Origin: Bacteroidales bacterium
GTDB lineage: Bacteria > Bacteroidota > Bacteroidia > Bacteroidales > UBA12077
Direction of reading: 5' to 3'
Length of the DNA: 54,484 nucleotides
NCBI GenBank assembly: GCA_028282785.1
Contig: JANQHE010000025.1
Coordinates: 1-54,484, forward strand
The notes under the pieces are model-generated. The model saw nothing but the letters and a program-made list of their open reading frames with translations. It had not been told where the DNA came from and made no database searches. Numbering within the stretch: position 1 is the first letter of the stretch; the number at the start of each line of letters is the position of its first letter. This document shows, piece after piece, positions 1-54,484 of the stretch. A program made the translations under genes and the position numbers.

Positions 1-153
1 GAAGCAGATTTATTAAATGCCGACGAAGTTTTTTTAACAAATGCTATCACAGGAATAAGATGGGTGTTAGCATATAAAGACCGGCGGTATTTTAATAACA
101 TAGCTCGTCAATTTATTAACAAGCTAAATATGATGGCTTTTGAAAATCACTAA
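1..153 (+). CDS. Class IV aminotransferase, C-terminal end (partial)
   Basis: The last 50 codons of a gene that enters from the left edge of the window. The visible residues include ADEVFLTNAITGIRWV, which matches the conserved C-terminal block of fold-type IV PLP enzymes (branched-chain aminotransferase or 4-amino-4-deoxychorismate lyase, IlvE/PabC). Those enzymes transfer an amino group or split aminodeoxychorismate in the cytoplasm. The PLP lysine lies outside the window, so the substrate cannot be decided. The stop codon touches the stop of the convergent yqgE gene, with no spacer between them. Confidence 0.8.
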   Translation, partial: EADLLNADEVFLTNAITGIRWVLAYKDRRYFNNIARQFINKLNMMAFENH

Positions 154-747
154 TTAATTCATTGCAGGATTCTCCGGAAAGTTAGCCCACACCTTGTATT
201 TCTTACCTAACTCATCCAGAGTTTTTTTCCAGATATCTTTATCAGCAGACATTATTTTTTCCGATTCAACTCGAGTAACTAACCAGGCATTTTCTTCAAT
301 TTCACCTTCCAATTGGTTCGGACTCCAACCCGAGTATCCTAAAAAGAATCTTACCTGGACAGGCTCAACAATTCCCTCATTTATCAACTCTTTTAAACTA
401 TCAAAATCTCCGCCCCAATAAATATTATCCATAACATGCACCGAATTAGGAATTAGTTCACCTAAAGTATGTAAAAAATGGATCGTGTCCTTAGCTACAG
501 GGCCACCAATATAAACCTGAGCATTAAAATCTGGAAAATCAGCTAGTACCTCGTTTAATGGCAGATCAACAGGCTTATTTAAAACAAAACCTACGGCTCC
601 TTTATCTGAATGTTCGGTTAAAAGAACTACAGAGCGTTTAAAGTATGTGTCGGATAATAGAGGTTCCGATATTAGTATCCGACCTTGTTTAGGAGCTAGA
701 TTTTCATGTTCTATATTCAGAAAATCAAAATCGAGATACATTCCCAT
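154..747 (-). CDS. YqgE/AlgH family protein (DUF179)
   Basis: 197 residues, the usual length for the YqgE/AlgH family. Family blocks are visible: GRILISEP at about 22-29, GFVLNKP near 53-59, GGPV near 81-84, and FLGYSGWSPNQLEGEI at about 135-150. It is a cytoplasmic protein with no signal peptide or membrane segment, and its biochemical function is not established. It is encoded convergently with the class IV aminotransferase and divergently from the NhaC antiporter. Met3 is an alternative start six bases downstream. Confidence 0.93.
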   Translation of the reverse strand: MGMYLDFDFLNIEHENLAPKQGRILISEPLLSDTYFKRSVVLLTEHSDKGAVGFVLNKPVDLPLNEVLADFPDFNAQVYIGGPVAKDTIHFLHTLGELIPNSVHVMDNIYWGGDFDSLKELINEGIVEPVQVRFFLGYSGWSPNQLEGEIEENAWLVTRVESEKIMSADKDIWKKTLDELGKKYKVWANFPENPAMN

Positions 748-981
748 GATTCAAATATTATAGTTACAAAATAAAGCTTTTTATGTTAAAATCAAAATAC
801 TTAGGATCAGTTAACCTAAGATTAACATACTTACACTTACCATTTTTTCATTTTCCGGTTAATAACTGCTCAGATAATTCCTCCAAAATTTAAACCTAGG
901 CGGAGGTAATGGGTCAAAAAGCTTTATAATAATTTTTTTTTCTCTATTTTAGAGATGTTATTTTTTACAAAATAGTTGCTA

Positions 982-2937
982 ATGAATTTCTTAAATAAAA
1001 AATTAATATTCGGGATACTTCTTTCAATTCTATATGCTATCCCTTTATTTGCTGATGATTTCATTGATGAGCCTCAACTAAGTCAAAACGATGTTTCGGT
1101 TGAAATGACTGATGTTATTGTCAAAGGGATTGAGACCAAAATTAAACTTAATTTTAAAAATCCCGAATTCAGAAAGAAATTTGAAGGATACCCCGTCACG
1201 ATAAAAATAAACGATAAACCTGTAGTAGCAAGAGTTATAAAAGGAACGGCAACATTTCAATATAAATTTAATCATAAACAGGAACTTGTAATTAAGGTAT
1301 CTGATTATACTTTTACTAAAAAAGTTGATCCTATTCCTTTATGGTTTTCAATAATTCCTCCCGTAATAGCAATTCTTTTTGCTTTAATTTTTAAGGAAGT
1401 ATTTACAGCATTGTTTATAGGAATTCTGGTTGGAACTACAACTATGTTTTGGTACCAGGATACTGCTCTTATTCCTGCGATATTTAAAGGTATTTTTGCA
1501 ATAGCAGACACTTATATAATGGAAGCTTTAACAGAAAGTGGACACATGGCTATAATTGTCTTCTCAATGCTTATAGGTGCCATGGTCAATATCATTACTC
1601 GAAATGGTGGAATGAAAGGAATTGTAAACATTTTATCAAAATATGCTAATAGTCCAAAATCAGGACAATTTGTTACCTGGTTGTTAGGAATAGCCATCTT
1701 TTTTGATGATTATGCAAATACCCTGGTTGTTGGAAATACAATGCGGCCTGTTACTGACCGCTTAAAAATATCAAGAGAAAAACTTGCTTACATTGTTGAT
1801 TCTACTGCAGCGCCTATTGCGGCCATTGCATTTGTAACCACTTGGATCGGAGCAGAATTAAGTTATATACAAGATGGAATAAACACGATCGGATTAAATG
1901 AAAGTGCCTACGGTATTTTTATCAGCTCCTTGGCTTATTCCTTCTATCCTGTTTTTGCATTAATTTTTATTTTAATCCTAATTCGAAAACAGGTTGATTT
2001 TGGTCCAATGTACCATGCAGAAAAGAAAGCCAGAGAATCCGATCTAGATCTTCTTGATGATGAAAGTACAACCTTCTCAAATAAAATAAATGAACTTGAA
2101 GTACCGGATCATATAAAACCACGATGGTATAATGCCGCTATTCCGGTTCTTATTGTAATATTTGGAACATTTACCGGTTTAATTTATACAGGTTGGGATC
2201 AATCAGTTTGGCAGGATTCGGGAATATCGTTTTCAAATAAGATTTCAACGATCATAGGAAATAGCGATTCGTATAAGGCATTATTATGGTCATCAATTTC
2301 CGGTGTTTTAGTGGCAATCTTATTGACCCTGGCTCAAAAAATTCTTGATCTTAAAGCAACCATTGATAGTTTAATAAATGGATTCAGAACCATGCTTACC
2401 GCAATTATTATACTTGTATTAGCCTGGTCAATAGCTCTGGTAACTAAACATTTACATACAGCAGACTTTATTTCGCAGAGTTTAGTAACAGTTAACATTG
2501 CGCCTCAATTTATACCGGCTCTTACATTTATTTTTGCAGCTTTGGTAGCTTTCTCCACCGGATCAAGCTGGGGAACCATGGCCATCTTGTATCCATTAAT
2601 TTTACCAGCGTCCTGGTTAATTGCCCAAAATGCAGGGCTTGATTATGATGGTTCGCTTGCTATATTTTACAATGTGGTTTCGGCAGTATTAGCAGGTTCT
2701 GTATTAGGAGATCATTGCTCTCCTATTTCAGATACTACTATATTGAGCTCACTGGCCAGTTCATGTAATCATATTGAACATGTTCGTACACAGCTACCTT
2801 ATGCACTTACTGTTGGCGGAGTATCAATTGTGATTGGAACAATTCCATCAGCATTCGGAATTTCATCATGGATTTTATTTCCGGTAGGATTAATAATATT
2901 ATTCCTGATAGTAAAATTTGTGGCAAAACCGTATTAG
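982..2937 (+). CDS. NhaC-type Na+/H+ antiporter with signal peptide and N-terminal periplasmic domain
   Basis: About 651 residues. I take the ATG at 982 as the start. A TTG six bases upstream would only add two residues. A signal peptide (residues about 1-25, ending in FADD) is followed by a roughly 90-residue, probably beta-rich exported domain. The rest is a polytopic domain beginning near residue 120. Its blocks FDDYANTLVVGN, DSTAAPIAAIAF, and the late FSTGSSWGTMAILYPL and GDHCSPISDTT are typical of the Na_H_antiporter/NhaC family (PF03553). It should exchange Na+ for H+ across the inner membrane. The exported N-terminal domain is an addition to the classical family. Its stop codon ends one base before the convergent HD gene. 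Confidence 0.88.
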   Translation: MNFLNKKLIFGILLSILYAIPLFADDFIDEPQLSQNDVSVEMTDVIVKGIETKIKLNFKNPEFRKKFEGYPVTIKINDKPVVARVIKGTATFQYKFNHKQELVIKVSDYTFTKKVDPIPLWFSIIPPVIAILFALIFKEVFTALFIGILVGTTTMFWYQDTALIPAIFKGIFAIADTYIMEALTESGHMAIIVFSMLIGAMVNIITRNGGMKGIVNILSKYANSPKSGQFVTWLLGIAIFFDDYANTLVVGNTMRPVTDRLKISREKLAYIVDSTAAPIAAIAFVTTWIGAELSYIQDGINTIGLNESAYGIFISSLAYSFYPVFALIFILILIRKQVDFGPMYHAEKKARESDLDLLDDESTTFSNKINELEVPDHIKPRWYNAAIPVLIVIFGTFTGLIYTGWDQSVWQDSGISFSNKISTIIGNSDSYKALLWSSISGVLVAILLTLAQKILDLKATIDSLINGFRTMLTAIIILVLAWSIALVTKHLHTADFISQSLVTVNIAPQFIPALTFIFAALVAFSTGSSWGTMAILYPLILPASWLIAQNAGLDYDGSLAIFYNVVSAVLAGSVLGDHCSPISDTTILSSLASSCNHIEHVRTQLPYALTVGGVSIVIGTIPSAFGISSWILFPVGLIILFLIVKFVAKPY

Positions 2938-2938
2938 A

Positions 2939-3505
2939 TTAACTTCCGGATTTAATATAGGAATAAGTTTCATTATAAACTTGATCAAAATATTGATCAA
3001 GTTTTTTATTTAATCCCTTTGCTCCATCAACAACTTGCTTCGCCCAATTCAGGTATGCCAACTTTCTTTCTTGCTCCCAATTCTCAGGAGGGTCTTTTCC
3101 AATATCTTCAATATTGCTTATTTTATCAGCAATTTTTAACTTCCTGGCTCTTTCTGAAAGATCAGGAGTATGAATTACCTGTAATCTTTTACGTTCTTCA
3201 ACCGGTAATGATTTATTATCTGAAACTTCAAGTACGGTAATTAAAACTTCCTCTCCAAACTTGCTTAAAATAACATTAGAAAGTGCCTTTATCTCTTCTT
3301 CGTTTTTTGTTGTATCTTCAATAACATCGTGTAATATTGCAGCAATCAATAATTCCGGTTCATTTTCACCAACATCAGTCAATATCTTAGCAACCTGAAT
3401 AGGATGATTGATATAAGGAACCTTACTTATACCTTTCCTGGTTTGATTTCGATGCCGATCTGCAGCAAATGATATTGCTTCCAATATTTTATTTAAATCT
3501 TTCAT
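2939..3505 (-). CDS. HD-domain (p)ppGpp hydrolase-like protein, MESH1 type
   Basis: 188 residues from the ATG at 3505. The frame is open for 21 more codons upstream, but those run through a terminator hairpin (3542-3572), so I reject the longer form. The sequence follows single-domain alarmone hydrolases of the SpoT/MESH1 family: AADRHRNQTRKG, the metal-binding YINHP (His34), ILHDVIED (His59, Asp60), KIADKISN (Asp127), and a C-terminal WAKQVVDGAKG block. Members of the family remove the 3'-pyrophosphate of (p)ppGpp, and animal MESH1 also acts on NADPH. There is no synthetase, TGS or ACT domain, so this would be a hydrolase-only enzyme. Activity is inferred from the motifs. It is cytoplasmic and probably transcribed on its own. 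Confidence 0.85.
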   Translation of the reverse strand: MKDLNKILEAISFAADRHRNQTRKGISKVPYINHPIQVAKILTDVGENEPELLIAAILHDVIEDTTKNEEEIKALSNVILSKFGEEVLITVLEVSDNKSLPVEERKRLQVIHTPDLSERARKLKIADKISNIEDIGKDPPENWEQERKLAYLNWAKQVVDGAKGLNKKLDQYFDQVYNETYSYIKSGS

Positions 3506-3524
3506 TGAATAATCTGACGGAAAT

Positions 3525-3572
3525 AAAAATATAAAAATAACAAAGTTGCCCATTAAACTAACAGGCAACTTT
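3525..3572 (-). terminator. Rho-independent terminator of the glycogen operon
   Basis: On the minus strand the arms AAAGTTGCC and GGCAACTTT form a perfect 9-bp stem (3542-3550 with 3564-3572) around a 13-nt loop. A T-rich run follows. It lies just downstream of the last glycogen gene and upstream of the HD gene, so it separates the two transcription units. Confidence 0.7.
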
Positions 3573-3586
3573 CAAATAAGTTCTAT

Positions 3587-6500
3587 TTAAACCCACTTAA
3601 CCAGACAAAAGTCTTGACGATGAGGTAGGTATGGATTTCTAGCATAAATTCGAATTCCTGCATCAAAAACTCCCGGTTCCGTTGGAATAATATCTAATTC
3701 GTAAGTAACTAAATGGTCTTTATTTTTCACTATTTTAAATTCCTGTGTATGCCTTATGGATACTTTATTACTATCTACAGGTTCTGCCACAACAAGTTCA
3801 ACTCCAATATCGTCAGTTGATAAACCATTTAGTTTAATTTCAACTGAGGCAGTATATTTCTTGCCAATTACGATAGGCTCTTTTGATATATCAAATTGTT
3901 TTAGATTAACTATTTCTACATTTTCCCAATTACGTGATACTGATTTTTTCCATGAAGCCAATTCTTTAGCTAATTGAAAGTCGTCTTCTTTAATTTTATT
4001 AATCCTATCATAAAGCTTATTATAAAATTTGTTTTCATAATCATGCAGCATCCTTGTGGTTGTAAAATTTGGTGCGACCTGAGCAATGGAATTCTTTATA
4101 TACTCAATCCATTGTTCCGGAATATTATCTTTATTAAGGCTATAATAAGCAGGTACGATTTCATTCTCTAACAATGTATACATTGTTTCAACATCTAATT
4201 CATCCTGGTACTCACTATTTGAGTAGGTTTGCTCTTCGGGAAGCGCCCAACCGGCATTTTCTCGATATCCCTCAACCCACCATCCATCTAGAACACTAAA
4301 ATGAAGCACTCCATTCATTACAGCTTTCATTCCGCTTGTACCAGATGCCTCCATTGGTCGAGCCGGGTTGTTTAACCAAATATCAACACCTTGTAACATA
4401 TGAGAGGCCAGCTCTATATCATAATTTTGTAAGAAAACAATCTTTCCCATAAATTCAGGACGCTTTGAAACTTCAACTATTTTTTTAATCAGATCCTGTC
4501 CTGCCCCGTCATTTGGGTGAGCCTTTCCTGCAAAAATAAACTGGACCGGTTTATCCGGATTATTTACGATTTTATTTAAACGATCAATATTTTTAAATAG
4601 CAAGTATGCTCGCTTATATGTTGCAAATCGACGAGCAAATCCGATCGTTAAAATATCATCCCTTAAATTCTCTTGTATCTCAATTATCTGTTTAGGATTA
4701 TCGTATTTCATTCTTTCTGGCTCGGATAATCTTTTTTTGATATAATCGGTCAGATTCTTTTTTTGAGATTTTCTTATCTCCCATATTTTTCGTGATGGAA
4801 CATCATAAACTTTTTCCCAACATTTATGATTTGGTTTATCTACCTCATCACCCAATTCATCGGCACACAATTTTTTCCATTCAGCCGAAGCCCACGTTGG
4901 AAAATGCACACCATTTGTAACATAATCGATATGTAATTCATTAGGGAAGTAACCTAACCACAAATCTGTAAATATATCTTTACTAACATCACCATGTAAC
5001 ATACTTACTCCATTTACTTCCTGAGAAAGGTTCGCAGCTAAAAAACTCATAGAGAACTTTTCACCCGGTTCATTTTTATAGATCTTTCCAAGGTTCATTA
5101 ACTGTTCCCAACTAATTTTTAGCCTGTCGGGGTAATGCGCAATATAAGTTCTTAAAAGATTTTCCGGGAAAGCATCATGTCCGGCTGGCACAGGAGTATG
5201 AGTTGTAAATAGAGATGATGAACGAACTACTTCCATTGCCTCGGCAAATGATAATTTCTCATTTTGAATTAGATTATTTATTCGTTCGATGTTTATGAAA
5301 GCTGCATGTCCTTCATTACAATGGAAAATATCCGGTGTAATTCCTAAAACATTTAATGCTCTTATCCCTCCTACACCTAGCAATAATTCCTGTTTTAACC
5401 TGTTTTCTAAGTCTCCTCCATATAAGTAATGTGTTATCGAACGGTCTTCAGGTAAATTATCTTCAAAATCGGTATCCAATAAATAAAGACTGCTTCGTCC
5501 AACTTCTATCTTCCAGATTCTAACATATACATTTCTACCAGGAAACACTATAACAACTGTTTTCCAGTTACCAGCCTCATCGCGAACGGGTGTTGCGGGG
5601 ATTTTTGAGAAATCCTGTGGTTCATAAACTGGTATTTGCTGGCCGGTAGCTGAAAGTTGCTGTTTAAAATATCCGTAACGATATAATAAACCTATGCCAA
5701 TGATATTTCTATTCTCATCACTGGCTTCTTTTATATAATCACCTGCCAATATTCCCAGACCACCGGAGTAGATTTTTAATGACGAGTGAATACCATATTC
5801 CATTGAAAAATAAGCTATAGCAGCGCCTTTAGCATATTCTTTTTCAGATATATATTTTTCGAGTCTCTGATATATTTTCTCTAATTTTTGTAAAAACTTC
5901 TCATTTTTTTCAAGCTCCTGATACCTGTTAAGTGTAATTTTTTCAAGAAATAGAAAAGCATTATGCCCGGTTTCTTTCCATAAATCCGGATCAATACTTT
6001 CAAATAAATCCATCGCATCCTGGTTCCAGCTCCACCAATAATTCCTGGCTATTTGGTCAAGAGCTTTTAACTTTTTCGGAATGTTTTTTTGCACCATTAA
6101 TCGAACCCAATTCGGATTATTCATTGATGAAAGTGATTCAGTAAATGGAATGGGCTCCAACCTGTCATGATCAAGAAGAACATCAACCCGACCAACAACC
6201 TTACTTAAGGCTATATCATAAGCATTGTAATAATGTTCAATAAGATTTTCCCAAAGTGCTATTTTTGAAACATCGCCCGCATTTTCCTTATAAGACTCTT
6301 TTTGTTCTTCATTTAAAGCTCCGTAATTCGATATATATCTGGAAATCCCTTCAATAACACGATTGTCATTTGTATCATTTCGATCAATTACTTTTATTCC
6401 AGGATGATCCTGGTTGTAATATTGATTTACCCATAATCCAAAACCTGCGAGTGTTGTTGTAATGGTTGGAACCTTAAATGCCAAACTTTCCAGTGGAGTA

Positions 6501-7834
6501 TACCCCCATGGTTCGTAATACGAAGGAAAGATAGAAATATCCAGGCCTATTAACATCTGATAATACGTTTTATTAATTAATCCATCATTTCCATCAAGGT
6601 AACATGGAATAAAAAATAACTTTACCGTATCATCTTCCGAATTATTCAGCCCTAACTCCTTTGCTTTATTAAGAATTGGGTCTGTTTCAGGCTCAAGTAA
6701 ATAATGTGTAATGTACTTATTTTCAATTATTTTTATACTATCACCATCCTTGTCCATTAAATTGTGAAATACATCTTTTCTGGGGCCATGATGTCCGGCT
6801 GGTACCATAATAAAGGCAAGTATATTTTTTTCTAAACTTTTATCTTGATTTAGTTTTCCTAAAGACTCTAGTAATACATCAATCCCTTTATTCTTAAATT
6901 CATATCTACCTCCGGTACCAACTAATATGCTATCTTCAGGTACTTTTGTATTTAGCAATGCTTCGGAAATTTCTAGCAATTTTACTCTTGCTTCAACTTT
7001 TTGAAGATTGAATTCCTCCTCATTTGGAACAAAACTATTTTCAAATCCATTAGGTGTAACAATGTCTACATTTTTAGAAAGAAATACTTTACATTCCTTA
7101 TTAGTAATTTCGCTTACAGTTGTAAAACAATCTGCGTTTATGGCAGATAATTTTTCGAGTGACTGTTTGGAAACTACACCAAATTCTCTTGATTTTATTT
7201 CAGGATTGTATTTCTCCATATCATCGTATAACGGGAAACCATTTCCCGCAATTGACCTCCCCAAAACTGTTGCATGTGTGGTAAAAACAGTTGCAAGTTG
7301 TGGTGCATTTGATTTAATATATAAAAGTCCACTTCCTGTCATCCACTCATGAAAATGGGCAACAACTTTATGACTTCTACTTAAAAAATATTTGGTATAG
7401 CTTTCTATTACTTTCCCTGCTGCGTACCCAAATAAAACAGGTTCGATATAATCCCACTGGCCTGACAAAGAGTCCAATTTATATTGTTCCCAAAACATTT
7501 TAAATATGTAATCTTTTTGGGGCATGAAAGTAGAAAAATCAACCAAAATTGCGATTGGTTCACCTTCAATTTTCCATCGGCCAATTTTAATTCTTAAACC
7601 TTCCATAGCTGATACTTGTCGCCATGATTTTAACATATCCTTATCTTCTATAAATTCAGGATGTTCTTCGGTGTGCCTCAAAATATCCGGTCCAATAAAA
7701 ATATGATTCTGTTTTAGCTGTTTTTTTAACGTTAAAGCTTTTGTTGCGATAACTGTGTGTATACCGCCAACTTTGTTGCATACCTCCCAGCTAACTTCGA
7801 ATAAAAGATCCGGAAAATTATATTGATTCTGCAT
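3587..7834 (-). CDS. Glycogen synthase (GT3-type) fused to alpha-glucan phosphorylase (GT35)
   Basis: 1415 residues with two opposing enzymes in one chain. Residues about 8-545 resemble eukaryotic-type GT3 glycogen synthase. LFEVSWEVCNKVGGIHTVI lies at the N-terminus, and the E-x7-E catalytic pair is Glu441/Glu449 in EPWGYTPLE. Residues about 571-690 match the DUF3417 domain that precedes bacterial glucan phosphorylases. Residues about 670-1290 are GT35, with the PLP lysine Lys1170 in SGTSGMK. Residues 1305-1415 look like a C-terminal beta domain. The synthase half should add glucose from a nucleotide sugar to glycogen, and the phosphorylase half should release glucose-1-phosphate. This fusion is known in Bacteroidota. 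It is the last gene of the operon, 81 bp after the GH57 gene. Confidence 0.92.
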   Translation of the reverse strand: MQNQYNFPDLLFEVSWEVCNKVGGIHTVIATKALTLKKQLKQNHIFIGPDILRHTEEHPEFIEDKDMLKSWRQVSAMEGLRIKIGRWKIEGEPIAILVDFSTFMPQKDYIFKMFWEQYKLDSLSGQWDYIEPVLFGYAAGKVIESYTKYFLSRSHKVVAHFHEWMTGSGLLYIKSNAPQLATVFTTHATVLGRSIAGNGFPLYDDMEKYNPEIKSREFGVVSKQSLEKLSAINADCFTTVSEITNKECKVFLSKNVDIVTPNGFENSFVPNEEEFNLQKVEARVKLLEISEALLNTKVPEDSILVGTGGRYEFKNKGIDVLLESLGKLNQDKSLEKNILAFIMVPAGHHGPRKDVFHNLMDKDGDSIKIIENKYITHYLLEPETDPILNKAKELGLNNSEDDTVKLFFIPCYLDGNDGLINKTYYQMLIGLDISIFPSYYEPWGYTPLESLAFKVPTITTTLAGFGLWVNQYYNQDHPGIKVIDRNDTNDNRVIEGISRYISNYGALNEEQKESYKENAGDVSKIALWENLIEHYYNAYDIALSKVVGRVDVLLDHDRLEPIPFTESLSSMNNPNWVRLMVQKNIPKKLKALDQIARNYWWSWNQDAMDLFESIDPDLWKETGHNAFLFLEKITLNRYQELEKNEKFLQKLEKIYQRLEKYISEKEYAKGAAIAYFSMEYGIHSSLKIYSGGLGILAGDYIKEASDENRNIIGIGLLYRYGYFKQQLSATGQQIPVYEPQDFSKIPATPVRDEAGNWKTVVIVFPGRNVYVRIWKIEVGRSSLYLLDTDFEDNLPEDRSITHYLYGGDLENRLKQELLLGVGGIRALNVLGITPDIFHCNEGHAAFINIERINNLIQNEKLSFAEAMEVVRSSSLFTTHTPVPAGHDAFPENLLRTYIAHYPDRLKISWEQLMNLGKIYKNEPGEKFSMSFLAANLSQEVNGVSMLHGDVSKDIFTDLWLGYFPNELHIDYVTNGVHFPTWASAEWKKLCADELGDEVDKPNHKCWEKVYDVPSRKIWEIRKSQKKNLTDYIKKRLSEPERMKYDNPKQIIEIQENLRDDILTIGFARRFATYKRAYLLFKNIDRLNKIVNNPDKPVQFIFAGKAHPNDGAGQDLIKKIVEVSKRPEFMGKIVFLQNYDIELASHMLQGVDIWLNNPARPMEASGTSGMKAVMNGVLHFSVLDGWWVEGYRENAGWALPEEQTYSNSEYQDELDVETMYTLLENEIVPAYYSLNKDNIPEQWIEYIKNSIAQVAPNFTTTRMLHDYENKFYNKLYDRINKIKEDDFQLAKELASWKKSVSRNWENVEIVNLKQFDISKEPIVIGKKYTASVEIKLNGLSTDDIGVELVVAEPVDSNKVSIRHTQEFKIVKNKDHLVTYELDIIPTEPGVFDAGIRIYARNPYLPHRQDFCLVKWV

Positions 7835-7915
7835 ACGTTTCTTAATTTAATGGTTTTGTTTTATCGGTTGTTGCCTGATTTTGTTGTATCTTTAACGTCA
7901 TTCCTTGTTGAGCTT

Positions 7916-9250
7916 CTAACTGTAAATTTCTTTTTTTGATGAATCATTTGAGTTTTTATCAAAAACACTTTTCAATTCAGTTAGTTTTTGTTCGTATTCT
8001 CCAATTAACTTCTTAATTTCTTCCGGTGTGTATGTCGATAGCATATCTTGATTTCTGTTATTCATTACTTCCCTTTCCAAACGAAGGGTAAAATCGCTTA
8101 AAACATTCATGAAATTAATGAATGCCTCATACGGTGAATCATATGGGTTAAAATACTTATGTACATCACCATCGGAAAACCATTTTGTACACATATAGTA
8201 AAAATGATCACTTGTTTGTAAATACTTCCAATCACGAAGCAGTTCCTCTTTTGAAATCATTTGCACTTTATCTATTAATGAATACAGCTTATCAAATGCC
8301 TCGTCCTGAAGGTCGTTCCCAAGCCAAGCTGTGAGATCTCTTTCTTCGTCAGCCCATGAAATAGGGTGCGGAACATGCATTGGTGCAATTGGTTGATGTT
8401 TTTCTGCCGCTTCTGATGGTATTAGAAATTCAAAATTAGTGTCAGAAAATACCTTATACGGCAGATGTCTCATAAATTCAAATATCCCTGTTTCAGCCCA
8501 TTGATGCTCACCAAATGTTTCATAATCCATGAACAAGTTTACAATTTCTTCTTTTTCATCAATTGCATTTAACCAACTTATATATTTCTCAGTAGTTAAT
8601 GGCCATTCTTCCCAAGCCCTGTTCGAAAAACGGAATGCAATATCATCACTTAGCGTAAAATTTTTTAGAAGTAACTTTAACCTTGGGTTTACCGCATTTG
8701 TATAAACATAATTAGGACTTTTCCATCCTAATACATGTTTAGCTCCTTCACTTAACATGGCTTTATAGCCCATATCAGCAACTAGTGTACCAATAGTATC
8801 AGAATATATCAACTCGGTATTTCTAAAAACTTTCGGAGTCTGATTAAAGTGTAACTCAATTTTCTTTTTATGTAATTCTACTTGCTTTTTAAATTCTGAC
8901 TCATTTTTTATAGCAGATAAAGAATGAGAATATGTTTCCGAGATAAATTCAACACAACCAGTATCTGCAAGACGTTTAAAGCTATCTAAAACATCTGGCG
9001 CATATTGTTCAAATTGATCTATCGCAGTGCCGGAAATTGAGTAACTTATTTTAAATTTACAACCATATTCATTAATCAAATCCAAGAAAAGTTGGTTAGT
9101 TGGTAAATAACATTTTTCAGCAACTTTTCTCATGATAGATCGATTTGCAAAATCATCAAAATAATTGTGATTTTCTCCTATATCAAAAAAACGATATCTT
9201 CTTAATCTGTAAGGTTGGTGTACCTGAAAGTAAAAACAAATTGTTTTCAT
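7916..9250 (-). CDS. Glycoside hydrolase family 57, alpha-amylase-like
   Basis: 444 residues. The N-terminus has the GH57 signature FQVHQPYR at about 8-15. The nucleophile block is FRNTELIY with Glu146, and the acid/base block is MDYETFGEHQ with Asp242. A SEGAKHVLGW block lies at 167-176. It has no signal peptide and so acts in the cytoplasm, cleaving or transferring alpha-1,4-glucans, probably glycogen. It sits in the glycogen operon, 17 bp after the GT4 gene and upstream of the synthase/phosphorylase fusion. Whether it is a plain amylase or a glucanotransferase cannot be read from the sequence. The C-terminal 60 residues are charged and probably helical. Confidence 0.9.
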   Translation of the reverse strand: MKTICFYFQVHQPYRLRRYRFFDIGENHNYFDDFANRSIMRKVAEKCYLPTNQLFLDLINEYGCKFKISYSISGTAIDQFEQYAPDVLDSFKRLADTGCVEFISETYSHSLSAIKNESEFKKQVELHKKKIELHFNQTPKVFRNTELIYSDTIGTLVADMGYKAMLSEGAKHVLGWKSPNYVYTNAVNPRLKLLLKNFTLSDDIAFRFSNRAWEEWPLTTEKYISWLNAIDEKEEIVNLFMDYETFGEHQWAETGIFEFMRHLPYKVFSDTNFEFLIPSEAAEKHQPIAPMHVPHPISWADEERDLTAWLGNDLQDEAFDKLYSLIDKVQMISKEELLRDWKYLQTSDHFYYMCTKWFSDGDVHKYFNPYDSPYEAFINFMNVLSDFTLRLEREVMNNRNQDMLSTYTPEEIKKLIGEYEQKLTELKSVFDKNSNDSSKKEIYS

Positions 9251-9267
9251 ATATTTTTTTTATCAAT

Positions 9268-10548
9268 TTATAAAGCTGTTTGGTATATTTCATTAATCTT
9301 TCTAGCTGCATTTTCCCATTTAAGGTTTAATACTTCTTCTTGCCCCATTCTTCGGAACATAGTTGGTAAGCCATCATAATTTAGCAATCCATACATTGCA
9401 TCAGCCATGGCATCAATGTCCCAAAAATCAATTTTTATTGCATGATTTAAAACTTCTGCTACTCCTGATTGCTTAGATATAATAACGGGTACATTAGCTC
9501 GCATAGCTTCTAATGGCGATATTCCAAAAGGCTCTGAAACCGAAGGCATTACATAAACATCACTTTGTAAGAACATTCTATTTACATCGTTACCTTTTAA
9601 AAAACCTGTAAAATGGAACTTATCAGAGATTTGCAATTCGGCTACTCGTTTAATTATTCGATTTAACATATCACCGCTTCCAGCCATTACAAATCGAACA
9701 TTATTGTATTTTTGTAAAACCATGTTAGCTGCTTCAACAAAATAATCCGGCCCCTTCTGAAAAGTAATTCGGCCTAAAAATGTAACCACTTTTTCAGGAA
9801 CCGTTTTTTGTTCATCATGACCGTTTTTTCTGGAATCAAACTCTACTGCATTATGAACCGTAACTACTTTAGAAGCATCAATTCCGTAACGATTAATTAC
9901 AATGTTACGGGTATAGTTACTTACTGTAATTACGCGATCTGCAGCTTCCATTCCTTTTCGTTCTATATCATAAACATTCTGGTTTACATTTTCACCGGAA
10001 CGATCAAATTCGGTAGCATGCACATGGATTACAAGTGGCTTTTTTGATACGGATTTTGCAGCAATTCCTGCAGCATAGGTTAACCAATCATGAGCATGTA
10101 TTACATCGAAGTTATTCTTTACCGCAAGTGCAGCTGCAATAACAGCATACCTTGACACTTCCTCCATCAGGTCTCTTCCATATTTTCCCGAAAATTTATA
10201 TTTTGATCGAAAAATTGTCTGTTTTAATTTAGTTTGATCTAAAATATCCATTGAAGATATTCTTTTAAATTCTTCCGGAGAAACGTAAGGAATCAAACTA
10301 GATCCTACCTCCATAAATGTAACCTTTCTCCAGAAATCATCCGTAGATAAAGTGTCTTGATTTAATTCAATTTCAGATGCATCAACTATTTTAACAACAC
10401 TATTATCTTCATCGCCATACGCTTTTGGTACAACGAACAATACCTCAACATTATTTTTAGCTAATCCTTTAACCAAACCGTAACAAGCAGTTCCCAAACC
10501 GCCCGTAATATGCGGAGGGAACTCCCAGCCAAACATTAAAACTCTCAT
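9268..10548 (-). CDS. GT4-family glycosyltransferase of the glycogen operon
   Basis: 426 residues with the two-domain GT-B fold of family GT4. The N-terminal sugar-acceptor side begins FGWEFPPHITGGLGTACYGL and continues with HAHDWLTYAAG at 151-161. The C-terminal donor side has FLGRITFQKGPDYFVEA and the E-x7-E pair Glu339/Glu347 in SEPFGISPLEA. It should build or extend an alpha-glucan from a nucleotide sugar. Its place between the DUF2934 gene and the GH57 amylase supports a role in glycogen synthesis beside the GT3 domain of the fusion protein. There is no membrane segment. Confidence 0.88.
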   Translation of the reverse strand: MRVLMFGWEFPPHITGGLGTACYGLVKGLAKNNVEVLFVVPKAYGDEDNSVVKIVDASEIELNQDTLSTDDFWRKVTFMEVGSSLIPYVSPEEFKRISSMDILDQTKLKQTIFRSKYKFSGKYGRDLMEEVSRYAVIAAALAVKNNFDVIHAHDWLTYAAGIAAKSVSKKPLVIHVHATEFDRSGENVNQNVYDIERKGMEAADRVITVSNYTRNIVINRYGIDASKVVTVHNAVEFDSRKNGHDEQKTVPEKVVTFLGRITFQKGPDYFVEAANMVLQKYNNVRFVMAGSGDMLNRIIKRVAELQISDKFHFTGFLKGNDVNRMFLQSDVYVMPSVSEPFGISPLEAMRANVPVIISKQSGVAEVLNHAIKIDFWDIDAMADAMYGLLNYDGLPTMFRRMGQEEVLNLKWENAARKINEIYQTAL

Positions 10549-10572
10549 TATAAAATGTATTTAAATAAATGC

Positions 10573-10809
10573 TTATTGACTTACAAGTTCTTTTTCTGCT
10601 TGTAACCAATTTTCAACTTCGCTTCCCTGATTTCCTTTTTCAGTATAAATCTCAAAAGCACGGGCTTGAATTTGTTCGAAAGTAGGTTTTACTTTCTTTA
10701 CTGTTTTCTTAGCCCTTGCGGTTGTTTTCTTTGATGCAGTTTTCCCGCCTTTCGGGCCTGCTCTGCCGGCAGACAGGCGGGCAGGTTTTACTTTTGGTTT
10801 TGGTTCCAT
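10573..10809 (-). CDS. Small DUF2934 protein with Lys/Ala-rich N-terminus
   Basis: 78 residues. Residues about 43-78 (QIQARAFEIYTEKGNQGSEVENWLQAEKEL) match the short helical DUF2934 family, which has no assigned function. Residues 1-42 are a basic, low-complexity tail rich in Lys, Ala and Thr. They include the peptide PARLSAGRAGPKG (residues 9-21), which is encoded by a G+C-rich palindromic repeat also found in the antiporter gene at 42.7 kb. The gene begins 4 bp after the debranching enzyme stop and precedes the GT4 gene, so it is cotranscribed with glycogen metabolism. A role as a small regulator or scaffold would be a guess. Confidence 0.75.
   Translation of the reverse strand: MEPKPKVKPARLSAGRAGPKGGKTASKKTTARAKKTVKKVKPTFEQIQARAFEIYTEKGNQGSEVENWLQAEKELVSQ
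10746..10785 (-). repeat. 40-bp G+C-rich palindromic element, copy 1, inside a coding sequence
   Basis: Centred on the perfect 12-bp palindrome TCTGCCGGCAGA, with arms that continue outward after a one-base bulge. It is far richer in G+C than its surroundings. Read on the coding strand it is 33/40 identical to 42721-42760 in an unrelated gene and lies in the same frame there. It encodes PARLSAGRAGPKG. Confidence 0.75.
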
Positions 10810-10813
10810 ACAT

Positions 10814-12763
10814 CTAGTTTTTTAGTTTGTTAATCATTTTTATTATTCTTAGAGTTTCTGCAACACTCCATGCCTGTGAAATTGCTCCTTTAGGTTCATA
10901 TGGAGGATCTCCATCATAAATCTCAGCAATTGAACAAAGTCCATGCTCTGTCATATCTTCTTTAAAATTTTCAATAACTCTTTCTGCTAAATGCAATCCA
11001 TTTTTACCATGCAGTTTTAAATATCCTTCAATAAAATGTCCCAATAGCCATGGCCAAACGGTTCCCTGATGATATGCCGAATCTCTATTTTCCTGATTCC
11101 CAACATAACGTCCCTTGTAATATGGACTTTTTGGAGATAAAGTTCTAAGCCCTTTAGCTGTTAAGAGTTCTTTTTCAACTTTTGCCAGAACCCTTTCTTT
11201 ATGATCATCATCCAGTGGGCTATATGGTAAAGAAGTAGCAAAAATTTGATTGGGTCTTACTGATTTATCAATACCATCCTCGTTAATTACATCATGCAAA
11301 TATTGACAGTCATCGCACCAGAAATTCTCAACAAATGATTTCTTAATTTCTTCCGGAAGGTGTTCCCAATCTTTAATAAATTTCTTATCATCAAATTCTT
11401 TTGCCAACTCTAAAGTATAACAAACTGCGTTATACCATAAGGCATTAATCTCAACCGCATAGCCATCTCTTGGTGTAACAGGTTTACCATTTGCAATAGC
11501 ATCCATCCAGGTTAAAGCTTTACCTCTCTCTCCTTGCCAAATAAGGCTGTTCTCGTTCATTTTTATATTAAATGGTAATCCATTGCGATATCCTTCTAAA
11601 ATAGATTTCATTTTTTTACCGTAATCTTTCCAGACTTTTTCGCGGTCACCGATAAATTCTTCATATTTCTGAATCGACCAAAAATACCACAATGGTGCAT
11701 CGACAGAATTAAAAGCCGCAGCAGTATGCTTACCAATATTAGGAAACAATCCACCTTTTAACTCTGTTGACATCGTATCCAACACTTGCTTACATGTTTT
11801 TTCATCTCCATTTGTAAGTGTCAACCCTGGTAATGCAATAAAGGTATCTCTGCCCCAACGACCAAACCACGGATAACCAGCTATTACTTCTGTTGCTTTA
11901 TCACGATAAACTAAAAACTGTTGAGCAGAATTGACTAAGCACTTTTCAAACCTATCCTTTTTAGGTCTTAGTTTTATTTCCGAATTAAACTTTCGAGTTA
12001 ATCCTCCTGGAGCAATTTCTTTAGTTGATGCTGAAAAGATTACAGATTCATCTTTTTTTATAGGTAATTCAAAATAACCCGGGACAAATAGATCTTCTTG
12101 ATAATCATAACCACGATTTAATTCTTCCAAATATTCAACATTGTAATACCAATCCGGTGTAGCTATAAATTCATTTGATTTATTTATCTGCATATGCAAC
12201 CACGGAAATCCCTGGTATAATTTTGATTTAATTCCATTAGGAATGCTTTTATATTTTGTATTTGCATCCATATTTGCTTTTGAAAGTTTATGCGAATTTC
12301 TAAAAGCAAGGAATGGCTTTACTCTTATTGTGGTTGGTGAATGAGCCTCCAGTAAAGTATAACGAATCATGAACTGTTCCTCGTTATGCACAAAAAGCAA
12401 CTCTTTCTTTAAAACCACTCCTCCTACACGATAAATTAAAGTTGGAGTGGGTTCATACTCAAAATCCCGAATATATTTATGACCATGTGGTTCATATATT
12501 CCTACTCCCGGAAATTTATGTATACCTAAATTAAATTCTTTACCTCTTTGAATAACGGTTTCGTCAACGGCCGAGAGCAAAACATGATTTTCTCCGTCGA
12601 ATTCCTTTAAAGGTAAAACCATCAACCCATGGTACTTTCTTGTATTACATAAAATGATACTTGTACTAAAATAACCACCGGCTCTATTAGTACTAAGAAT
12701 CTCTTTCTTAAGCGAGTACTCAAGGTTAATTAATTCTTCTTTATTAAATTTAAGATAGCTCAT
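10814..12763 (-). CDS. Glycogen debranching enzyme (amylo-alpha-1,6-glucosidase, GH133)
   Basis: 649 residues. The N-terminal half is the beta-rich domain of bacterial debranching enzymes, with LSTNRAGGYFSTSIILCNTRKYHGLMV at about 23-49. The C-terminal half is the (alpha/alpha)6 GDE_C domain: GYPWFGRWGRDTFIALPG, the region NENSLIWQGERG, NALWYNAV, and the late YHQGTVWPWLLG. It should remove alpha-1,6 branch glucose units from glycogen in the cytoplasm. It is the first gene of the minus-strand glycogen operon. Its promoter must lie in the A+T-rich 248-bp gap shared with the divergent msrB gene. Confidence 0.92.
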   Translation of the reverse strand: MSYLKFNKEELINLEYSLKKEILSTNRAGGYFSTSIILCNTRKYHGLMVLPLKEFDGENHVLLSAVDETVIQRGKEFNLGIHKFPGVGIYEPHGHKYIRDFEYEPTPTLIYRVGGVVLKKELLFVHNEEQFMIRYTLLEAHSPTTIRVKPFLAFRNSHKLSKANMDANTKYKSIPNGIKSKLYQGFPWLHMQINKSNEFIATPDWYYNVEYLEELNRGYDYQEDLFVPGYFELPIKKDESVIFSASTKEIAPGGLTRKFNSEIKLRPKKDRFEKCLVNSAQQFLVYRDKATEVIAGYPWFGRWGRDTFIALPGLTLTNGDEKTCKQVLDTMSTELKGGLFPNIGKHTAAAFNSVDAPLWYFWSIQKYEEFIGDREKVWKDYGKKMKSILEGYRNGLPFNIKMNENSLIWQGERGKALTWMDAIANGKPVTPRDGYAVEINALWYNAVCYTLELAKEFDDKKFIKDWEHLPEEIKKSFVENFWCDDCQYLHDVINEDGIDKSVRPNQIFATSLPYSPLDDDHKERVLAKVEKELLTAKGLRTLSPKSPYYKGRYVGNQENRDSAYHQGTVWPWLLGHFIEGYLKLHGKNGLHLAERVIENFKEDMTEHGLCSIAEIYDGDPPYEPKGAISQAWSVAETLRIIKMINKLKN

Positions 12764-13011
12764 ATTTAAAAATTTAATATCAGTTTTGTAGAAGTAGAAA
12801 CTATAAAAATATCAACAAACAATAATTCTATGCAAAGTTCAACTAATAATATTTAGTCTTTCTTAATAGAATATTAAATTATAATCAACTAAAAACTAAA
12901 TATTTATAATCATCTATCTAATGTTAATATAATTACCAGTAGTAATCTTGAATATTTAGCAGAAATTATAAAACCATTTTAATTCTTAATTGTTTAACCA
13001 ATAAAAAGATT

Positions 13012-13455
13012 ATGTTAAAATTTAACGTTTTATTCATATTGATTTTGATAACAGCTAAAGGAATTTCGCAAGAAAATAAGATGGAATATAATAAACTAAC
13101 ACCTGACGAAGAAAGAGTTATACTTCATAAAGGAACTGAGCTTCCCTGGACCGGTAAATATCTAAATAATAAGGAAGAAGGTACATATACCTGTAAACGT
13201 TGCGATGCTGTTTTGTATAAATCAGAAGATAAATTTGATTCGCACTGTGGATGGCCAAGTTTTGATGATGAAGTTGATGGTGCAATAAAACGTGTTCCTG
13301 ATAAAGACGGAAGAAGGACAGAAATCGTTTGTGCCAATTGTGATGCTCATTTAGGACATGTATTTCTTGGAGAAGGTTTTACGCCAAAGAATACGAGACA
13401 TTGTGTAAATTCAATTTCATTAAAATTTGTTCCTACCGAAGTTAAGAAGAAATAA
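13012..13455 (+). CDS. msrB: Peptide-methionine (R)-S-oxide reductase MsrB, exported
   Basis: 147 residues. A signal peptide (about 1-19) is followed by a complete MsrB domain. Two zinc-binding CxxC pairs are visible, CKRC and CANC. HCGWPSF lies in the middle and the catalytic cysteine lies in RHCVNS near the C-terminus. The enzyme reduces methionine-R-sulfoxide in oxidised proteins. The signal peptide places it in the periplasm or outside. The last 14 bp overlap the convergent B3/4-domain gene. Confidence 0.93.
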
Positions 13456-14107
13456 TATTGGTTTCAATATTTTTGGCTTCTGCAAAATCCAACAAACAGT
13501 TTCTTAATTTATCAATTTGCACATTCAGGTCATTAATTCCACTGAATGAAATTATATTCATTGATATCTGTTTTGTTTCATGGGTAATTTTAACCCTTTC
13601 CGAATCGCTTGTTGGGCTTCCAAACTTTCCTTTTGGGTCTTCAAAAACCGGAAGGTTCTCAATATTTAATAAACCACGACCTATACCATAATACTCATCT
13701 TTCTTAGAACCTATAGTAAAATTAATGGGAGAAAATAATTTTGTTCTGTCAAATGCGCAGATTGAATAATAAGAAGTTATAGAAATTAAATTATTGATAT
13801 CAACAATATTATTGATATGATATATTCCTTTTTCTTTAACTATTCTTCTTAAAAGGGCTTCTGAAGATAATCTATAACGAGCCGGGTCTTTACCAAATGC
13901 TTTATATGCTTTTCTTGAATCAGCTATTACCTGCAATTTGGATATATCTTCTACACTATGGCTTGATGCAAATTCTTCACAAGCCATATCAAGCTGATTT
14001 ATTAATAATTCATCAGATCGTTTTACCGTAATTTCTGCTTCCAATGAACCAATTGCTATCTTGTTCCATTTTGATTTTAATTCATCTGTAATTTTTATAT
14101 CCAGCAT
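13442..14107 (-). CDS. B3/4 domain protein (PheT B3/B4-like, COG3382)
   Basis: 221 residues. The block [24 protein letters not shown] followed by [15 protein letters not shown] is the signature of stand-alone B3/4 domains. These domains are also found in the beta subunit of phenylalanyl-tRNA synthetase. Stand-alone members may act on mischarged tRNA or amino acids, but no specific reaction is established. It is cytoplasmic with no membrane segment. It overlaps the 3' end of msrB by 14 bp on the opposite strand and is divergent from pgeF. Confidence 0.85.
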
Positions 14108-14169
14108 ATAAAAAATTTAAATTTAATGAAGCATAAATCTAGAAAAAGTTTATTTCTTTTGCCAATACC

Positions 14170-14952
14170 ATGATCGAACATAATATTTATAATATTAAAA
14201 TTCTAAAGTTTTCAAATCTTCAAAAGCATGAAAATTTAATTCACTATTCTTCGACCAGAATGGGTGGTTCAAGCGTGGATCATTTGACAAGTCTTAATCT
14301 TGGATATACCGTTAAGGATAAAACTTCGAATGTAACCAATAATTTAAAATTACTTGCCCAGAGCCTTCAAATTGATAAATCTGATTTTGTATTTCCAAAG
14401 CAAACACACAGTGCTAATGTTGGAATTGTTAGATCTTCGATAGATATTTTCCCCGATACTGATGCATTGATTACCAATATTCCGGGAATTTGTATTTCGG
14501 TGAGAACAGCAGATTGTGTACCTATTTTACTCTTCGATCCTGTTAAAAAAGCAATTGCTGCAATTCACTCCGGTTGGAAAGGAACAGTTCAAAAAATATC
14601 CCAAAAGGCAATTGAATTAATGCAAAATGAATTTGGAACCAACTCATCTGATTTAATTGCAGGAATAGGTCCTTCTATTGGGCCTAAAGTTTATGAGGTT
14701 GGCCCCGAGGTAGCTGATGTTTTTAATGAGAAATTTATCCAGAACCATTTCTTTACTCCGGTTAAAGATTCAAACAAATATTTGTTGGACCTTTGGAAAG
14801 CAAATAAACAGATTTTAATGGAATCCGGGATATTTGAAGGAAAAATAGAAGTTGCAGAAATGTGTACTTACTCAAATTCAGAAATGTTCTTTTCAGCCAG
14901 AAGAGATAATGGTAAAACCGGAAGATTGGCAACTGGTATAATGCTATTATAA
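14170..14952 (+). CDS. pgeF: Peptidoglycan editing factor PgeF (YfiH/laccase-domain family)
   Basis: 260 residues, the usual length. Family residues are visible: the histidine in FPKQTHSANV, RTADCVPILLFDP with the reactive cysteine, and AIHSGWKGTVQKI with the second histidine. A GIGPSIGPKVYEVG block follows. PgeF family proteins prevent misincorporation of L-Ser in peptidoglycan stems. The family was formerly called multicopper polyphenol oxidase and also acts on purine nucleosides in some members. It is followed 30 bp later by the DUF4421 gene. Confidence 0.92.
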   Translation: MIEHNIYNIKILKFSNLQKHENLIHYSSTRMGGSSVDHLTSLNLGYTVKDKTSNVTNNLKLLAQSLQIDKSDFVFPKQTHSANVGIVRSSIDIFPDTDALITNIPGICISVRTADCVPILLFDPVKKAIAAIHSGWKGTVQKISQKAIELMQNEFGTNSSDLIAGIGPSIGPKVYEVGPEVADVFNEKFIQNHFFTPVKDSNKYLLDLWKANKQILMESGIFEGKIEVAEMCTYSNSEMFFSARRDNGKTGRLATGIMLL

Positions 14953-14982
14953 TTTGAGATAGTTATATTTGAAAATTAAATA

Positions 14983-16014
14983 ATGGGCAATATGAAAAAA
15001 ATAATACTTACAGCATATTTTTTAATGTCAATTTTACTTCTAGTAGCCCAAGACTCCAATCTAATTTTTGATCAAGAAACCCTAAAATATGATACCTCAA
15101 GAATTACTGACTATAGGGAGAAACTAAATATCTATGGTGGCTTTTTTGGTAAAATTCATTCTATCGAACTTAACAATTCTGATATAAATAAGAAGTTAAG
15201 GTATGAGCCTAATAGCAAAACCAGTATTGGGCTAGGGTTTAATTACAAATGGATTGGGCTGGCAGTTGCATTTAGCCCTGGGTTTTTAAACAGTGACAAC
15301 AATGTTTACGGAGAAACTGAAAGCTTTGATATGCAATTAAACCTTTATTCGCGCACTTTTGGCGTTGATGGTTATTTGCAATATTATAAAGGGTACTATT
15401 TAAAAAACCCTGAAGATTTTACTACCTGGGCAAACGAAGCATATCCATTAAGGCCTGATTTAGAGTCATTGGCTATTGGATTATCAGGTTACTACTTTAC
15501 GAACCATAAAAAATTTTCATATAAAGCTGCGTACAACCGAACACAAGTACAGAAAAAAAGTGCAGGCTCATGGATAATGGGGGCATATGCAAACGTTAAT
15601 ATTGCAGGAGTTCCTGGGGAAATTATACCAGTTGAATTTTCTGATACTTTAAGGCCTTTTTATAATGTTGAAGGTTATAAAACAGGTTCAGTAGGTTTCT
15701 CCGGTGGATATACTTATACAGTTGTTTTAAAAAGATTTTTTATGAATGGAACCCTTGTACCCGGGCTCGGAATTAGAAATGGAGAATACTGGTCTGATGG
15801 AATAAATACCAAACAAGAAACAACCGTAACAGCTTCAATTACATTTCGACTAGCCATTGGTTATGAAGGAAAGAAAATGTATGCAGGAATCAGTATGGTT
15901 TCTTTAGTCGATTCATATAATTATGAGTCCATTGAGGTAGCTTCTTCATCAGGAAATGCAAGAATTTACATTGGTAAAAGATTTAATGTAAATCGTTTTA
16001 AAAAGCATAAATAA
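14983..16014 (+). CDS. DUF4421 family protein, probable outer-membrane beta-barrel
   Basis: 343 residues. A signal peptide is visible (MKKIILTAYFLMSILLLVAQ). The ATG at 14992 gives a cleaner signal peptide than the one at 14983, so the start is uncertain by three codons. The body has alternating hydrophobic and aromatic strands and recognisable DUF4421 text (GFFGKIHSIELNNSD, GLGFNYKWIGLAVAFSPG). It ends with a basic tail. The family is restricted mainly to Bacteroidota and has no known function. I infer an outer-membrane barrel from the pattern of strands. Confidence 0.75.
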   Translation: MGNMKKIILTAYFLMSILLLVAQDSNLIFDQETLKYDTSRITDYREKLNIYGGFFGKIHSIELNNSDINKKLRYEPNSKTSIGLGFNYKWIGLAVAFSPGFLNSDNNVYGETESFDMQLNLYSRTFGVDGYLQYYKGYYLKNPEDFTTWANEAYPLRPDLESLAIGLSGYYFTNHKKFSYKAAYNRTQVQKKSAGSWIMGAYANVNIAGVPGEIIPVEFSDTLRPFYNVEGYKTGSVGFSGGYTYTVVLKRFFMNGTLVPGLGIRNGEYWSDGINTKQETTVTASITFRLAIGYEGKKMYAGISMVSLVDSYNYESIEVASSSGNARIYIGKRFNVNRFKKHK

Positions 16015-16026
16015 TTCCCTTTTAAA

Positions 16027-16881
16027 ATGAAAACCTTCTGGTTAGTACTTGTTTCGATAGTTTGGGGATCAACATTTTTTATTATAAAAGATACCGTTGG
16101 TTCAGTTAACGAACACTTAATCGTATTTATCAGGACCTTTCAGGCTTTTTTAGCAATTTTTATTTTTCAACTAATTAAAGGCCCAAAACAACTGCTTAAT
16201 AAAAAAGCTATTTTATATGGTTCTATAATTGGAATACTTCTAGCGATAACTTATACATCGCAAACGATCGGATTAAAATTTACAAGTACGGGACATAGTG
16301 CATTTATAACAAGTTCAGCTGTACTAATTGTTCCTTTTATATTATTCTTTCTTTATAAAACTAAACTGGTCAAGATTGATATTATCGCTGTTATAATAGT
16401 TTTTGCAGGTTTATTTCTACTCACCTACGATTTCGAAACAAAAATGAATATTGGTGATATAATAACAATTATCACCGCTGTTTCCTGTGGTTTTCATATT
16501 GTTCTCGCAGGCAGGTTTGTAAAGAAAACGGATGCAGTTTCAATAGTCACCTATCAATTTTTAGGGGCTTCAATTGTGAGTTTATTAGCATTTGTACTTT
16601 CAAATAATGAGCCAGTTACCATAAGTACCAAAGCATGGATTAGCTTAACATATTTAGGATTTATAGGCACCTTATTTTGCTATTTTATTTCTGTTTGGAT
16701 TCAGAAGTATGTTTCTTCATTAAAAGTTGCTATCATATTCTCACTAGAGCCAGTCTTCGCTGCCATTTTTGGATACATTTTTATAAACGAAATACTTAAT
16801 CCAAAAGAGTTTGGGGGCGCAAGCTTAATTTTGTTGGGAGTTATTATTCATAGCATAGTAAAGAACAAAATTAAAAACTAA
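16027..16881 (+). CDS. EamA/DMT-family inner-membrane transporter
   Basis: 284 residues with about ten hydrophobic segments in two repeats, the normal layout of EamA drug/metabolite transporters. The N-terminus shows LVSIVWGSTFFIIKD, the first EamA motif. The second half ends SLEPVFAAIFGYIFINEIL, the conserved end of the second repeat. It would export or import a small metabolite, and the substrate cannot be told. It starts 12 bp after the DUF4421 gene and overlaps the convergent VOC gene by 11 bp. Confidence 0.88.
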   Translation: MKTFWLVLVSIVWGSTFFIIKDTVGSVNEHLIVFIRTFQAFLAIFIFQLIKGPKQLLNKKAILYGSIIGILLAITYTSQTIGLKFTSTGHSAFITSSAVLIVPFILFFLYKTKLVKIDIIAVIIVFAGLFLLTYDFETKMNIGDIITIITAVSCGFHIVLAGRFVKKTDAVSIVTYQFLGASIVSLLAFVLSNNEPVTISTKAWISLTYLGFIGTLFCYFISVWIQKYVSSLKVAIIFSLEPVFAAIFGYIFINEILNPKEFGGASLILLGVIIHSIVKNKIKN

Positions 16882-17599
16882 TTATTTTTGTCACATCCCC
16901 TTTCTCATCCGCCAAAATATTTTTTTTGATTTTAAACTTATTCTCTTTCTTTGGTTGAAACAGTATTAAATTGCCCGAGGTTGTTACAAATTTAAAATTA
17001 TCCCCAACTTTTTCTTTTTTTAAACCTAATCCTTCAAGAAACTTAACAACCATATTTCCTCCTTCAACCTGAACGGTTTTTATGAGGTCGGACTGATTTC
17101 CATGCTCAAAAAAATACGATGAATCCTGTAATTCTATATGATAATCAATAAAAAAGAATTGAGACAATTTAGAAGAATCCGGAAATGTTATATAGTCCCA
17201 CAATTTTCCATCTATTCTTTTATAAGGAACATTCAAATAATTAAGCTTTTCTGATAATTCCTTAAACGGTATTCCGGTTAAAGCAATATAAACTCCGCCT
17301 TCTCCATATTTCAATAAATTTTCATACCTTTTTGAAATTTCATCATTTACTTCGCCCTTTAATGAAATTAGTTCTACAGAAGATTTGTTTTCAAATTTTA
17401 TATGTGCATTTATTATTCCATTGTTATGAACTCTTCCCTTTTTTACTGTAAATCCTTTACTTTGATAATCCTTAATTGATTCTTCCAAATTCCGGTGTAA
17501 TAAAATTATGTGGTCAATTTTTACCTCTTGAGCATCTATAGGATAATATACAAATGAAAAAAAAACAATAAAGATTATTATGCTTTGAACTTTTTGCAT
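16871..17599 (-). CDS. Exported VOC/glyoxalase-like protein
   Basis: 242 residues. An N-terminal hydrophobic signal segment (about 1-23, ending IDAQE) precedes a vicinal-oxygen-chelate-type domain: KIDHIILLHRNLEESIKDYQSKGFTVKKGRVHNNGIINAHIKFEN resembles the Glyoxalase_3-like family. The substrate is unknown. Two open glyoxalase-like halves would fit the length. Its 3' end overlaps the EamA gene by 11 bp on the opposite strand. Confidence 0.75.
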   Translation of the reverse strand: MQKVQSIIIFIVFFSFVYYPIDAQEVKIDHIILLHRNLEESIKDYQSKGFTVKKGRVHNNGIINAHIKFENKSSVELISLKGEVNDEISKRYENLLKYGEGGVYIALTGIPFKELSEKLNYLNVPYKRIDGKLWDYITFPDSSKLSQFFFIDYHIELQDSSYFFEHGNQSDLIKTVQVEGGNMVVKFLEGLGLKKEKVGDNFKFVTTSGNLILFQPKKENKFKIKKNILADEKGDVTKIISF

Positions 17600-17640
17600 T
17601 TTATCAATTTAAATTCCTTGTGTAGTTAAAACTTGTATTT

Positions 17641-18933
17641 CTAAACTACTTTCAGTTCAATAAACAGAGAATAGTAAAATTTATCGGCATTGGTAATTCG
17701 ATTAATTTTTAAATTGTTTTTGGAGATAACCTCCAAAAATTCTTCCCATTTTACAGATTCTGAGAAAGTATCCGCAGTATCATTCCATAAAGCATTTGCA
17801 TATAATATTTTATTACTATAATACATTTCTATCTCTTTAAATATAGATAGCTCTTTTTGCTTATTTGCAAGTTCTTTTTTTAAATCTTCTATACCTGAAA
17901 AATACTGGCAAACAATTACGGAACCATTTTCTGTGAGTACTTCTTTTACTTTCGAAATTAACTCTGATTTTTCGTGGGCATTGAAATAAAATAAAACATA
18001 GTTTAATAAAACTACATCATACTTCTTCCGAAACCGGAAATTGAAAAAATCTCCATAAATGATTTCTACATTTCCATCTTGCTTGAATTTTCTGCTTGTC
18101 TCTTCGAATACATTCTGCTGCGATTCAATGCCATCTATTTGAAACATAGGGTAGTTATTACTTAAAACATCAATGTAATTTCCATACCCGCACCCAATAT
18201 CTAAGACATTTGCATTGCACTGGTTTTGAACTGTTTCAGCAAAAACATCAATAAATTTAAATTGCGTGAAATTTTTAAATGCATTTCTGCCTGATTCCGT
18301 ATAATAATCTTCATCAAAAGGAGATTTTATTTTATTTGGAATGTCAAGCTGAGATAATTCATGTAAAGTTTCTGCCAGCCTCACTTCATAATCTAAGTCT
18401 CCATCCTTTAACATATTATTCCAGGTATCTTTATTCCTCTTTATATATTGAAACTTATAATCCTTATCTCTGTACTTTCTAATAAGGTCTATCACAAATA
18501 AATAATCTTTTGTTAATTTATTAACCTTGGAGTTTTTATCTACTGTACCTTGTTCAAAAAGTTTATCAATTAGTTCATTTTCATTTTTTATGATTCGAAC
18601 ATATTTTTTGTTAAAGGCTATTTCTCCATTATTGGAACCAAGAATATTAAAATGAAATAATAAGTCAACAAATGACTCCACGATTCTATTATTACTACCT
18701 TTCTCCTTAGAAAGGTTCTTTATTTTCATAGTTTCTATGAAATCATTTTTATCAATGATATGTAAGCAAAGTACCCTAATAAAATTAAGTAGTTTCTCAA
18801 AGTACCTTACTTTTAAAGCATTCGGATTTTTGTTGATTTTAGAAACTTTGGTTATAACTCCTGCCAGAGGGCTTAACTTTTCAGGATTTATTTGTCTTAC
18901 ACGCTTATATTCTAAATTCTCAAATATGGCCAT
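17641..18933 (-). CDS. SAM-dependent methyltransferase, class I, unknown substrate
   Basis: 430 residues. The C-terminal part holds a Rossmann methyltransferase domain. Motif I is VLDIGCGYGNY at 243-253, an acidic residue follows strand 2 (IDGIES), IYGDFF is in the next strand, and YDVVLLNYVLFYF is motif IV. The first 230 residues are helical and lysine-rich and resemble the dimerisation/winged-helix part of small-molecule O-methyltransferases, but the match is weak. It lies alone between the VOC gene and a hypothetical membrane protein, without biosynthetic partners. Confidence 0.75.
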   Translation of the reverse strand: MAIFENLEYKRVRQINPEKLSPLAGVITKVSKINKNPNALKVRYFEKLLNFIRVLCLHIIDKNDFIETMKIKNLSKEKGSNNRIVESFVDLLFHFNILGSNNGEIAFNKKYVRIIKNENELIDKLFEQGTVDKNSKVNKLTKDYLFVIDLIRKYRDKDYKFQYIKRNKDTWNNMLKDGDLDYEVRLAETLHELSQLDIPNKIKSPFDEDYYTESGRNAFKNFTQFKFIDVFAETVQNQCNANVLDIGCGYGNYIDVLSNNYPMFQIDGIESQQNVFEETSRKFKQDGNVEIIYGDFFNFRFRKKYDVVLLNYVLFYFNAHEKSELISKVKEVLTENGSVIVCQYFSGIEDLKKELANKQKELSIFKEIEMYYSNKILYANALWNDTADTFSESVKWEEFLEVISKNNLKINRITNADKFYYSLFIELKVV

Positions 18934-18988
18934 TTTATGGTTTCAGGTTTGCAAAGTGAGTGGGAAAGGCTAAGATAAGCAAACGATA

Positions 18989-19594
18989 TTATTTTTTATT
19001 TTTCTTTTCCGCTTTCTTCTTAGCTTTTTTTCTAACTTTATCTTCTTGTTTTTGTTCTTTGATTAAGCCTTTTAATGTTTTCTTGATTTTCTTAAGTTCC
19101 TCTGCACGTTCTAAAATCTCATAATTCTGTTCCCTTAACCCATCGGTTTGAGACAATAAGTATTCTATTGATTCTCTTCTACTTATACGTAATATAAACA
19201 TTAAGTAGAAAATCAGTATAAATAAAAATCCGAAAAGAATGTAATGCACAACAAAAGCTACTTTGTCCTTTTTGTTACTTTCTTTTATTGCATTACCTAA
19301 AACATTTGCTTTATCTGTTAACGAATTTCTTGTTTTATCATTCTCAACAACAACTCTTTGGTCAAGTTTATTTAATTTCCGGACTGCAGCCTGGTGAAGT
19401 TTATATAAACTATCATAAGATTTTTGTTGTTTTCTTGCATCCTTTGATAGTGTATAAATAAGAAAACTTATTCTTTTATCAAGTTTTTCATCCAGATTTT
19501 TAACATCTTCTATTAAAAGACTATCCAAATTTTGAGCTGATGAAGTAAAAAAATAAATACCTGAGAATACTACTAAAATTAATAACTTTCTCAT
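18989..19594 (-). CDS. Hypothetical membrane protein with coiled coil and Lys-rich tail
   Basis: 201 residues, not recognised. It has a signal peptide (about 1-20) and a charged helical stretch with coiled-coil character (about 25-105). A single membrane segment (VHYILFGFLFILIFYLMFIL, about 111-130) is followed by a second helical stretch. The C-terminus is very rich in lysine. The expected topology is an exported N-terminal helix, one membrane span and a cytoplasmic basic tail. It is divergent from the S9 peptidase. Confidence 0.6.
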   Translation of the reverse strand: MRKLLILVVFSGIYFFTSSAQNLDSLLIEDVKNLDEKLDKRISFLIYTLSKDARKQQKSYDSLYKLHQAAVRKLNKLDQRVVVENDKTRNSLTDKANVLGNAIKESNKKDKVAFVVHYILFGFLFILIFYLMFILRISRRESIEYLLSQTDGLREQNYEILERAEELKKIKKTLKGLIKEQKQEDKVRKKAKKKAEKKNKK

Positions 19595-19741
19595 AATATA
19601 AGATTTTTAATACGTTCACAAGATATAAAATCTATAACCATTTAACAAAAGATTTCATTTAAGGCTTAGTAATTTTTGGATTAAGTTCTTTAAACTTGTA
19701 AGCATAAAAATTGTCTTAGTTTAAATTAAAATAAAACCATA

Positions 19742-22258
19742 ATGAAAAAACTTAACCTCTTTTTAATTCTTATCGGAGTAGTCCATTTATCATTAGCTCA
19801 AAATTCAATTGATTTAAAAAAGTGGAAAATAACAAATCCTCAAAAAATCAATAAACCAATCTTTTCGGATATCAAAAACATCGAAGGAACAACCTTTGAA
19901 AATGCCGACTTACTAAAAAGCACACAGTTAGATTTTAATTCAAAATCCTTGGTTTGGAGTCAAATAGAAATTGGAAAAGATAGTATTGTTTTAAATCAAA
20001 CCGATGAAAATAACCTTATATTCTTACAAAGCTATTTATCGGTTGATAGATGGACCAAAGGAAACCTTTATATTACACTAAACGGGTTATATGAGGTTTA
20101 TGTCAATAATAAATTGATAAAAACTAAAAAAAATGCGGATTTAAGTGTTAATTCGATTGACTTAAAATTAAATCGAGGTAATCATAAAATAACTTTAAAG
20201 ATTTTAACAACTGATAAAGCGTTAAAACTGCAATCGGAATTTGAATATGAAGACGATTTTCTTGATTGCAATGCTAAACCAAATTTAAATCCTGAAAGAC
20301 TTTTTACTATTAACGATGTGCTTGAAGGAAATTATGTTTCTTCGGCTAAAATATCCCCTTCAGGTAAATATGCTTTGATAGAATACAAAGATGTTGTACA
20401 TGGAAGTGGTAAATCAAAAAAATATACTGAAATATACGATCTGGAAGCAAAAAAGAATGTTTTTACTATTAGAAATAAGTCGATTTCGAACCTTAAATGG
20501 CTTCCAAGAACCGACAAATTAACTTATTCTTCAGAGTTTGAAGGAAAATCGGAAATATTTATTCTGGATATTAAAACAGGGAATGAAAAAGTTGTAGCAA
20601 AAGGCCTAAAAGATTTATCGGGATTTTCGTGGTCTCCTAATGAAGATTTTATAGTCTATAGTGATTACATAATGGCTGAAAAACCCGGAAATTTAAAACG
20701 CATTTACGGTAACGAAGATAGACTTCCTTATTTCCGTAATCGTTCTTTCTTGCATATGATCGATGTTAAATCAGGTAAAGTAACTCAACTTACTGCAGGT
20801 AATTTATCTTCAAGTTTTCATGATGTTAAGCCTGACGGGTCAAAAATTCTATTTTCTACATCGGACATGGATTACTCTGAAGTACCATTTCGTAAACAAA
20901 ACTTATATGAGCTGGATTTAAAAACTTTCCAACTAACCGTAATTTGGGAAAATAAATTGTATTATGGATCTTGCCAGTATTCTCCCGACGGAACCAAATT
21001 ACTTGTACAAGGCGGACCGGAATGCTTTGGTAAATTAGGTGTAAATGTAAGCGAAGGAAGAATTCCAAATAGTTATGATTCACAATTATATATATATGAT
21101 ATTGCTACAAAAGACATAAAATCAATTACCAAAAACTTCGATCCTGCAATTAGCGATGTTATTTGGGCAAAAAATAATGAAATTTATGTTCAGGTAACTG
21201 ACAGGGATTACGAAAATCTATATAAATATAATTTCAAGACAAATTCTTTTAGCAAAATTGATTTAATGGTTGAAGTACTTAACGATATAGATATTGCATA
21301 CAATAAACCATTTGCAATTTATACCGGAACAAGTATTTCAACACCTAAAAAGTTGTATTCAATTGATCTGAAAAAAGGTACAAGTTCACTAATTTCCTTT
21401 ACTGAAAAGGAACGTTTTGCAAATATCAAATTCGGAAAAACGGAACCATGGAACTTTACTAATAAAAACGGAACCACTATTTATGGTAGAGTGTATTATC
21501 CACCAAATTACAACCCTTCAAAAAAATACCCATTAATTGTTAACTTCTATGGTGGAACATCTCCAATTGAAAGATCTTTTGGGGGTCGTTATCCAATTAA
21601 TAATTGGGCTGCAAATGGTTACATTGTTTATGTACTACAACCAAGTGGAGCCACAGGTTTTGGGCAGGATTTCTCTGCTTTACATGTAAATGGCTGGGGA
21701 TTCGATGCCATTGATGACATTATTGATGGTACCAAGAAATTTCTGGAATCACATCCTACTGCAGATCCTGAAAATGTAGGCTGTATTGGTGCATCTTATG
21801 GTGGTTTTACAACCATGCTTTTACAAACCAGAACAGATATTTTCAAAACAGCAATTTCTCATGCCGGTATTAGTTCCATAACCAGTTACTGGGGCGAAGG
21901 TTATTGGGGATATACCTATAATACAGGGGCTGCTAAATTCAGTTATCCTTGGAACCGTAAAGATATTTATGTTGATAACAGCCCAATTTACAATGCTGAC
22001 AAATTCCGGAATTCTATTTTATTGCTTCACGGGACAACAGATCCGAATGTGCCGGTTGGAGAAAGCTTACAATATTACGCCGCATTAAAGTTACTTGGTA
22101 AAGATGTAGAAATGGTACTAGTAGATAAACAAGATCACTGGATAGTTGATTACAAAAAACGAATCAGTTGGCATTATACAATCATATCATGGTTTGATAA
22201 AAAATTAAAGAACCAGCCTCAACATTGGAATGATCTTTATCCTGAGAAAAATTTATAA
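19742..22258 (+). CDS. S9-family serine peptidase (prolyl oligopeptidase/DPP-like), exported
   Basis: 838 residues. A signal peptide (about 1-19, SLAQ) is followed by a beta-sandwich-like stretch and then a beta-propeller (about 180-570) with repeated strands such as ISPSGKYALIEY and YSPDGTKLLVQG. The alpha/beta-hydrolase domain is C-terminal, with the triad Ser685 (GASYGG), Asp767 (GTTDPNVP) and His799 (KQDHW). The triad spacing fits dipeptidyl-peptidase-type S9 enzymes. It should cleave short peptides, perhaps after proline, in the periplasm. A hairpin terminator follows 22 bp after the stop. Confidence 0.93.
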   Translation: MKKLNLFLILIGVVHLSLAQNSIDLKKWKITNPQKINKPIFSDIKNIEGTTFENADLLKSTQLDFNSKSLVWSQIEIGKDSIVLNQTDENNLIFLQSYLSVDRWTKGNLYITLNGLYEVYVNNKLIKTKKNADLSVNSIDLKLNRGNHKITLKILTTDKALKLQSEFEYEDDFLDCNAKPNLNPERLFTINDVLEGNYVSSAKISPSGKYALIEYKDVVHGSGKSKKYTEIYDLEAKKNVFTIRNKSISNLKWLPRTDKLTYSSEFEGKSEIFILDIKTGNEKVVAKGLKDLSGFSWSPNEDFIVYSDYIMAEKPGNLKRIYGNEDRLPYFRNRSFLHMIDVKSGKVTQLTAGNLSSSFHDVKPDGSKILFSTSDMDYSEVPFRKQNLYELDLKTFQLTVIWENKLYYGSCQYSPDGTKLLVQGGPECFGKLGVNVSEGRIPNSYDSQLYIYDIATKDIKSITKNFDPAISDVIWAKNNEIYVQVTDRDYENLYKYNFKTNSFSKIDLMVEVLNDIDIAYNKPFAIYTGTSISTPKKLYSIDLKKGTSSLISFTEKERFANIKFGKTEPWNFTNKNGTTIYGRVYYPPNYNPSKKYPLIVNFYGGTSPIERSFGGRYPINNWAANGYIVYVLQPSGATGFGQDFSALHVNGWGFDAIDDIIDGTKKFLESHPTADPENVGCIGASYGGFTTMLLQTRTDIFKTAISHAGISSITSYWGEGYWGYTYNTGAAKFSYPWNRKDIYVDNSPIYNADKFRNSILLLHGTTDPNVPVGESLQYYAALKLLGKDVEMVLVDKQDHWIVDYKKRISWHYTIISWFDKKLKNQPQHWNDLYPEKNL

Positions 22259-22280
22259 ATAAATTAAGAGTGAAATTTTA

Positions 22281-22308
22281 ACCTGTCAGAATTCTGGCAG
22301 GTTTTTTT
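22281..22308 (+). terminator. Rho-independent terminator of the S9 peptidase gene
   Basis: The arms CCTGTCAGAA and TTCTGGCAGG pair over 10 positions with one G-T and almost no loop, and are followed directly by seven T. It lies between two convergent genes and overlaps the stop of the minus-strand plug protein gene. Confidence 0.85.
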
Positions 22309-23563
22309 ATTGTTGTTTTGAACTAACTTCTGCATGCCCGATCAACCGGTCGTAACCTCCCCTATAATCTTTATAATAAACTAATATGGTATAAGAGTTT
22401 TCTGTTTCCGAGTGATTTCCTTCGATATAAGTAAAATCGGGGTTTTCCTTTTCCATATAAACGTACTGATAGTTGTAGTAACCTTGCTTTAACTGTAGCC
22501 TTCCTTCATACGCCTTTTGCTCAAAATTGTACGCTAGTTTATTGTTTGATGTAAACTCATAATTTGTTAATGCACCCCAAACATAAATATCTCCCTGATG
22601 CATTGGAGCATCCATATTTAGAGTGAAATAAACAAAAGAATAGTCGGCTTCTGTTTCAGGATAATCGCTTTGTGTAACATCTACTTTAAATAAACCGTTA
22701 ATATCCGGAACATATTTATAATCATCAAATGTTCTATCTTTATTTTCAACCAAAAGAAAATGATACATATTGTCTACAAAGCTTATATTCCTTATATTTT
22801 CAGCGACATAATGAATATTCTTTGTGTTGAAATGATGAAACTCATTTCCACCTTTGAATTTAAGCTTAGAAAAATTATTGTATGTAAATTCATTATCCTT
22901 GATCAAATCCGGCCGGTCCAAAATTAAAGACTGAATCCAGTTTCTGTTTTGTAAAACTTGAAGCTTTAAATTTTGCGAAATATCATAAAATTCATTTTCG
23001 AAATATTCAACTACGATTTCCATTTCCTGGTCATTATAAAAATAAGCTCCCTGGTTCATATTTTTTATTATTGCCTGAATATCAGTTTTTCGTTCAACCA
23101 CCATAAACCTTTTAGTTAATACAATTTTTTCCGGATTAGAGCTTTCGAAAACCTGCAAAATGTAATTGCCTGATCTTACAGGTTTCATATAATCATTGGG
23201 AACTTGAAGCTTGTAATGAACATAATTAACCGTTGTATTAAAAGAGGTTTGATAATCGGATATCTGATCTTCGAAATAACCATCAATATATTCACTTTGA
23301 TCTAAATTTGACCTTGTCCAGTCTGAATTACAATGAACTATCGTATAGTAATAATCTTTACTTTTTGTATCCAAATCATCAAAGGTAAGCGTCAGAAATT
23401 TACTGCTACCTAAATCCCAAATAGGAAATGACAGGTCATCATCTCCTAAATACATTAAGGCTGTTTTTATGTTTTTATTATAGATCCTATCTTGTAAAAC
23501 TTCCTGTGCAGTTGTTATTTCAACAGACACTATCATCGCAACGATGATTATATAATACCTCAT
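22307..23563 (-). CDS. Type IX secretion system plug protein (DUF5103 family)
   Basis: 418 residues. A signal peptide (about 1-19) is followed by beta-rich domains. The text LSFPIWDLGSSKFLTLTFDDLD and YYTIVHCNSDWTRSNLDQSEYIDGY is the hallmark of the DUF5103/T9SS plug family. In Flavobacterium this family closes the SprA translocon from the periplasmic side. It therefore belongs to type IX secretion, which also drives gliding. gldE and gldD lie 15 kb away in the window. The start follows directly from the signal peptide. Confidence 0.88.
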   Translation of the reverse strand: MRYYIIIVAMIVSVEITTAQEVLQDRIYNKNIKTALMYLGDDDLSFPIWDLGSSKFLTLTFDDLDTKSKDYYYTIVHCNSDWTRSNLDQSEYIDGYFEDQISDYQTSFNTTVNYVHYKLQVPNDYMKPVRSGNYILQVFESSNPEKIVLTKRFMVVERKTDIQAIIKNMNQGAYFYNDQEMEIVVEYFENEFYDISQNLKLQVLQNRNWIQSLILDRPDLIKDNEFTYNNFSKLKFKGGNEFHHFNTKNIHYVAENIRNISFVDNMYHFLLVENKDRTFDDYKYVPDINGLFKVDVTQSDYPETEADYSFVYFTLNMDAPMHQGDIYVWGALTNYEFTSNNKLAYNFEQKAYEGRLQLKQGYYNYQYVYMEKENPDFTYIEGNHSETENSYTILVYYKDYRGGYDRLIGHAEVSSKQQ

Positions 23564-23582
23564 AATAATTGATTTGAAACAA

Positions 23583-23620
23583 AGATAAAAAAATAAGCCA
23601 GCAAGAAATTCTGTTGGCTT
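23583..23620 (-). terminator. Rho-independent terminator of the DHOD-like gene
   Basis: On the minus strand the arms AAGCCAACA and TGCTGGCTT form a 9-bp stem (one G-T pair), followed by ATTTTTTTAT. It lies between the DHOD-like gene and the plug protein gene, so the two are probably separate transcripts. Confidence 0.75.
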
Positions 23621-23629
23621 TACTTTTAA

Positions 23630-24613
23630 CTATTCTGCAGAACCAAAGTATTTCATAAACTGAGCCCGTTCGTAAATCATTGGTTTCTCAACCTTCTTAA
23701 GGCTTAACTTACCTTTAATTTCATTTAATGAACTATATCCTTTTTGACTCATCCAGCTTTCCATTTGCTGTTTCATTACGTTAATCTGCTTGGCAGTATT
23801 TTTATATAATGTAGTTGCAACCTGAACAGCATTTGCGCCAACCAAAATATTCTTAAGAACATCATAACCATTCATAATACCGGTTGATGCGGCTAAATCG
23901 CAATTTACTTTGTCAGAAATCATCCCGATCCAACGAATACAATTAGAATTTTCCTCAGGTAAACTAAAAATCTTTGAAGAAACAATTTCTTCCATTTCCA
24001 AATCCACATCCGGGCTATAAAAACGGTTAAACAAAACCATTCCCGATATATCTTCATGTGACATCTTTATTAAAGTATCAGCCATTCCTGTAAAATATGT
24101 GCTTAGCTTAACTGCAATTGGTAATCTCGTATTTTTGCGAATACTTTGTATAATATCAAAATAAGTTTCTTCTATCTCTGTACTACTAAACTTTTGATCA
24201 CCAGGCAATACAAATAAGTTTAACTCCAAACCATCTGCACCGGCAGCTTCAATTCTTTCCGCAAAGCTAACCCATCTTCCAATCGAAAAACAATTAATAC
24301 TTGCGATCACAGGAATATCAACTTCTGTTTTAGACTCCTCTATTAATCTTAAATAGTTATCAATATTATGTTTACGAGTATAATAAGAGATGTAATCATC
24401 GGCATCACCATAATTGTTATAAATATTGGAAGTTGCTAAAGCATCAATTTCCATCATTATTTGTTCTTCAAATAATGACTTTAATACTACTGCACCAACA
24501 CCGTTAATATATAAGTTTTTTACTTTATGAACTGTATCAGTCATACCGGAACTAGCAGCAATAATCGGATTCTTTAAATCAAATCCCATATATTTTGTCG
24601 AGAGATCTATCAT
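23630..24613 (-). CDS. Dihydroorotate dehydrogenase-like flavoprotein
   Basis: 327 residues with the TIM-barrel fold of class 1 dihydroorotate dehydrogenases. The N-terminus IDLSTKYMGFDLKNPIIAASSGMTD matches the FMN-binding first strand. IPVIASINCFSIGRWVSFAERIEAAGADGLELNL carries the central block, and LAASTGIMNGYDVLKNILVGANAVQVATTLY the phosphate-binding end. The protein belongs to the group usually annotated as DHOD-like rather than true PyrD, so its substrate is uncertain. It is cytoplasmic, monocistronic and divergent from nqrA. Confidence 0.88.
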   Translation of the reverse strand: MIDLSTKYMGFDLKNPIIAASSGMTDTVHKVKNLYINGVGAVVLKSLFEEQIMMEIDALATSNIYNNYGDADDYISYYTRKHNIDNYLRLIEESKTEVDIPVIASINCFSIGRWVSFAERIEAAGADGLELNLFVLPGDQKFSSTEIEETYFDIIQSIRKNTRLPIAVKLSTYFTGMADTLIKMSHEDISGMVLFNRFYSPDVDLEMEEIVSSKIFSLPEENSNCIRWIGMISDKVNCDLAASTGIMNGYDVLKNILVGANAVQVATTLYKNTAKQINVMKQQMESWMSQKGYSSLNEIKGKLSLKKVEKPMIYERAQFMKYFGSAE

Positions 24614-24732
24614 ATTTTATCTTTAATTAGTAATTTTATCAAACAAACAACTCAAAATAATTGTTTTCACTGTTATTTTGTAATATTAAGTTATTTTTAC
24701 AATTAAATCACTATATATAAAATTTACATTTC

Positions 24733-24746
24733 ATGACAAATGTCAT
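24733..24746. promoter_or_regulatory. Palindrome ATGACA-AA-TGTCAT upstream of nqr, possible operator
   Basis: A perfect 6-2-6 dyad about 40 bp upstream of the nqr -7 box, a position suited to an activator or dimeric regulator. It resembles Crp/Fnr-type dyads in style but not in spacing, so I do not name the regulator. Confidence 0.45.
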
Positions 24747-24785
24747 TTATGTAATAATTTATATATGTTTATAAAAAAATAAAAT

Positions 24786-24793
24786 TATCTTTG
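24786..24793 (+). promoter_or_regulatory. -7 promoter box TATCTTTG of the nqr operon
   Basis: A perfect match to the Bacteroidota -7 consensus TAnnTTTG, about 228 bp upstream of nqrA. A clear TTTG -33 box is not seen (TGTTT lies near the right distance), which would fit a promoter that relies on an activator. Confidence 0.6.
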
Positions 24794-24814
24794 CCAACAC
24801 GGACTTATTTTGGG

Positions 24815-24896
24815 ATTAACACTAAATTGTAAAAACCTGTAATTTAAATACTTAAATAAGGTCTTTTATTTTTTTGATTTATAGTGTTAATTTTTT
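24815..24896 (+). promoter_or_regulatory. Leader hairpin followed by T-run, possible attenuator of nqr
   Basis: ATTAACACTA (24815-24824) pairs perfectly with TAGTGTTAAT (24882-24891), followed by a run of T. A further TTAACACT copy at 24987-24994 could pair instead with the central AGTGTTAA. This allows two mutually exclusive structures in the RNA. The same sequences could instead be protein-binding sites. Confidence 0.4.
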
Positions 24897-25021
24897 CACA
24901 GTTTTGGTAAACAAACTTAAATTTAAATAGTTTTAATTATCAAAAGGAATAAAAAAACAGATTGTTTTATATATTTTTTAAATTTGTTAACACTGAATAA
25001 AAATTATAAGAATAACTAAGC

Positions 25022-26374
25022 ATGTCGAAAGTTATAAAAATCAAAAAAGGCTTAAATATTAGTTTGCTTGGTACTGCCGAAAAAATAATGAAAAAGGCAG
25101 ATCAAGCAGATTTTTATGCCATAAAGCCGACAGATTTCGTAGGTATTCGCCCTAAATTAGTTGTTAAAGTTGGCGATAAAGTAAAAGCTGGAACACCGCT
25201 TTTCTTTGACAAATTTCAACCGGAAGTTCAATTTACTTCTCCTGTTAGTGGTGAAATTGTTGAAATTAATCGAGGAGAACGAAGAGCAATTCTTGAAGTG
25301 GTTGTTAAAGCTGACAAAACAATTGAATATGAAGAATTTAAAGTTGGCGACCCTAAAAATCTTTCAAGAGAAGAAATAATTGAAGCGTTACAAAAAAGTG
25401 GACTCTGGCCATCGTTAAGACAAAGGCCATATTCCACGATTGCTAATCCGAATGATACTCCGAAAGCTATTTTTATTTCGGCTTTTGATAGTGCTCCTCT
25501 TGCTCCTGATATGGATTATATAGTTAAAGACTGTGTTGAATGTTTCCAGAAAGGAATTGATGTTTTATCAAAGCTAACCAATGGTAAGATTCATCTGAAT
25601 TTGAATGCCGATTATCCTCCTGCTGATACGTTTACAAAAGCAAAAGGAGTTGAATTAAACTATTTTACCGGTCCGCATCCATCGGGAAATGTCGGTGTGC
25701 AAATAAACAAAATTGATCCAATTAATAAAGGAGATATTATTTGGTATACTTACCCACAGGAAATTGCAGCAATTGGAAGATTCTTTGAAAAAGGCATTTA
25801 CGATGCAACTAAAATTGTTGCTTTAACAGGATCCGAGGTAAAGAATCCAAAATATTTTAAAGTGTTAAATGGTGCTTCTATTAAAAACCTGGTAAAAAAT
25901 AACGTTAATGATGGAGAATTAAGATACATCAGTGGAAATGTTTTAACAGGATCGAAAATGGAAGATGATGGTTATATTGGCTTTTACGATAATCAAATTA
26001 CTGTTATACCTGAAGGTAAGTATCATGATTTTTTTGGTTGGGCTACACCTGGTTTTAAAAAGTATACAGCTTCCCGTACGCTTTTATCATGGTTGATTCC
26101 AGGAAAAAAATATCGACTGGACACTAACTTCCACGGAGGTCATAGGGCTTATGTAATGACCGGTGAATATGAAAAAGTATTCCCAATGGATATTTACCCG
26201 GTACAGTTGATAAAAGCAATTATGATTGAAGATATTGATAAAATGGAACAATTGGGTATTTATGAAGTTGACGAAGAAGACTTCGCTCTTTGTGAATATG
26301 TTTGTACCTCAAAAACAGAGGTTCAGTCAATTATCAGAAATGGACTTGACTTGATGAGAAAAGAAATGAGTTAA
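25022..26374 (+). CDS. nqrA: Na+-translocating NADH:quinone reductase subunit A
   Basis: 450 residues. The N-terminus KIKKGLNISLLGTAE and the lipoyl-like PTDFVGIRPKLVVKVGDKVKAGTPLFFDK are the NqrA signature, and HLNLNADYPPADTFTKAKG with YFTGPHPSGNVGVQI is the conserved middle. NqrA is a peripheral subunit on the cytoplasmic face and contributes to quinone binding. It is the first gene of the nqr operon, behind a long leader. An 83-bp gap with heptad repeats separates it from nqrB. Confidence 0.96.
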   Translation: MSKVIKIKKGLNISLLGTAEKIMKKADQADFYAIKPTDFVGIRPKLVVKVGDKVKAGTPLFFDKFQPEVQFTSPVSGEIVEINRGERRAILEVVVKADKTIEYEEFKVGDPKNLSREEIIEALQKSGLWPSLRQRPYSTIANPNDTPKAIFISAFDSAPLAPDMDYIVKDCVECFQKGIDVLSKLTNGKIHLNLNADYPPADTFTKAKGVELNYFTGPHPSGNVGVQINKIDPINKGDIIWYTYPQEIAAIGRFFEKGIYDATKIVALTGSEVKNPKYFKVLNGASIKNLVKNNVNDGELRYISGNVLTGSKMEDDGYIGFYDNQITVIPEGKYHDFFGWATPGFKKYTASRTLLSWLIPGKKYRLDTNFHGGHRAYVMTGEYEKVFPMDIYPVQLIKAIMIEDIDKMEQLGIYEVDEEDFALCEYVCTSKTEVQSIIRNGLDLMRKEMS

Positions 26375-26384
26375 TAATATGCGA

Positions 26385-26450
26385 TTAGCTATTTACTGTT
26401 AGCCATTGGTTATTCTTGTTATCAGTTAGAAGCTAAAAACTAAAAGCTAT
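26385..26450. repeat. Heptad-repeat inverted element between nqrA and nqrB (empty form)
   Basis: The left half is built of 7-bp units related to TTAGCTA and TTAGCCA (26385-26412). The right half has units such as AGCTAAA and AACTAAA (26424-26450), the complement of the left type. The halves can fold on each other imperfectly. The same repeat types flank the four-helix-bundle gene between nqrE and nqrF. Confidence 0.6.
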
Positions 26451-26457
26451 ATATTTA

Positions 26458-27618
26458 ATGAAATCATTAAGAAGATATTTAGATAAAATAAAACCTCACT
26501 TTGAAAAAGGAGGAAAATTTGAAAAACTGCATTCTACATTTGATGCTTTCGAGACCTTTATGTTTACACCCGATGCAGTAACATCAAAAGGTTCTCATAT
26601 TCGCGATTCTGTAGATATGAAAAGAACAATGGCAATTGTTGTTTTTGCTTTAGTTCCAAGTGTTCTTTTTGGTATGTGGAATATTGGATTCCATCATTTT
26701 AAAGCCACCGGGCAAGAAGGTACTTTACTTGAAATGTTCTGGTTAGGTTTTCTTAGAATACTTCCAATTATAGTAGTTTCATATGGTGTTGGTTTAGGAA
26801 TTGAATTTGCTTTTGCTCAATATCGCGGACATGAGGTTAATGAAGGTTTCCTTGTGTCAGGAATGCTGATTCCATTAGTCCTTCCTGTTGATGTTCCTCT
26901 ATGGATGGTAGCTTTAGCTACAGCTTTCGCAGTAATTATTGGCAAAGAAGTTTTTGGCGGTACCGGGATGAATATTTTAAATCCAGCTTTAACAGCAAGA
27001 GCTTTCTTATTTTTTGCGTATCCATCTTACATGTCAGGAAATGAAGTTTGGACACATGGTATGATCAAAGGTGAAGGAATAGCCGATACTTTTTCCGGAG
27101 CTACTCCTTTGGCAGAAGCTGCTGCAGGAAATGTTGATAATCTGCCTGAGGTTTCGGAAATGTTCTTTGGGACAATTTTAGGGTCAATTGGAGAAACCTC
27201 AACTCTGGCCATCTTAATTGGTGCCGTAATTTTATTATTTACAGGTGTTGGTAGTGCCCGCATTATGATCTCCACTTTTATTGGAGGTTTAGTAATGGGG
27301 TTGTTGTTAAACGCATTTGCTGTTAATCCATTTATGGAAGTTCCGGCATGGCAACATTTGCTTTTAGGAGGATTTGCTTTTGGAGCTGTATTTATGGCAA
27401 CGGATCCGGTTTCGGCTTCACAAACTCCCAAAGGTAAAATCATTTATGGATTCTTAATTGGATTCCTGGCAATTCTAATTCGGGTAGTTAATCCAGCATA
27501 TCCTGAAGGTGTAATGTTAGCAATACTTTTAATGAACGTATTTGCTCCGCTTATCGATCACTATGTAATTGAAAACAACATCAAAAAACGTTTAAAACGA
27601 GCTAAAGTAAAAGCATAA
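26458..27618 (+). CDS. nqrB: Na+-translocating NADH:quinone reductase subunit B
   Basis: 386 residues, polytopic inner-membrane protein. The covalent FMN site is Thr216 in DTFSGATPLAEAAAG. NPALTARAFLFFAYP and FMATDPVSASQTPKGKIIYG are conserved family blocks. NqrB carries FMN and riboflavin and forms part of the Na+ path. It depends on ApbE, encoded 4 kb downstream, for flavin attachment. It is separated by only 11 bp from nqrC. Confidence 0.97.
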   Translation: MKSLRRYLDKIKPHFEKGGKFEKLHSTFDAFETFMFTPDAVTSKGSHIRDSVDMKRTMAIVVFALVPSVLFGMWNIGFHHFKATGQEGTLLEMFWLGFLRILPIIVVSYGVGLGIEFAFAQYRGHEVNEGFLVSGMLIPLVLPVDVPLWMVALATAFAVIIGKEVFGGTGMNILNPALTARAFLFFAYPSYMSGNEVWTHGMIKGEGIADTFSGATPLAEAAAGNVDNLPEVSEMFFGTILGSIGETSTLAILIGAVILLFTGVGSARIMISTFIGGLVMGLLLNAFAVNPFMEVPAWQHLLLGGFAFGAVFMATDPVSASQTPKGKIIYGFLIGFLAILIRVVNPAYPEGVMLAILLMNVFAPLIDHYVIENNIKKRLKRAKVKA

Positions 27619-27629
27619 AAACATAGATT

Positions 27630-28340
27630 ATGAGATCATACAGTAATACATATATTTTCTTGTTCTCGGTTATTATGGTAGTAGTTGTAGCGGCAATTTT
27701 ATCTGTTGCTGCAATGACTTTACAACCTATGCAAAAAAAGAATATCGAAATAAACAAGAAACAAAATATTCTTACCTCAATCAACATTGAAAGTACTGCG
27801 GATAATGCAGAAGATTTATATAGTAAATATATTCTGGAAAACTACGCGGTAAATTCTAAAGGTGAGATCAAAGAAGGTGTCGATGCATTTAAGATCGATA
27901 TGAAAAAGGAATTAGCTAAACCATTAGAAGAAAGAAGCCTTCCTGTATTTGTAAGTTCTTTAGAAGATACAAAACAATACATTATACCCGTTTACGGTAA
28001 AGGTCTTTGGGGACCGATCTGGGGCTATGTTTCATTAGAAGATGATCTTTCAACCATATTTGGGGCAAACTTTGCGCATAAAGGAGAAACCCCCGGATTA
28101 GGTGCAGAAATTGAAACTTCCGAATTTCAAAAACAGTTTTTTGGAAAACAAATCTTTGATGATCTGGGCAAATTTGTTTCAATACGCATTCTAAAAGGTG
28201 GAACCGCTAATCCGAATTCAAAATACGAGGTGGATGGGGTTTCTGGTGGTACAATCACCAGCAATGGTGTTGATGATATGCTTAAAGACTGCTTAAGTAG
28301 TTATGAACCTTATTTTAAAACATTAAAAAATAACATATAA
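27630..28340 (+). CDS. nqrC: Na+-translocating NADH:quinone reductase subunit C
   Basis: 236 residues. A single N-terminal membrane anchor (about 8-30) is followed by a periplasmic FMN-binding domain. The flavinylation motif is SGGTITS, with Thr208 as the expected attachment residue. GLWGPIWGYVSL and GETPGLGAEI are typical. It passes electrons between NqrF/NqrD-E and NqrB. The stop overlaps the nqrD start by one base. Confidence 0.96.
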   Translation: MRSYSNTYIFLFSVIMVVVVAAILSVAAMTLQPMQKKNIEINKKQNILTSINIESTADNAEDLYSKYILENYAVNSKGEIKEGVDAFKIDMKKELAKPLEERSLPVFVSSLEDTKQYIIPVYGKGLWGPIWGYVSLEDDLSTIFGANFAHKGETPGLGAEIETSEFQKQFFGKQIFDDLGKFVSIRILKGGTANPNSKYEVDGVSGGTITSNGVDDMLKDCLSSYEPYFKTLKNNI

Positions 28341-28987
28341 TGAGCGAAGAAAAAGAACCTCTCTTTTCGGGCAAGAATATCAAATTATTAACAGAACCTC
28401 TAAACGATAGTAATCCAATTACTGTTCAGGTTCTGGGAATTTGTTCGGCTTTAGCTATCACTGTTAAAGTGAAACCGGCATTTGTTATGGCAGTATCAGT
28501 GGTATTTGTTATGGCAGTATCTAATGTAGTCATATCATTATTACGAAAAACGGTTCCCCCAAGAATCAGGATTATTGTTCAATTGGTGGTAATTGCAGCA
28601 ATGGTAATCTTAGTCGATCAGTTTTTAAAAGCCTTCCTATTCGATATTAGTAAGCAGTTATCTGTTTTTGTAGGACTGATCATTACGAATTGTATTATCA
28701 TGGGACGTTTGGAAGCATTTGCTTTAAGTAACAAACCTTGGCCGGCATTTCTTGATGGGCTTGGCAATGCAGCCGGGTACGGTGTAATTCTTATTATCGT
28801 TGCATTTTTTAGAGAATTCCTTGGTTCAGGAACAATTTGGGGATATCAGGTAATTCCTGAAGGATTTTACAACTTTGGTTATGAAAATAATGGATTTATG
28901 ATACTTCCTCCGATGGCATTAATTGTTGTTGGCATAATTATTTGGGTACAACGTGCTAAGAATAAAAAATTAGTTGAATCAAACTAA
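28340..28987 (+). CDS. nqrD: Na+-translocating NADH:quinone reductase subunit D
   Basis: 215 residues with six hydrophobic segments. LGICSALAITVKVKPAFVMAVSVVFV carries the conserved half-helix cysteine, and IITNCIIMGRLEAFAL the second one. In NQR these cysteines of NqrD and NqrE hold an iron or iron-sulfur centre across the membrane. The start overlaps nqrC by one base, and nqrE follows after 24 bp. Confidence 0.96.
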   Translation: MSEEKEPLFSGKNIKLLTEPLNDSNPITVQVLGICSALAITVKVKPAFVMAVSVVFVMAVSNVVISLLRKTVPPRIRIIVQLVVIAAMVILVDQFLKAFLFDISKQLSVFVGLIITNCIIMGRLEAFALSNKPWPAFLDGLGNAAGYGVILIIVAFFREFLGSGTIWGYQVIPEGFYNFGYENNGFMILPPMALIVVGIIIWVQRAKNKKLVESN

Positions 28988-29011
28988 TTCTTAATCTTAA
29001 AAACTAGAAAA

Positions 29012-29629
29012 ATGGAAAACTTAGTAAATATATTTGTCAAGTCAGTTTTTATTGATAATATGATATTTGCATATTTTTTAGGAATGTGTTCTTATCTTGC
29101 TGTGTCTAAAACGGTAAAAACTTCAACTGGTTTAGGAATTGCCGTTATTTTTGTATTAGGAATTACTGTTCCTGTAGATTATTTAATTCATAATTTCTTG
29201 CTTAAAGAAGGGGCTTTAGTTTGGTTAAGTCCAAAGTTTGCCGATGTTGATTTAAGCTTTTTAAGCTTTATAATATTTATTGCGGTTATTGCATCAATGG
29301 TACAATTGGTAGAAATGATTATCGAGAAATTCTCTCCGGCATTGTATAACTCACTGGGTATATTCTTACCACTTATTGCCGTAAACTGTGCAATTTTAGG
29401 AGGTTCGTTATTTATGCAAGAACGCGAATACAATAATATTGCAGAAGCAACTGCTTTCGGACTCGGTTCAGGTTTGGGTTGGTTCCTTGCAATTGTAGGT
29501 ATTGCTGCAATTAGAGAAAAAATCAGATATTCAAATATTCCGGATCCTTTAAAAGGTCTTGGTATAACATTTATCATTACCGGTTTAATGGGAATGGCCT
29601 TTATGGGATTCATGGGAATTAAATTATAA
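29012..29629 (+). CDS. nqrE: Na+-translocating NADH:quinone reductase subunit E
   Basis: 205 residues with six membrane segments, homologous to NqrD but inverted in topology. [30 protein letters not shown] and [20 protein letters not shown] hold the conserved cysteines that bind the membrane metal centre with NqrD. A 4HB gene bordered by heptad repeats is inserted between this gene and nqrF. Confidence 0.96.
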
Positions 29630-29635
29630 TAGATA

Positions 29636-29664
29636 TTAGCACTTAGCCATTAGCTATTAGCATA
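29636..29664 (+). repeat. Left heptad-repeat block before the four-helix-bundle gene
   Basis: Four consecutive 7-bp units of the form TTAGCNN end at the ATG of the four-helix-bundle gene. The period is exactly seven bases. Together with the block at 29985-30039 it borders that gene in inverted orientation. Confidence 0.65.
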
Positions 29665-29955
29665 ATGAGAAATTTTAAAGAGTTAAATATTTGGACGGAT
29701 GGAATTAAACTTGTAAAAGAAGTTTATAAGATTTCAAAGAATCTACCTGAAAAAGAGAAGTTTGGATTAAAAAGCCAAATAAGTAGAGCTGTAGTTTCCA
29801 TTCCATCAAATATTGCAAAAGGATCCGGTAGAAACAGTGATGTTGAATTTAAAAGATATCTCGAAATAGCTATGGGTTCATCATTTGAGTTAGAAACTCA
29901 ACTAGTAATAATTGAAGAGTTAGGGTTTGTTAATGAAGAAGCTCTGGTTCCATAA
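29665..29955 (+). CDS. Four-helix-bundle protein (23S rRNA IVS/S23 family), C-terminally truncated
   Basis: 96 residues. LNIWTDGIKLVKEVYKISK, FGLKSQISRAVVSIPSNIAKGSGR and RYLEIAMGSSFELETQLVI are the conserved helices of the family found inside intervening sequences of bacterial 23S rRNA and related to the Avd protein of diversity-generating retroelements. Members usually have about 115-120 residues. The frame continues after the TAA at 29953 with FELLSIV, a second stop at 29977, then KMLNSLINKLKTNS and a normal end at 30022-30024. That is the expected fourth helix, so the gene is probably decaying or makes a shortened protein. It sits in the middle of nqr, in the same orientation. Confidence 0.8.
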   Translation: MRNFKELNIWTDGIKLVKEVYKISKNLPEKEKFGLKSQISRAVVSIPSNIAKGSGRNSDVEFKRYLEIAMGSSFELETQLVIIEELGFVNEEALVP

Positions 29956-29984
29956 TTTGAATTATTAAGTATAGTATAAAAAAT

Positions 29985-30039
29985 GCTAAATAGCCTAATT
30001 AATAAGCTAAAGACTAATAGCTAAATTCTAAAAGCTTTA
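29985..30039 (+). repeat. Right heptad-repeat block after the four-helix-bundle gene
   Basis: 7-bp units related to AGCTAAA and GACTAAT, the complement of the TTAGCNN units on the left side. The block overlaps the broken C-terminal codons of the four-helix-bundle gene and stops a few bases before nqrF. Confidence 0.6.
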
Positions 30040-30044
30040 AGACA

Positions 30045-31301
30045 ATGATATTATTAACATCAAATTTTACGGTTATTCTGTTAAGTATTGCAATATTCTT
30101 AACAATTATTCTTGCATTAGTTATGGTTCTTTTATATGCAAGAAAAAAGCTTACTCCGCAAGGACTAATGAAGCTTATAATTAATGATGAAAAAGAATTA
30201 GAAGTTAATCCGGGAAATACGCTTCTTACAACTTTATCCAATAGTGAAATTTACTTACCATCAGCATGTGGTGGAGGTGGTACTTGCGCCATGTGTAAAT
30301 GTCAGGTTTTTGAAGGAGGAGGCACAATTTTACCAACCGAGACTGGTTTTTTTACCAGAAAAGAAGCACAAAATTATTGGCGTTTAGGTTGCCAGGTAAA
30401 GGTTCGAAATGATATGAAAATTGGCATTCCTGAAGAAGTAATGGGTATTAAGAAATGGGAATGCGAAGTAATTTCTAATAAAAATGTTGCAACTTTCATC
30501 AAGGAATTTGTGGTAAAATTACCTGAAGGAGAAGAGCTTAACTTTAAATCAGGTGGTTATATCCAGATAGATGTTCCAAAAATCGAAGTTGACTTTAAAG
30601 ATATGGAAGTTGAAGAAGAATTCCGTGATGAATGGGATCAATATAACATGTGGGATTTAAAGATGAAAAATCCGGAACCTACATACAGAGCTTATTCTAT
30701 GGCTAACTATCCAAAAGAAGGAAATATCGTTAAATTAAATATTCGTATTGCTACACCTCCTTGGGACCGATCAAAAGGGGCGTTCCAAAAAGTTAACCCA
30801 GGAATTTGTTCGTCATTTATATTTTCGCTTAAACCAGGTGATAAAATAATGATTTCCGGCCCTTATGGAGAGTTCTTCATAAAAGAAACTGAACGTGAAA
30901 TGATGTATATCGGTGGTGGTGCTGGTATGGCCCCATTGCGTTCGCATATCTTTCATCTGTTCCATACATTAAAAACAGGAAGAAAGGTAACTTATTGGTA
31001 TGGAGCACGATCAAAACGCGAAGTTTTCTACGAGGATGAATTCAGAGCTATTGAAAAGGAATTTCCTAATTTCAAGTTTAACATTGCTTTATCTGAACCT
31101 AAAGAAGAAGATAATTGGACTGGTTTAACCGGATTTATACACCAGGTTGTTTACAATGAATACTTAAGCAAACATGAGGAACCAGAAGAGATCGAATATT
31201 ACTTATGTGGCCCACCTGTTATGAATGATGCTGTCCAGAAAATGATCTTTGATTTAGGAATACCAGACGAAATGTTAGCTTTTGACGATTTCGGAGGTTA
31301 A
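30045..31301 (+). CDS. nqrF: Na+-translocating NADH:quinone reductase subunit F
   Basis: 418 residues. One N-terminal membrane helix (about 8-32) is followed by a ferredoxin-like domain with the 2Fe-2S ligands Cys75, Cys81, Cys84 and Cys116. The FAD-binding block is YRAYSMANYP. The NADH domain has MMYIGGGAGMAPLRSHI and YYLCGPPVMNDAV. NqrF is the entry point for electrons from NADH on the cytoplasmic face. It ends the operon, followed by a hairpin terminator 20 bp downstream. Confidence 0.97.
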   Translation: MILLTSNFTVILLSIAIFLTIILALVMVLLYARKKLTPQGLMKLIINDEKELEVNPGNTLLTTLSNSEIYLPSACGGGGTCAMCKCQVFEGGGTILPTETGFFTRKEAQNYWRLGCQVKVRNDMKIGIPEEVMGIKKWECEVISNKNVATFIKEFVVKLPEGEELNFKSGGYIQIDVPKIEVDFKDMEVEEEFRDEWDQYNMWDLKMKNPEPTYRAYSMANYPKEGNIVKLNIRIATPPWDRSKGAFQKVNPGICSSFIFSLKPGDKIMISGPYGEFFIKETEREMMYIGGGAGMAPLRSHIFHLFHTLKTGRKVTYWYGARSKREVFYEDEFRAIEKEFPNFKFNIALSEPKEEDNWTGLTGFIHQVVYNEYLSKHEEPEEIEYYLCGPPVMNDAVQKMIFDLGIPDEMLAFDDFGG

Positions 31302-31320
31302 ACGAATCAATAAAATATTG

Positions 31321-31350
31321 GCCGGACTATATAGTTTTCCGGCTTTTTTA
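31321..31350 (+). terminator. Rho-independent terminator after nqrF
   Basis: GCCGGA and TCCGGC form a 6-bp G+C stem over an 11-nt loop, followed by TTTTTTA. It separates nqrA-F from apbE. Confidence 0.75.
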
Positions 31351-31371
31351 TGTCAAAAATCTTACAATAAG

Positions 31372-31403
31372 TTGATTTATACTTTAAATTCTTAGTAAAT
31401 TCG
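31372..31403 (+). promoter_or_regulatory. Probable promoter of apbE
   Basis: TTG (31372-31374) is followed after 21 bp by TAAATTCG (31396-31403), one mismatch from TAnnTTTG. It lies 30-60 bp upstream of the apbE start and behind the nqr terminator, so apbE can be transcribed separately. Confidence 0.45.
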
Positions 31404-31434
31404 TATTAATCAATAAAAACTAACTAAACTCACC

Positions 31435-32442
31435 ATGAGATATTTATTATTACTCACCGTTATTACTACTATTTTAACAAGTTGTAATTTAAAACCTTCA
31501 AAGGATTATATTGGATTTGGAGGTTTTACTCAGGGAACCACATATAGTATAACTTATGAAAGTCCTGATAGTATTAATTATAAAAAGGAAATAGATTATT
31601 TATTAGCCAAAATCGATACATCGCTTTCTACTTACAATCCGTATTCTGTTATTTCCAAGATTAACAGAAACGAATCAAATAAAACAGATAAGTATATAAG
31701 GACTGTATTTAGAAAAGCGGATGAAGTATACAATGCCACAAACGGGAATTTTGACATTACAGTAGCTCCTTTAGTTAATGCATGGGGGTTCGGATTTAAG
31801 AAGAAGGAGGAAATGACGAATGCAAAAGTTGACAGTATTCTTAAATTTGTGGGTTTTAACTTAATCCGTATAAAAGATTCTGTTATTATAAAGCAAGATG
31901 GTCGGGTAACAATTGATATGAATGCAATTGCTCAAGGATACTCCGTTGATTTGGTTGCTCAATTTCTTGAAGAACAAGGAGTGGAAAACTACCTTGTTGA
32001 AATAGGAGGAGAAGTAAAAGCAAAAGGTGTTAATCGAAAATATAAAGCGTGGAAAATTGGAATTGATAAACCATTCGATAATAATAATGTTCCGGGAGAA
32101 AATTTACAAGCTATTATAAAACTTTCGAATAAATCATTGGCTACTGCCGGTAACTATCGTAAATTCTATATACGAGATGGTATTAAATATTCTCATACAA
32201 TAAATCCGAAAACAGGTTATTCTGTTAATCATTCACTGCTAAGCGTAACGGTAATAGGAAATGATTGTATAACTTCTGATGCATATGCAACCGCATTTTT
32301 AGTTATGGGATTAGAAAAAGCTTATGATTTGGTAATGAAAACTCCGGACCTGGAAGCTTACTTTGTTTACAGCGATGAAAAAGGAAATTATAAAGTAAAA
32401 ATGACTCCTACAATGCAAGCTTTAATTGAAGATATTAAATAA
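31435..32442 (+). CDS. apbE: FAD:protein FMN transferase ApbE, lipoprotein
   Basis: 335 residues. A lipoprotein signal ends at ILTSC with Cys17. The body is a complete ApbE domain: FGGFTQGTTYSITY, DTSLSTYNP, FDITVAPLVNAWGFG, IDMNAIAQGYSVDLVAQFLE, and the metal/FAD block TINPKTGY. The enzyme attaches FMN covalently to threonine in NqrB and NqrC, whose motifs are present upstream, on the periplasmic side. The neighbourhood makes NQR its likely main client. Confidence 0.95.
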   Translation: MRYLLLLTVITTILTSCNLKPSKDYIGFGGFTQGTTYSITYESPDSINYKKEIDYLLAKIDTSLSTYNPYSVISKINRNESNKTDKYIRTVFRKADEVYNATNGNFDITVAPLVNAWGFGFKKKEEMTNAKVDSILKFVGFNLIRIKDSVIIKQDGRVTIDMNAIAQGYSVDLVAQFLEEQGVENYLVEIGGEVKAKGVNRKYKAWKIGIDKPFDNNNVPGENLQAIIKLSNKSLATAGNYRKFYIRDGIKYSHTINPKTGYSVNHSLLSVTVIGNDCITSDAYATAFLVMGLEKAYDLVMKTPDLEAYFVYSDEKGNYKVKMTPTMQALIEDIK

Positions 32443-32445
32443 ATA

Positions 32446-32493
32446 AAAGAGCAAACTTCCCTATAATCGGAATGATTTGCTCTTTCTTTTTTT
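32446..32493. terminator. Terminator between apbE and dsbD
   Basis: AAAGAGCAAA (32446-32455) pairs perfectly with TTTGCTCTTT (32476-32485), followed by CTTTTTTTAA on the plus strand. It lies between convergent genes and probably serves apbE, perhaps both. Confidence 0.8.
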
Positions 32494-32500
32494 AATCTTT

Positions 32501-34495
32501 TTAGTTTCTTTTATTAAATTCTTCCAATCCTGAATCAAGGAATTTTACAAAATTGTCTATATTTAAGTCATGCCCTTTTGGATTTACCAGGGTTTCTCCA
32601 TCTGTATCAACAAGAACATAATAAGGCTGACTGTTTATATTGTATTTTGAAATTTGGAAATCAGCATATTTTTTACCAATTGTCTTTTTTACTTTACCAT
32701 CAATAGTTGAGGTAACCCATTCATCTTCCGGCAATTTTGTTCTATCATCAACATATAGGGCAATGATTATATAATCATTTTGAAGACGTTTCAATACTTC
32801 GGGGTCCGACCAAACCTTATTTTCCATTTCTTTACAGTTAGAACACGCATGACCTTTAAAGTCTAACAAAACAGGTTTGTTCATTTTCCTGGCACAAGCC
32901 ATACCTTGTTCGTAATCGAAATAACCTTCTAGTCCATGAGGTAAGTGTAAAATATCTGAATATTTTGGTGTTTCGCATAATGAGGTTGGCTCCGATTCTC
33001 CTGGTCCAGGCAGGTTTATTACTTGCGACTTAGACATATCAAATTGTTGTGCAGATTTAGGTGGAATCAAAGCAGAAACAGCATTTAAATCAGCTCCAAA
33101 TAACCCTGGTAATAAGTATAATGCAAAAGTAAACGAAGCAATTGCTAATACCAATCTTGGAACGGAAACATGAGGTAAATCACTATCATGTGAGAATTTA
33201 ATTTTACCCAATAAATAAATTCCCATTAGAATAAATAAAACAATCCATATTGCTAAATAAACATCTCTACTTAAAATTCCCAAGTGATATGTCTGATCAA
33301 TATTTGAAATAAATTTTAAAGAGAAAGCAAGAATAACAAAACCTAAAACAACTTTAACTGCGTTCATCCAACCACCTGATTTTGGAAGATTCTTTAGCAT
33401 TCCCGGGAATATTGCCAATAACGTAAATGGTAATGCAAATGCCAATCCGAATGCAAACATCCCGATTAATGGTTCTAAAACATCACCCGCCGCAGCTTTC
33501 ACCAATAAAGCACCCACGATTGGACCTGTACAGCTAAATGAAACAATAACTAAAGTAAATGCCATAAAGAATGACGCTAAAAAGCCTCCTTTATCAACTT
33601 GCCTGTCTGCTTTATTAGCCAAACCGGAAGGAAGAATTATTTCAAACATTCCGAAAAATGATGCTGCAAATGCTAAGAACAATACAAAAAATATGGTGTT
33701 TGGAATCCAGTGAGTACTTAAACCTGTTGTGAAATCTGCTCCAGCACTGGTTAGTGATACAATTAGTCCAACGCTTGTATATAGTAATACAATTGATATT
33801 CCAAATATTAAAGCCTTAACGATAGAATTAAACTTTGAAGTTTGCCCTTGCATAAAAAAGGATACTGTCATAGGAATCATTGGAAAAACACAAGGAGTAA
33901 GTATTGCAGCCAATCCCAAAACAAAAGACAGCAAGAAAAATCCCCAAATTGATTTCGATTCCATATCCGTGCCTGAAGGTAATTCATCCTCAATTTCTAC
34001 TTGCGGCGTTAAATCTTCTGCCGATGTAGTTGCTGGGGTAGTGCCTTTTATGCTTACCTTAAAATCCGGGTTAAAATATACACATTTATCATCCTGGCAA
34101 ACCTGATATTCGATAGATCCGGTTATTGTAAATGATTCTTCTGTTAAAAGCTTTATTTTTTGAACAAAAGTTGCTTTATGACTAAAGTATTTAACTTTCA
34201 TTTTAAATACTTCATCCATTGCTTCTTCTGGATCAGGACTTTCCGACGGCGTTCCTATTAATTCAAATTTATCCGATTCGTCAAAATAAAAAGTGGTACG
34301 AACCGGTCCCCCTTCCTCAAAATACTGAGAATATAAATGCCAGTTCATATCAATATTAGCCTCAAATACAATTTCAGCCATTCCGTCCTCACCTAGTTTA
34401 CTCTTATTTTCCCAGTTTACAGGGTCAACAACTTGAGCAAAAACATTATAGGTAAAAACAATAAAAATGCTTGTTAATAATGTTATTCTTTTCAT
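32501..34495 (-). CDS. dsbD: Thiol:disulfide interchange protein DsbD family
   Basis: 664 residues from the ATG at 34495, where a signal peptide starts. Twelve further in-frame codons upstream are rejected. An N-terminal DsbD_N-like domain (about 20-140, with YQVCQDDKCVYFNPDF) is followed by eight or so membrane segments with the reactive cysteine in LTPCVFPMIPMTVSFF and FSCTGPIVGALLV. The C-terminus is a thioredoxin domain with the redox pair Cys551/Cys554 (CSNC). It passes electrons from cytoplasmic thioredoxin to periplasmic disulfide or cytochrome-maturation proteins. It is monocistronic. Confidence 0.9.
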   Translation of the reverse strand: MKRITLLTSIFIVFTYNVFAQVVDPVNWENKSKLGEDGMAEIVFEANIDMNWHLYSQYFEEGGPVRTTFYFDESDKFELIGTPSESPDPEEAMDEVFKMKVKYFSHKATFVQKIKLLTEESFTITGSIEYQVCQDDKCVYFNPDFKVSIKGTTPATTSAEDLTPQVEIEDELPSGTDMESKSIWGFFLLSFVLGLAAILTPCVFPMIPMTVSFFMQGQTSKFNSIVKALIFGISIVLLYTSVGLIVSLTSAGADFTTGLSTHWIPNTIFFVLFLAFAASFFGMFEIILPSGLANKADRQVDKGGFLASFFMAFTLVIVSFSCTGPIVGALLVKAAAGDVLEPLIGMFAFGLAFALPFTLLAIFPGMLKNLPKSGGWMNAVKVVLGFVILAFSLKFISNIDQTYHLGILSRDVYLAIWIVLFILMGIYLLGKIKFSHDSDLPHVSVPRLVLAIASFTFALYLLPGLFGADLNAVSALIPPKSAQQFDMSKSQVINLPGPGESEPTSLCETPKYSDILHLPHGLEGYFDYEQGMACARKMNKPVLLDFKGHACSNCKEMENKVWSDPEVLKRLQNDYIIIALYVDDRTKLPEDEWVTSTIDGKVKKTIGKKYADFQISKYNINSQPYYVLVDTDGETLVNPKGHDLNIDNFVKFLDSGLEEFNKRN

Positions 34496-34632
34496 ACGTA
34501 TATCAGTTTTTAAGACCTCAAATTTAAACATTAAGTATTAAATAAAAAACAGATATAGAACAATCAATATCTACATAATTAGATATTAACAATCATTAAC
34601 ACGGTATGATTTTAGATTTAACTGTTAGTTAC

Positions 34633-36183
34633 CTAATCTTTAATAATTTCTCCGTTTTTATCAAAGAAATGGAATTCCAGAAGTTGATAAGAATTTGCAG
34701 ATTCTATCTTAATACTTTTCTTAAACTTAATAAGCCACTTAAAATTCTTAGAAAATAGTCCTTTTTTAAGATAACCTGCAATAAATGGGTGAACTTTTAA
34801 GGTAAGATTCTTATATTTCATTTCATTTACCAGGAAGCTCAAGTGATTTTCAATGTCATCAACCAGTAAAACACTAGGAGTAATTTCTCCTGTTCCCTTA
34901 CAGGTCGGGCATTTTTCCATCACTTCTAAGTTCAATTCAGGTCTTACGCGTTGTCGGGTAATCTGCATTAATCCAAACTTACTAAGTGGAAGTATGTTGT
35001 GTTTAGTACGATCTGAAGCCATCGCTTCTTTCATCTTTTCATAAACTCGTTGCTTATTTTCAGCATTGTGCATATCGATGAAATCAACAACAATTATTCC
35101 TCCCATATCGCGAAGTCGCAATTGGCGAGCAATTTCATTTGCAGCTGCTAAGTTTACTTCTAATGCATTTGATTCCTGATCTTCTCCTAATTTTGATCTG
35201 TTACCACTATTTACATCAATTACATGTAATGCTTCCGTATGCTCAATAATTAAATAGGCACCACTTTTAAAAGAAACCGTTTTCCCAAATGATGCTTTAA
35301 TCTGTTTATCAACACCATAGTGATCAAAGATAGGTTGTTCTCCTTCGAAAAGCTTTACTATTTTTCCTTTCTCAGGAGCTATAGTATGTATGTAATCCTT
35401 AAGTTCGCGATAAACTGTATCTTCGTTTACAAAAATATGATTAAATGAACCATTGAGCACATCACGAAGAACAGCAGAAGTTCTATTTAACTCACTTATA
35501 ACCAGGCGCGGTACATCACCGTGTGTTATTTTCTGAAATGCAGTTTCCCATTTTTGTACTAGCCCTCTTAACTCAGAGTCCAGTACGGCTACTTTTTTTC
35601 CTTCTGCAACTGTTCTTACAATTACACCATAATTTTTAAGCTTAATACTCTCAACAAGTTTTTTTAATCGTTTCTTTTCTTCAGGAGATTCAATTTTCTG
35701 AGAGATGGAAACTTTATTTGAGAAAGGAATTAAAACTAAATTTCTTCCGGCTATTGAAATTTCTGAACTTAATCGAGGGCCTTTTGTAGAAATAGGTTCC
35801 TTTGCTATCTGCACTAAAACTAACTGACCGGCTTTTAAAACATCGGTAATTTTACCATTCTTATCAATATCCGGTTCAATCTTAAGCTTAGGAACAGATG
35901 GAGCCTTTCCTTTTTTAGATAAAGATCCTTTAACAAATTTACTTAATGTTCTAAACTGAGGGCCTAAATCTAGATAGTGTAAAAAAGCATCCTTTTCATA
36001 ACCAACATCAATAAAAGCTGCGTTAAGTCCTGGCATTATCCTTTTTGCCTTGGCCAGGTAAATGTCTCCAACTGCAAACTGTAAATTTCTTTTTTCTTTA
36101 TTTAACTCAACAAGCTGCTTATTTTCTAATAAGGCTATGGCTATTTCAGAGGTGGTTACATCAATTACTAGTTCAGTGCTCAC
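34633..36183 (-). CDS. rng: Ribonuclease E/G family protein (RNase G)
   Basis: 516 residues, the size of RNase G. The S1-like RNA-binding part lies at the N-terminus (GDIYLAKAKRIMPGLNAAFIDVGYEKDAFLHYLDL). The catalytic DNase I-like part has IDVNSG and IIVVDFIDM, which carry the metal-binding aspartates. The zinc link is CPTCKGTGE. It has no long degradosome tail. It cuts single-stranded RNA in rRNA maturation and mRNA turnover. It is downstream of HU and the small mS38-like gene on the same strand. Confidence 0.95.
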   Translation of the reverse strand: MSTELVIDVTTSEIAIALLENKQLVELNKEKRNLQFAVGDIYLAKAKRIMPGLNAAFIDVGYEKDAFLHYLDLGPQFRTLSKFVKGSLSKKGKAPSVPKLKIEPDIDKNGKITDVLKAGQLVLVQIAKEPISTKGPRLSSEISIAGRNLVLIPFSNKVSISQKIESPEEKKRLKKLVESIKLKNYGVIVRTVAEGKKVAVLDSELRGLVQKWETAFQKITHGDVPRLVISELNRTSAVLRDVLNGSFNHIFVNEDTVYRELKDYIHTIAPEKGKIVKLFEGEQPIFDHYGVDKQIKASFGKTVSFKSGAYLIIEHTEALHVIDVNSGNRSKLGEDQESNALEVNLAAANEIARQLRLRDMGGIIVVDFIDMHNAENKQRVYEKMKEAMASDRTKHNILPLSKFGLMQITRQRVRPELNLEVMEKCPTCKGTGEITPSVLLVDDIENHLSFLVNEMKYKNLTLKVHPFIAGYLKKGLFSKNFKWLIKFKKSIKIESANSYQLLEFHFFDKNGEIIKD

Positions 36184-36292
36184 GTTTCCTACTTCAAATT
36201 TAGTAATACTAATTAGTTACATAAAACAATTTAAACCTAAAGAAGATATACTTCGATAGGTTCAAATTATTAAATAATAAGGATTATTAATC

Positions 36293-36382
36293 CTATTTCT
36301 TCTTGTGACGATTTTTTCTTAAGCGCTTTTTTCGCTTATGAGTTGCCATCTTATGTCTTTTTCTCTTCTTTCCGCTTGGCAT
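36293..36382 (-). CDS. 29-residue basic ribosomal-type protein (AURKAIP1/COX24 domain, mS38/bS22 family)
   Basis: A 29-codon gene, too short for most gene finders. It starts MPSGKKRKRHKMATHKRKK, ends in HKKK, and over half its residues are Lys or Arg. I recognise it as the short Bacteroidota form of the AURKAIP1/COX24 domain, shared with mitochondrial mS38 and mycobacterial bS22, which bind the small ribosomal subunit rRNA. That function is inferred from family membership. It lies between the HU gene (32 bp upstream) and rng (about 110 bp downstream), all on the minus strand. Confidence 0.8.
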   Translation of the reverse strand: MPSGKKRKRHKMATHKRKKRLRKNRHKKK

Positions 36383-36414
36383 AATCTCAATTATTTAATT
36401 TAAACTTATTCAAA

Positions 36415-36702
36415 TTAACGCTTAACGTTATTTTTTACCTTAGTTACAAATCTTTTTGAAGGCTTGAATGAAGGAATAAAGTGCTCTGGAATAATAATAG
36501 TAGTATTCTTAGAAATATTCCTAGCAGTTTTTTCAGCTCTCTTCTTAACGATAAAGCTACCAAAACCTCTTAAATAAACATTCTTGTCATTTACTAATGA
36601 ATCTTTTATAGTTTCCATGAATGCTTCCACTGTTTTTTGAACAGTTATTTTTTCGATTCCTGTGTTTTTTGAAATTTCGTTAACGATATCTGCTTTTGTC
36701 AT
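36415..36702 (-). CDS. HU-family DNA-binding protein
   Basis: 95 residues. It begins MTKADIVNEISKNTGI and has the HU/IHF arm region FGSFIVKKRAEKTARNISKNTTIIIP, ending FKPSKRFVTKVK. HU dimers bend and compact DNA in the nucleoid. It is the first gene of the group HU-mS38-like-rng and has a -7 box TATATTTG about 55 bp upstream on the minus strand. Confidence 0.95.
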   Translation of the reverse strand: MTKADIVNEISKNTGIEKITVQKTVEAFMETIKDSLVNDKNVYLRGFGSFIVKKRAEKTARNISKNTTIIIPEHFIPSFKPSKRFVTKVKNNVKR

Positions 36703-36755
36703 TTTTTAAAAACTTTAATTATCAATATTTTAGATCATTCACATAATTTGAACTG

Positions 36756-36763
36756 CAAATATA
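36756..36763 (-). promoter_or_regulatory. -7 promoter box TATATTTG of the HU gene
   Basis: On the minus strand it exactly matches TAnnTTTG, 54 bp before the HU start. No clear TTTG is seen at 19-21 bp, so the -33 part is weak. Confidence 0.5.
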
Positions 36764-36773
36764 AATGATTTCT

Positions 36774-36806
36774 TTTGATTAATAAAACACAATTCGGTTA
36801 AATTTG
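36774..36806 (+). promoter_or_regulatory. Bacteroidota-type promoter of mutY
   Basis: TTTG (36774-36777), a 21-bp spacer and TAAATTTG (36799-36806) match both halves of the phylum consensus TTTG-N19-21-TAnnTTTG, 34 bp upstream of mutY. It is the clearest promoter in the window. Confidence 0.75.
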
Positions 36807-36839
36807 TCAATTAATTGAAAATTATTTTGTTCGGTAATT

Positions 36840-37895
36840 ATGATGAATATAAGTGAAAGCCTTATACAGTGGTACTCACACAATAAAAGAGATCTTCCCT
36901 GGCGTGAAACAAAAAATCCTTATAATATCTGGGTTTCAGAAATTATACTTCAGCAAACCAGAGTAAATCAAGGTTTAAGTTATTACTATAAATTCATCGA
37001 AAGATTCCCTGACATAAAGATTCTATCGAAAGCTAAAATTGAAGATTTACTTAAGGTTTGGCAAGGTTTAGGCTATTATTCCAGGGCCAGGAATATGCAT
37101 TATACCGCTCAAAAAATAAGTTCCGAATACAATTGTCAGTTCCCTGCTAACTATTCTGAACTTTTAAAGTTAAAGGGTATTGGTGACTATACAGCTAGTG
37201 CAATTGCTTCTATTTCTTTTAATCAGCAAACTCCTGTTTTAGATGGAAATGTCTTTAGAGTAATTTCCCGGCTGTTTGGAATTTTTGAGTCAACACAAAC
37301 CAGCAAAGGAAGAAAGGTATTTAAACAAAAATTATTTGAACTAATACCTAAAAAAGATCCTGGGACTTTCAATCAAGCAATTATGGAATTTGGTGCTTTA
37401 CAATGTATTCCCAATAACCCTGATTGTACAAATTGTCCGCTAAATTCCATATGTTTTGCATATAATAACGATCTGGTCCCGGAGTTACCTCAAAAAAAAC
37501 AAAAAGTAAAAACGCAAACAAGATATTTCAACTATCTATACATAACAATTAATAAGCAAACTTTCGTGGAACAACGAACCGGTAATGATATCTGGAAATT
37601 ACTATATCAGTTGCCTATGATTGAATCAATTAAAAAGTTAACACTTCAGGAACTTGAACAAACCAATGAGTGGAAAGATTTATTCGAAGGCACTAATCCG
37701 GAAATTGACATAATTTTCATTGAAAAAAAACATATATTATCGCATCAAAAATTAAATACGATATTTTATAAAGTAAAGATCAATAAAACTAATCCTTACT
37801 TACTTAAAAAATATATGAAAATCGATATAGAACAACTCCCAACACTTGGAGTACCTAAACTTATTGAAAATTATTTCAAAGAAATTAACAAATAA
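36840..37895 (+). CDS. mutY: A/G-specific adenine DNA glycosylase MutY
   Basis: 351 residues, as usual. The catalytic residues are Glu34 (WVSEIILQQT) and Asp135 (VLDGNVFRVI), the helix-hairpin-helix is LKLKGIGDYTASAIA, and the 4Fe-4S ligands are Cys189, Cys196, Cys199 and Cys205. The C-terminal part is the 8-oxoG-recognising NUDIX-like domain. It removes adenine paired with 8-oxoguanine. A second ATG follows the first directly. The order mutY-ssb-gldE-gldD is typical of Bacteroidota. Confidence 0.96.
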   Translation: MMNISESLIQWYSHNKRDLPWRETKNPYNIWVSEIILQQTRVNQGLSYYYKFIERFPDIKILSKAKIEDLLKVWQGLGYYSRARNMHYTAQKISSEYNCQFPANYSELLKLKGIGDYTASAIASISFNQQTPVLDGNVFRVISRLFGIFESTQTSKGRKVFKQKLFELIPKKDPGTFNQAIMEFGALQCIPNNPDCTNCPLNSICFAYNNDLVPELPQKKQKVKTQTRYFNYLYITINKQTFVEQRTGNDIWKLLYQLPMIESIKKLTLQELEQTNEWKDLFEGTNPEIDIIFIEKKHILSHQKLNTIFYKVKINKTNPYLLKKYMKIDIEQLPTLGVPKLIENYFKEINK

Positions 37896-37932
37896 TTATA
37901 AGCTTTGGCTGTTTTTTAAAAATTTATACCTT

Positions 37933-37940
37933 TACATTTG
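37933..37940 (+). promoter_or_regulatory. -7 promoter box TACATTTG of ssb
   Basis: A perfect TAnnTTTG match 26 bp before the ssb ATG, in the gap after mutY. A TTTG lies at 37904-37907, but at 25 bp the spacing is longer than usual. Confidence 0.5.
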
Positions 37941-37965
37941 TATTAATCAAAAAAATAAAAATATT

Positions 37966-38385
37966 ATGGGAATTAACAAAGTTATCTTAGTGGGAAATGT
38001 TGGTAAAGACCCTGAAGTTCGTCATCTTGATAGTGGAGTTGCAGTAACAACTTTTCCTCTGGCAACAAGTGAAACTTACCGAAACAAAGAAGGCCAAAAG
38101 GTTACTAATACTGAATGGCACAACATTGTACTTTGGAGAGGTTTAGCCGAAATCGCTGAAAAGTATGTTAAAAAAGGTAATCCACTTTATATTGAAGGAA
38201 AGATCAGAACCAGATCATGGGATGATAAGGATGGAAACAAAAGATATACTACTGAAATTGTTGCAGATAATATGCAAATGCTAGGCTCTAAACAAAGTCA
38301 GGAAGAGGCAGCTACATCTACACCTGAAAGTAGTAATGGAATTGATATCGGAAACATCCCTGAAGAAGACGATTTACCATTTTAA
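37966..38385 (+). CDS. ssb: Single-stranded DNA-binding protein
   Basis: 139 residues from the ATG at 37966 (MGINKVILVGNVGKDPEVR), the standard start. The frame is open for 40 more codons, overlapping mutY, but that part has no family similarity. The OB-fold continues with EWHNIVLWRGLAEIAEKYVKKG and YIEGKIRTRSW. The acidic tip DDLPF at the end is the protein-interaction tail. It protects single-stranded DNA in replication and repair. Confidence 0.96.
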   Translation: MGINKVILVGNVGKDPEVRHLDSGVAVTTFPLATSETYRNKEGQKVTNTEWHNIVLWRGLAEIAEKYVKKGNPLYIEGKIRTRSWDDKDGNKRYTTEIVADNMQMLGSKQSQEEAATSTPESSNGIDIGNIPEEDDLPF

Positions 38386-38410
38386 TTTGTAGAACTTAAA
38401 CCATCTGCAG

Positions 38411-39733
38411 TTGGAGCTTTCAGAACCATTCCCGTTTATTTTGGTGCTTTTATCAAGAATTGTTATTCATTCTCTTGATATATTTTCTATTGTTAATATA
38501 TTAGTTGCAATTGTACTTTTACTCATTTCAGCTATGCTATCCGGTGCCGAGATAGCTTATTTTAGTCTTAAATCAGAAGATATAAAAGAAATAGAAAAAC
38601 AACCTGATGTTAGAAACCGGTTAACAATTCGTCATCTAAATAAACCAAAGAAATTTCTTGCAACAATTACTATTGCCAATGGCTTTGTAAATGTTTGTTT
38701 TATAATGGCAATGGGTATTTTATTAAATCGGATTTTTGATTTTACTAATTCTCCTGCTCTTGGATTTTTTATTCAGATTTCTTTTATAGCTTTTATACTA
38801 CTACTTTTTGGTGAAGTATTTCCTAAATTTTACGCAAAAAACAAACCTAAAAAGTTTGTACGCAGAACAGCTATTTTAATTATACTTTTTGATAAAATTC
38901 TCCATCCTTTTAGTAACCTAATGGTTAACACTACATCGATTATAGGGAAGAAATTAGCTAATATTAAACAAAACATTACCATTGATGACCTTTCTCAAGC
39001 CTTGAACCTTACAACTAATCAGATTACCGAAGATGAAAACATATTAAAAGGTATTGTAAAATTTGGTAATATAGATGCCAAAGAAATCATGAAATCCCGC
39101 GTTGATGTTTTTGCAGTTGAAGTTGAAACCAAATTTAAAGAACTGATTAGTTATATAATTGAATCCGGACATTCAAGAATTCCTGTTTATAGTGAAACTT
39201 TCGATAATGTCAAGGGAATTTTATTTATAAAAGACTTACTACCTCATTTTGATGAAAATGATGAATTTAAATGGCAATCGTTAATCAGACCTCCTTATTT
39301 TGTGCCTGAAAACAAAAAAATTAATGATCTACTTCAAGAGTTTCAAGCGAACAAAATCCATATGGCTATTGTAATAGATGAATATGGAGGAACAAGTGGC
39401 ATTGTTACTTTGGAAGATGTTCTTGAAGAGATTGTTGGTGAAATTACCGATGAATCTGACGAAGACGAAATCATATATTCTCAGGTAAATGAAAACACAT
39501 ATATTTTTGAAGGGAAAACTCTATTAAACGATTTTTTAAAAATCGTTGATATTGATGATGATCTATTTGAAGATATAAAAGGTGATGCGGATACTATAGC
39601 TGGTATTATTCTGGAATTAACCGGTGAAATACCTGCCAAAAACAAAAAAATTGATTTTAAAAATCTTACTTTTACCATCGAATCTGTAGATAAAAGAAGG
39701 ATTAAACAAATCAGGGTAACGATTAACAAATAA
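38411..39733 (+). CDS. gldE: Gliding motility-associated protein GldE (CNNM/CBS family)
   Basis: About 440 residues. No ATG precedes the first membrane segment (ILVAIVLLLISAMLSGAEIAYFSL), so I use the TTG at 38411. An in-frame TAG at 38390 limits further extension. A DUF21-like membrane part with three to four segments is followed by two CBS domains (about 210-340, with ESGHSRIPVYSE and IDEYGGTSGIVTLEDVLEEIVGEI) and a C-terminal CorC/HlyC domain. GldE works with GldD in flavobacterial gliding and type IX secretion. It lies 8 bp before gldD. Confidence 0.9.
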   Translation: MELSEPFPFILVLLSRIVIHSLDIFSIVNILVAIVLLLISAMLSGAEIAYFSLKSEDIKEIEKQPDVRNRLTIRHLNKPKKFLATITIANGFVNVCFIMAMGILLNRIFDFTNSPALGFFIQISFIAFILLLFGEVFPKFYAKNKPKKFVRRTAILIILFDKILHPFSNLMVNTTSIIGKKLANIKQNITIDDLSQALNLTTNQITEDENILKGIVKFGNIDAKEIMKSRVDVFAVEVETKFKELISYIIESGHSRIPVYSETFDNVKGILFIKDLLPHFDENDEFKWQSLIRPPYFVPENKKINDLLQEFQANKIHMAIVIDEYGGTSGIVTLEDVLEEIVGEITDESDEDEIIYSQVNENTYIFEGKTLLNDFLKIVDIDDDLFEDIKGDADTIAGIILELTGEIPAKNKKIDFKNLTFTIESVDKRRIKQIRVTINK

Positions 39734-39741
39734 TCAAATTA

Positions 39742-40329
39742 ATGCATATATCTCGTAGTTTAACATACATCGGTGTGTTTGCAATTGTTGGCTTAATTAC
39801 TTTAAGTGGATGTAAAAGAAACTACACTCCAAAACCAAGAGGATATTTTAGAATTGATTTACCGGAAAAGAGTTATACACATTTTGACACTACTTTTCCT
39901 TATACATTTGATTATCCTGTATATGCCAAGATTACAGAAGACAAAACCAAAGCGGCTGAAAAGTACTGGATAAATATTGAATATCCGGGCCTAAATGGAA
40001 AAATTCATGTCAGTTATAAAGATATTAATAATAACATTGAACAGATTCTTGAAGATACCAGGAAATTGGCTTATAAACATACAATAAAAGCAGATGCTAT
40101 AAATGAAAAAATGTTTATTAAACCGCAAAAAAATGTTTATGGTATTTTGTATGAGATCGAGGGTAATGCTGCTTCATCAGTGCAATTCTTTTTAACTGAC
40201 AGTACAGATCATTATTTGAGAGGAGCCCTGTATTTTAATGCTGCTCCTAATAAAGATTCATTAGCTCCTGTTTTGAACTTTATTAAAGAAGATATCATAA
40301 AACTAATTGAATCACTTGAGTGGAAATAA
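39742..40329 (+). CDS. gldD: Gliding motility lipoprotein GldD
   Basis: 195 residues. A lipoprotein signal ends at TLSGC. The following KPRGYFRIDLPEKSYTHFDTTFPYTFDYPVYAKI is the diagnostic GldD block. GldD is required for gliding and for type IX secretion in Flavobacterium, and its exact role is not known. It is encoded directly after gldE, with which it is thought to work. Confidence 0.92.
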   Translation: MHISRSLTYIGVFAIVGLITLSGCKRNYTPKPRGYFRIDLPEKSYTHFDTTFPYTFDYPVYAKITEDKTKAAEKYWINIEYPGLNGKIHVSYKDINNNIEQILEDTRKLAYKHTIKADAINEKMFIKPQKNVYGILYEIEGNAASSVQFFLTDSTDHYLRGALYFNAAPNKDSLAPVLNFIKEDIIKLIESLEWK

Positions 40330-40340
40330 CTTGATTGGAG

Positions 40341-40973
40341 ATGGGATTGATAATTAGAGAACATTTTAACGAGGACGTAGAATTCGGAATTTGGGAAATA
40401 ACTGAAGATTATGATACGTTAAGATCAAAACTAACCTTAGATGATAAAGATATAACCACTGTTGAAAGCTTTAAAAACCATCAGAGAAAGCTTGAGTGGT
40501 TAAGTGTAAGAACCTTACTTAAGGAAATGCTAGGTAAAGATGGAAAAATCGTTTATGGACCGGAACGGAAGCCTTATTTGCACAATAATTCATTTAACAT
40601 CAGTATATCACATTCCAAAAACTTTACCGCAATTTTAATGAGTAAAAAGAAAAGAGTCGGTCTGGATTTAGAATTTATGGCCAATAAAATTTTAAGGATT
40701 GCAGACAAATTCCTACGACCCGAAGAACTGGAACACATAGAAAAAGACCAAGAATTATATCATCTTTACTTACACTGGTGTGCAAAAGAAGCTCTTTATA
40801 AAATCTGTGATAAAGTTGATATAAACTTTGTGACGAATCTTAGTATTGAACCATTTAAACCAAAAGAAAAGGGTATTATTACAGGAACTGTAAATAACAG
40901 CTATATGAATGAAAAGTTTAGCTTAAATTATTTTACTATTAAGAATTATTCTATAGTTTGGTGCTACAAGTAG
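40341..40973 (+). CDS. 4'-phosphopantetheinyl transferase family protein
   Basis: About 210 residues. The ATG at 40341 is preferred over a TTG two codons upstream. Family motifs are the KPYLHNNSFNISISHSKNF block, VGLDLEFM (metal-binding Asp and Glu) and HWCAKEALYK. The enzyme transfers phosphopantetheine from CoA to acyl- or peptidyl-carrier proteins in the cytoplasm. It is the Sfp-like type, wider in substrate than AcpS. It follows gldD by 11 bp and is probably in the same operon. Confidence 0.9.
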   Translation: MGLIIREHFNEDVEFGIWEITEDYDTLRSKLTLDDKDITTVESFKNHQRKLEWLSVRTLLKEMLGKDGKIVYGPERKPYLHNNSFNISISHSKNFTAILMSKKKRVGLDLEFMANKILRIADKFLRPEELEHIEKDQELYHLYLHWCAKEALYKICDKVDINFVTNLSIEPFKPKEKGIITGTVNNSYMNEKFSLNYFTIKNYSIVWCYK

Positions 40974-41027
40974 AATCCCACTTTAACAAATTTTACTATC
41001 TTTAGTTCATTAAGGAAATTTCAAAAA

Positions 41028-41756
41028 ATGATCTCAGATTTTATCAGTACAAGTATTACCAATAAAAAGAGGCTCTTTGCTCTATTAATTGATCCTGATA
41101 AACACACATCTGAATCTCTTTTTGATATTTGTAAAAATGCTAATGACGCCAGAGTTGATTTAATTTTTGTTGGTGGAAGTTTGTTAAATAATAACATTGA
41201 TTCATCTATAGAATTTATTAAATCCCACACTAAAATTCCAGCTTTACTCTTTCCGGGCAATCTACTGCAAATATCTGATAAGGCTGATGGAATTCTTCTT
41301 TTATCTTTAATTTCCGGTAGAAACCCTGATTTATTGATTGGAAATCATGTAATAGCGTCTTCTCACATCAAGAGAAGCAATTTAGAAGTTTTACCAACTG
41401 GTTATATATTGATAGAAGGTGGAAAAACAACTTCGGTTGAATACATGAGTAATACAAAACCAATTCCTGCTGATAAAACGGATATCGCCATTGCAACTGC
41501 AATTGCTGGCGAAATGCTAGGTTTAAAATATATTTATTTGGAAGCAGGAAGTGGAGCAAACAATTCGGTAAATCTGGAAATGATAGAGAATGTAAAGAAA
41601 AACATTAATATTCCATTAATGGTTGGTGGAGGATTTAGAACAGAAGATGATATTAAAAAGGCTGTAACAGCTGGTGCTGATATTATTGTGGTTGGTACGG
41701 CATTAGAACAAAAACCCCAATTATTACCATTTCTGGTAAAAGCTTGTCATAATTAA
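41028..41756 (+). CDS. Geranylgeranylglyceryl phosphate synthase-like protein (GGGPS/PcrB family)
   Basis: 242 residues with the TIM-barrel of the GGGPS family: FALLIDPDK, DLIFVGGSLL, PTGYILIEGGKTTSVEYMSN, KYIYLEAGSGAN, and MVGGGFRTEDDIKKAVTAGADIIVVGTALE. Family members join a polyprenyl chain to glycerol-1-phosphate, which is the first archaeal ether-lipid step. The Bacteroidota group has this activity without a known archaeal-type lipid product. The physiological role here is open. It stands behind the PPTase gene. Confidence 0.9.
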   Translation: MISDFISTSITNKKRLFALLIDPDKHTSESLFDICKNANDARVDLIFVGGSLLNNNIDSSIEFIKSHTKIPALLFPGNLLQISDKADGILLLSLISGRNPDLLIGNHVIASSHIKRSNLEVLPTGYILIEGGKTTSVEYMSNTKPIPADKTDIAIATAIAGEMLGLKYIYLEAGSGANNSVNLEMIENVKKNINIPLMVGGGFRTEDDIKKAVTAGADIIVVGTALEQKPQLLPFLVKACHN

Positions 41757-41827
41757 TTTCTTAAATTCTTAACAAAATTATAGAAATATTTAATCTCTTT
41801 CTTCGTTTAGATTAAACCAATAATATT

Positions 41828-41863
41828 ATTTGTAGTCTATAGTTTGTATGCATTACTACAAAT
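41828..41863. promoter_or_regulatory. 9-bp inverted repeat before the NUMOD4 gene, possible operator
   Basis: ATTTGTAGT (41828-41836) and ACTACAAAT (41855-41863) are perfect complements separated by 18 bp. The second arm ends 12 bp before the ATG. It could bind a dimeric regulator, perhaps the NUMOD4 protein itself. This is an inference. Confidence 0.4.
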
Positions 41864-41875
41864 GTATCTTTAAGA

Positions 41876-42442
41876 ATGAACAATCGAAATTTGAATACCG
41901 TACATCAAGAACTTATTGATGAAGTTTGGAAACCATTACAAATTGAAGGAATGGCTGCAAACGAAAAATATGCCATATCTAATTATGGCAGAATAAAAAG
42001 TTATAAGGTAAATAAAACCGAAGGTTCTATCATAAAAGGATCTACTTTAAAAGGTTATAATATTTTAAATATTAAGTTAGAAACTGAAAAAAGAACAACA
42101 AAGTATATACACAAATTAGTTGCTGAGACTTTCATTCCTCGAGATAATGATCTTCAAAATTATGTTATACATCTTGATTTTGATAAAAGTAATAACCATA
42201 TTGATAATTTAAAATGGGTAACACAGGAAACAATGTTTGCACATCAGAAGATCAATCCAAACTATAAACGTGGTGCTATTAATTATGCTAAGTTAACAGA
42301 GACCGATGTAATACGTTTAAAGAAAAAGCTTAAGCGGGGAAAAAACAAATTATATAAACTGGCTAAGGAATTTGGAATAACCCACACCCAATTAAACAGG
42401 ATAAGACGAGGCGAAAATTGGGGGCACATTCAAATAGATTAA
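41876..42442 (+). CDS. NUMOD4/HNH-type protein with C-terminal HTH
   Basis: 188 residues. The NUMOD4 motif at about 17-45 (VWKPLQIEGMAANEKYAISNYGRIKS) is followed by an HNH_3-like region at 90-124 (His99, Asn107, Asn111, NLKWVT). The usual Asn after the WVT block is replaced in TQETMFAHQ. The C-terminus (about 140-185) ends in a helix-turn-helix, YKLAKEFGITHTQLNRIRRG. Such proteins are known as homing endonucleases of introns and phages. Here it stands alone between chromosomal genes, with no intron nearby, so it may be a domesticated DNA-binding protein. Confidence 0.75.
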   Translation: MNNRNLNTVHQELIDEVWKPLQIEGMAANEKYAISNYGRIKSYKVNKTEGSIIKGSTLKGYNILNIKLETEKRTTKYIHKLVAETFIPRDNDLQNYVIHLDFDKSNNHIDNLKWVTQETMFAHQKINPNYKRGAINYAKLTETDVIRLKKKLKRGKNKLYKLAKEFGITHTQLNRIRRGENWGHIQID

Positions 42443-42478
42443 ATTATTTCAAGATAAGAGGTTATCAGTAATCTTCAT

Positions 42479-42572
42479 GCTAATCTCAGAAGCACTCTTC
42501 TTTGTAATGTAGGATTCTTCAAAGAGATTTAATATAAAATATATTAAAAAGCTTTTTGAGATTAGCTTTTAA
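42479..42572 (+). other. Structured RNA region, possible complex terminator
   Basis: The outer arms GCTAATCTCAGAAGC (42479-42493) and GCTTTTTGAGATTAGC (42551-42566) pair over about 15 bases with one bulge. The 57-nt loop holds a further stem (TCTTTG with CAAAGA) and an A+T stem. A T-rich run follows. It lies after the NUMOD4 gene and could end its transcript. Confidence 0.5.
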
Positions 42573-42624
42573 TTTTTTAGGATATTTTTTTGTATCTTGG
42601 ATTCTAAAATTTAACCCGAGACCA

Positions 42625-45603
42625 ATGAAAAAGCTTATTCGTTATGTACTTATGCTTTTGATCGTAAGCATAAGTTTCTCGCAAAACTATATTTTCGCTC
42701 AAGAATATGAAAAAAATAAACCTGCCCACCTGTCTGCCGGCAAGGCTGGTCCGTCAGGCGATACCGAAACAACTGTTCATCAAGAAAAAGATGATACAGA
42801 GCATATAATCCATAAGGAACATTCTGACCAACATGCAGAATCAGGTCATGGTGGAAATATGAGTCCACTTTTCTTTCTAATTATTGCTTTGATTATTGGC
42901 TCAGGAACCAGGCATTGGCTTAAAAAAAGCCCCTTACCTTATACTGTTACCTTATTGTTAATTGGGTTAATATTAGGAGCATTAACACGTCTTGGATATT
43001 TTGGAGAATGGCATATCATCGGATTAAAATTAAATGCATCTTTTATAAGTGATGCAGTGGGTTGGGCAGGAAAAATTGATCCCCATTTAATTTTATACAT
43101 TTTCTTACCAACATTAATCTTTGAAGCTGCATTTGCCATGGATGTTCATACTTTTAAGAAAACCGCAGCAAATGCATTTATACTTGCGGTTCCGGGTATT
43201 ATGGTTGCTCTGGTATTAACCGCTACCATAATTTTAGGTATAAAAGCCTTAGGTATCGGGCTTACAACTTGGACCTGGGCTATTGCATTACTTTTTGGAA
43301 CAGTTATTAGCGCTACTGATCCGGTTGCCGTTGTTTCTCTTTTAAAAGAACTTGGAGCTAGTAAAAAACTTGGAACACTTGTAGAGGGAGAGTCCATGTT
43401 AAATGACGGTACTGCAATTGTGATATTCATGGTACTATTATTAGGAATTACAGGAACAGCATCTGACGCTTCGCCTATTGTTGAATTTTTAAGAGTAGCT
43501 GTTGGCGGGACTCTGGTTGGACTTGTAATTGGTTATATAATAATTGCGTGGGTAAAAAAAGTGTTTAATGATGCTTTGGTGGAAATAACCGTGATTGTCG
43601 CTGCAGCTTATATGACATTTTATATCGCAGAACATTTCTTACATGTTTCCGGAGTTTTGGGTTTAGTTTCCCTTGGATTATTAATGGCTAGTGCAGGTAG
43701 AACAAGGATCAGCCCTGAGGTAGAACATTTCTTACACGAATTTTGGGAGCTTTTTGCTTTCATAGCCAATACTTTGATTTTTTTAATTGTAGGAGTTGTT
43801 ATTTCTGATAATATAGTTTTTACGGCCAACGATTTTATAGTACTTATAATATTATACATAGGAATTCATATTGTACGTGCGATTGTAATAACTATTTTCT
43901 TCCCAGTAATGAAAAAGGCAGGTTATGGTTTATCTAAAAAAAATGCTTATGTTCTTTGGTGGGGAGCTTTGCGTGGGGCAATCGGTTTGGCATTAGCGCT
44001 AATTGTTGCTGGAGAAGAATCTATTGATAGACATATTCGTGATCAATTCTTGTTTTATACCGCAGGTATTGTAACCTTAACTTTACTTGTTAACGCTACT
44101 ACAATAAAGGCTCTGTTAAATAAATTAGGTTTGACAAGTATTCCGCCGGCAAAACAAAAAATGATCTTAAATGCAAAGAACTATTTAAGAACCGCTGCTG
44201 AAAACTCAATGGAAAAACTCAAAAACGATAGATTTCTTGGAAGAGCTAATTGGGATAATGTAAAAACTTATCTTCCCGAAGAACCAGAAAATATTGAAAT
44301 AGTACTGCGAGAAGGAAAATTTGCTAGTCTTTATGAAGCCAGGCGCCGAGTACTGGAAAAAGAAAAAAGTAGCTATTGGAATCAATTTAAGGAAGGGTTA
44401 CTGGGGCCAATCGCGGTACGAAATTTAACCGATGCGATCAATGAAATAATTGATTCGGAAGGAAAAATATCACTTTCAGAAAGAAAAGATCTCGAACAAT
44501 TATGGCAAACTCCTAAATTTTTAACAAAACTTCAATCATTGCCAATTTTAGGTAAAATGTCTCAAAGATTTTTTGTTGAAAGGTTAGCAAATAGTTATGA
44601 TGCAGCCAGAGGATTTGTTGAAGCACAATATGAAACTCTAAAGTTAGCAGAAGGTATGGCTATTAGTTCCGATACCGAAGAATTAACAATTGATCAGGAT
44701 ATTGCAACAATTGAAAGTGAAATTAATGAAAATAGAATACATGGATTAACTTTCTTAAGAAATCTTAAAAATACCTTCCCTGAAATTTACGATTCAATTG
44801 CAACTCGCCAAGCTATTCGTTCTAATTTGAATAGTGAGCTTAAAATTGTTGAAAGACTTCAAAAGAAGGGACAAATTGGTTCGGATGAAGCATATAAGAT
44901 GATCGAAAGTATCGAAGAAAGAATGAAGAAACTGGTTGATTCTCCTCCGGAAATTAAACCACCGGAAAAAGCTAAATTATTACAAGAAATCCCATGGTTA
45001 AGAGAACTGGATAAAACATCATTTAATAAAGTAGTAAGTTTATTCCAGCATAGAAATTATACAGTAGGTGAAAAAATTATAAAGGAACACGGACAAGTGG
45101 ATGGTTTATATGTAGTTGCTCGTGGGTCTGTTAAAGTGACAATTAATAAAAAGCTGATCGATATATTAGGAAAGGGAAGTGTAATTGGAGAAATAGCAGT
45201 ATTAACAAGTGTTCCCAGAACAGCAACGGTAACTGCCGAATCACCTGTAACAGTGCTTCGCTTAACTTCAGTAAGTATGCAACAAGTTATTCACGATAAT
45301 CATACATTAGAAGATAAATTATGGCAAATTGCTGCTCCTCGATTAACAGAAAATATAATTTCCGAATACAAACCTTACAGTAAAATGAAGCATGTTGATA
45401 TACAAAAAATGTTATCTTCCGGTGAATTAATACTTGCAAAAAAGGTACGTAACATAGATTTAGAAGATAAGATTGGAGTTCTGATTACAGGTAAAGCCAT
45501 TAGGGCGAATAATGAAAATATTGAAGCTCCAAATATGATTGATGATAAAACAATTACTTTAAGTAGAGATAGTAGATTATTTGTTTTTACTAAGGATAGT
45601 TAA
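42625..45603 (+). CDS. Na+/H+ antiporter (CPA1/NhaP type) with C-terminal cyclic nucleotide-binding domain
   Basis: 992 residues from the ATG at 42625, where a signal peptide (MKKLIRYVLMLLIVSISFSQ) begins. Then come a His-rich spacer, a Na+/H+ exchanger domain (about 80-510) with ATDPVAVVSLLKELGAS and LVEGESMLNDGTAIVIF, a long helical cytoplasmic part, and a cNMP-binding domain near 810-930 (KGSVIGEIAVLTSVPRTATV). The layout recalls plant SOS1. It should exchange Na+ or K+ for H+ and respond to a nucleotide. The palindromic element at 42721-42760 encodes PAHLSAGKAGPSG just after the signal peptide. Confidence 0.9.
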   Translation: MKKLIRYVLMLLIVSISFSQNYIFAQEYEKNKPAHLSAGKAGPSGDTETTVHQEKDDTEHIIHKEHSDQHAESGHGGNMSPLFFLIIALIIGSGTRHWLKKSPLPYTVTLLLIGLILGALTRLGYFGEWHIIGLKLNASFISDAVGWAGKIDPHLILYIFLPTLIFEAAFAMDVHTFKKTAANAFILAVPGIMVALVLTATIILGIKALGIGLTTWTWAIALLFGTVISATDPVAVVSLLKELGASKKLGTLVEGESMLNDGTAIVIFMVLLLGITGTASDASPIVEFLRVAVGGTLVGLVIGYIIIAWVKKVFNDALVEITVIVAAAYMTFYIAEHFLHVSGVLGLVSLGLLMASAGRTRISPEVEHFLHEFWELFAFIANTLIFLIVGVVISDNIVFTANDFIVLIILYIGIHIVRAIVITIFFPVMKKAGYGLSKKNAYVLWWGALRGAIGLALALIVAGEESIDRHIRDQFLFYTAGIVTLTLLVNATTIKALLNKLGLTSIPPAKQKMILNAKNYLRTAAENSMEKLKNDRFLGRANWDNVKTYLPEEPENIEIVLREGKFASLYEARRRVLEKEKSSYWNQFKEGLLGPIAVRNLTDAINEIIDSEGKISLSERKDLEQLWQTPKFLTKLQSLPILGKMSQRFFVERLANSYDAARGFVEAQYETLKLAEGMAISSDTEELTIDQDIATIESEINENRIHGLTFLRNLKNTFPEIYDSIATRQAIRSNLNSELKIVERLQKKGQIGSDEAYKMIESIEERMKKLVDSPPEIKPPEKAKLLQEIPWLRELDKTSFNKVVSLFQHRNYTVGEKIIKEHGQVDGLYVVARGSVKVTINKKLIDILGKGSVIGEIAVLTSVPRTATVTAESPVTVLRLTSVSMQQVIHDNHTLEDKLWQIAAPRLTENIISEYKPYSKMKHVDIQKMLSSGELILAKKVRNIDLEDKIGVLITGKAIRANNENIEAPNMIDDKTITLSRDSRLFVFTKDS
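42721..42760 (+). repeat. 40-bp G+C-rich palindromic element, copy 2, inside a coding sequence
   Basis: 33/40 identical to copy 1 at 10746-10785, with the same strand and frame relative to the gene. The centre is CTGTCTGCCGGCA. It encodes residues 33-45 of the antiporter (PAHLSAGKAGPSG), in the linker between the signal peptide and the first membrane segment. Confidence 0.75.
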
Positions 45604-45617
45604 TTTTTAAAACTATA

Positions 45618-45652
45618 ATAAGCATCACTAAAAACGTGATGCTTATTTATAT
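45618..45652 (+). terminator. Terminator after the SOS1-like antiporter
   Basis: ATAAGCATCAC (45618-45628) and GTGATGCTTAT (45636-45646) form a perfect 11-bp stem with a 7-nt loop, followed by TTAT. Confidence 0.75.
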
Positions 45653-45727
45653 CTACAATTTAAACACGGTATTTAAAAAGCAAGCATAATTATTTCAAAT
45701 TATAAATATATATAGCTTTTTATCTTA

Positions 45728-47377
45728 TCATTTTGTTAATTCAAAGATTGGTTTTCCGATAGAAGCGTTTGGAGCTGTTATATTCAATATCCAGGAAATA
45801 GTTGGAGCTATATCTATTACCTCAGTGGGTCTGTCAATTTTGGAATTTTCAATTCCCCAGCCAAACCAAATTAAAGGAACATGAGTGTCATAGTTATATC
45901 CTGATCCGGATTTAGTAACATATCCATTCTTTTCAATCCAGCCGGGTTCTAAATTTATGATCACATCACCGGATCTTTTTTGATGAAAGCTATTTTGAAT
46001 TTTTTGATTGATCCCTGATTCGAAATTAGTTGAATTTAATGTTCTGGCAGGTAGGGCATTAGCAACTCCATTGAACTGAACCATAAAATCAGCCACTTTG
46101 TTTTGTATTTCATATAAGTCTATACCGGATTCATCAATTAATGATTGATCGAAATATAACTGTCTTGAAAAATATGTTTTAACCCACTCTCCCTCCTTAT
46201 AGAGAATACTTAAATAACTGTTAAGTAAAGTCAAAGATTTTTCCCCATCAAATATTCCTGCATTTTGTTTTTTAGAAATTAAATATTCAGGAACATCTGC
46301 CACACCCCGATCAGATGTTAAGTATACCAGTACATTTTCCAATCCTATTTCATTATCTAAAAATCTAATAAAATGCTCAATATCATAATCTAATCTTAGC
46401 AATAAATCTTCCATTTCTACTGATCTGGGACCAAAAAGTTCTCCACTAAAATGCGTTGCGGCAAAGCTTACTAATAATAAATCGGTATATTCATCTTTTC
46501 CCAATTCTTCATTTATTATCGTGGAAACTGCAAAATCTTTGGTATAAGTATTACCAAAAGGTGTATATTTTAAATATTTATAGTCCCCGGAACGATTTTT
46601 TAGATATGCTAAGTCATAGGGAAAAGTATAGCGATAATTTCTGAAACCAATTTCAAAATCACTATCATCAGGCAGGCTTTTTTTATAATTATTTGTTAAT
46701 GAATACATACTTGCCCAATTCTTTTTCATATAAATATCCTGAAACCCTTTCAAATTAAACTGCTCAACCCAAGCCGGAAGACTGTTTGTGTAATAATTTC
46801 CTGTAATCCAGCCACCATCATGATGGTCAAACCAAAAAGCATAATCCGCCAATTGACCACCGGCAATGACCGAAGAAACAGGATTTAAAGAAATTGATAT
46901 TACTTTTGAACTATCATTAGTTGCTAACTTAAGCTCATCGCCTAAAGTTGACGTTAAAATATGATCCGGCGAATAATTTCCAACTGATAAAAAACCATCA
47001 ATTAAATTAAATTTGGATTGATCGGCACATTCAACAATTTCATCTGTAAGCTTATTATACCATACATCTGAAATAATTCCGTGATAAGATGGGTAAGTAC
47101 CGGTTACAATACTTGCTTGTCCTACCCCATTTTGAGTAATTAAATAGTTATGGTGTGTTTGCGTGCAAAATACTCCTTCATCAATGACTTTTTTAAATCC
47201 ATTTTCTCCAAATGAATCCCAATAACGAAGTAGCATTTCATACCTCATTTCCTCAACCACAATTCCTACAACAAGTTTTGGTGGTTTCTTAAATTGATTT
47301 TGAGCAGTTGATTTATATAACTGGAAAAATAAAAAGAATAAAATAACAAATATTTTAAGCACTGATTTGAACTGCAT
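45728..47377 (-). CDS. PafA-like alkaline phosphatase superfamily protein, probable pseudoenzyme
   Basis: 549 residues with a signal peptide (about 1-26). The whole length follows Elizabethkingia PafA: KLVVGIVVEEMRYEMLLRYW, VTGTYPSYHGIISDVWYN, TPFGNT, LFGPRSVEMEDLLLRLD, GDVIINLEPGW, YDTHVPLIWFGWG. The active site is largely lost. Relative to PafA as I recall it, Asp38 is Glu42, nucleophile Thr79 is Asn83, Asn100 is Asp104, Lys162/Arg164 are Asn165/Val167, Asp305/His309 are His309/Glu313, and His353 is Arg357. Only Asp356 and His499 remain. It is probably a periplasmic protein without phosphatase activity. Confidence 0.82.
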   Translation of the reverse strand: MQFKSVLKIFVILFFLFFQLYKSTAQNQFKKPPKLVVGIVVEEMRYEMLLRYWDSFGENGFKKVIDEGVFCTQTHHNYLITQNGVGQASIVTGTYPSYHGIISDVWYNKLTDEIVECADQSKFNLIDGFLSVGNYSPDHILTSTLGDELKLATNDSSKVISISLNPVSSVIAGGQLADYAFWFDHHDGGWITGNYYTNSLPAWVEQFNLKGFQDIYMKKNWASMYSLTNNYKKSLPDDSDFEIGFRNYRYTFPYDLAYLKNRSGDYKYLKYTPFGNTYTKDFAVSTIINEELGKDEYTDLLLVSFAATHFSGELFGPRSVEMEDLLLRLDYDIEHFIRFLDNEIGLENVLVYLTSDRGVADVPEYLISKKQNAGIFDGEKSLTLLNSYLSILYKEGEWVKTYFSRQLYFDQSLIDESGIDLYEIQNKVADFMVQFNGVANALPARTLNSTNFESGINQKIQNSFHQKRSGDVIINLEPGWIEKNGYVTKSGSGYNYDTHVPLIWFGWGIENSKIDRPTEVIDIAPTISWILNITAPNASIGKPIFELTK

Positions 47378-47391
47378 CTTAACTACGAAAT

Positions 47392-47760
47392 TTAGTATAT
47401 ACTCCGTGCTAAAATAAATAAAACTCCAATACCTAAAAAAATACTTATTAACAAATTTGCCACTGCGAACATATAGTTTCCAGTCCTTAGTAATTCGAAA
47501 GTTTCATAACTAAATGTTGAAAATGTACTAAAACCTCCACAGAATCCAATAGTTAATAGAGCTTTTAAATTAGGTGAAATAACAAATTTATCAGTTGTTA
47601 AATACAATAAAACACCTAATAAAAGTGTACTAGCAAGATTTGAAGTTAAAGTCCCAACAGGATTTATCTCTTTAAAACCCGAAGTTATAAACTTAGAAAT
47701 TCCAAAACGGGTTATACTTCCTAATCCACCACCAATAAAAACTGCAATAAGGGTATTCAT
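47392..47760 (-). CDS. crcB: CrcB/Fluc family fluoride channel
   Basis: 122 residues with four hydrophobic segments. The family motif GFCGGFSTFSTFSYE lies at about 73-87 and GTLTSN at about 36-41. A dimer of this protein lets fluoride leave the cell. No fluoride riboswitch is visible, and the gene starts 9 bp after ychF stops, so it is cotranscribed with that gene. Confidence 0.92.
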   Translation of the reverse strand: MNTLIAVFIGGGLGSITRFGISKFITSGFKEINPVGTLTSNLASTLLLGVLLYLTTDKFVISPNLKALLTIGFCGGFSTFSTFSYETFELLRTGNYMFAVANLLISIFLGIGVLFILARSIY

Positions 47761-47769
47761 TTAAAACTA

Positions 47770-48867
47770 TTATACGTTAAATCTGATATGCATAATATCA
47801 CCATCCTCTACCACATAATTCTTACCTTCAACATGGAATTTTCCGGCATCCTTTACTTTAGCTTCAGAACCTAATTGAATAAAGTCAGTATATTTCATTA
47901 CCTCAGCACGAATAAAGCCTCGTTCCAAATCGCTATGAATAGCTCCTGCGGCTTGCGGTGCTGTCATTCCTTTTTTAATGGTCCATGCCCTGATCTCTTT
48001 TGGGCCAACCGTAAAGAAAGACATCAGATTTAATAAAGAATAAGCACTTCTGATCAGTTTATTTACGCCTGGTTCAGTTAAACCAGCATCATCAAGAAAT
48101 TCCTTTCTATCTGCTTCATCCTCTAAATCTGCTATTTCTGCTTCTAATTTACCAGCAATAACTAATATTTCCGTATTTTGATCTTTTAAGGCTTCTTTTA
48201 CCTTTTCCACATATGAATTCCCATTAACAGCCGAAGCATCATCTACATTACAAACATAAATTATAGGTTTTGAAGTTAGTAGAAACATATCTTCAAGGTG
48301 TTTCTTATCTGTATCAGGAATTTCGTAATTTCTGGCATTTTGCATTGATTCCAAATGTTCTTTTAAGCCATTTAAAACCTCAACTCCGTGTCTTGCATCC
48401 TTATCGCCTATCTTAACCAGTTTTTGATATCTTTCAATTTTTTTAGTTACAGATTCCACGTCCTTAACTTGTAACTCAAAGTCAATAGTTTCAATATCGC
48501 GAACAGGATCAACAGAACCATCTACATGAGGTAAATTTTCATCATCGAAGCATCTTAAAACATGAATTAAGGCATCTGTATTTCTAATATCACCTAAAAA
48601 TTTATTACCAACGCCTTCTCCCTGGTTCGCACCTTTGGTTAAGCCAGGAATGTCTACAATCTCTACAGTTGCAGGAATAAGTTTTTCTGTAGGCTGAAGT
48701 TTTTCGAGCTCTAACAAACGATTATCCGGAACATTAATAACTCCAATATTTGATTTATTTGAACTAAACGCAAAGTTTGTTGTCTCAACTTTGGTATTCG
48801 ACATACAATTAAAAAGCGTTGATTTACCAACATTTGTTATTCCAAGAATGCCACACTGTAAACTCAT
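47770..48867 (-). CDS. ychF: Redox-regulated ATPase YchF (Obg family)
   Basis: 365 residues, the normal length. The P-loop is GITNVGKSTLF, switch II is DIPGLTKGANQGEGVGNKFL, and the base-recognition site is CNVDD instead of NKxD, which explains the preference for ATP. The TGS-like C-terminus ends KDAGKFHVEGKNYVVEDGDIMHIRFNV. YchF binds ribosomes and is linked to stress control of translation. It is followed by crcB and divergent from the transketolase gene. Confidence 0.96.
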   Translation of the reverse strand: MSLQCGILGITNVGKSTLFNCMSNTKVETTNFAFSSNKSNIGVINVPDNRLLELEKLQPTEKLIPATVEIVDIPGLTKGANQGEGVGNKFLGDIRNTDALIHVLRCFDDENLPHVDGSVDPVRDIETIDFELQVKDVESVTKKIERYQKLVKIGDKDARHGVEVLNGLKEHLESMQNARNYEIPDTDKKHLEDMFLLTSKPIIYVCNVDDASAVNGNSYVEKVKEALKDQNTEILVIAGKLEAEIADLEDEADRKEFLDDAGLTEPGVNKLIRSAYSLLNLMSFFTVGPKEIRAWTIKKGMTAPQAAGAIHSDLERGFIRAEVMKYTDFIQLGSEAKVKDAGKFHVEGKNYVVEDGDIMHIRFNV

Positions 48868-49018
48868 AATTTAAATATTTAAAGATCAAAATGAAGGCTC
48901 AAAATTACACTTTTTCAGAATTTTAAAAAGAGCTTTTAAATAAAAAACAATAGCAACAATTATTTAAAAACATGTTAATAATAAATTGAGTTCATTTTCC
49001 GTATATTCTATTGAAAAA

Positions 49019-49032
49019 CTGTAATTTTACAG
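49019..49032. promoter_or_regulatory. Palindrome CTGTAA-TT-TTACAG upstream of the transketolase gene
   Basis: A perfect 6-2-6 dyad 41 bp before the ATG, in the divergent gap with ychF. The spacing is the same as that of the dyad upstream of nqr, but the sequence differs. It may be an operator. Confidence 0.35.
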
Positions 49033-49073
49033 CTTTGTTTAATTAAAATATTAAATCACACTTAAAATATAAA

Positions 49074-49919
49074 ATGACTGATATTCAAAATTTAAAACAA
49101 ATAGCATCACAAGTTAGGCGAGATATTGTGAGAATGGTTCATGCACAAAATTCAGGACATCCCGGAGGATCTTTAGGTTGTACTGATTTTCTTACTGCAT
49201 TATATTTTAACACTTTAGATCACAATCCTCAGAATTTCACCATGGATGGTAAAGATCAGGATTTATTCTTTTTATCAAATGGACATATTTCACCGGTTTG
49301 GTATAGTATTTTAGCTCGTGCCGGTTACTTTGATCTTAAAGAACTTTCAACTTTTAGAACTCTTGACTCGAGACTTCAGGGGCATCCAACACCAAAAGAA
49401 GGATTGCCTGGAGTTAGAATGGCATCCGGATCATTAGGTCAGGGATTATCTGTGGCATGTGGCGCTGCTCTTACAAAAAAACTAAATAGAGACAATAAAC
49501 TAGTTTATTCACTTCATGGTGATGGAGAATTACAAGAAGGTCAAATATGGGAAGCTGCTATGTTTGCGGCACAACATAAAATTGACAACTTAATTTCGAC
49601 CATTGACTATAATGGTAAGCAAATTGATGGACCTGTAGATGATATTATCTCTTTAGGAAACTTAAAAGCTAAATGGGAAAGTTTTGGTTGGGAAGTTTTA
49701 GAAATGGATGGTAATATTATTGAAGAAGTTATAGAAACCTTAAATAAAGCTAAATTGTTAACAGGAAAAGGTAAACCTATTGTTATTTTAATGAAAACCG
49801 AAATGGGTATGGGTGTGGATTTCATGATGGGAACACATAAGTGGCATGGAGTTGCTCCGAATGATGAACAATTGGAAATTGCTCTTAATCAGCTTGAAGA
49901 AACTTTAGGAGATTACTAA
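49074..49919 (+). CDS. Transketolase, N-terminal subunit (split enzyme)
   Basis: 281 residues, equal to the thiamine-pyrophosphate-binding part of transketolase. SGHPGGSLGCTDFLTALYF is the N-terminal block, GHPTPKEGLPGVRMASGSLGQGLSVACGAA follows, and HGDGELQEGQIWEAAMFA is the TPP/Mg site. It forms the active enzyme with the C-terminal subunit at 51755-52708. It carries out two-carbon transfer in the pentose phosphate pathway. Unusually, two other genes separate the halves. Confidence 0.95.
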   Translation: MTDIQNLKQIASQVRRDIVRMVHAQNSGHPGGSLGCTDFLTALYFNTLDHNPQNFTMDGKDQDLFFLSNGHISPVWYSILARAGYFDLKELSTFRTLDSRLQGHPTPKEGLPGVRMASGSLGQGLSVACGAALTKKLNRDNKLVYSLHGDGELQEGQIWEAAMFAAQHKIDNLISTIDYNGKQIDGPVDDIISLGNLKAKWESFGWEVLEMDGNIIEEVIETLNKAKLLTGKGKPIVILMKTEMGMGVDFMMGTHKWHGVAPNDEQLEIALNQLEETLGDY

Positions 49920-49951
49920 ACTTCAATTTTAAATTTTAAAAAGAAAGGGTT

Positions 49952-50353
49952 ATGAAGAATATTGTTATTATCGCACACGATGTAAAAAAACCGGAAATGG
50001 TACAGTTCTTAAATGACAGAAAAGACTGGATTTTTGGTGTAAATCTTATCGCTACTGGTAGAACTGCGGAATATGTTGAATCACAAGGCATTAAAGTTCA
50101 GCATTTAAGCCCAGGAAAATCCGGAGGTTATATCGAAATAACCGAAATGATTAAAAAGAAAGAAGTAGATATTGTTGTTTTCTTGCGTGATCCACTTATC
50201 AAACAAGGACACCACGAAGATATCCAAAAATTACTGGAAGCTTGTAATATGTATAATATTCCTTTGGCTACAAATTATGCTAGTGCAGAGTTAATGATTC
50301 TTGGTCAGATTAAGAAAGAAGATTACGAGCGAAGAAAATCGATGGATAACTAA
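49952..50353 (+). CDS. Methylglyoxal synthase-like protein, catalytic Asp missing
   Basis: 133 residues with the MGS-like fold: NIVIIAHDVKKPEMV, LIATGRTAEYV, VDIVVFLRDPLIKQGHHEDIQKLLEACNMYNIPLATN. The canonical SGPxGGDQQ block reads SPGKSGGYIE, so the catalytic Asp71 of the E. coli enzyme is Tyr60. The His98 equivalent is His87. True methylglyoxal synthases turn dihydroxyacetone phosphate into methylglyoxal. With the base gone, this protein may bind the triose phosphate or another sugar phosphate without turning it over. It lies between the two transketolase genes, 32 bp after the first. Confidence 0.8.
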   Translation: MKNIVIIAHDVKKPEMVQFLNDRKDWIFGVNLIATGRTAEYVESQGIKVQHLSPGKSGGYIEITEMIKKKEVDIVVFLRDPLIKQGHHEDIQKLLEACNMYNIPLATNYASAELMILGQIKKEDYERRKSMDN

Positions 50354-50370
50354 TTTCAAATAAGCATTAA

Positions 50371-51747
50371 TTGAAAATTCTGTTAAGATATATATTTCTT
50401 TGCTTTTTACTAGTTTTTATTTTTAAAGTAAATGCACAGAAAAAGCCGGAGCCACCTACTTCCAGGATATTATTTGTTTTTGATGCATCACAAAGCATGT
50501 ATGGCACCTGGGAAAGTGATAAAAAAATCAATATTGCACGAAACTATTTAATTCACATTATTGATAGTCTTGAAAAGATGCCAAATATTCAAATGGCACT
50601 AAGAGTTTATGGACATCAAAGTCCGGTTCCACCACAAGACTGTAGCGATACCAAACTTGAGGTACCATTTAAATTCGGAAATGCAGGGCAAATAAGACAA
50701 ACTCTTCGGCATATTATACCAAGAGGAACTACTCCAATAGCCAATTCACTGGAATTAGCAGCAAATGATTTTCCGGAGTGCGATAATTGTAGAAACATAA
50801 TTATTCTTATAACCGATGGAAAAGAGGAGTGCGATGGAGATCCTTGTCAGGCATCTTTAAATCTGCAAAAAAAAGGAATTATACTTAAGCCTTTTATAAT
50901 CGGTATAGGAATTGATCATCATTTTGAAAAAACGTTTGAATGTGTTGGACAATTTTTTAATACGCCGAATGAAGAAAAATTTGAAGAAGTTCTGGGAATA
51001 GTTATCTCTCGTGCATTGAATTCAACAACTGCTCAGGTAAATTTACTTGATATTTATGGAAAGCCTACAGAAACTGATGTTAATATGACATTCTTTGATC
51101 ATGTATCCGGGAGAGTAAAATACAATTTTGTACATACAATTAATTATATGGGAAATCCAGATACGTTAATTATAGATCCTTTGATTAGCTATGATCTGGT
51201 TGTTCACACAATACCGGCAGTAAAAAAAGAAAATATTACATTATCCCAGGGAAAACACACTATGATAGGCTTAAATGCTCCTCAAGGTTATTTGAATATT
51301 TCCTGCCCCGGAAGTAACCAATATAAAGACTTGGGTATTATTATCAGGAAAAATGGACAAGCTGAAACTTTGAACTTACAAAAAAACGATACCAAGGAAA
51401 AATACATTGTTGGTGAATATGATTTGGAAGTTTTAACCATTCCTAGAATTTATATTGAAAATGTGAAAATTGATCAAAGTTCTACTACGTATATCGAAAT
51501 TCCTCGTCCGGGAATAGCAAACTTTTCACTTTCATCTGGTGGTTTTGGAAGTTTATATGTAGAAACAGCAGATACATTAAAATGGATTTATAATCTGGAT
51601 CAGAAACTATCGAGACAAAATATATACATGCAACCAGGAAATTATAGGGTAGTTTTCAGGCCCAAAAATACCAGGCAATCAGTTTATACCGTAAATAAGA
51701 AATTTACAATAAAATCAGGATCATCAAATAGAATAATACTTTATTAA
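50371..51747 (+). CDS. Exported VWA-domain protein
   Basis: 458 residues. The start is a TTG, since no ATG precedes the signal peptide (about 1-22). A von Willebrand factor A domain covers about 30-215, with the metal-ion site DASQS, RGTTPIA and [11 protein letters not shown]. The remaining part is beta-rich, possibly two to three repeated domains (about 225-458). It has several cysteines in the VWA domain that could form disulfides. Role unknown. It lies inside the transketolase group, 7 bp before the second subunit gene. Confidence 0.8.
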
Positions 51748-51754
51748 AATAAAT

Positions 51755-52708
51755 ATGAAAACGTTCGAATATAAAGAGAAGAAAGATACGCGATCAGGTT
51801 TTGGAGCCGGATTATTTGAATTAGGAAAGAAAAACGAAAATATAGTTGCTTTATGTGCAGATTTAACAGGGTCGTTAAAAATGAATGAGTTTGCTGATGA
51901 ATTTGCCGATAGATTTTATCAGTGTGGTATTGCAGAAGCAAATATGATGGGAGTTGCAGCAGGTTTAACAATTGGTGGAAAAATTCCCTTTGCCGGAACA
52001 TTTGCGAATTTTGCCACCGGGCGCGTTTATGATCAGATAAGACAATCGATAGCTTATTCGGAAAAAAATGTAAAGATATGTGCTTCACATGCAGGATTAA
52101 CACTCGGTGAAGATGGGGCAACCCACCAAATAATGGAAGATATCGGTTTAATGAAGATGCTTCCTGGAATGGTAGTTATCAATCCTTGTGATTACAACCA
52201 AACAAAAGCTGCTACTATTGCAATTGCAGAACACGAAGGTCCTGTTTATCTCCGTTTTGGACGTCCAAAGGTTCCAAATTTTACTCCTGAAGATCAAAAA
52301 TTTGAAATTGGTAAAGCTTTATTATTAACTAAAGGAACAGATGTAACAATTGCTGCAACAGGTCATTTAGTATGGAAATCTATTGAAGCTGCTGAAAAAC
52401 TTGAAGAAAAAGGAATATCTGTTGAGTTAATTAACATACATACCATAAAACCTCTTGATCAAGAAACTATTCTAAACTCTGTTTCTAAAACAAAAGCAAT
52501 TGTTACGGCAGAAGAACATCTTTTAAATGGTGGATTAGGAGATTCCATTGCCCAGTTGCTAAGCAGAAAAATGCCAACTCCAATAGAAATGGTTGCTGTT
52601 GATGACAAATTTGGTGAAAGTGGAAAACCCGGCGAGCTTTTAACCAAATATGGAATTGATACTAATAATATAGTTTCTGCTGTAGAAAATGTTCTAAAAA
52701 GAAAATAA
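51755..52708 (+). CDS. Transketolase, C-terminal subunit (split enzyme)
   Basis: 317 residues covering the pyrimidine-binding and C-terminal domains. [22 protein letters not shown] and [34 protein letters not shown] hold the conserved glutamate that activates thiamine. [22 protein letters not shown] and [11 protein letters not shown] follow. It is the partner of the protein encoded at 49074-49919. It is separated from that gene by the MgsA-like and VWA genes and by 7 bp from the VWA gene, so all four are probably one transcript. Confidence 0.95.
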
Positions 52709-52711
52709 CAT

Positions 52712-52719
52712 TATCTTTG
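52712..52719 (+). promoter_or_regulatory. -7 promoter box TATCTTTG before the sigma-factor gene
   Basis: A perfect TAnnTTTG match 38 bp upstream of the sigma-factor ATG. It is the same octamer as the nqr box. It suggests that the last three genes form their own unit. Confidence 0.55.
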
Positions 52720-52757
52720 TAATCACTTTTTATAACCGGTGAACTCTTCACTGCATT

Positions 52758-53306
52758 ATGTCAGATTACAACGATAAGGAGTTATTAACTCTCTTTAAAG
52801 ACATCGAAAAACGCAATTATGCATTTAACCTGATAGTTCGAAAATATCAGGTAAAGCTATATTGGCATATTCGAAAAATTGTAATCAAACATGATGATAC
52901 AAATGATATCCTCCAAAACACTTTTGTAAAAGCCTGGAAAGGATTGGATGGATTTCGTGAAGATTCAAAACTATATACCTGGTTATATCGTATAGCAACT
53001 AATGAATCATTAACATTCTTAAAACAACAAAAAACGAAATACTTAATGCCTTTAGTTGATTACGAAAATCAGTTAAAGGAAAGCCTTGAAAGCGATGAGT
53101 ATTTTAATGGGGATGAAATACAACGTAAGCTTCAAAAGGCTATTCTTGATTTACCTGAAAAACAGCGCATTGTTTTTAATATGAAGTATTTCGATGAAAT
53201 GAAATACGACGATATGGCTGAAATACTTAAAACATCGGTAGGTGCATTAAAAGCATCATATCATCATGCTGTAAAGAAAATTGAGAATTATTTTAAGGAA
53301 GATTAA
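52758..53306 (+). CDS. RNA polymerase sigma-70 family (ECF-type) sigma factor
   Basis: 182 residues. Region 2 is visible at about 15-80 (RKYQVKLYWHIRKIVIKHDDTNDILQNTFVKAWKGLDGF) and region 4 near 120-180 (DLPEKQRIVFNMKYFDEMKYDDMAEIL ending in a helix-turn-helix). It should direct polymerase to a stress or surface regulon. The two following genes encode a membrane protein and a periplasmic one, which fits a sigma/anti-sigma unit. Confidence 0.93.
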   Translation: MSDYNDKELLTLFKDIEKRNYAFNLIVRKYQVKLYWHIRKIVIKHDDTNDILQNTFVKAWKGLDGFREDSKLYTWLYRIATNESLTFLKQQKTKYLMPLVDYENQLKESLESDEYFNGDEIQRKLQKAILDLPEKQRIVFNMKYFDEMKYDDMAEILKTSVGALKASYHHAVKKIENYFKED

Positions 53307-53366
53307 ACTATTAATTTATTTAAACGTCAAAAAGACAGGGAAAAACAATAAGGGGAACTTATTAAA

Positions 53367-53810
53367 ATGAAAAATTTTAGCAAGAAATTGGATAAAATTA
53401 AGGCAAATAAAAGTAATCCGTTTTCTGTTCCTGATGGATATTTTGAAGACTTTCCAACAAGAATGCAGGAAAGAATTATATCCGAAAACAAGGAATATAA
53501 ATGGATAATTAAGCTATTTAAATATGTAAAGCCGCAATTTGCTCTAGGTTTTATGATCGTTGCTTTTACGGTCATTGCTTATACTACTGCAAATTTTATT
53601 TTATCAAATCGTACCAACAATATCGATTCTGAGTTATTTACACGAACAATAGAAGTCGATCCTTCTGAATTTACAGAACAACATTTTATTGATGTTTTGT
53701 TAGAGGATGAAAAAAGATTTGAAGAAGAAAAAAAGGAAGAAACTGACTTCTATATTCATTACTTAGTTGATGAAGATATCGACTATAGAACTTTAATTGA
53801 TGAGTTATGA
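53367..53810 (+). CDS. Hypothetical membrane protein, possible anti-sigma partner
   Basis: 147 residues. The N-terminus has the Bacteroidota motif NPFSVPDGYFEDFPTRMQERI (about 17-37), and a single membrane segment follows at about 54-76. The C-terminal, probably periplasmic part is very acidic. Proteins of this type follow ECF sigma genes in Bacteroidota and may hold the sigma factor at the membrane. No zinc-finger anti-sigma motif is present, so this is an inference. It overlaps the next gene by 4 bp (ATGA). Confidence 0.65.
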   Translation: MKNFSKKLDKIKANKSNPFSVPDGYFEDFPTRMQERIISENKEYKWIIKLFKYVKPQFALGFMIVAFTVIAYTTANFILSNRTNNIDSELFTRTIEVDPSEFTEQHFIDVLLEDEKRFEEEKKEETDFYIHYLVDEDIDYRTLIDEL

Positions 53811-54289
53811 AAATGATAAAATTAAAACACATCCAATCATTAGTTCTAATAGTAACTTTAATGATTTGTACTATCCCAATTAGTGCACAAGAAGAGCCAA
53901 AGTCTGATAAAGAACAAGAAATTAAATCTCAAAGAATTGCATTTTTTACTGATAAGATTGGCTTAACTCCGGATGAAGCGCAAGTTTTTTGGCCTATTTA
54001 CAATGCATATTGGGACAGAAAAAATAGCATCATTGCTGATCGAAAAGAAAAGATGACCTATTTTGCTGAAAACTTTGAAATCATGAGTAATGAAGAAATG
54101 ATTAAATATGCTGATCAGTACATTCATTACGAAATGGAATTAGCGGAACTCTTAGATCAGTACCATATAAAATTCAAAGAAATATTACCCATTGACAAAG
54201 TAATGAAGATTTACCTTGCTGATTACGAATTTAAAACCTATTTACTTAAGAAAATCCGTGAAAGTGGAAAGGATAAAAAGAAAGATTAA
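53807..54289 (+). CDS. Exported helical protein, Spy/CpxP-like in style
   Basis: 160 residues. A signal peptide (about 1-27, ISAQE) is followed by a helical protein with IGLTPDEAQVFWPIYNAYWDRKN, similar in pattern to the LTxxQ-type periplasmic sensors. Arg and Lys pairs are common, and the C-terminus is basic (KDKKKD). It may sense envelope stress for the sigma factor upstream. Translation is coupled to the previous gene by a 4-bp overlap. Function not proven. Confidence 0.65.
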   Translation: MKMIKLKHIQSLVLIVTLMICTIPISAQEEPKSDKEQEIKSQRIAFFTDKIGLTPDEAQVFWPIYNAYWDRKNSIIADRKEKMTYFAENFEIMSNEEMIKYADQYIHYEMELAELLDQYHIKFKEILPIDKVMKIYLADYEFKTYLLKKIRESGKDKKKD

Positions 54290-54484
54290 TAGCTTCAATT
54301 ATCTAAACTTGCTTTTTCATTTTAAGAATATTTAAAGTTTCCGTATTTTTCTTAATAAATTTTAAGTGAAATTTGTTTTGATACTATTTTTTTACTTAGA
54401 TTTGTTATACCTTGAAAAAGATTGCCTTTTTTGATTATGAGAGAAATAGCATTGTTAACTTTCCTGTAATATTGTACAATCATT

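Follow-up and report, generated by a model that had tools for sequence, protein, structure and literature searches.

A decaying four-helix-bundle gene between inverted heptad arrays in a Bacteroidales nqr operon, and its probable kinship with rRNA intervening sequences

Intervening sequences (IVSs) have been known for more than 25 years as inserts that fragment rRNA. To our knowledge no catalytic activity has been assigned to the four-helix-bundle (S23/IVP) protein, whose solved relatives by sequence, 2gsc and 2rld, have five chains each. The first of these is a Xanthomonas protein described as a ring-shaped homopentamer (PMC4990558). IVSs with an S23p/IVP reading frame are named for Coxiella, Leptospira and Brucella in the same paper, which calls the function and origin of IVSs unclear and treats the tandem GACAGAT heptads before the start codon of the Coxiella IVS as local direct repeats (PMC4990558). 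Outside rRNA, 18 PF05635 genes lie in CRISPR-cas loci and are reported there as an associated function (PMC3936711).

Arrays of tandem heptamers have their own literature. TAACTGA arrays of Beggiatoaceae stand mostly just before start codons (PMC4679880), and GGGAATC of Xanthomonas and GGGGA(C/T)T of Nostoc are described without a noted gene, with 70 and 75 inverted heptamer pairs in two Xanthomonas genomes (PMC4692102). These arrays resemble the ones described below in their seven-base tandem units, their mostly intergenic position and, in Xanthomonas, their inverted pairing, and the TAACTGA arrays before start codons resemble our right arms; they differ in that one main word prevails per genome there, whereas words are locus-specific here (PMC4679880, PMC4692102). 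Terms for S23/IVP or helix-bundle genes count zero in the accessible text of both papers. In titles and abstract openings of open-licence PubMed Central articles, preprints excluded, we found no description of heptad-bounded PF05635 elements in protein operons. The S23/IVP gene in rRNA IVSs is already known; what we add are units in operons, often with inverted heptad arrays.

The element in the nqr operon and its decay

The window, by which we mean the whole stretch of 54,484 nucleotides that was analysed, carries such an element after the stop codon of nqrE. The features of the operon that matter here are the following.

26383..26449 (about), + strand: reads as an ORF-less remnant in the nqrA-nqrB gap, TTAGC units followed by CTAA units (read in the sequence; lag-7 array 26418-26449, score 11.8)
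29012..29629, + strand: nqrE, upstream host gene (TIGR01940, 319 bits)
29635..29662, + strand: left arm, four TTAGCNN heptads with AG on the sense strand (TRF period 7, 4.0 copies; lag-7 score 13.6)
29665..29955, + strand: four-helix-bundle (S23/IVP) gene of 96 codons, shortened by a TAA (PF05635, E 1.5e-32; TIGR02436)
29956..29994, + strand: remaining coding region after the first in-frame stop (TAA); another TAA follows at 29977 (HMM match 29677-29994, two TAA inside)
30000..30036, + strand: right arm of CTAA-type heptads, reverse-complementary to the left arm (TRF period 14, 2.6 copies; inverted repeat I1; pairs with the left arm in the predicted RNA fold)
30045..31301, + strand: nqrF, downstream host gene (TIGR01941, 632 bits)

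The arms form an inverted pair of 26 nt, 77% complementary, with 349 nt between. The initial annotation had described inverted heptad arrays around a four-helix-bundle gene at this junction, and TRF, an inverted-repeat search and the profile matches all confirm them. The reading frame belongs to PF05635, the 23S rRNA-intervening sequence protein, and also matches TIGR02436, four helix bundle protein. Its assignment to the family therefore stands, but its intactness does not: the PF05635 match crosses two in-frame TAA codons (29953 and 29977) and runs on to 29994, so the gene is broken near its C-terminus. PF05635 is the sole reading frame of at least 80 aa between the arms, which leaves the element without the transposase that marks a transposon, and we saw no clear target-site duplication at nqrE-nqrF. 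By TRF score alone (35-44) the arrays are not exceptional within the window. Across 294,484 bases of this genome (the window plus 240 kb), five lag-7 arrays score at least 10, and two of them are in this nqr operon.

An "empty relative" had also been proposed between nqrA and nqrB. The arrays there are real, but the name should be ORF-less remnant. Among six congeners, G005 has an array pair in this spacer and G007 only a left arm; the spacer of G004 measures 33 nt, and those of G010, G003 and G006 run to 60 to 65 nt with no clear arms.

Separately, a third gap of the operon, nqrD-nqrE, appears in L021 (G009, 179 nt) to hold a further ORF-less array pair, built on another word (AATTTG type). 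A GC-rich palindrome of the type GCCTGCCGGCAGGC recurs in this gap and in other AT-rich spacers, in the arms of L023 and L057 and the flanks of L011, L013 and L015; it stands several times inside or beside heptad arms and is perhaps a REP-like repeat.

PF05635 is present in all 20 genus genomes searched (own included), with 1 to 19 matches each, and the nqrE-nqrF junction was compared in the 18 genomes, own included, where both genes were read. The initial annotation had counted a gene shared by all relatives at this junction as evidence against its proposal. What we found is a decay series. The gene is nearly full only in the window's genome (1 of 18), two genomes keep both arms with an internally deleted gene (G002, G023), and one keeps the gene's 3' tail with the right arm (G027). 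Arms, both or one, stand without the gene in six (G009, G008, G026, G025, G019, G006), a spacer of 23 to 44 nt without arms is left in seven (G004, G007, G022, G020, G003, G024, G021), and G010 has 97 nt without arms. The window copy is a decaying member of a heptad-bounded unit, heading toward the solo arrays of its relatives.

A similar range is seen at what we take to be the junction between a hydrolase and a GSCFA gene (the GSCFA site), where the gene is intact in G019, G022, G009, G020 and G025, shortened or broken in G000, G010 and G003, reduced to remnants in G026, G002, G023 and G006, and represented by little or nothing in G007, G004, G027, G008, G024 and the sister-genus genomes G178 and G176; in G005 a contig end interrupts the site. 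Two of the near-empty GSCFA sites (L137 and L150, in G007 and G027) retain one heptad-like inverted pair (AGCTTTAG ... CTCAAAGC in G027), which could be an excision footprint or, if the array words were fixed by the target, a target hairpin.

Anatomy and placement of the unit across loci

Three sets of loci were compared: 45 from the genus (16 own, 29 congener), 30 from 148 genomes drawn over the window's phylum, 116 of which contain PF05635, and 80 named loci, the best 80 of at least 342 relatives. Flank and arm analyses used 44 of the 45 genus loci (L071 is too short) and 77 of the 80 named loci (three are too short). Twelve of the named loci stem from genomes that also supply congener loci, and L190 and L191 share a single sequence. 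Such doubles enter the named-set lag and arm figures, the site-class figures (129 of 140 below), the co-variation total of 312 of 442, the in-phase steps, the protein tree and the 70 of 110 array figure; all thirteen are removed from the array positions, the orientation count of 117 of 128 and the co-variation total of 245 of 312, and the twelve from the comparison of G.U with A.C mismatches. L106, which has a run of N in its right flank, enters the phylum-set lag, word-protein correlation and array-density analyses and is left out of those of polarity, site class, co-variation, in-phase steps and G.U against A.C.

The seven-base period is general. The best flank lag is 7, 14 or 21 in 56 of 88 genus flanks, 39 of 60 phylum flanks and 118 of 154 named flanks, with a period of 8 in some families: the nrd loci L107 and L111, and the archaeal relatives L189, L195 and L196 (ANME-1, Methanophagales, Methanomicrobiales), which have octad arrays of the type TAGCGGTT, one longer than 100 nt. 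Three to five units make up 124 of 162 arrays. Aligned as inverted repeats, the two arms of a locus resemble each other more than they resemble arms swapped in from other loci (19.2 against 13.4 in the genus set, 18.4 against 11.2 in the phylum set, 19.8 against 12.0 in the named set).

The arrays are also polar. On the sense strand, G exceeds C in the left arm of 26 of 29 independent loci and falls below C in the right arm of 25 of 29; the corresponding counts in the named set are 40 against 7 and 42 against 7. An AG step in phase in at least 80% of units is found in 28 of 54 site classes, compared with a mean of 7.3 and a maximum of 13 in column-permuted arrays and with 4 on the opposite strand. 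A GC step in phase likewise exceeds the permuted arrays (12 classes against 2.2, maximum 7) and overlaps with the AG step in AGC words. The words vary by locus and the orientation is common to loci. Words and proteins correlate weakly between sites (r 0.14 and 0.22), and we rejected on this ground the idea that the protein fixes the array words.

How closely are the arrays tied to the gene? In the window's own genome a lag-7 array scoring at least 10 lies within 160 nt of 9 of the 16 PF05635 loci, while the other lags tested, 5 to 14, give 0 to 2; of the 29 congener loci, 14 have such an array for lag 7 and 13 for lag 14, against 0 to 2 for the rest. The initial annotation had conceded that four-helix-bundle genes elsewhere might lack the heptads, or that heptads might occur with no link to them. 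The first concern did not materialize outright: a lag-7 or lag-8 array with a score of at least 10 lies within 150 nt of the gene at 70 of the 110 phylum and named loci, the other 40 falling below that score. Nor does the second refute the proposal outright: at the same 110 loci lag-7 arrays reach 2.68 per kb within 150 nt of the gene against 0.129 per kb more than 500 nt away, a 20-fold enrichment, but gene-less arrays occur too.

Among 61 inverted array pairs, 40 enclose the locus's own four-helix-bundle gene; the other 21, of which 14 are in L199, hold no frame of at least 60 aa, another four-helix-bundle gene or a neighbouring host gene, and other cargo was rejected accordingly. Positions 4611-5526 of that Daejeonella locus, L199, hold a second four-helix-bundle gene, around which a single word (AAAGAAC type) forms several inverted array pairs, nested or in tandem. 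Elsewhere, the right arm of L113 consists of AACTGAT units directly before the start codon, like the TAACTGA repeats before start codons in Beggiatoaceae (PMC4679880).

By similarity of neighbouring proteins within 400-450 nt, the 154 loci fall into 66 site classes, an upper estimate because this criterion can split one site (L072 is probably at the site of L001 and L060). Both neighbours lie on the strand of the four-helix-bundle gene at 117 of the 128 loci where both were found (129 of 140 with doubles). The left array begins at a median of +1 nt from the upstream stop codon (within 15 nt in 56 of 66), and the right array ends at a median of 7 nt before the next start codon (within 15 nt in 51 of 73), so that the element fills the intercistronic space. 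From the neighbour protein sequences we take the junctions to include sufB-sufC, nrdB-nrdA, nuoC-nuoD, metH-metF, fadB-fadA, odhB-lpd and a mutase pair (mut). Rfam at gathering score found no family at 20 loci except one tRNA, and with that no sign of a group I or group II intron. A repeat-bordered unit that settles between operon genes, as the initial annotation proposed, is well supported by the co-orientation of neighbours, the left array at the stop codon, the enrichment of arrays by the gene and the occurrence of one unit at different sites, to which we now turn.

Copies at different sites and likeness to rRNA intervening sequences

Three cyanobacterial plasmid copies (L247, L249, L252) have genes that are 77-82% identical and neighbours without significant mutual similarity (best E 0.057). 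Read outward on the left, the copies are 80-95% identical along 40 nt of heptads and 20-50% identical farther out; on the right, identity reaches 50-75% in the first 20 nt and 25-40% in the stretch that follows. Two archaeal loci of different site classes (L189, L196) have genes 93% identical and share 89% identity over 511 nt including the arrays, diverging beyond. In Mucilaginibacter three metH-metF loci (L169, L174, L180) share one identical 30-nt arm, AGTATCAAGTAGTTAGTATCAAGTATCAAG, with L200, which lies at a different junction; L176, at yet another, has a near copy of this arm. Terminal inverted repeats thus travel with the unit in relatives, as they do in transposons and MITEs. Since similarity between copies ends at the arrays and the unit stands at different sites, comparison of these copies suggests that it moves.

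No strain-level insertion was caught among the loci compared. Two near-copy pairs on cyanobacterial plasmids were set aside for mapping the ends: L236 and L237 are identical far past the element, and L241 and L242 show no sharp edge. Carriage by phages was rejected, as 50,697 phage records yielded no relative at E 1e-5 and one query against viral_contigs gave none either, and so was a defence system, with no PADLOC match.

The window element shares with the 23S rRNA IVSs its protein family, PF05635, although its gene is broken, and terminal inverted repeats around the gene that are predicted to pair; it differs in standing between the protein genes nqrE and nqrF rather than in rRNA, and no rRNA was found at any of the 16 own PF05635 loci. 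A direct connection is provided by L248 of Azospirillum lipoferum 4B, a hit from the plasmid search that lies inside a 23S rRNA gene; the Rfam LSU model RF02541 spans the locus (286-3342). Its order is GCTGCGGAT, the heptads CAGAGGA CGGATGA CAGAGGA CGGAGGA, the gene, the heptads in inverted form, and GTGGTAGCG. The relatives L253 and L254 have only a small hairpin between the borders GCTGCGGAT and GTGGTAGCG, indicating that an IVS with the same kind of ends replaces the native hairpin loop. Heptads in the arms of an rRNA-located IVS, which we propose as a hallmark, are present in the one IVS read here, L248, where they stand on both sides, and in Coxiella in print (PMC4990558). The kinship with 23S IVSs is for these two reasons stronger than the initial annotation had claimed. 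Judged by their sequences, with L248 the one IVS read here, operon elements and rRNA IVSs appear to form a single family whose ends are polar heptad arrays.

Similar arrays are found in other phyla. In 12 cyanobacterial plasmid loci, which include the near-copy pairs L236/L237 and L241/L242, the best lag is 7 in 17 of 24 flanks and 14 in 3 of 24. Arrays flank two loci between cas6 and cas4 (L238, L240) and one, L244, that separates cas10 from a cmr3-family gene. These loci recall the published PF05635 genes in CRISPR-cas loci, with the difference that arrays go unmentioned in the accessible text of that report (PMC3936711). Six further loci were inspected by eye: L248 and L255, the Gemmatimonadota copy, have heptads at either end, L249 and L252 have a clear left array with a short right arm, L251 has a less regular pair, and L250 has CT-type words on both sides with its left arm in the wrong orientation. 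In L238, on a Pseudanabaena plasmid, both arms have the same orientation, the left one standing as a right arm would.

Explanations of the unit and their meaning

We consider it probable that the element as a whole is a decaying copy of a widespread IVS-type unit between operon genes, of which the 23S rRNA IVSs are the rRNA members. Such a unit consists of an array of about three to five AG-containing heptads, the S23/IVP four-helix-bundle gene and the same array inverted, and it settles between the stop codon of one operon gene and the start codon of the next; its members in 23S rRNA would be the known intervening sequences. The arrays may be the ends that are recognised when the unit moves, and the ring-shaped pentameric protein may contact their evenly spaced AG steps, which would explain both period and polarity. 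The moving enzyme, of the host or of the element, would presumably act in trans. In the transcript the arms could pair into a stem that seals the unit off, which would make the insert tolerable and perhaps, by analogy with rRNA, allow it to be cut out. Co-oriented sites at stop codons would be tolerated since an insert there falls between cistrons and could be closed or excised as RNA.

A serious possibility, though one that falls short of probable, is that the arms exist mainly for RNA: RNase III would cut a stem in the polycistronic mRNA and so take out the insert and part the two host cistrons, as happens in 23S rRNA, and the heptads would be a by-product of slippage in a stem that is kept paired. 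The intercistronic, co-oriented sites agree with this reading. So does the minimum-energy RNA fold of the whole window insert, in which the arms are paired (-82.6 kcal/mol, z -1.90, equalled by 2 of 100 shuffles), whereas the RNA of the nqrA-nqrB gap folds no better than its shuffles (z 0.36).

Co-variation of the arms bears on the same reading. Species that carry the unit at one junction have different words there, but the differences tend to be shared by both arms. We compared the predicted pairing of own arms with that of arms swapped between orthologous insertions. With doubles removed, own arms pair more strongly in class 1 (109 of 120 pairs, 16 loci, p 0.0002), class 3 (37 of 45, 10 loci, p 0.0008), class 4 (20 of 21, 7 loci, p 0.0008) and the GSCFA site (16 of 21, 7 loci, p 0.042), while the mut site (38 of 66, p 0.10) and eight smaller classes give no significant difference, for a total of 245 of 312 pairs (312 of 442 with doubles). 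A first version of the comparison, with other arm limits and ten hand-made groups, had favoured own arms in no more than 49 of 100 pairs (17 of 55 at mut, 16 of 21 at GSCFA), at mean pairing energies of -36.6 kcal/mol for own, -32.5 for swapped and -22.9 for shuffled arms.

Pairing as RNA predicts more G.U than A.C mismatches. Among 3972 opposed positions, from only the 88 loci with arms aligned at a score of at least 17, there are 131 G.U against 146 A.C, in 13 classes against 24. No excess of wobble pairs is seen, and selection for the stem at the RNA level draws no support from this test; something therefore keeps the arms alike, but an RNA stem is not visibly the reason. Their likeness would fit equally well if the sequence is recognised or if one arm is copied from the other. 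The polarity of AG is also left unexplained by a stem.

We think it unlikely that this is instead a settled operon gene, vertically inherited and non-mobile, with a regulatory role such as binding its own mRNA. Where it is kept, the gene is under purifying selection, with a median dN/dS of 0.14 (maximum 0.26) over 11 congeners at the mut site. A tree of 139 of the 154 proteins (no stops, at least 95 residues), built on few columns and with many open forks, clusters proteins by site, with 16 changes against 57 when shuffled. Both facts would suit a settled gene. Against them stand the 66 site classes even as an upper estimate, the frequent decay and the same unit at different plasmid sites. In the tree, moreover, class 3 needs seven changes, at least two of them forced by supported branches, and class 1 needs six, though it is compatible with one origin. 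At the nuoC-nuoD junction the Ignavibacteriota copy branches apart from those of Bacteroidota, an arrangement that is again compatible with one origin.

Decidedly unlikely in our view is reverse transcription, in which the protein would act like Avd, the related four-helix-bundle protein of diversity-generating retroelements, with a reverse transcriptase supplied in trans. Avd has been compared structurally with 2GSC in print (PMC10053308), and an intact congener protein gives a weak full-length match to Avd (PHROG 3206, E 0.0019), the window protein giving none. Reverse transcriptase (PF00078), however, is present in only 6 of the 20 genus genomes (own included; several incomplete) against 20 of 20 for PF05635, and we rejected it as a consistent partner. 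In contrast to a diversity-generating retroelement, the single PF00078 match of this genome is on contig C55 and the window on C23.

That the heptad arrays are independent, common short tandem repeats, into or near which four-helix-bundle genes insert, is very unlikely and largely refuted by the 20-fold enrichment beside the gene, the inverted and polar arrangement and the arms that travel with the gene between sites, despite the published gene-less heptamer arrays of Xanthomonas and Nostoc (PMC4692102) and of Beggiatoaceae (PMC4679880) and the 55 lag-7 arrays in 425 kb of far flanks, more than at any other lag tested.

Returning to the IVS-type unit, we offer a broader proposal tentatively. 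The rRNA IVSs may be one branch of cross-domain mobile elements that sit between cistrons and in rRNA, with polar heptad or octad ends read by a pentameric ring, and many orphan arrays, such as TAACTGA of Beggiatoaceae, GGGAATC of Xanthomonas and those of cyanobacteria, may be their solo footprints. Units of the same kind, with definable ends, are found in the window's genus, other Bacteroidota, cyanobacteria, a Gemmatimonadota plasmid and archaea. These ends make the IVS question testable, as to what binds the heptads, what moves the unit and what becomes of the mRNA, and they offer another reading both for S23/IVP genes counted as CRISPR-associated and for orphan heptamer arrays.
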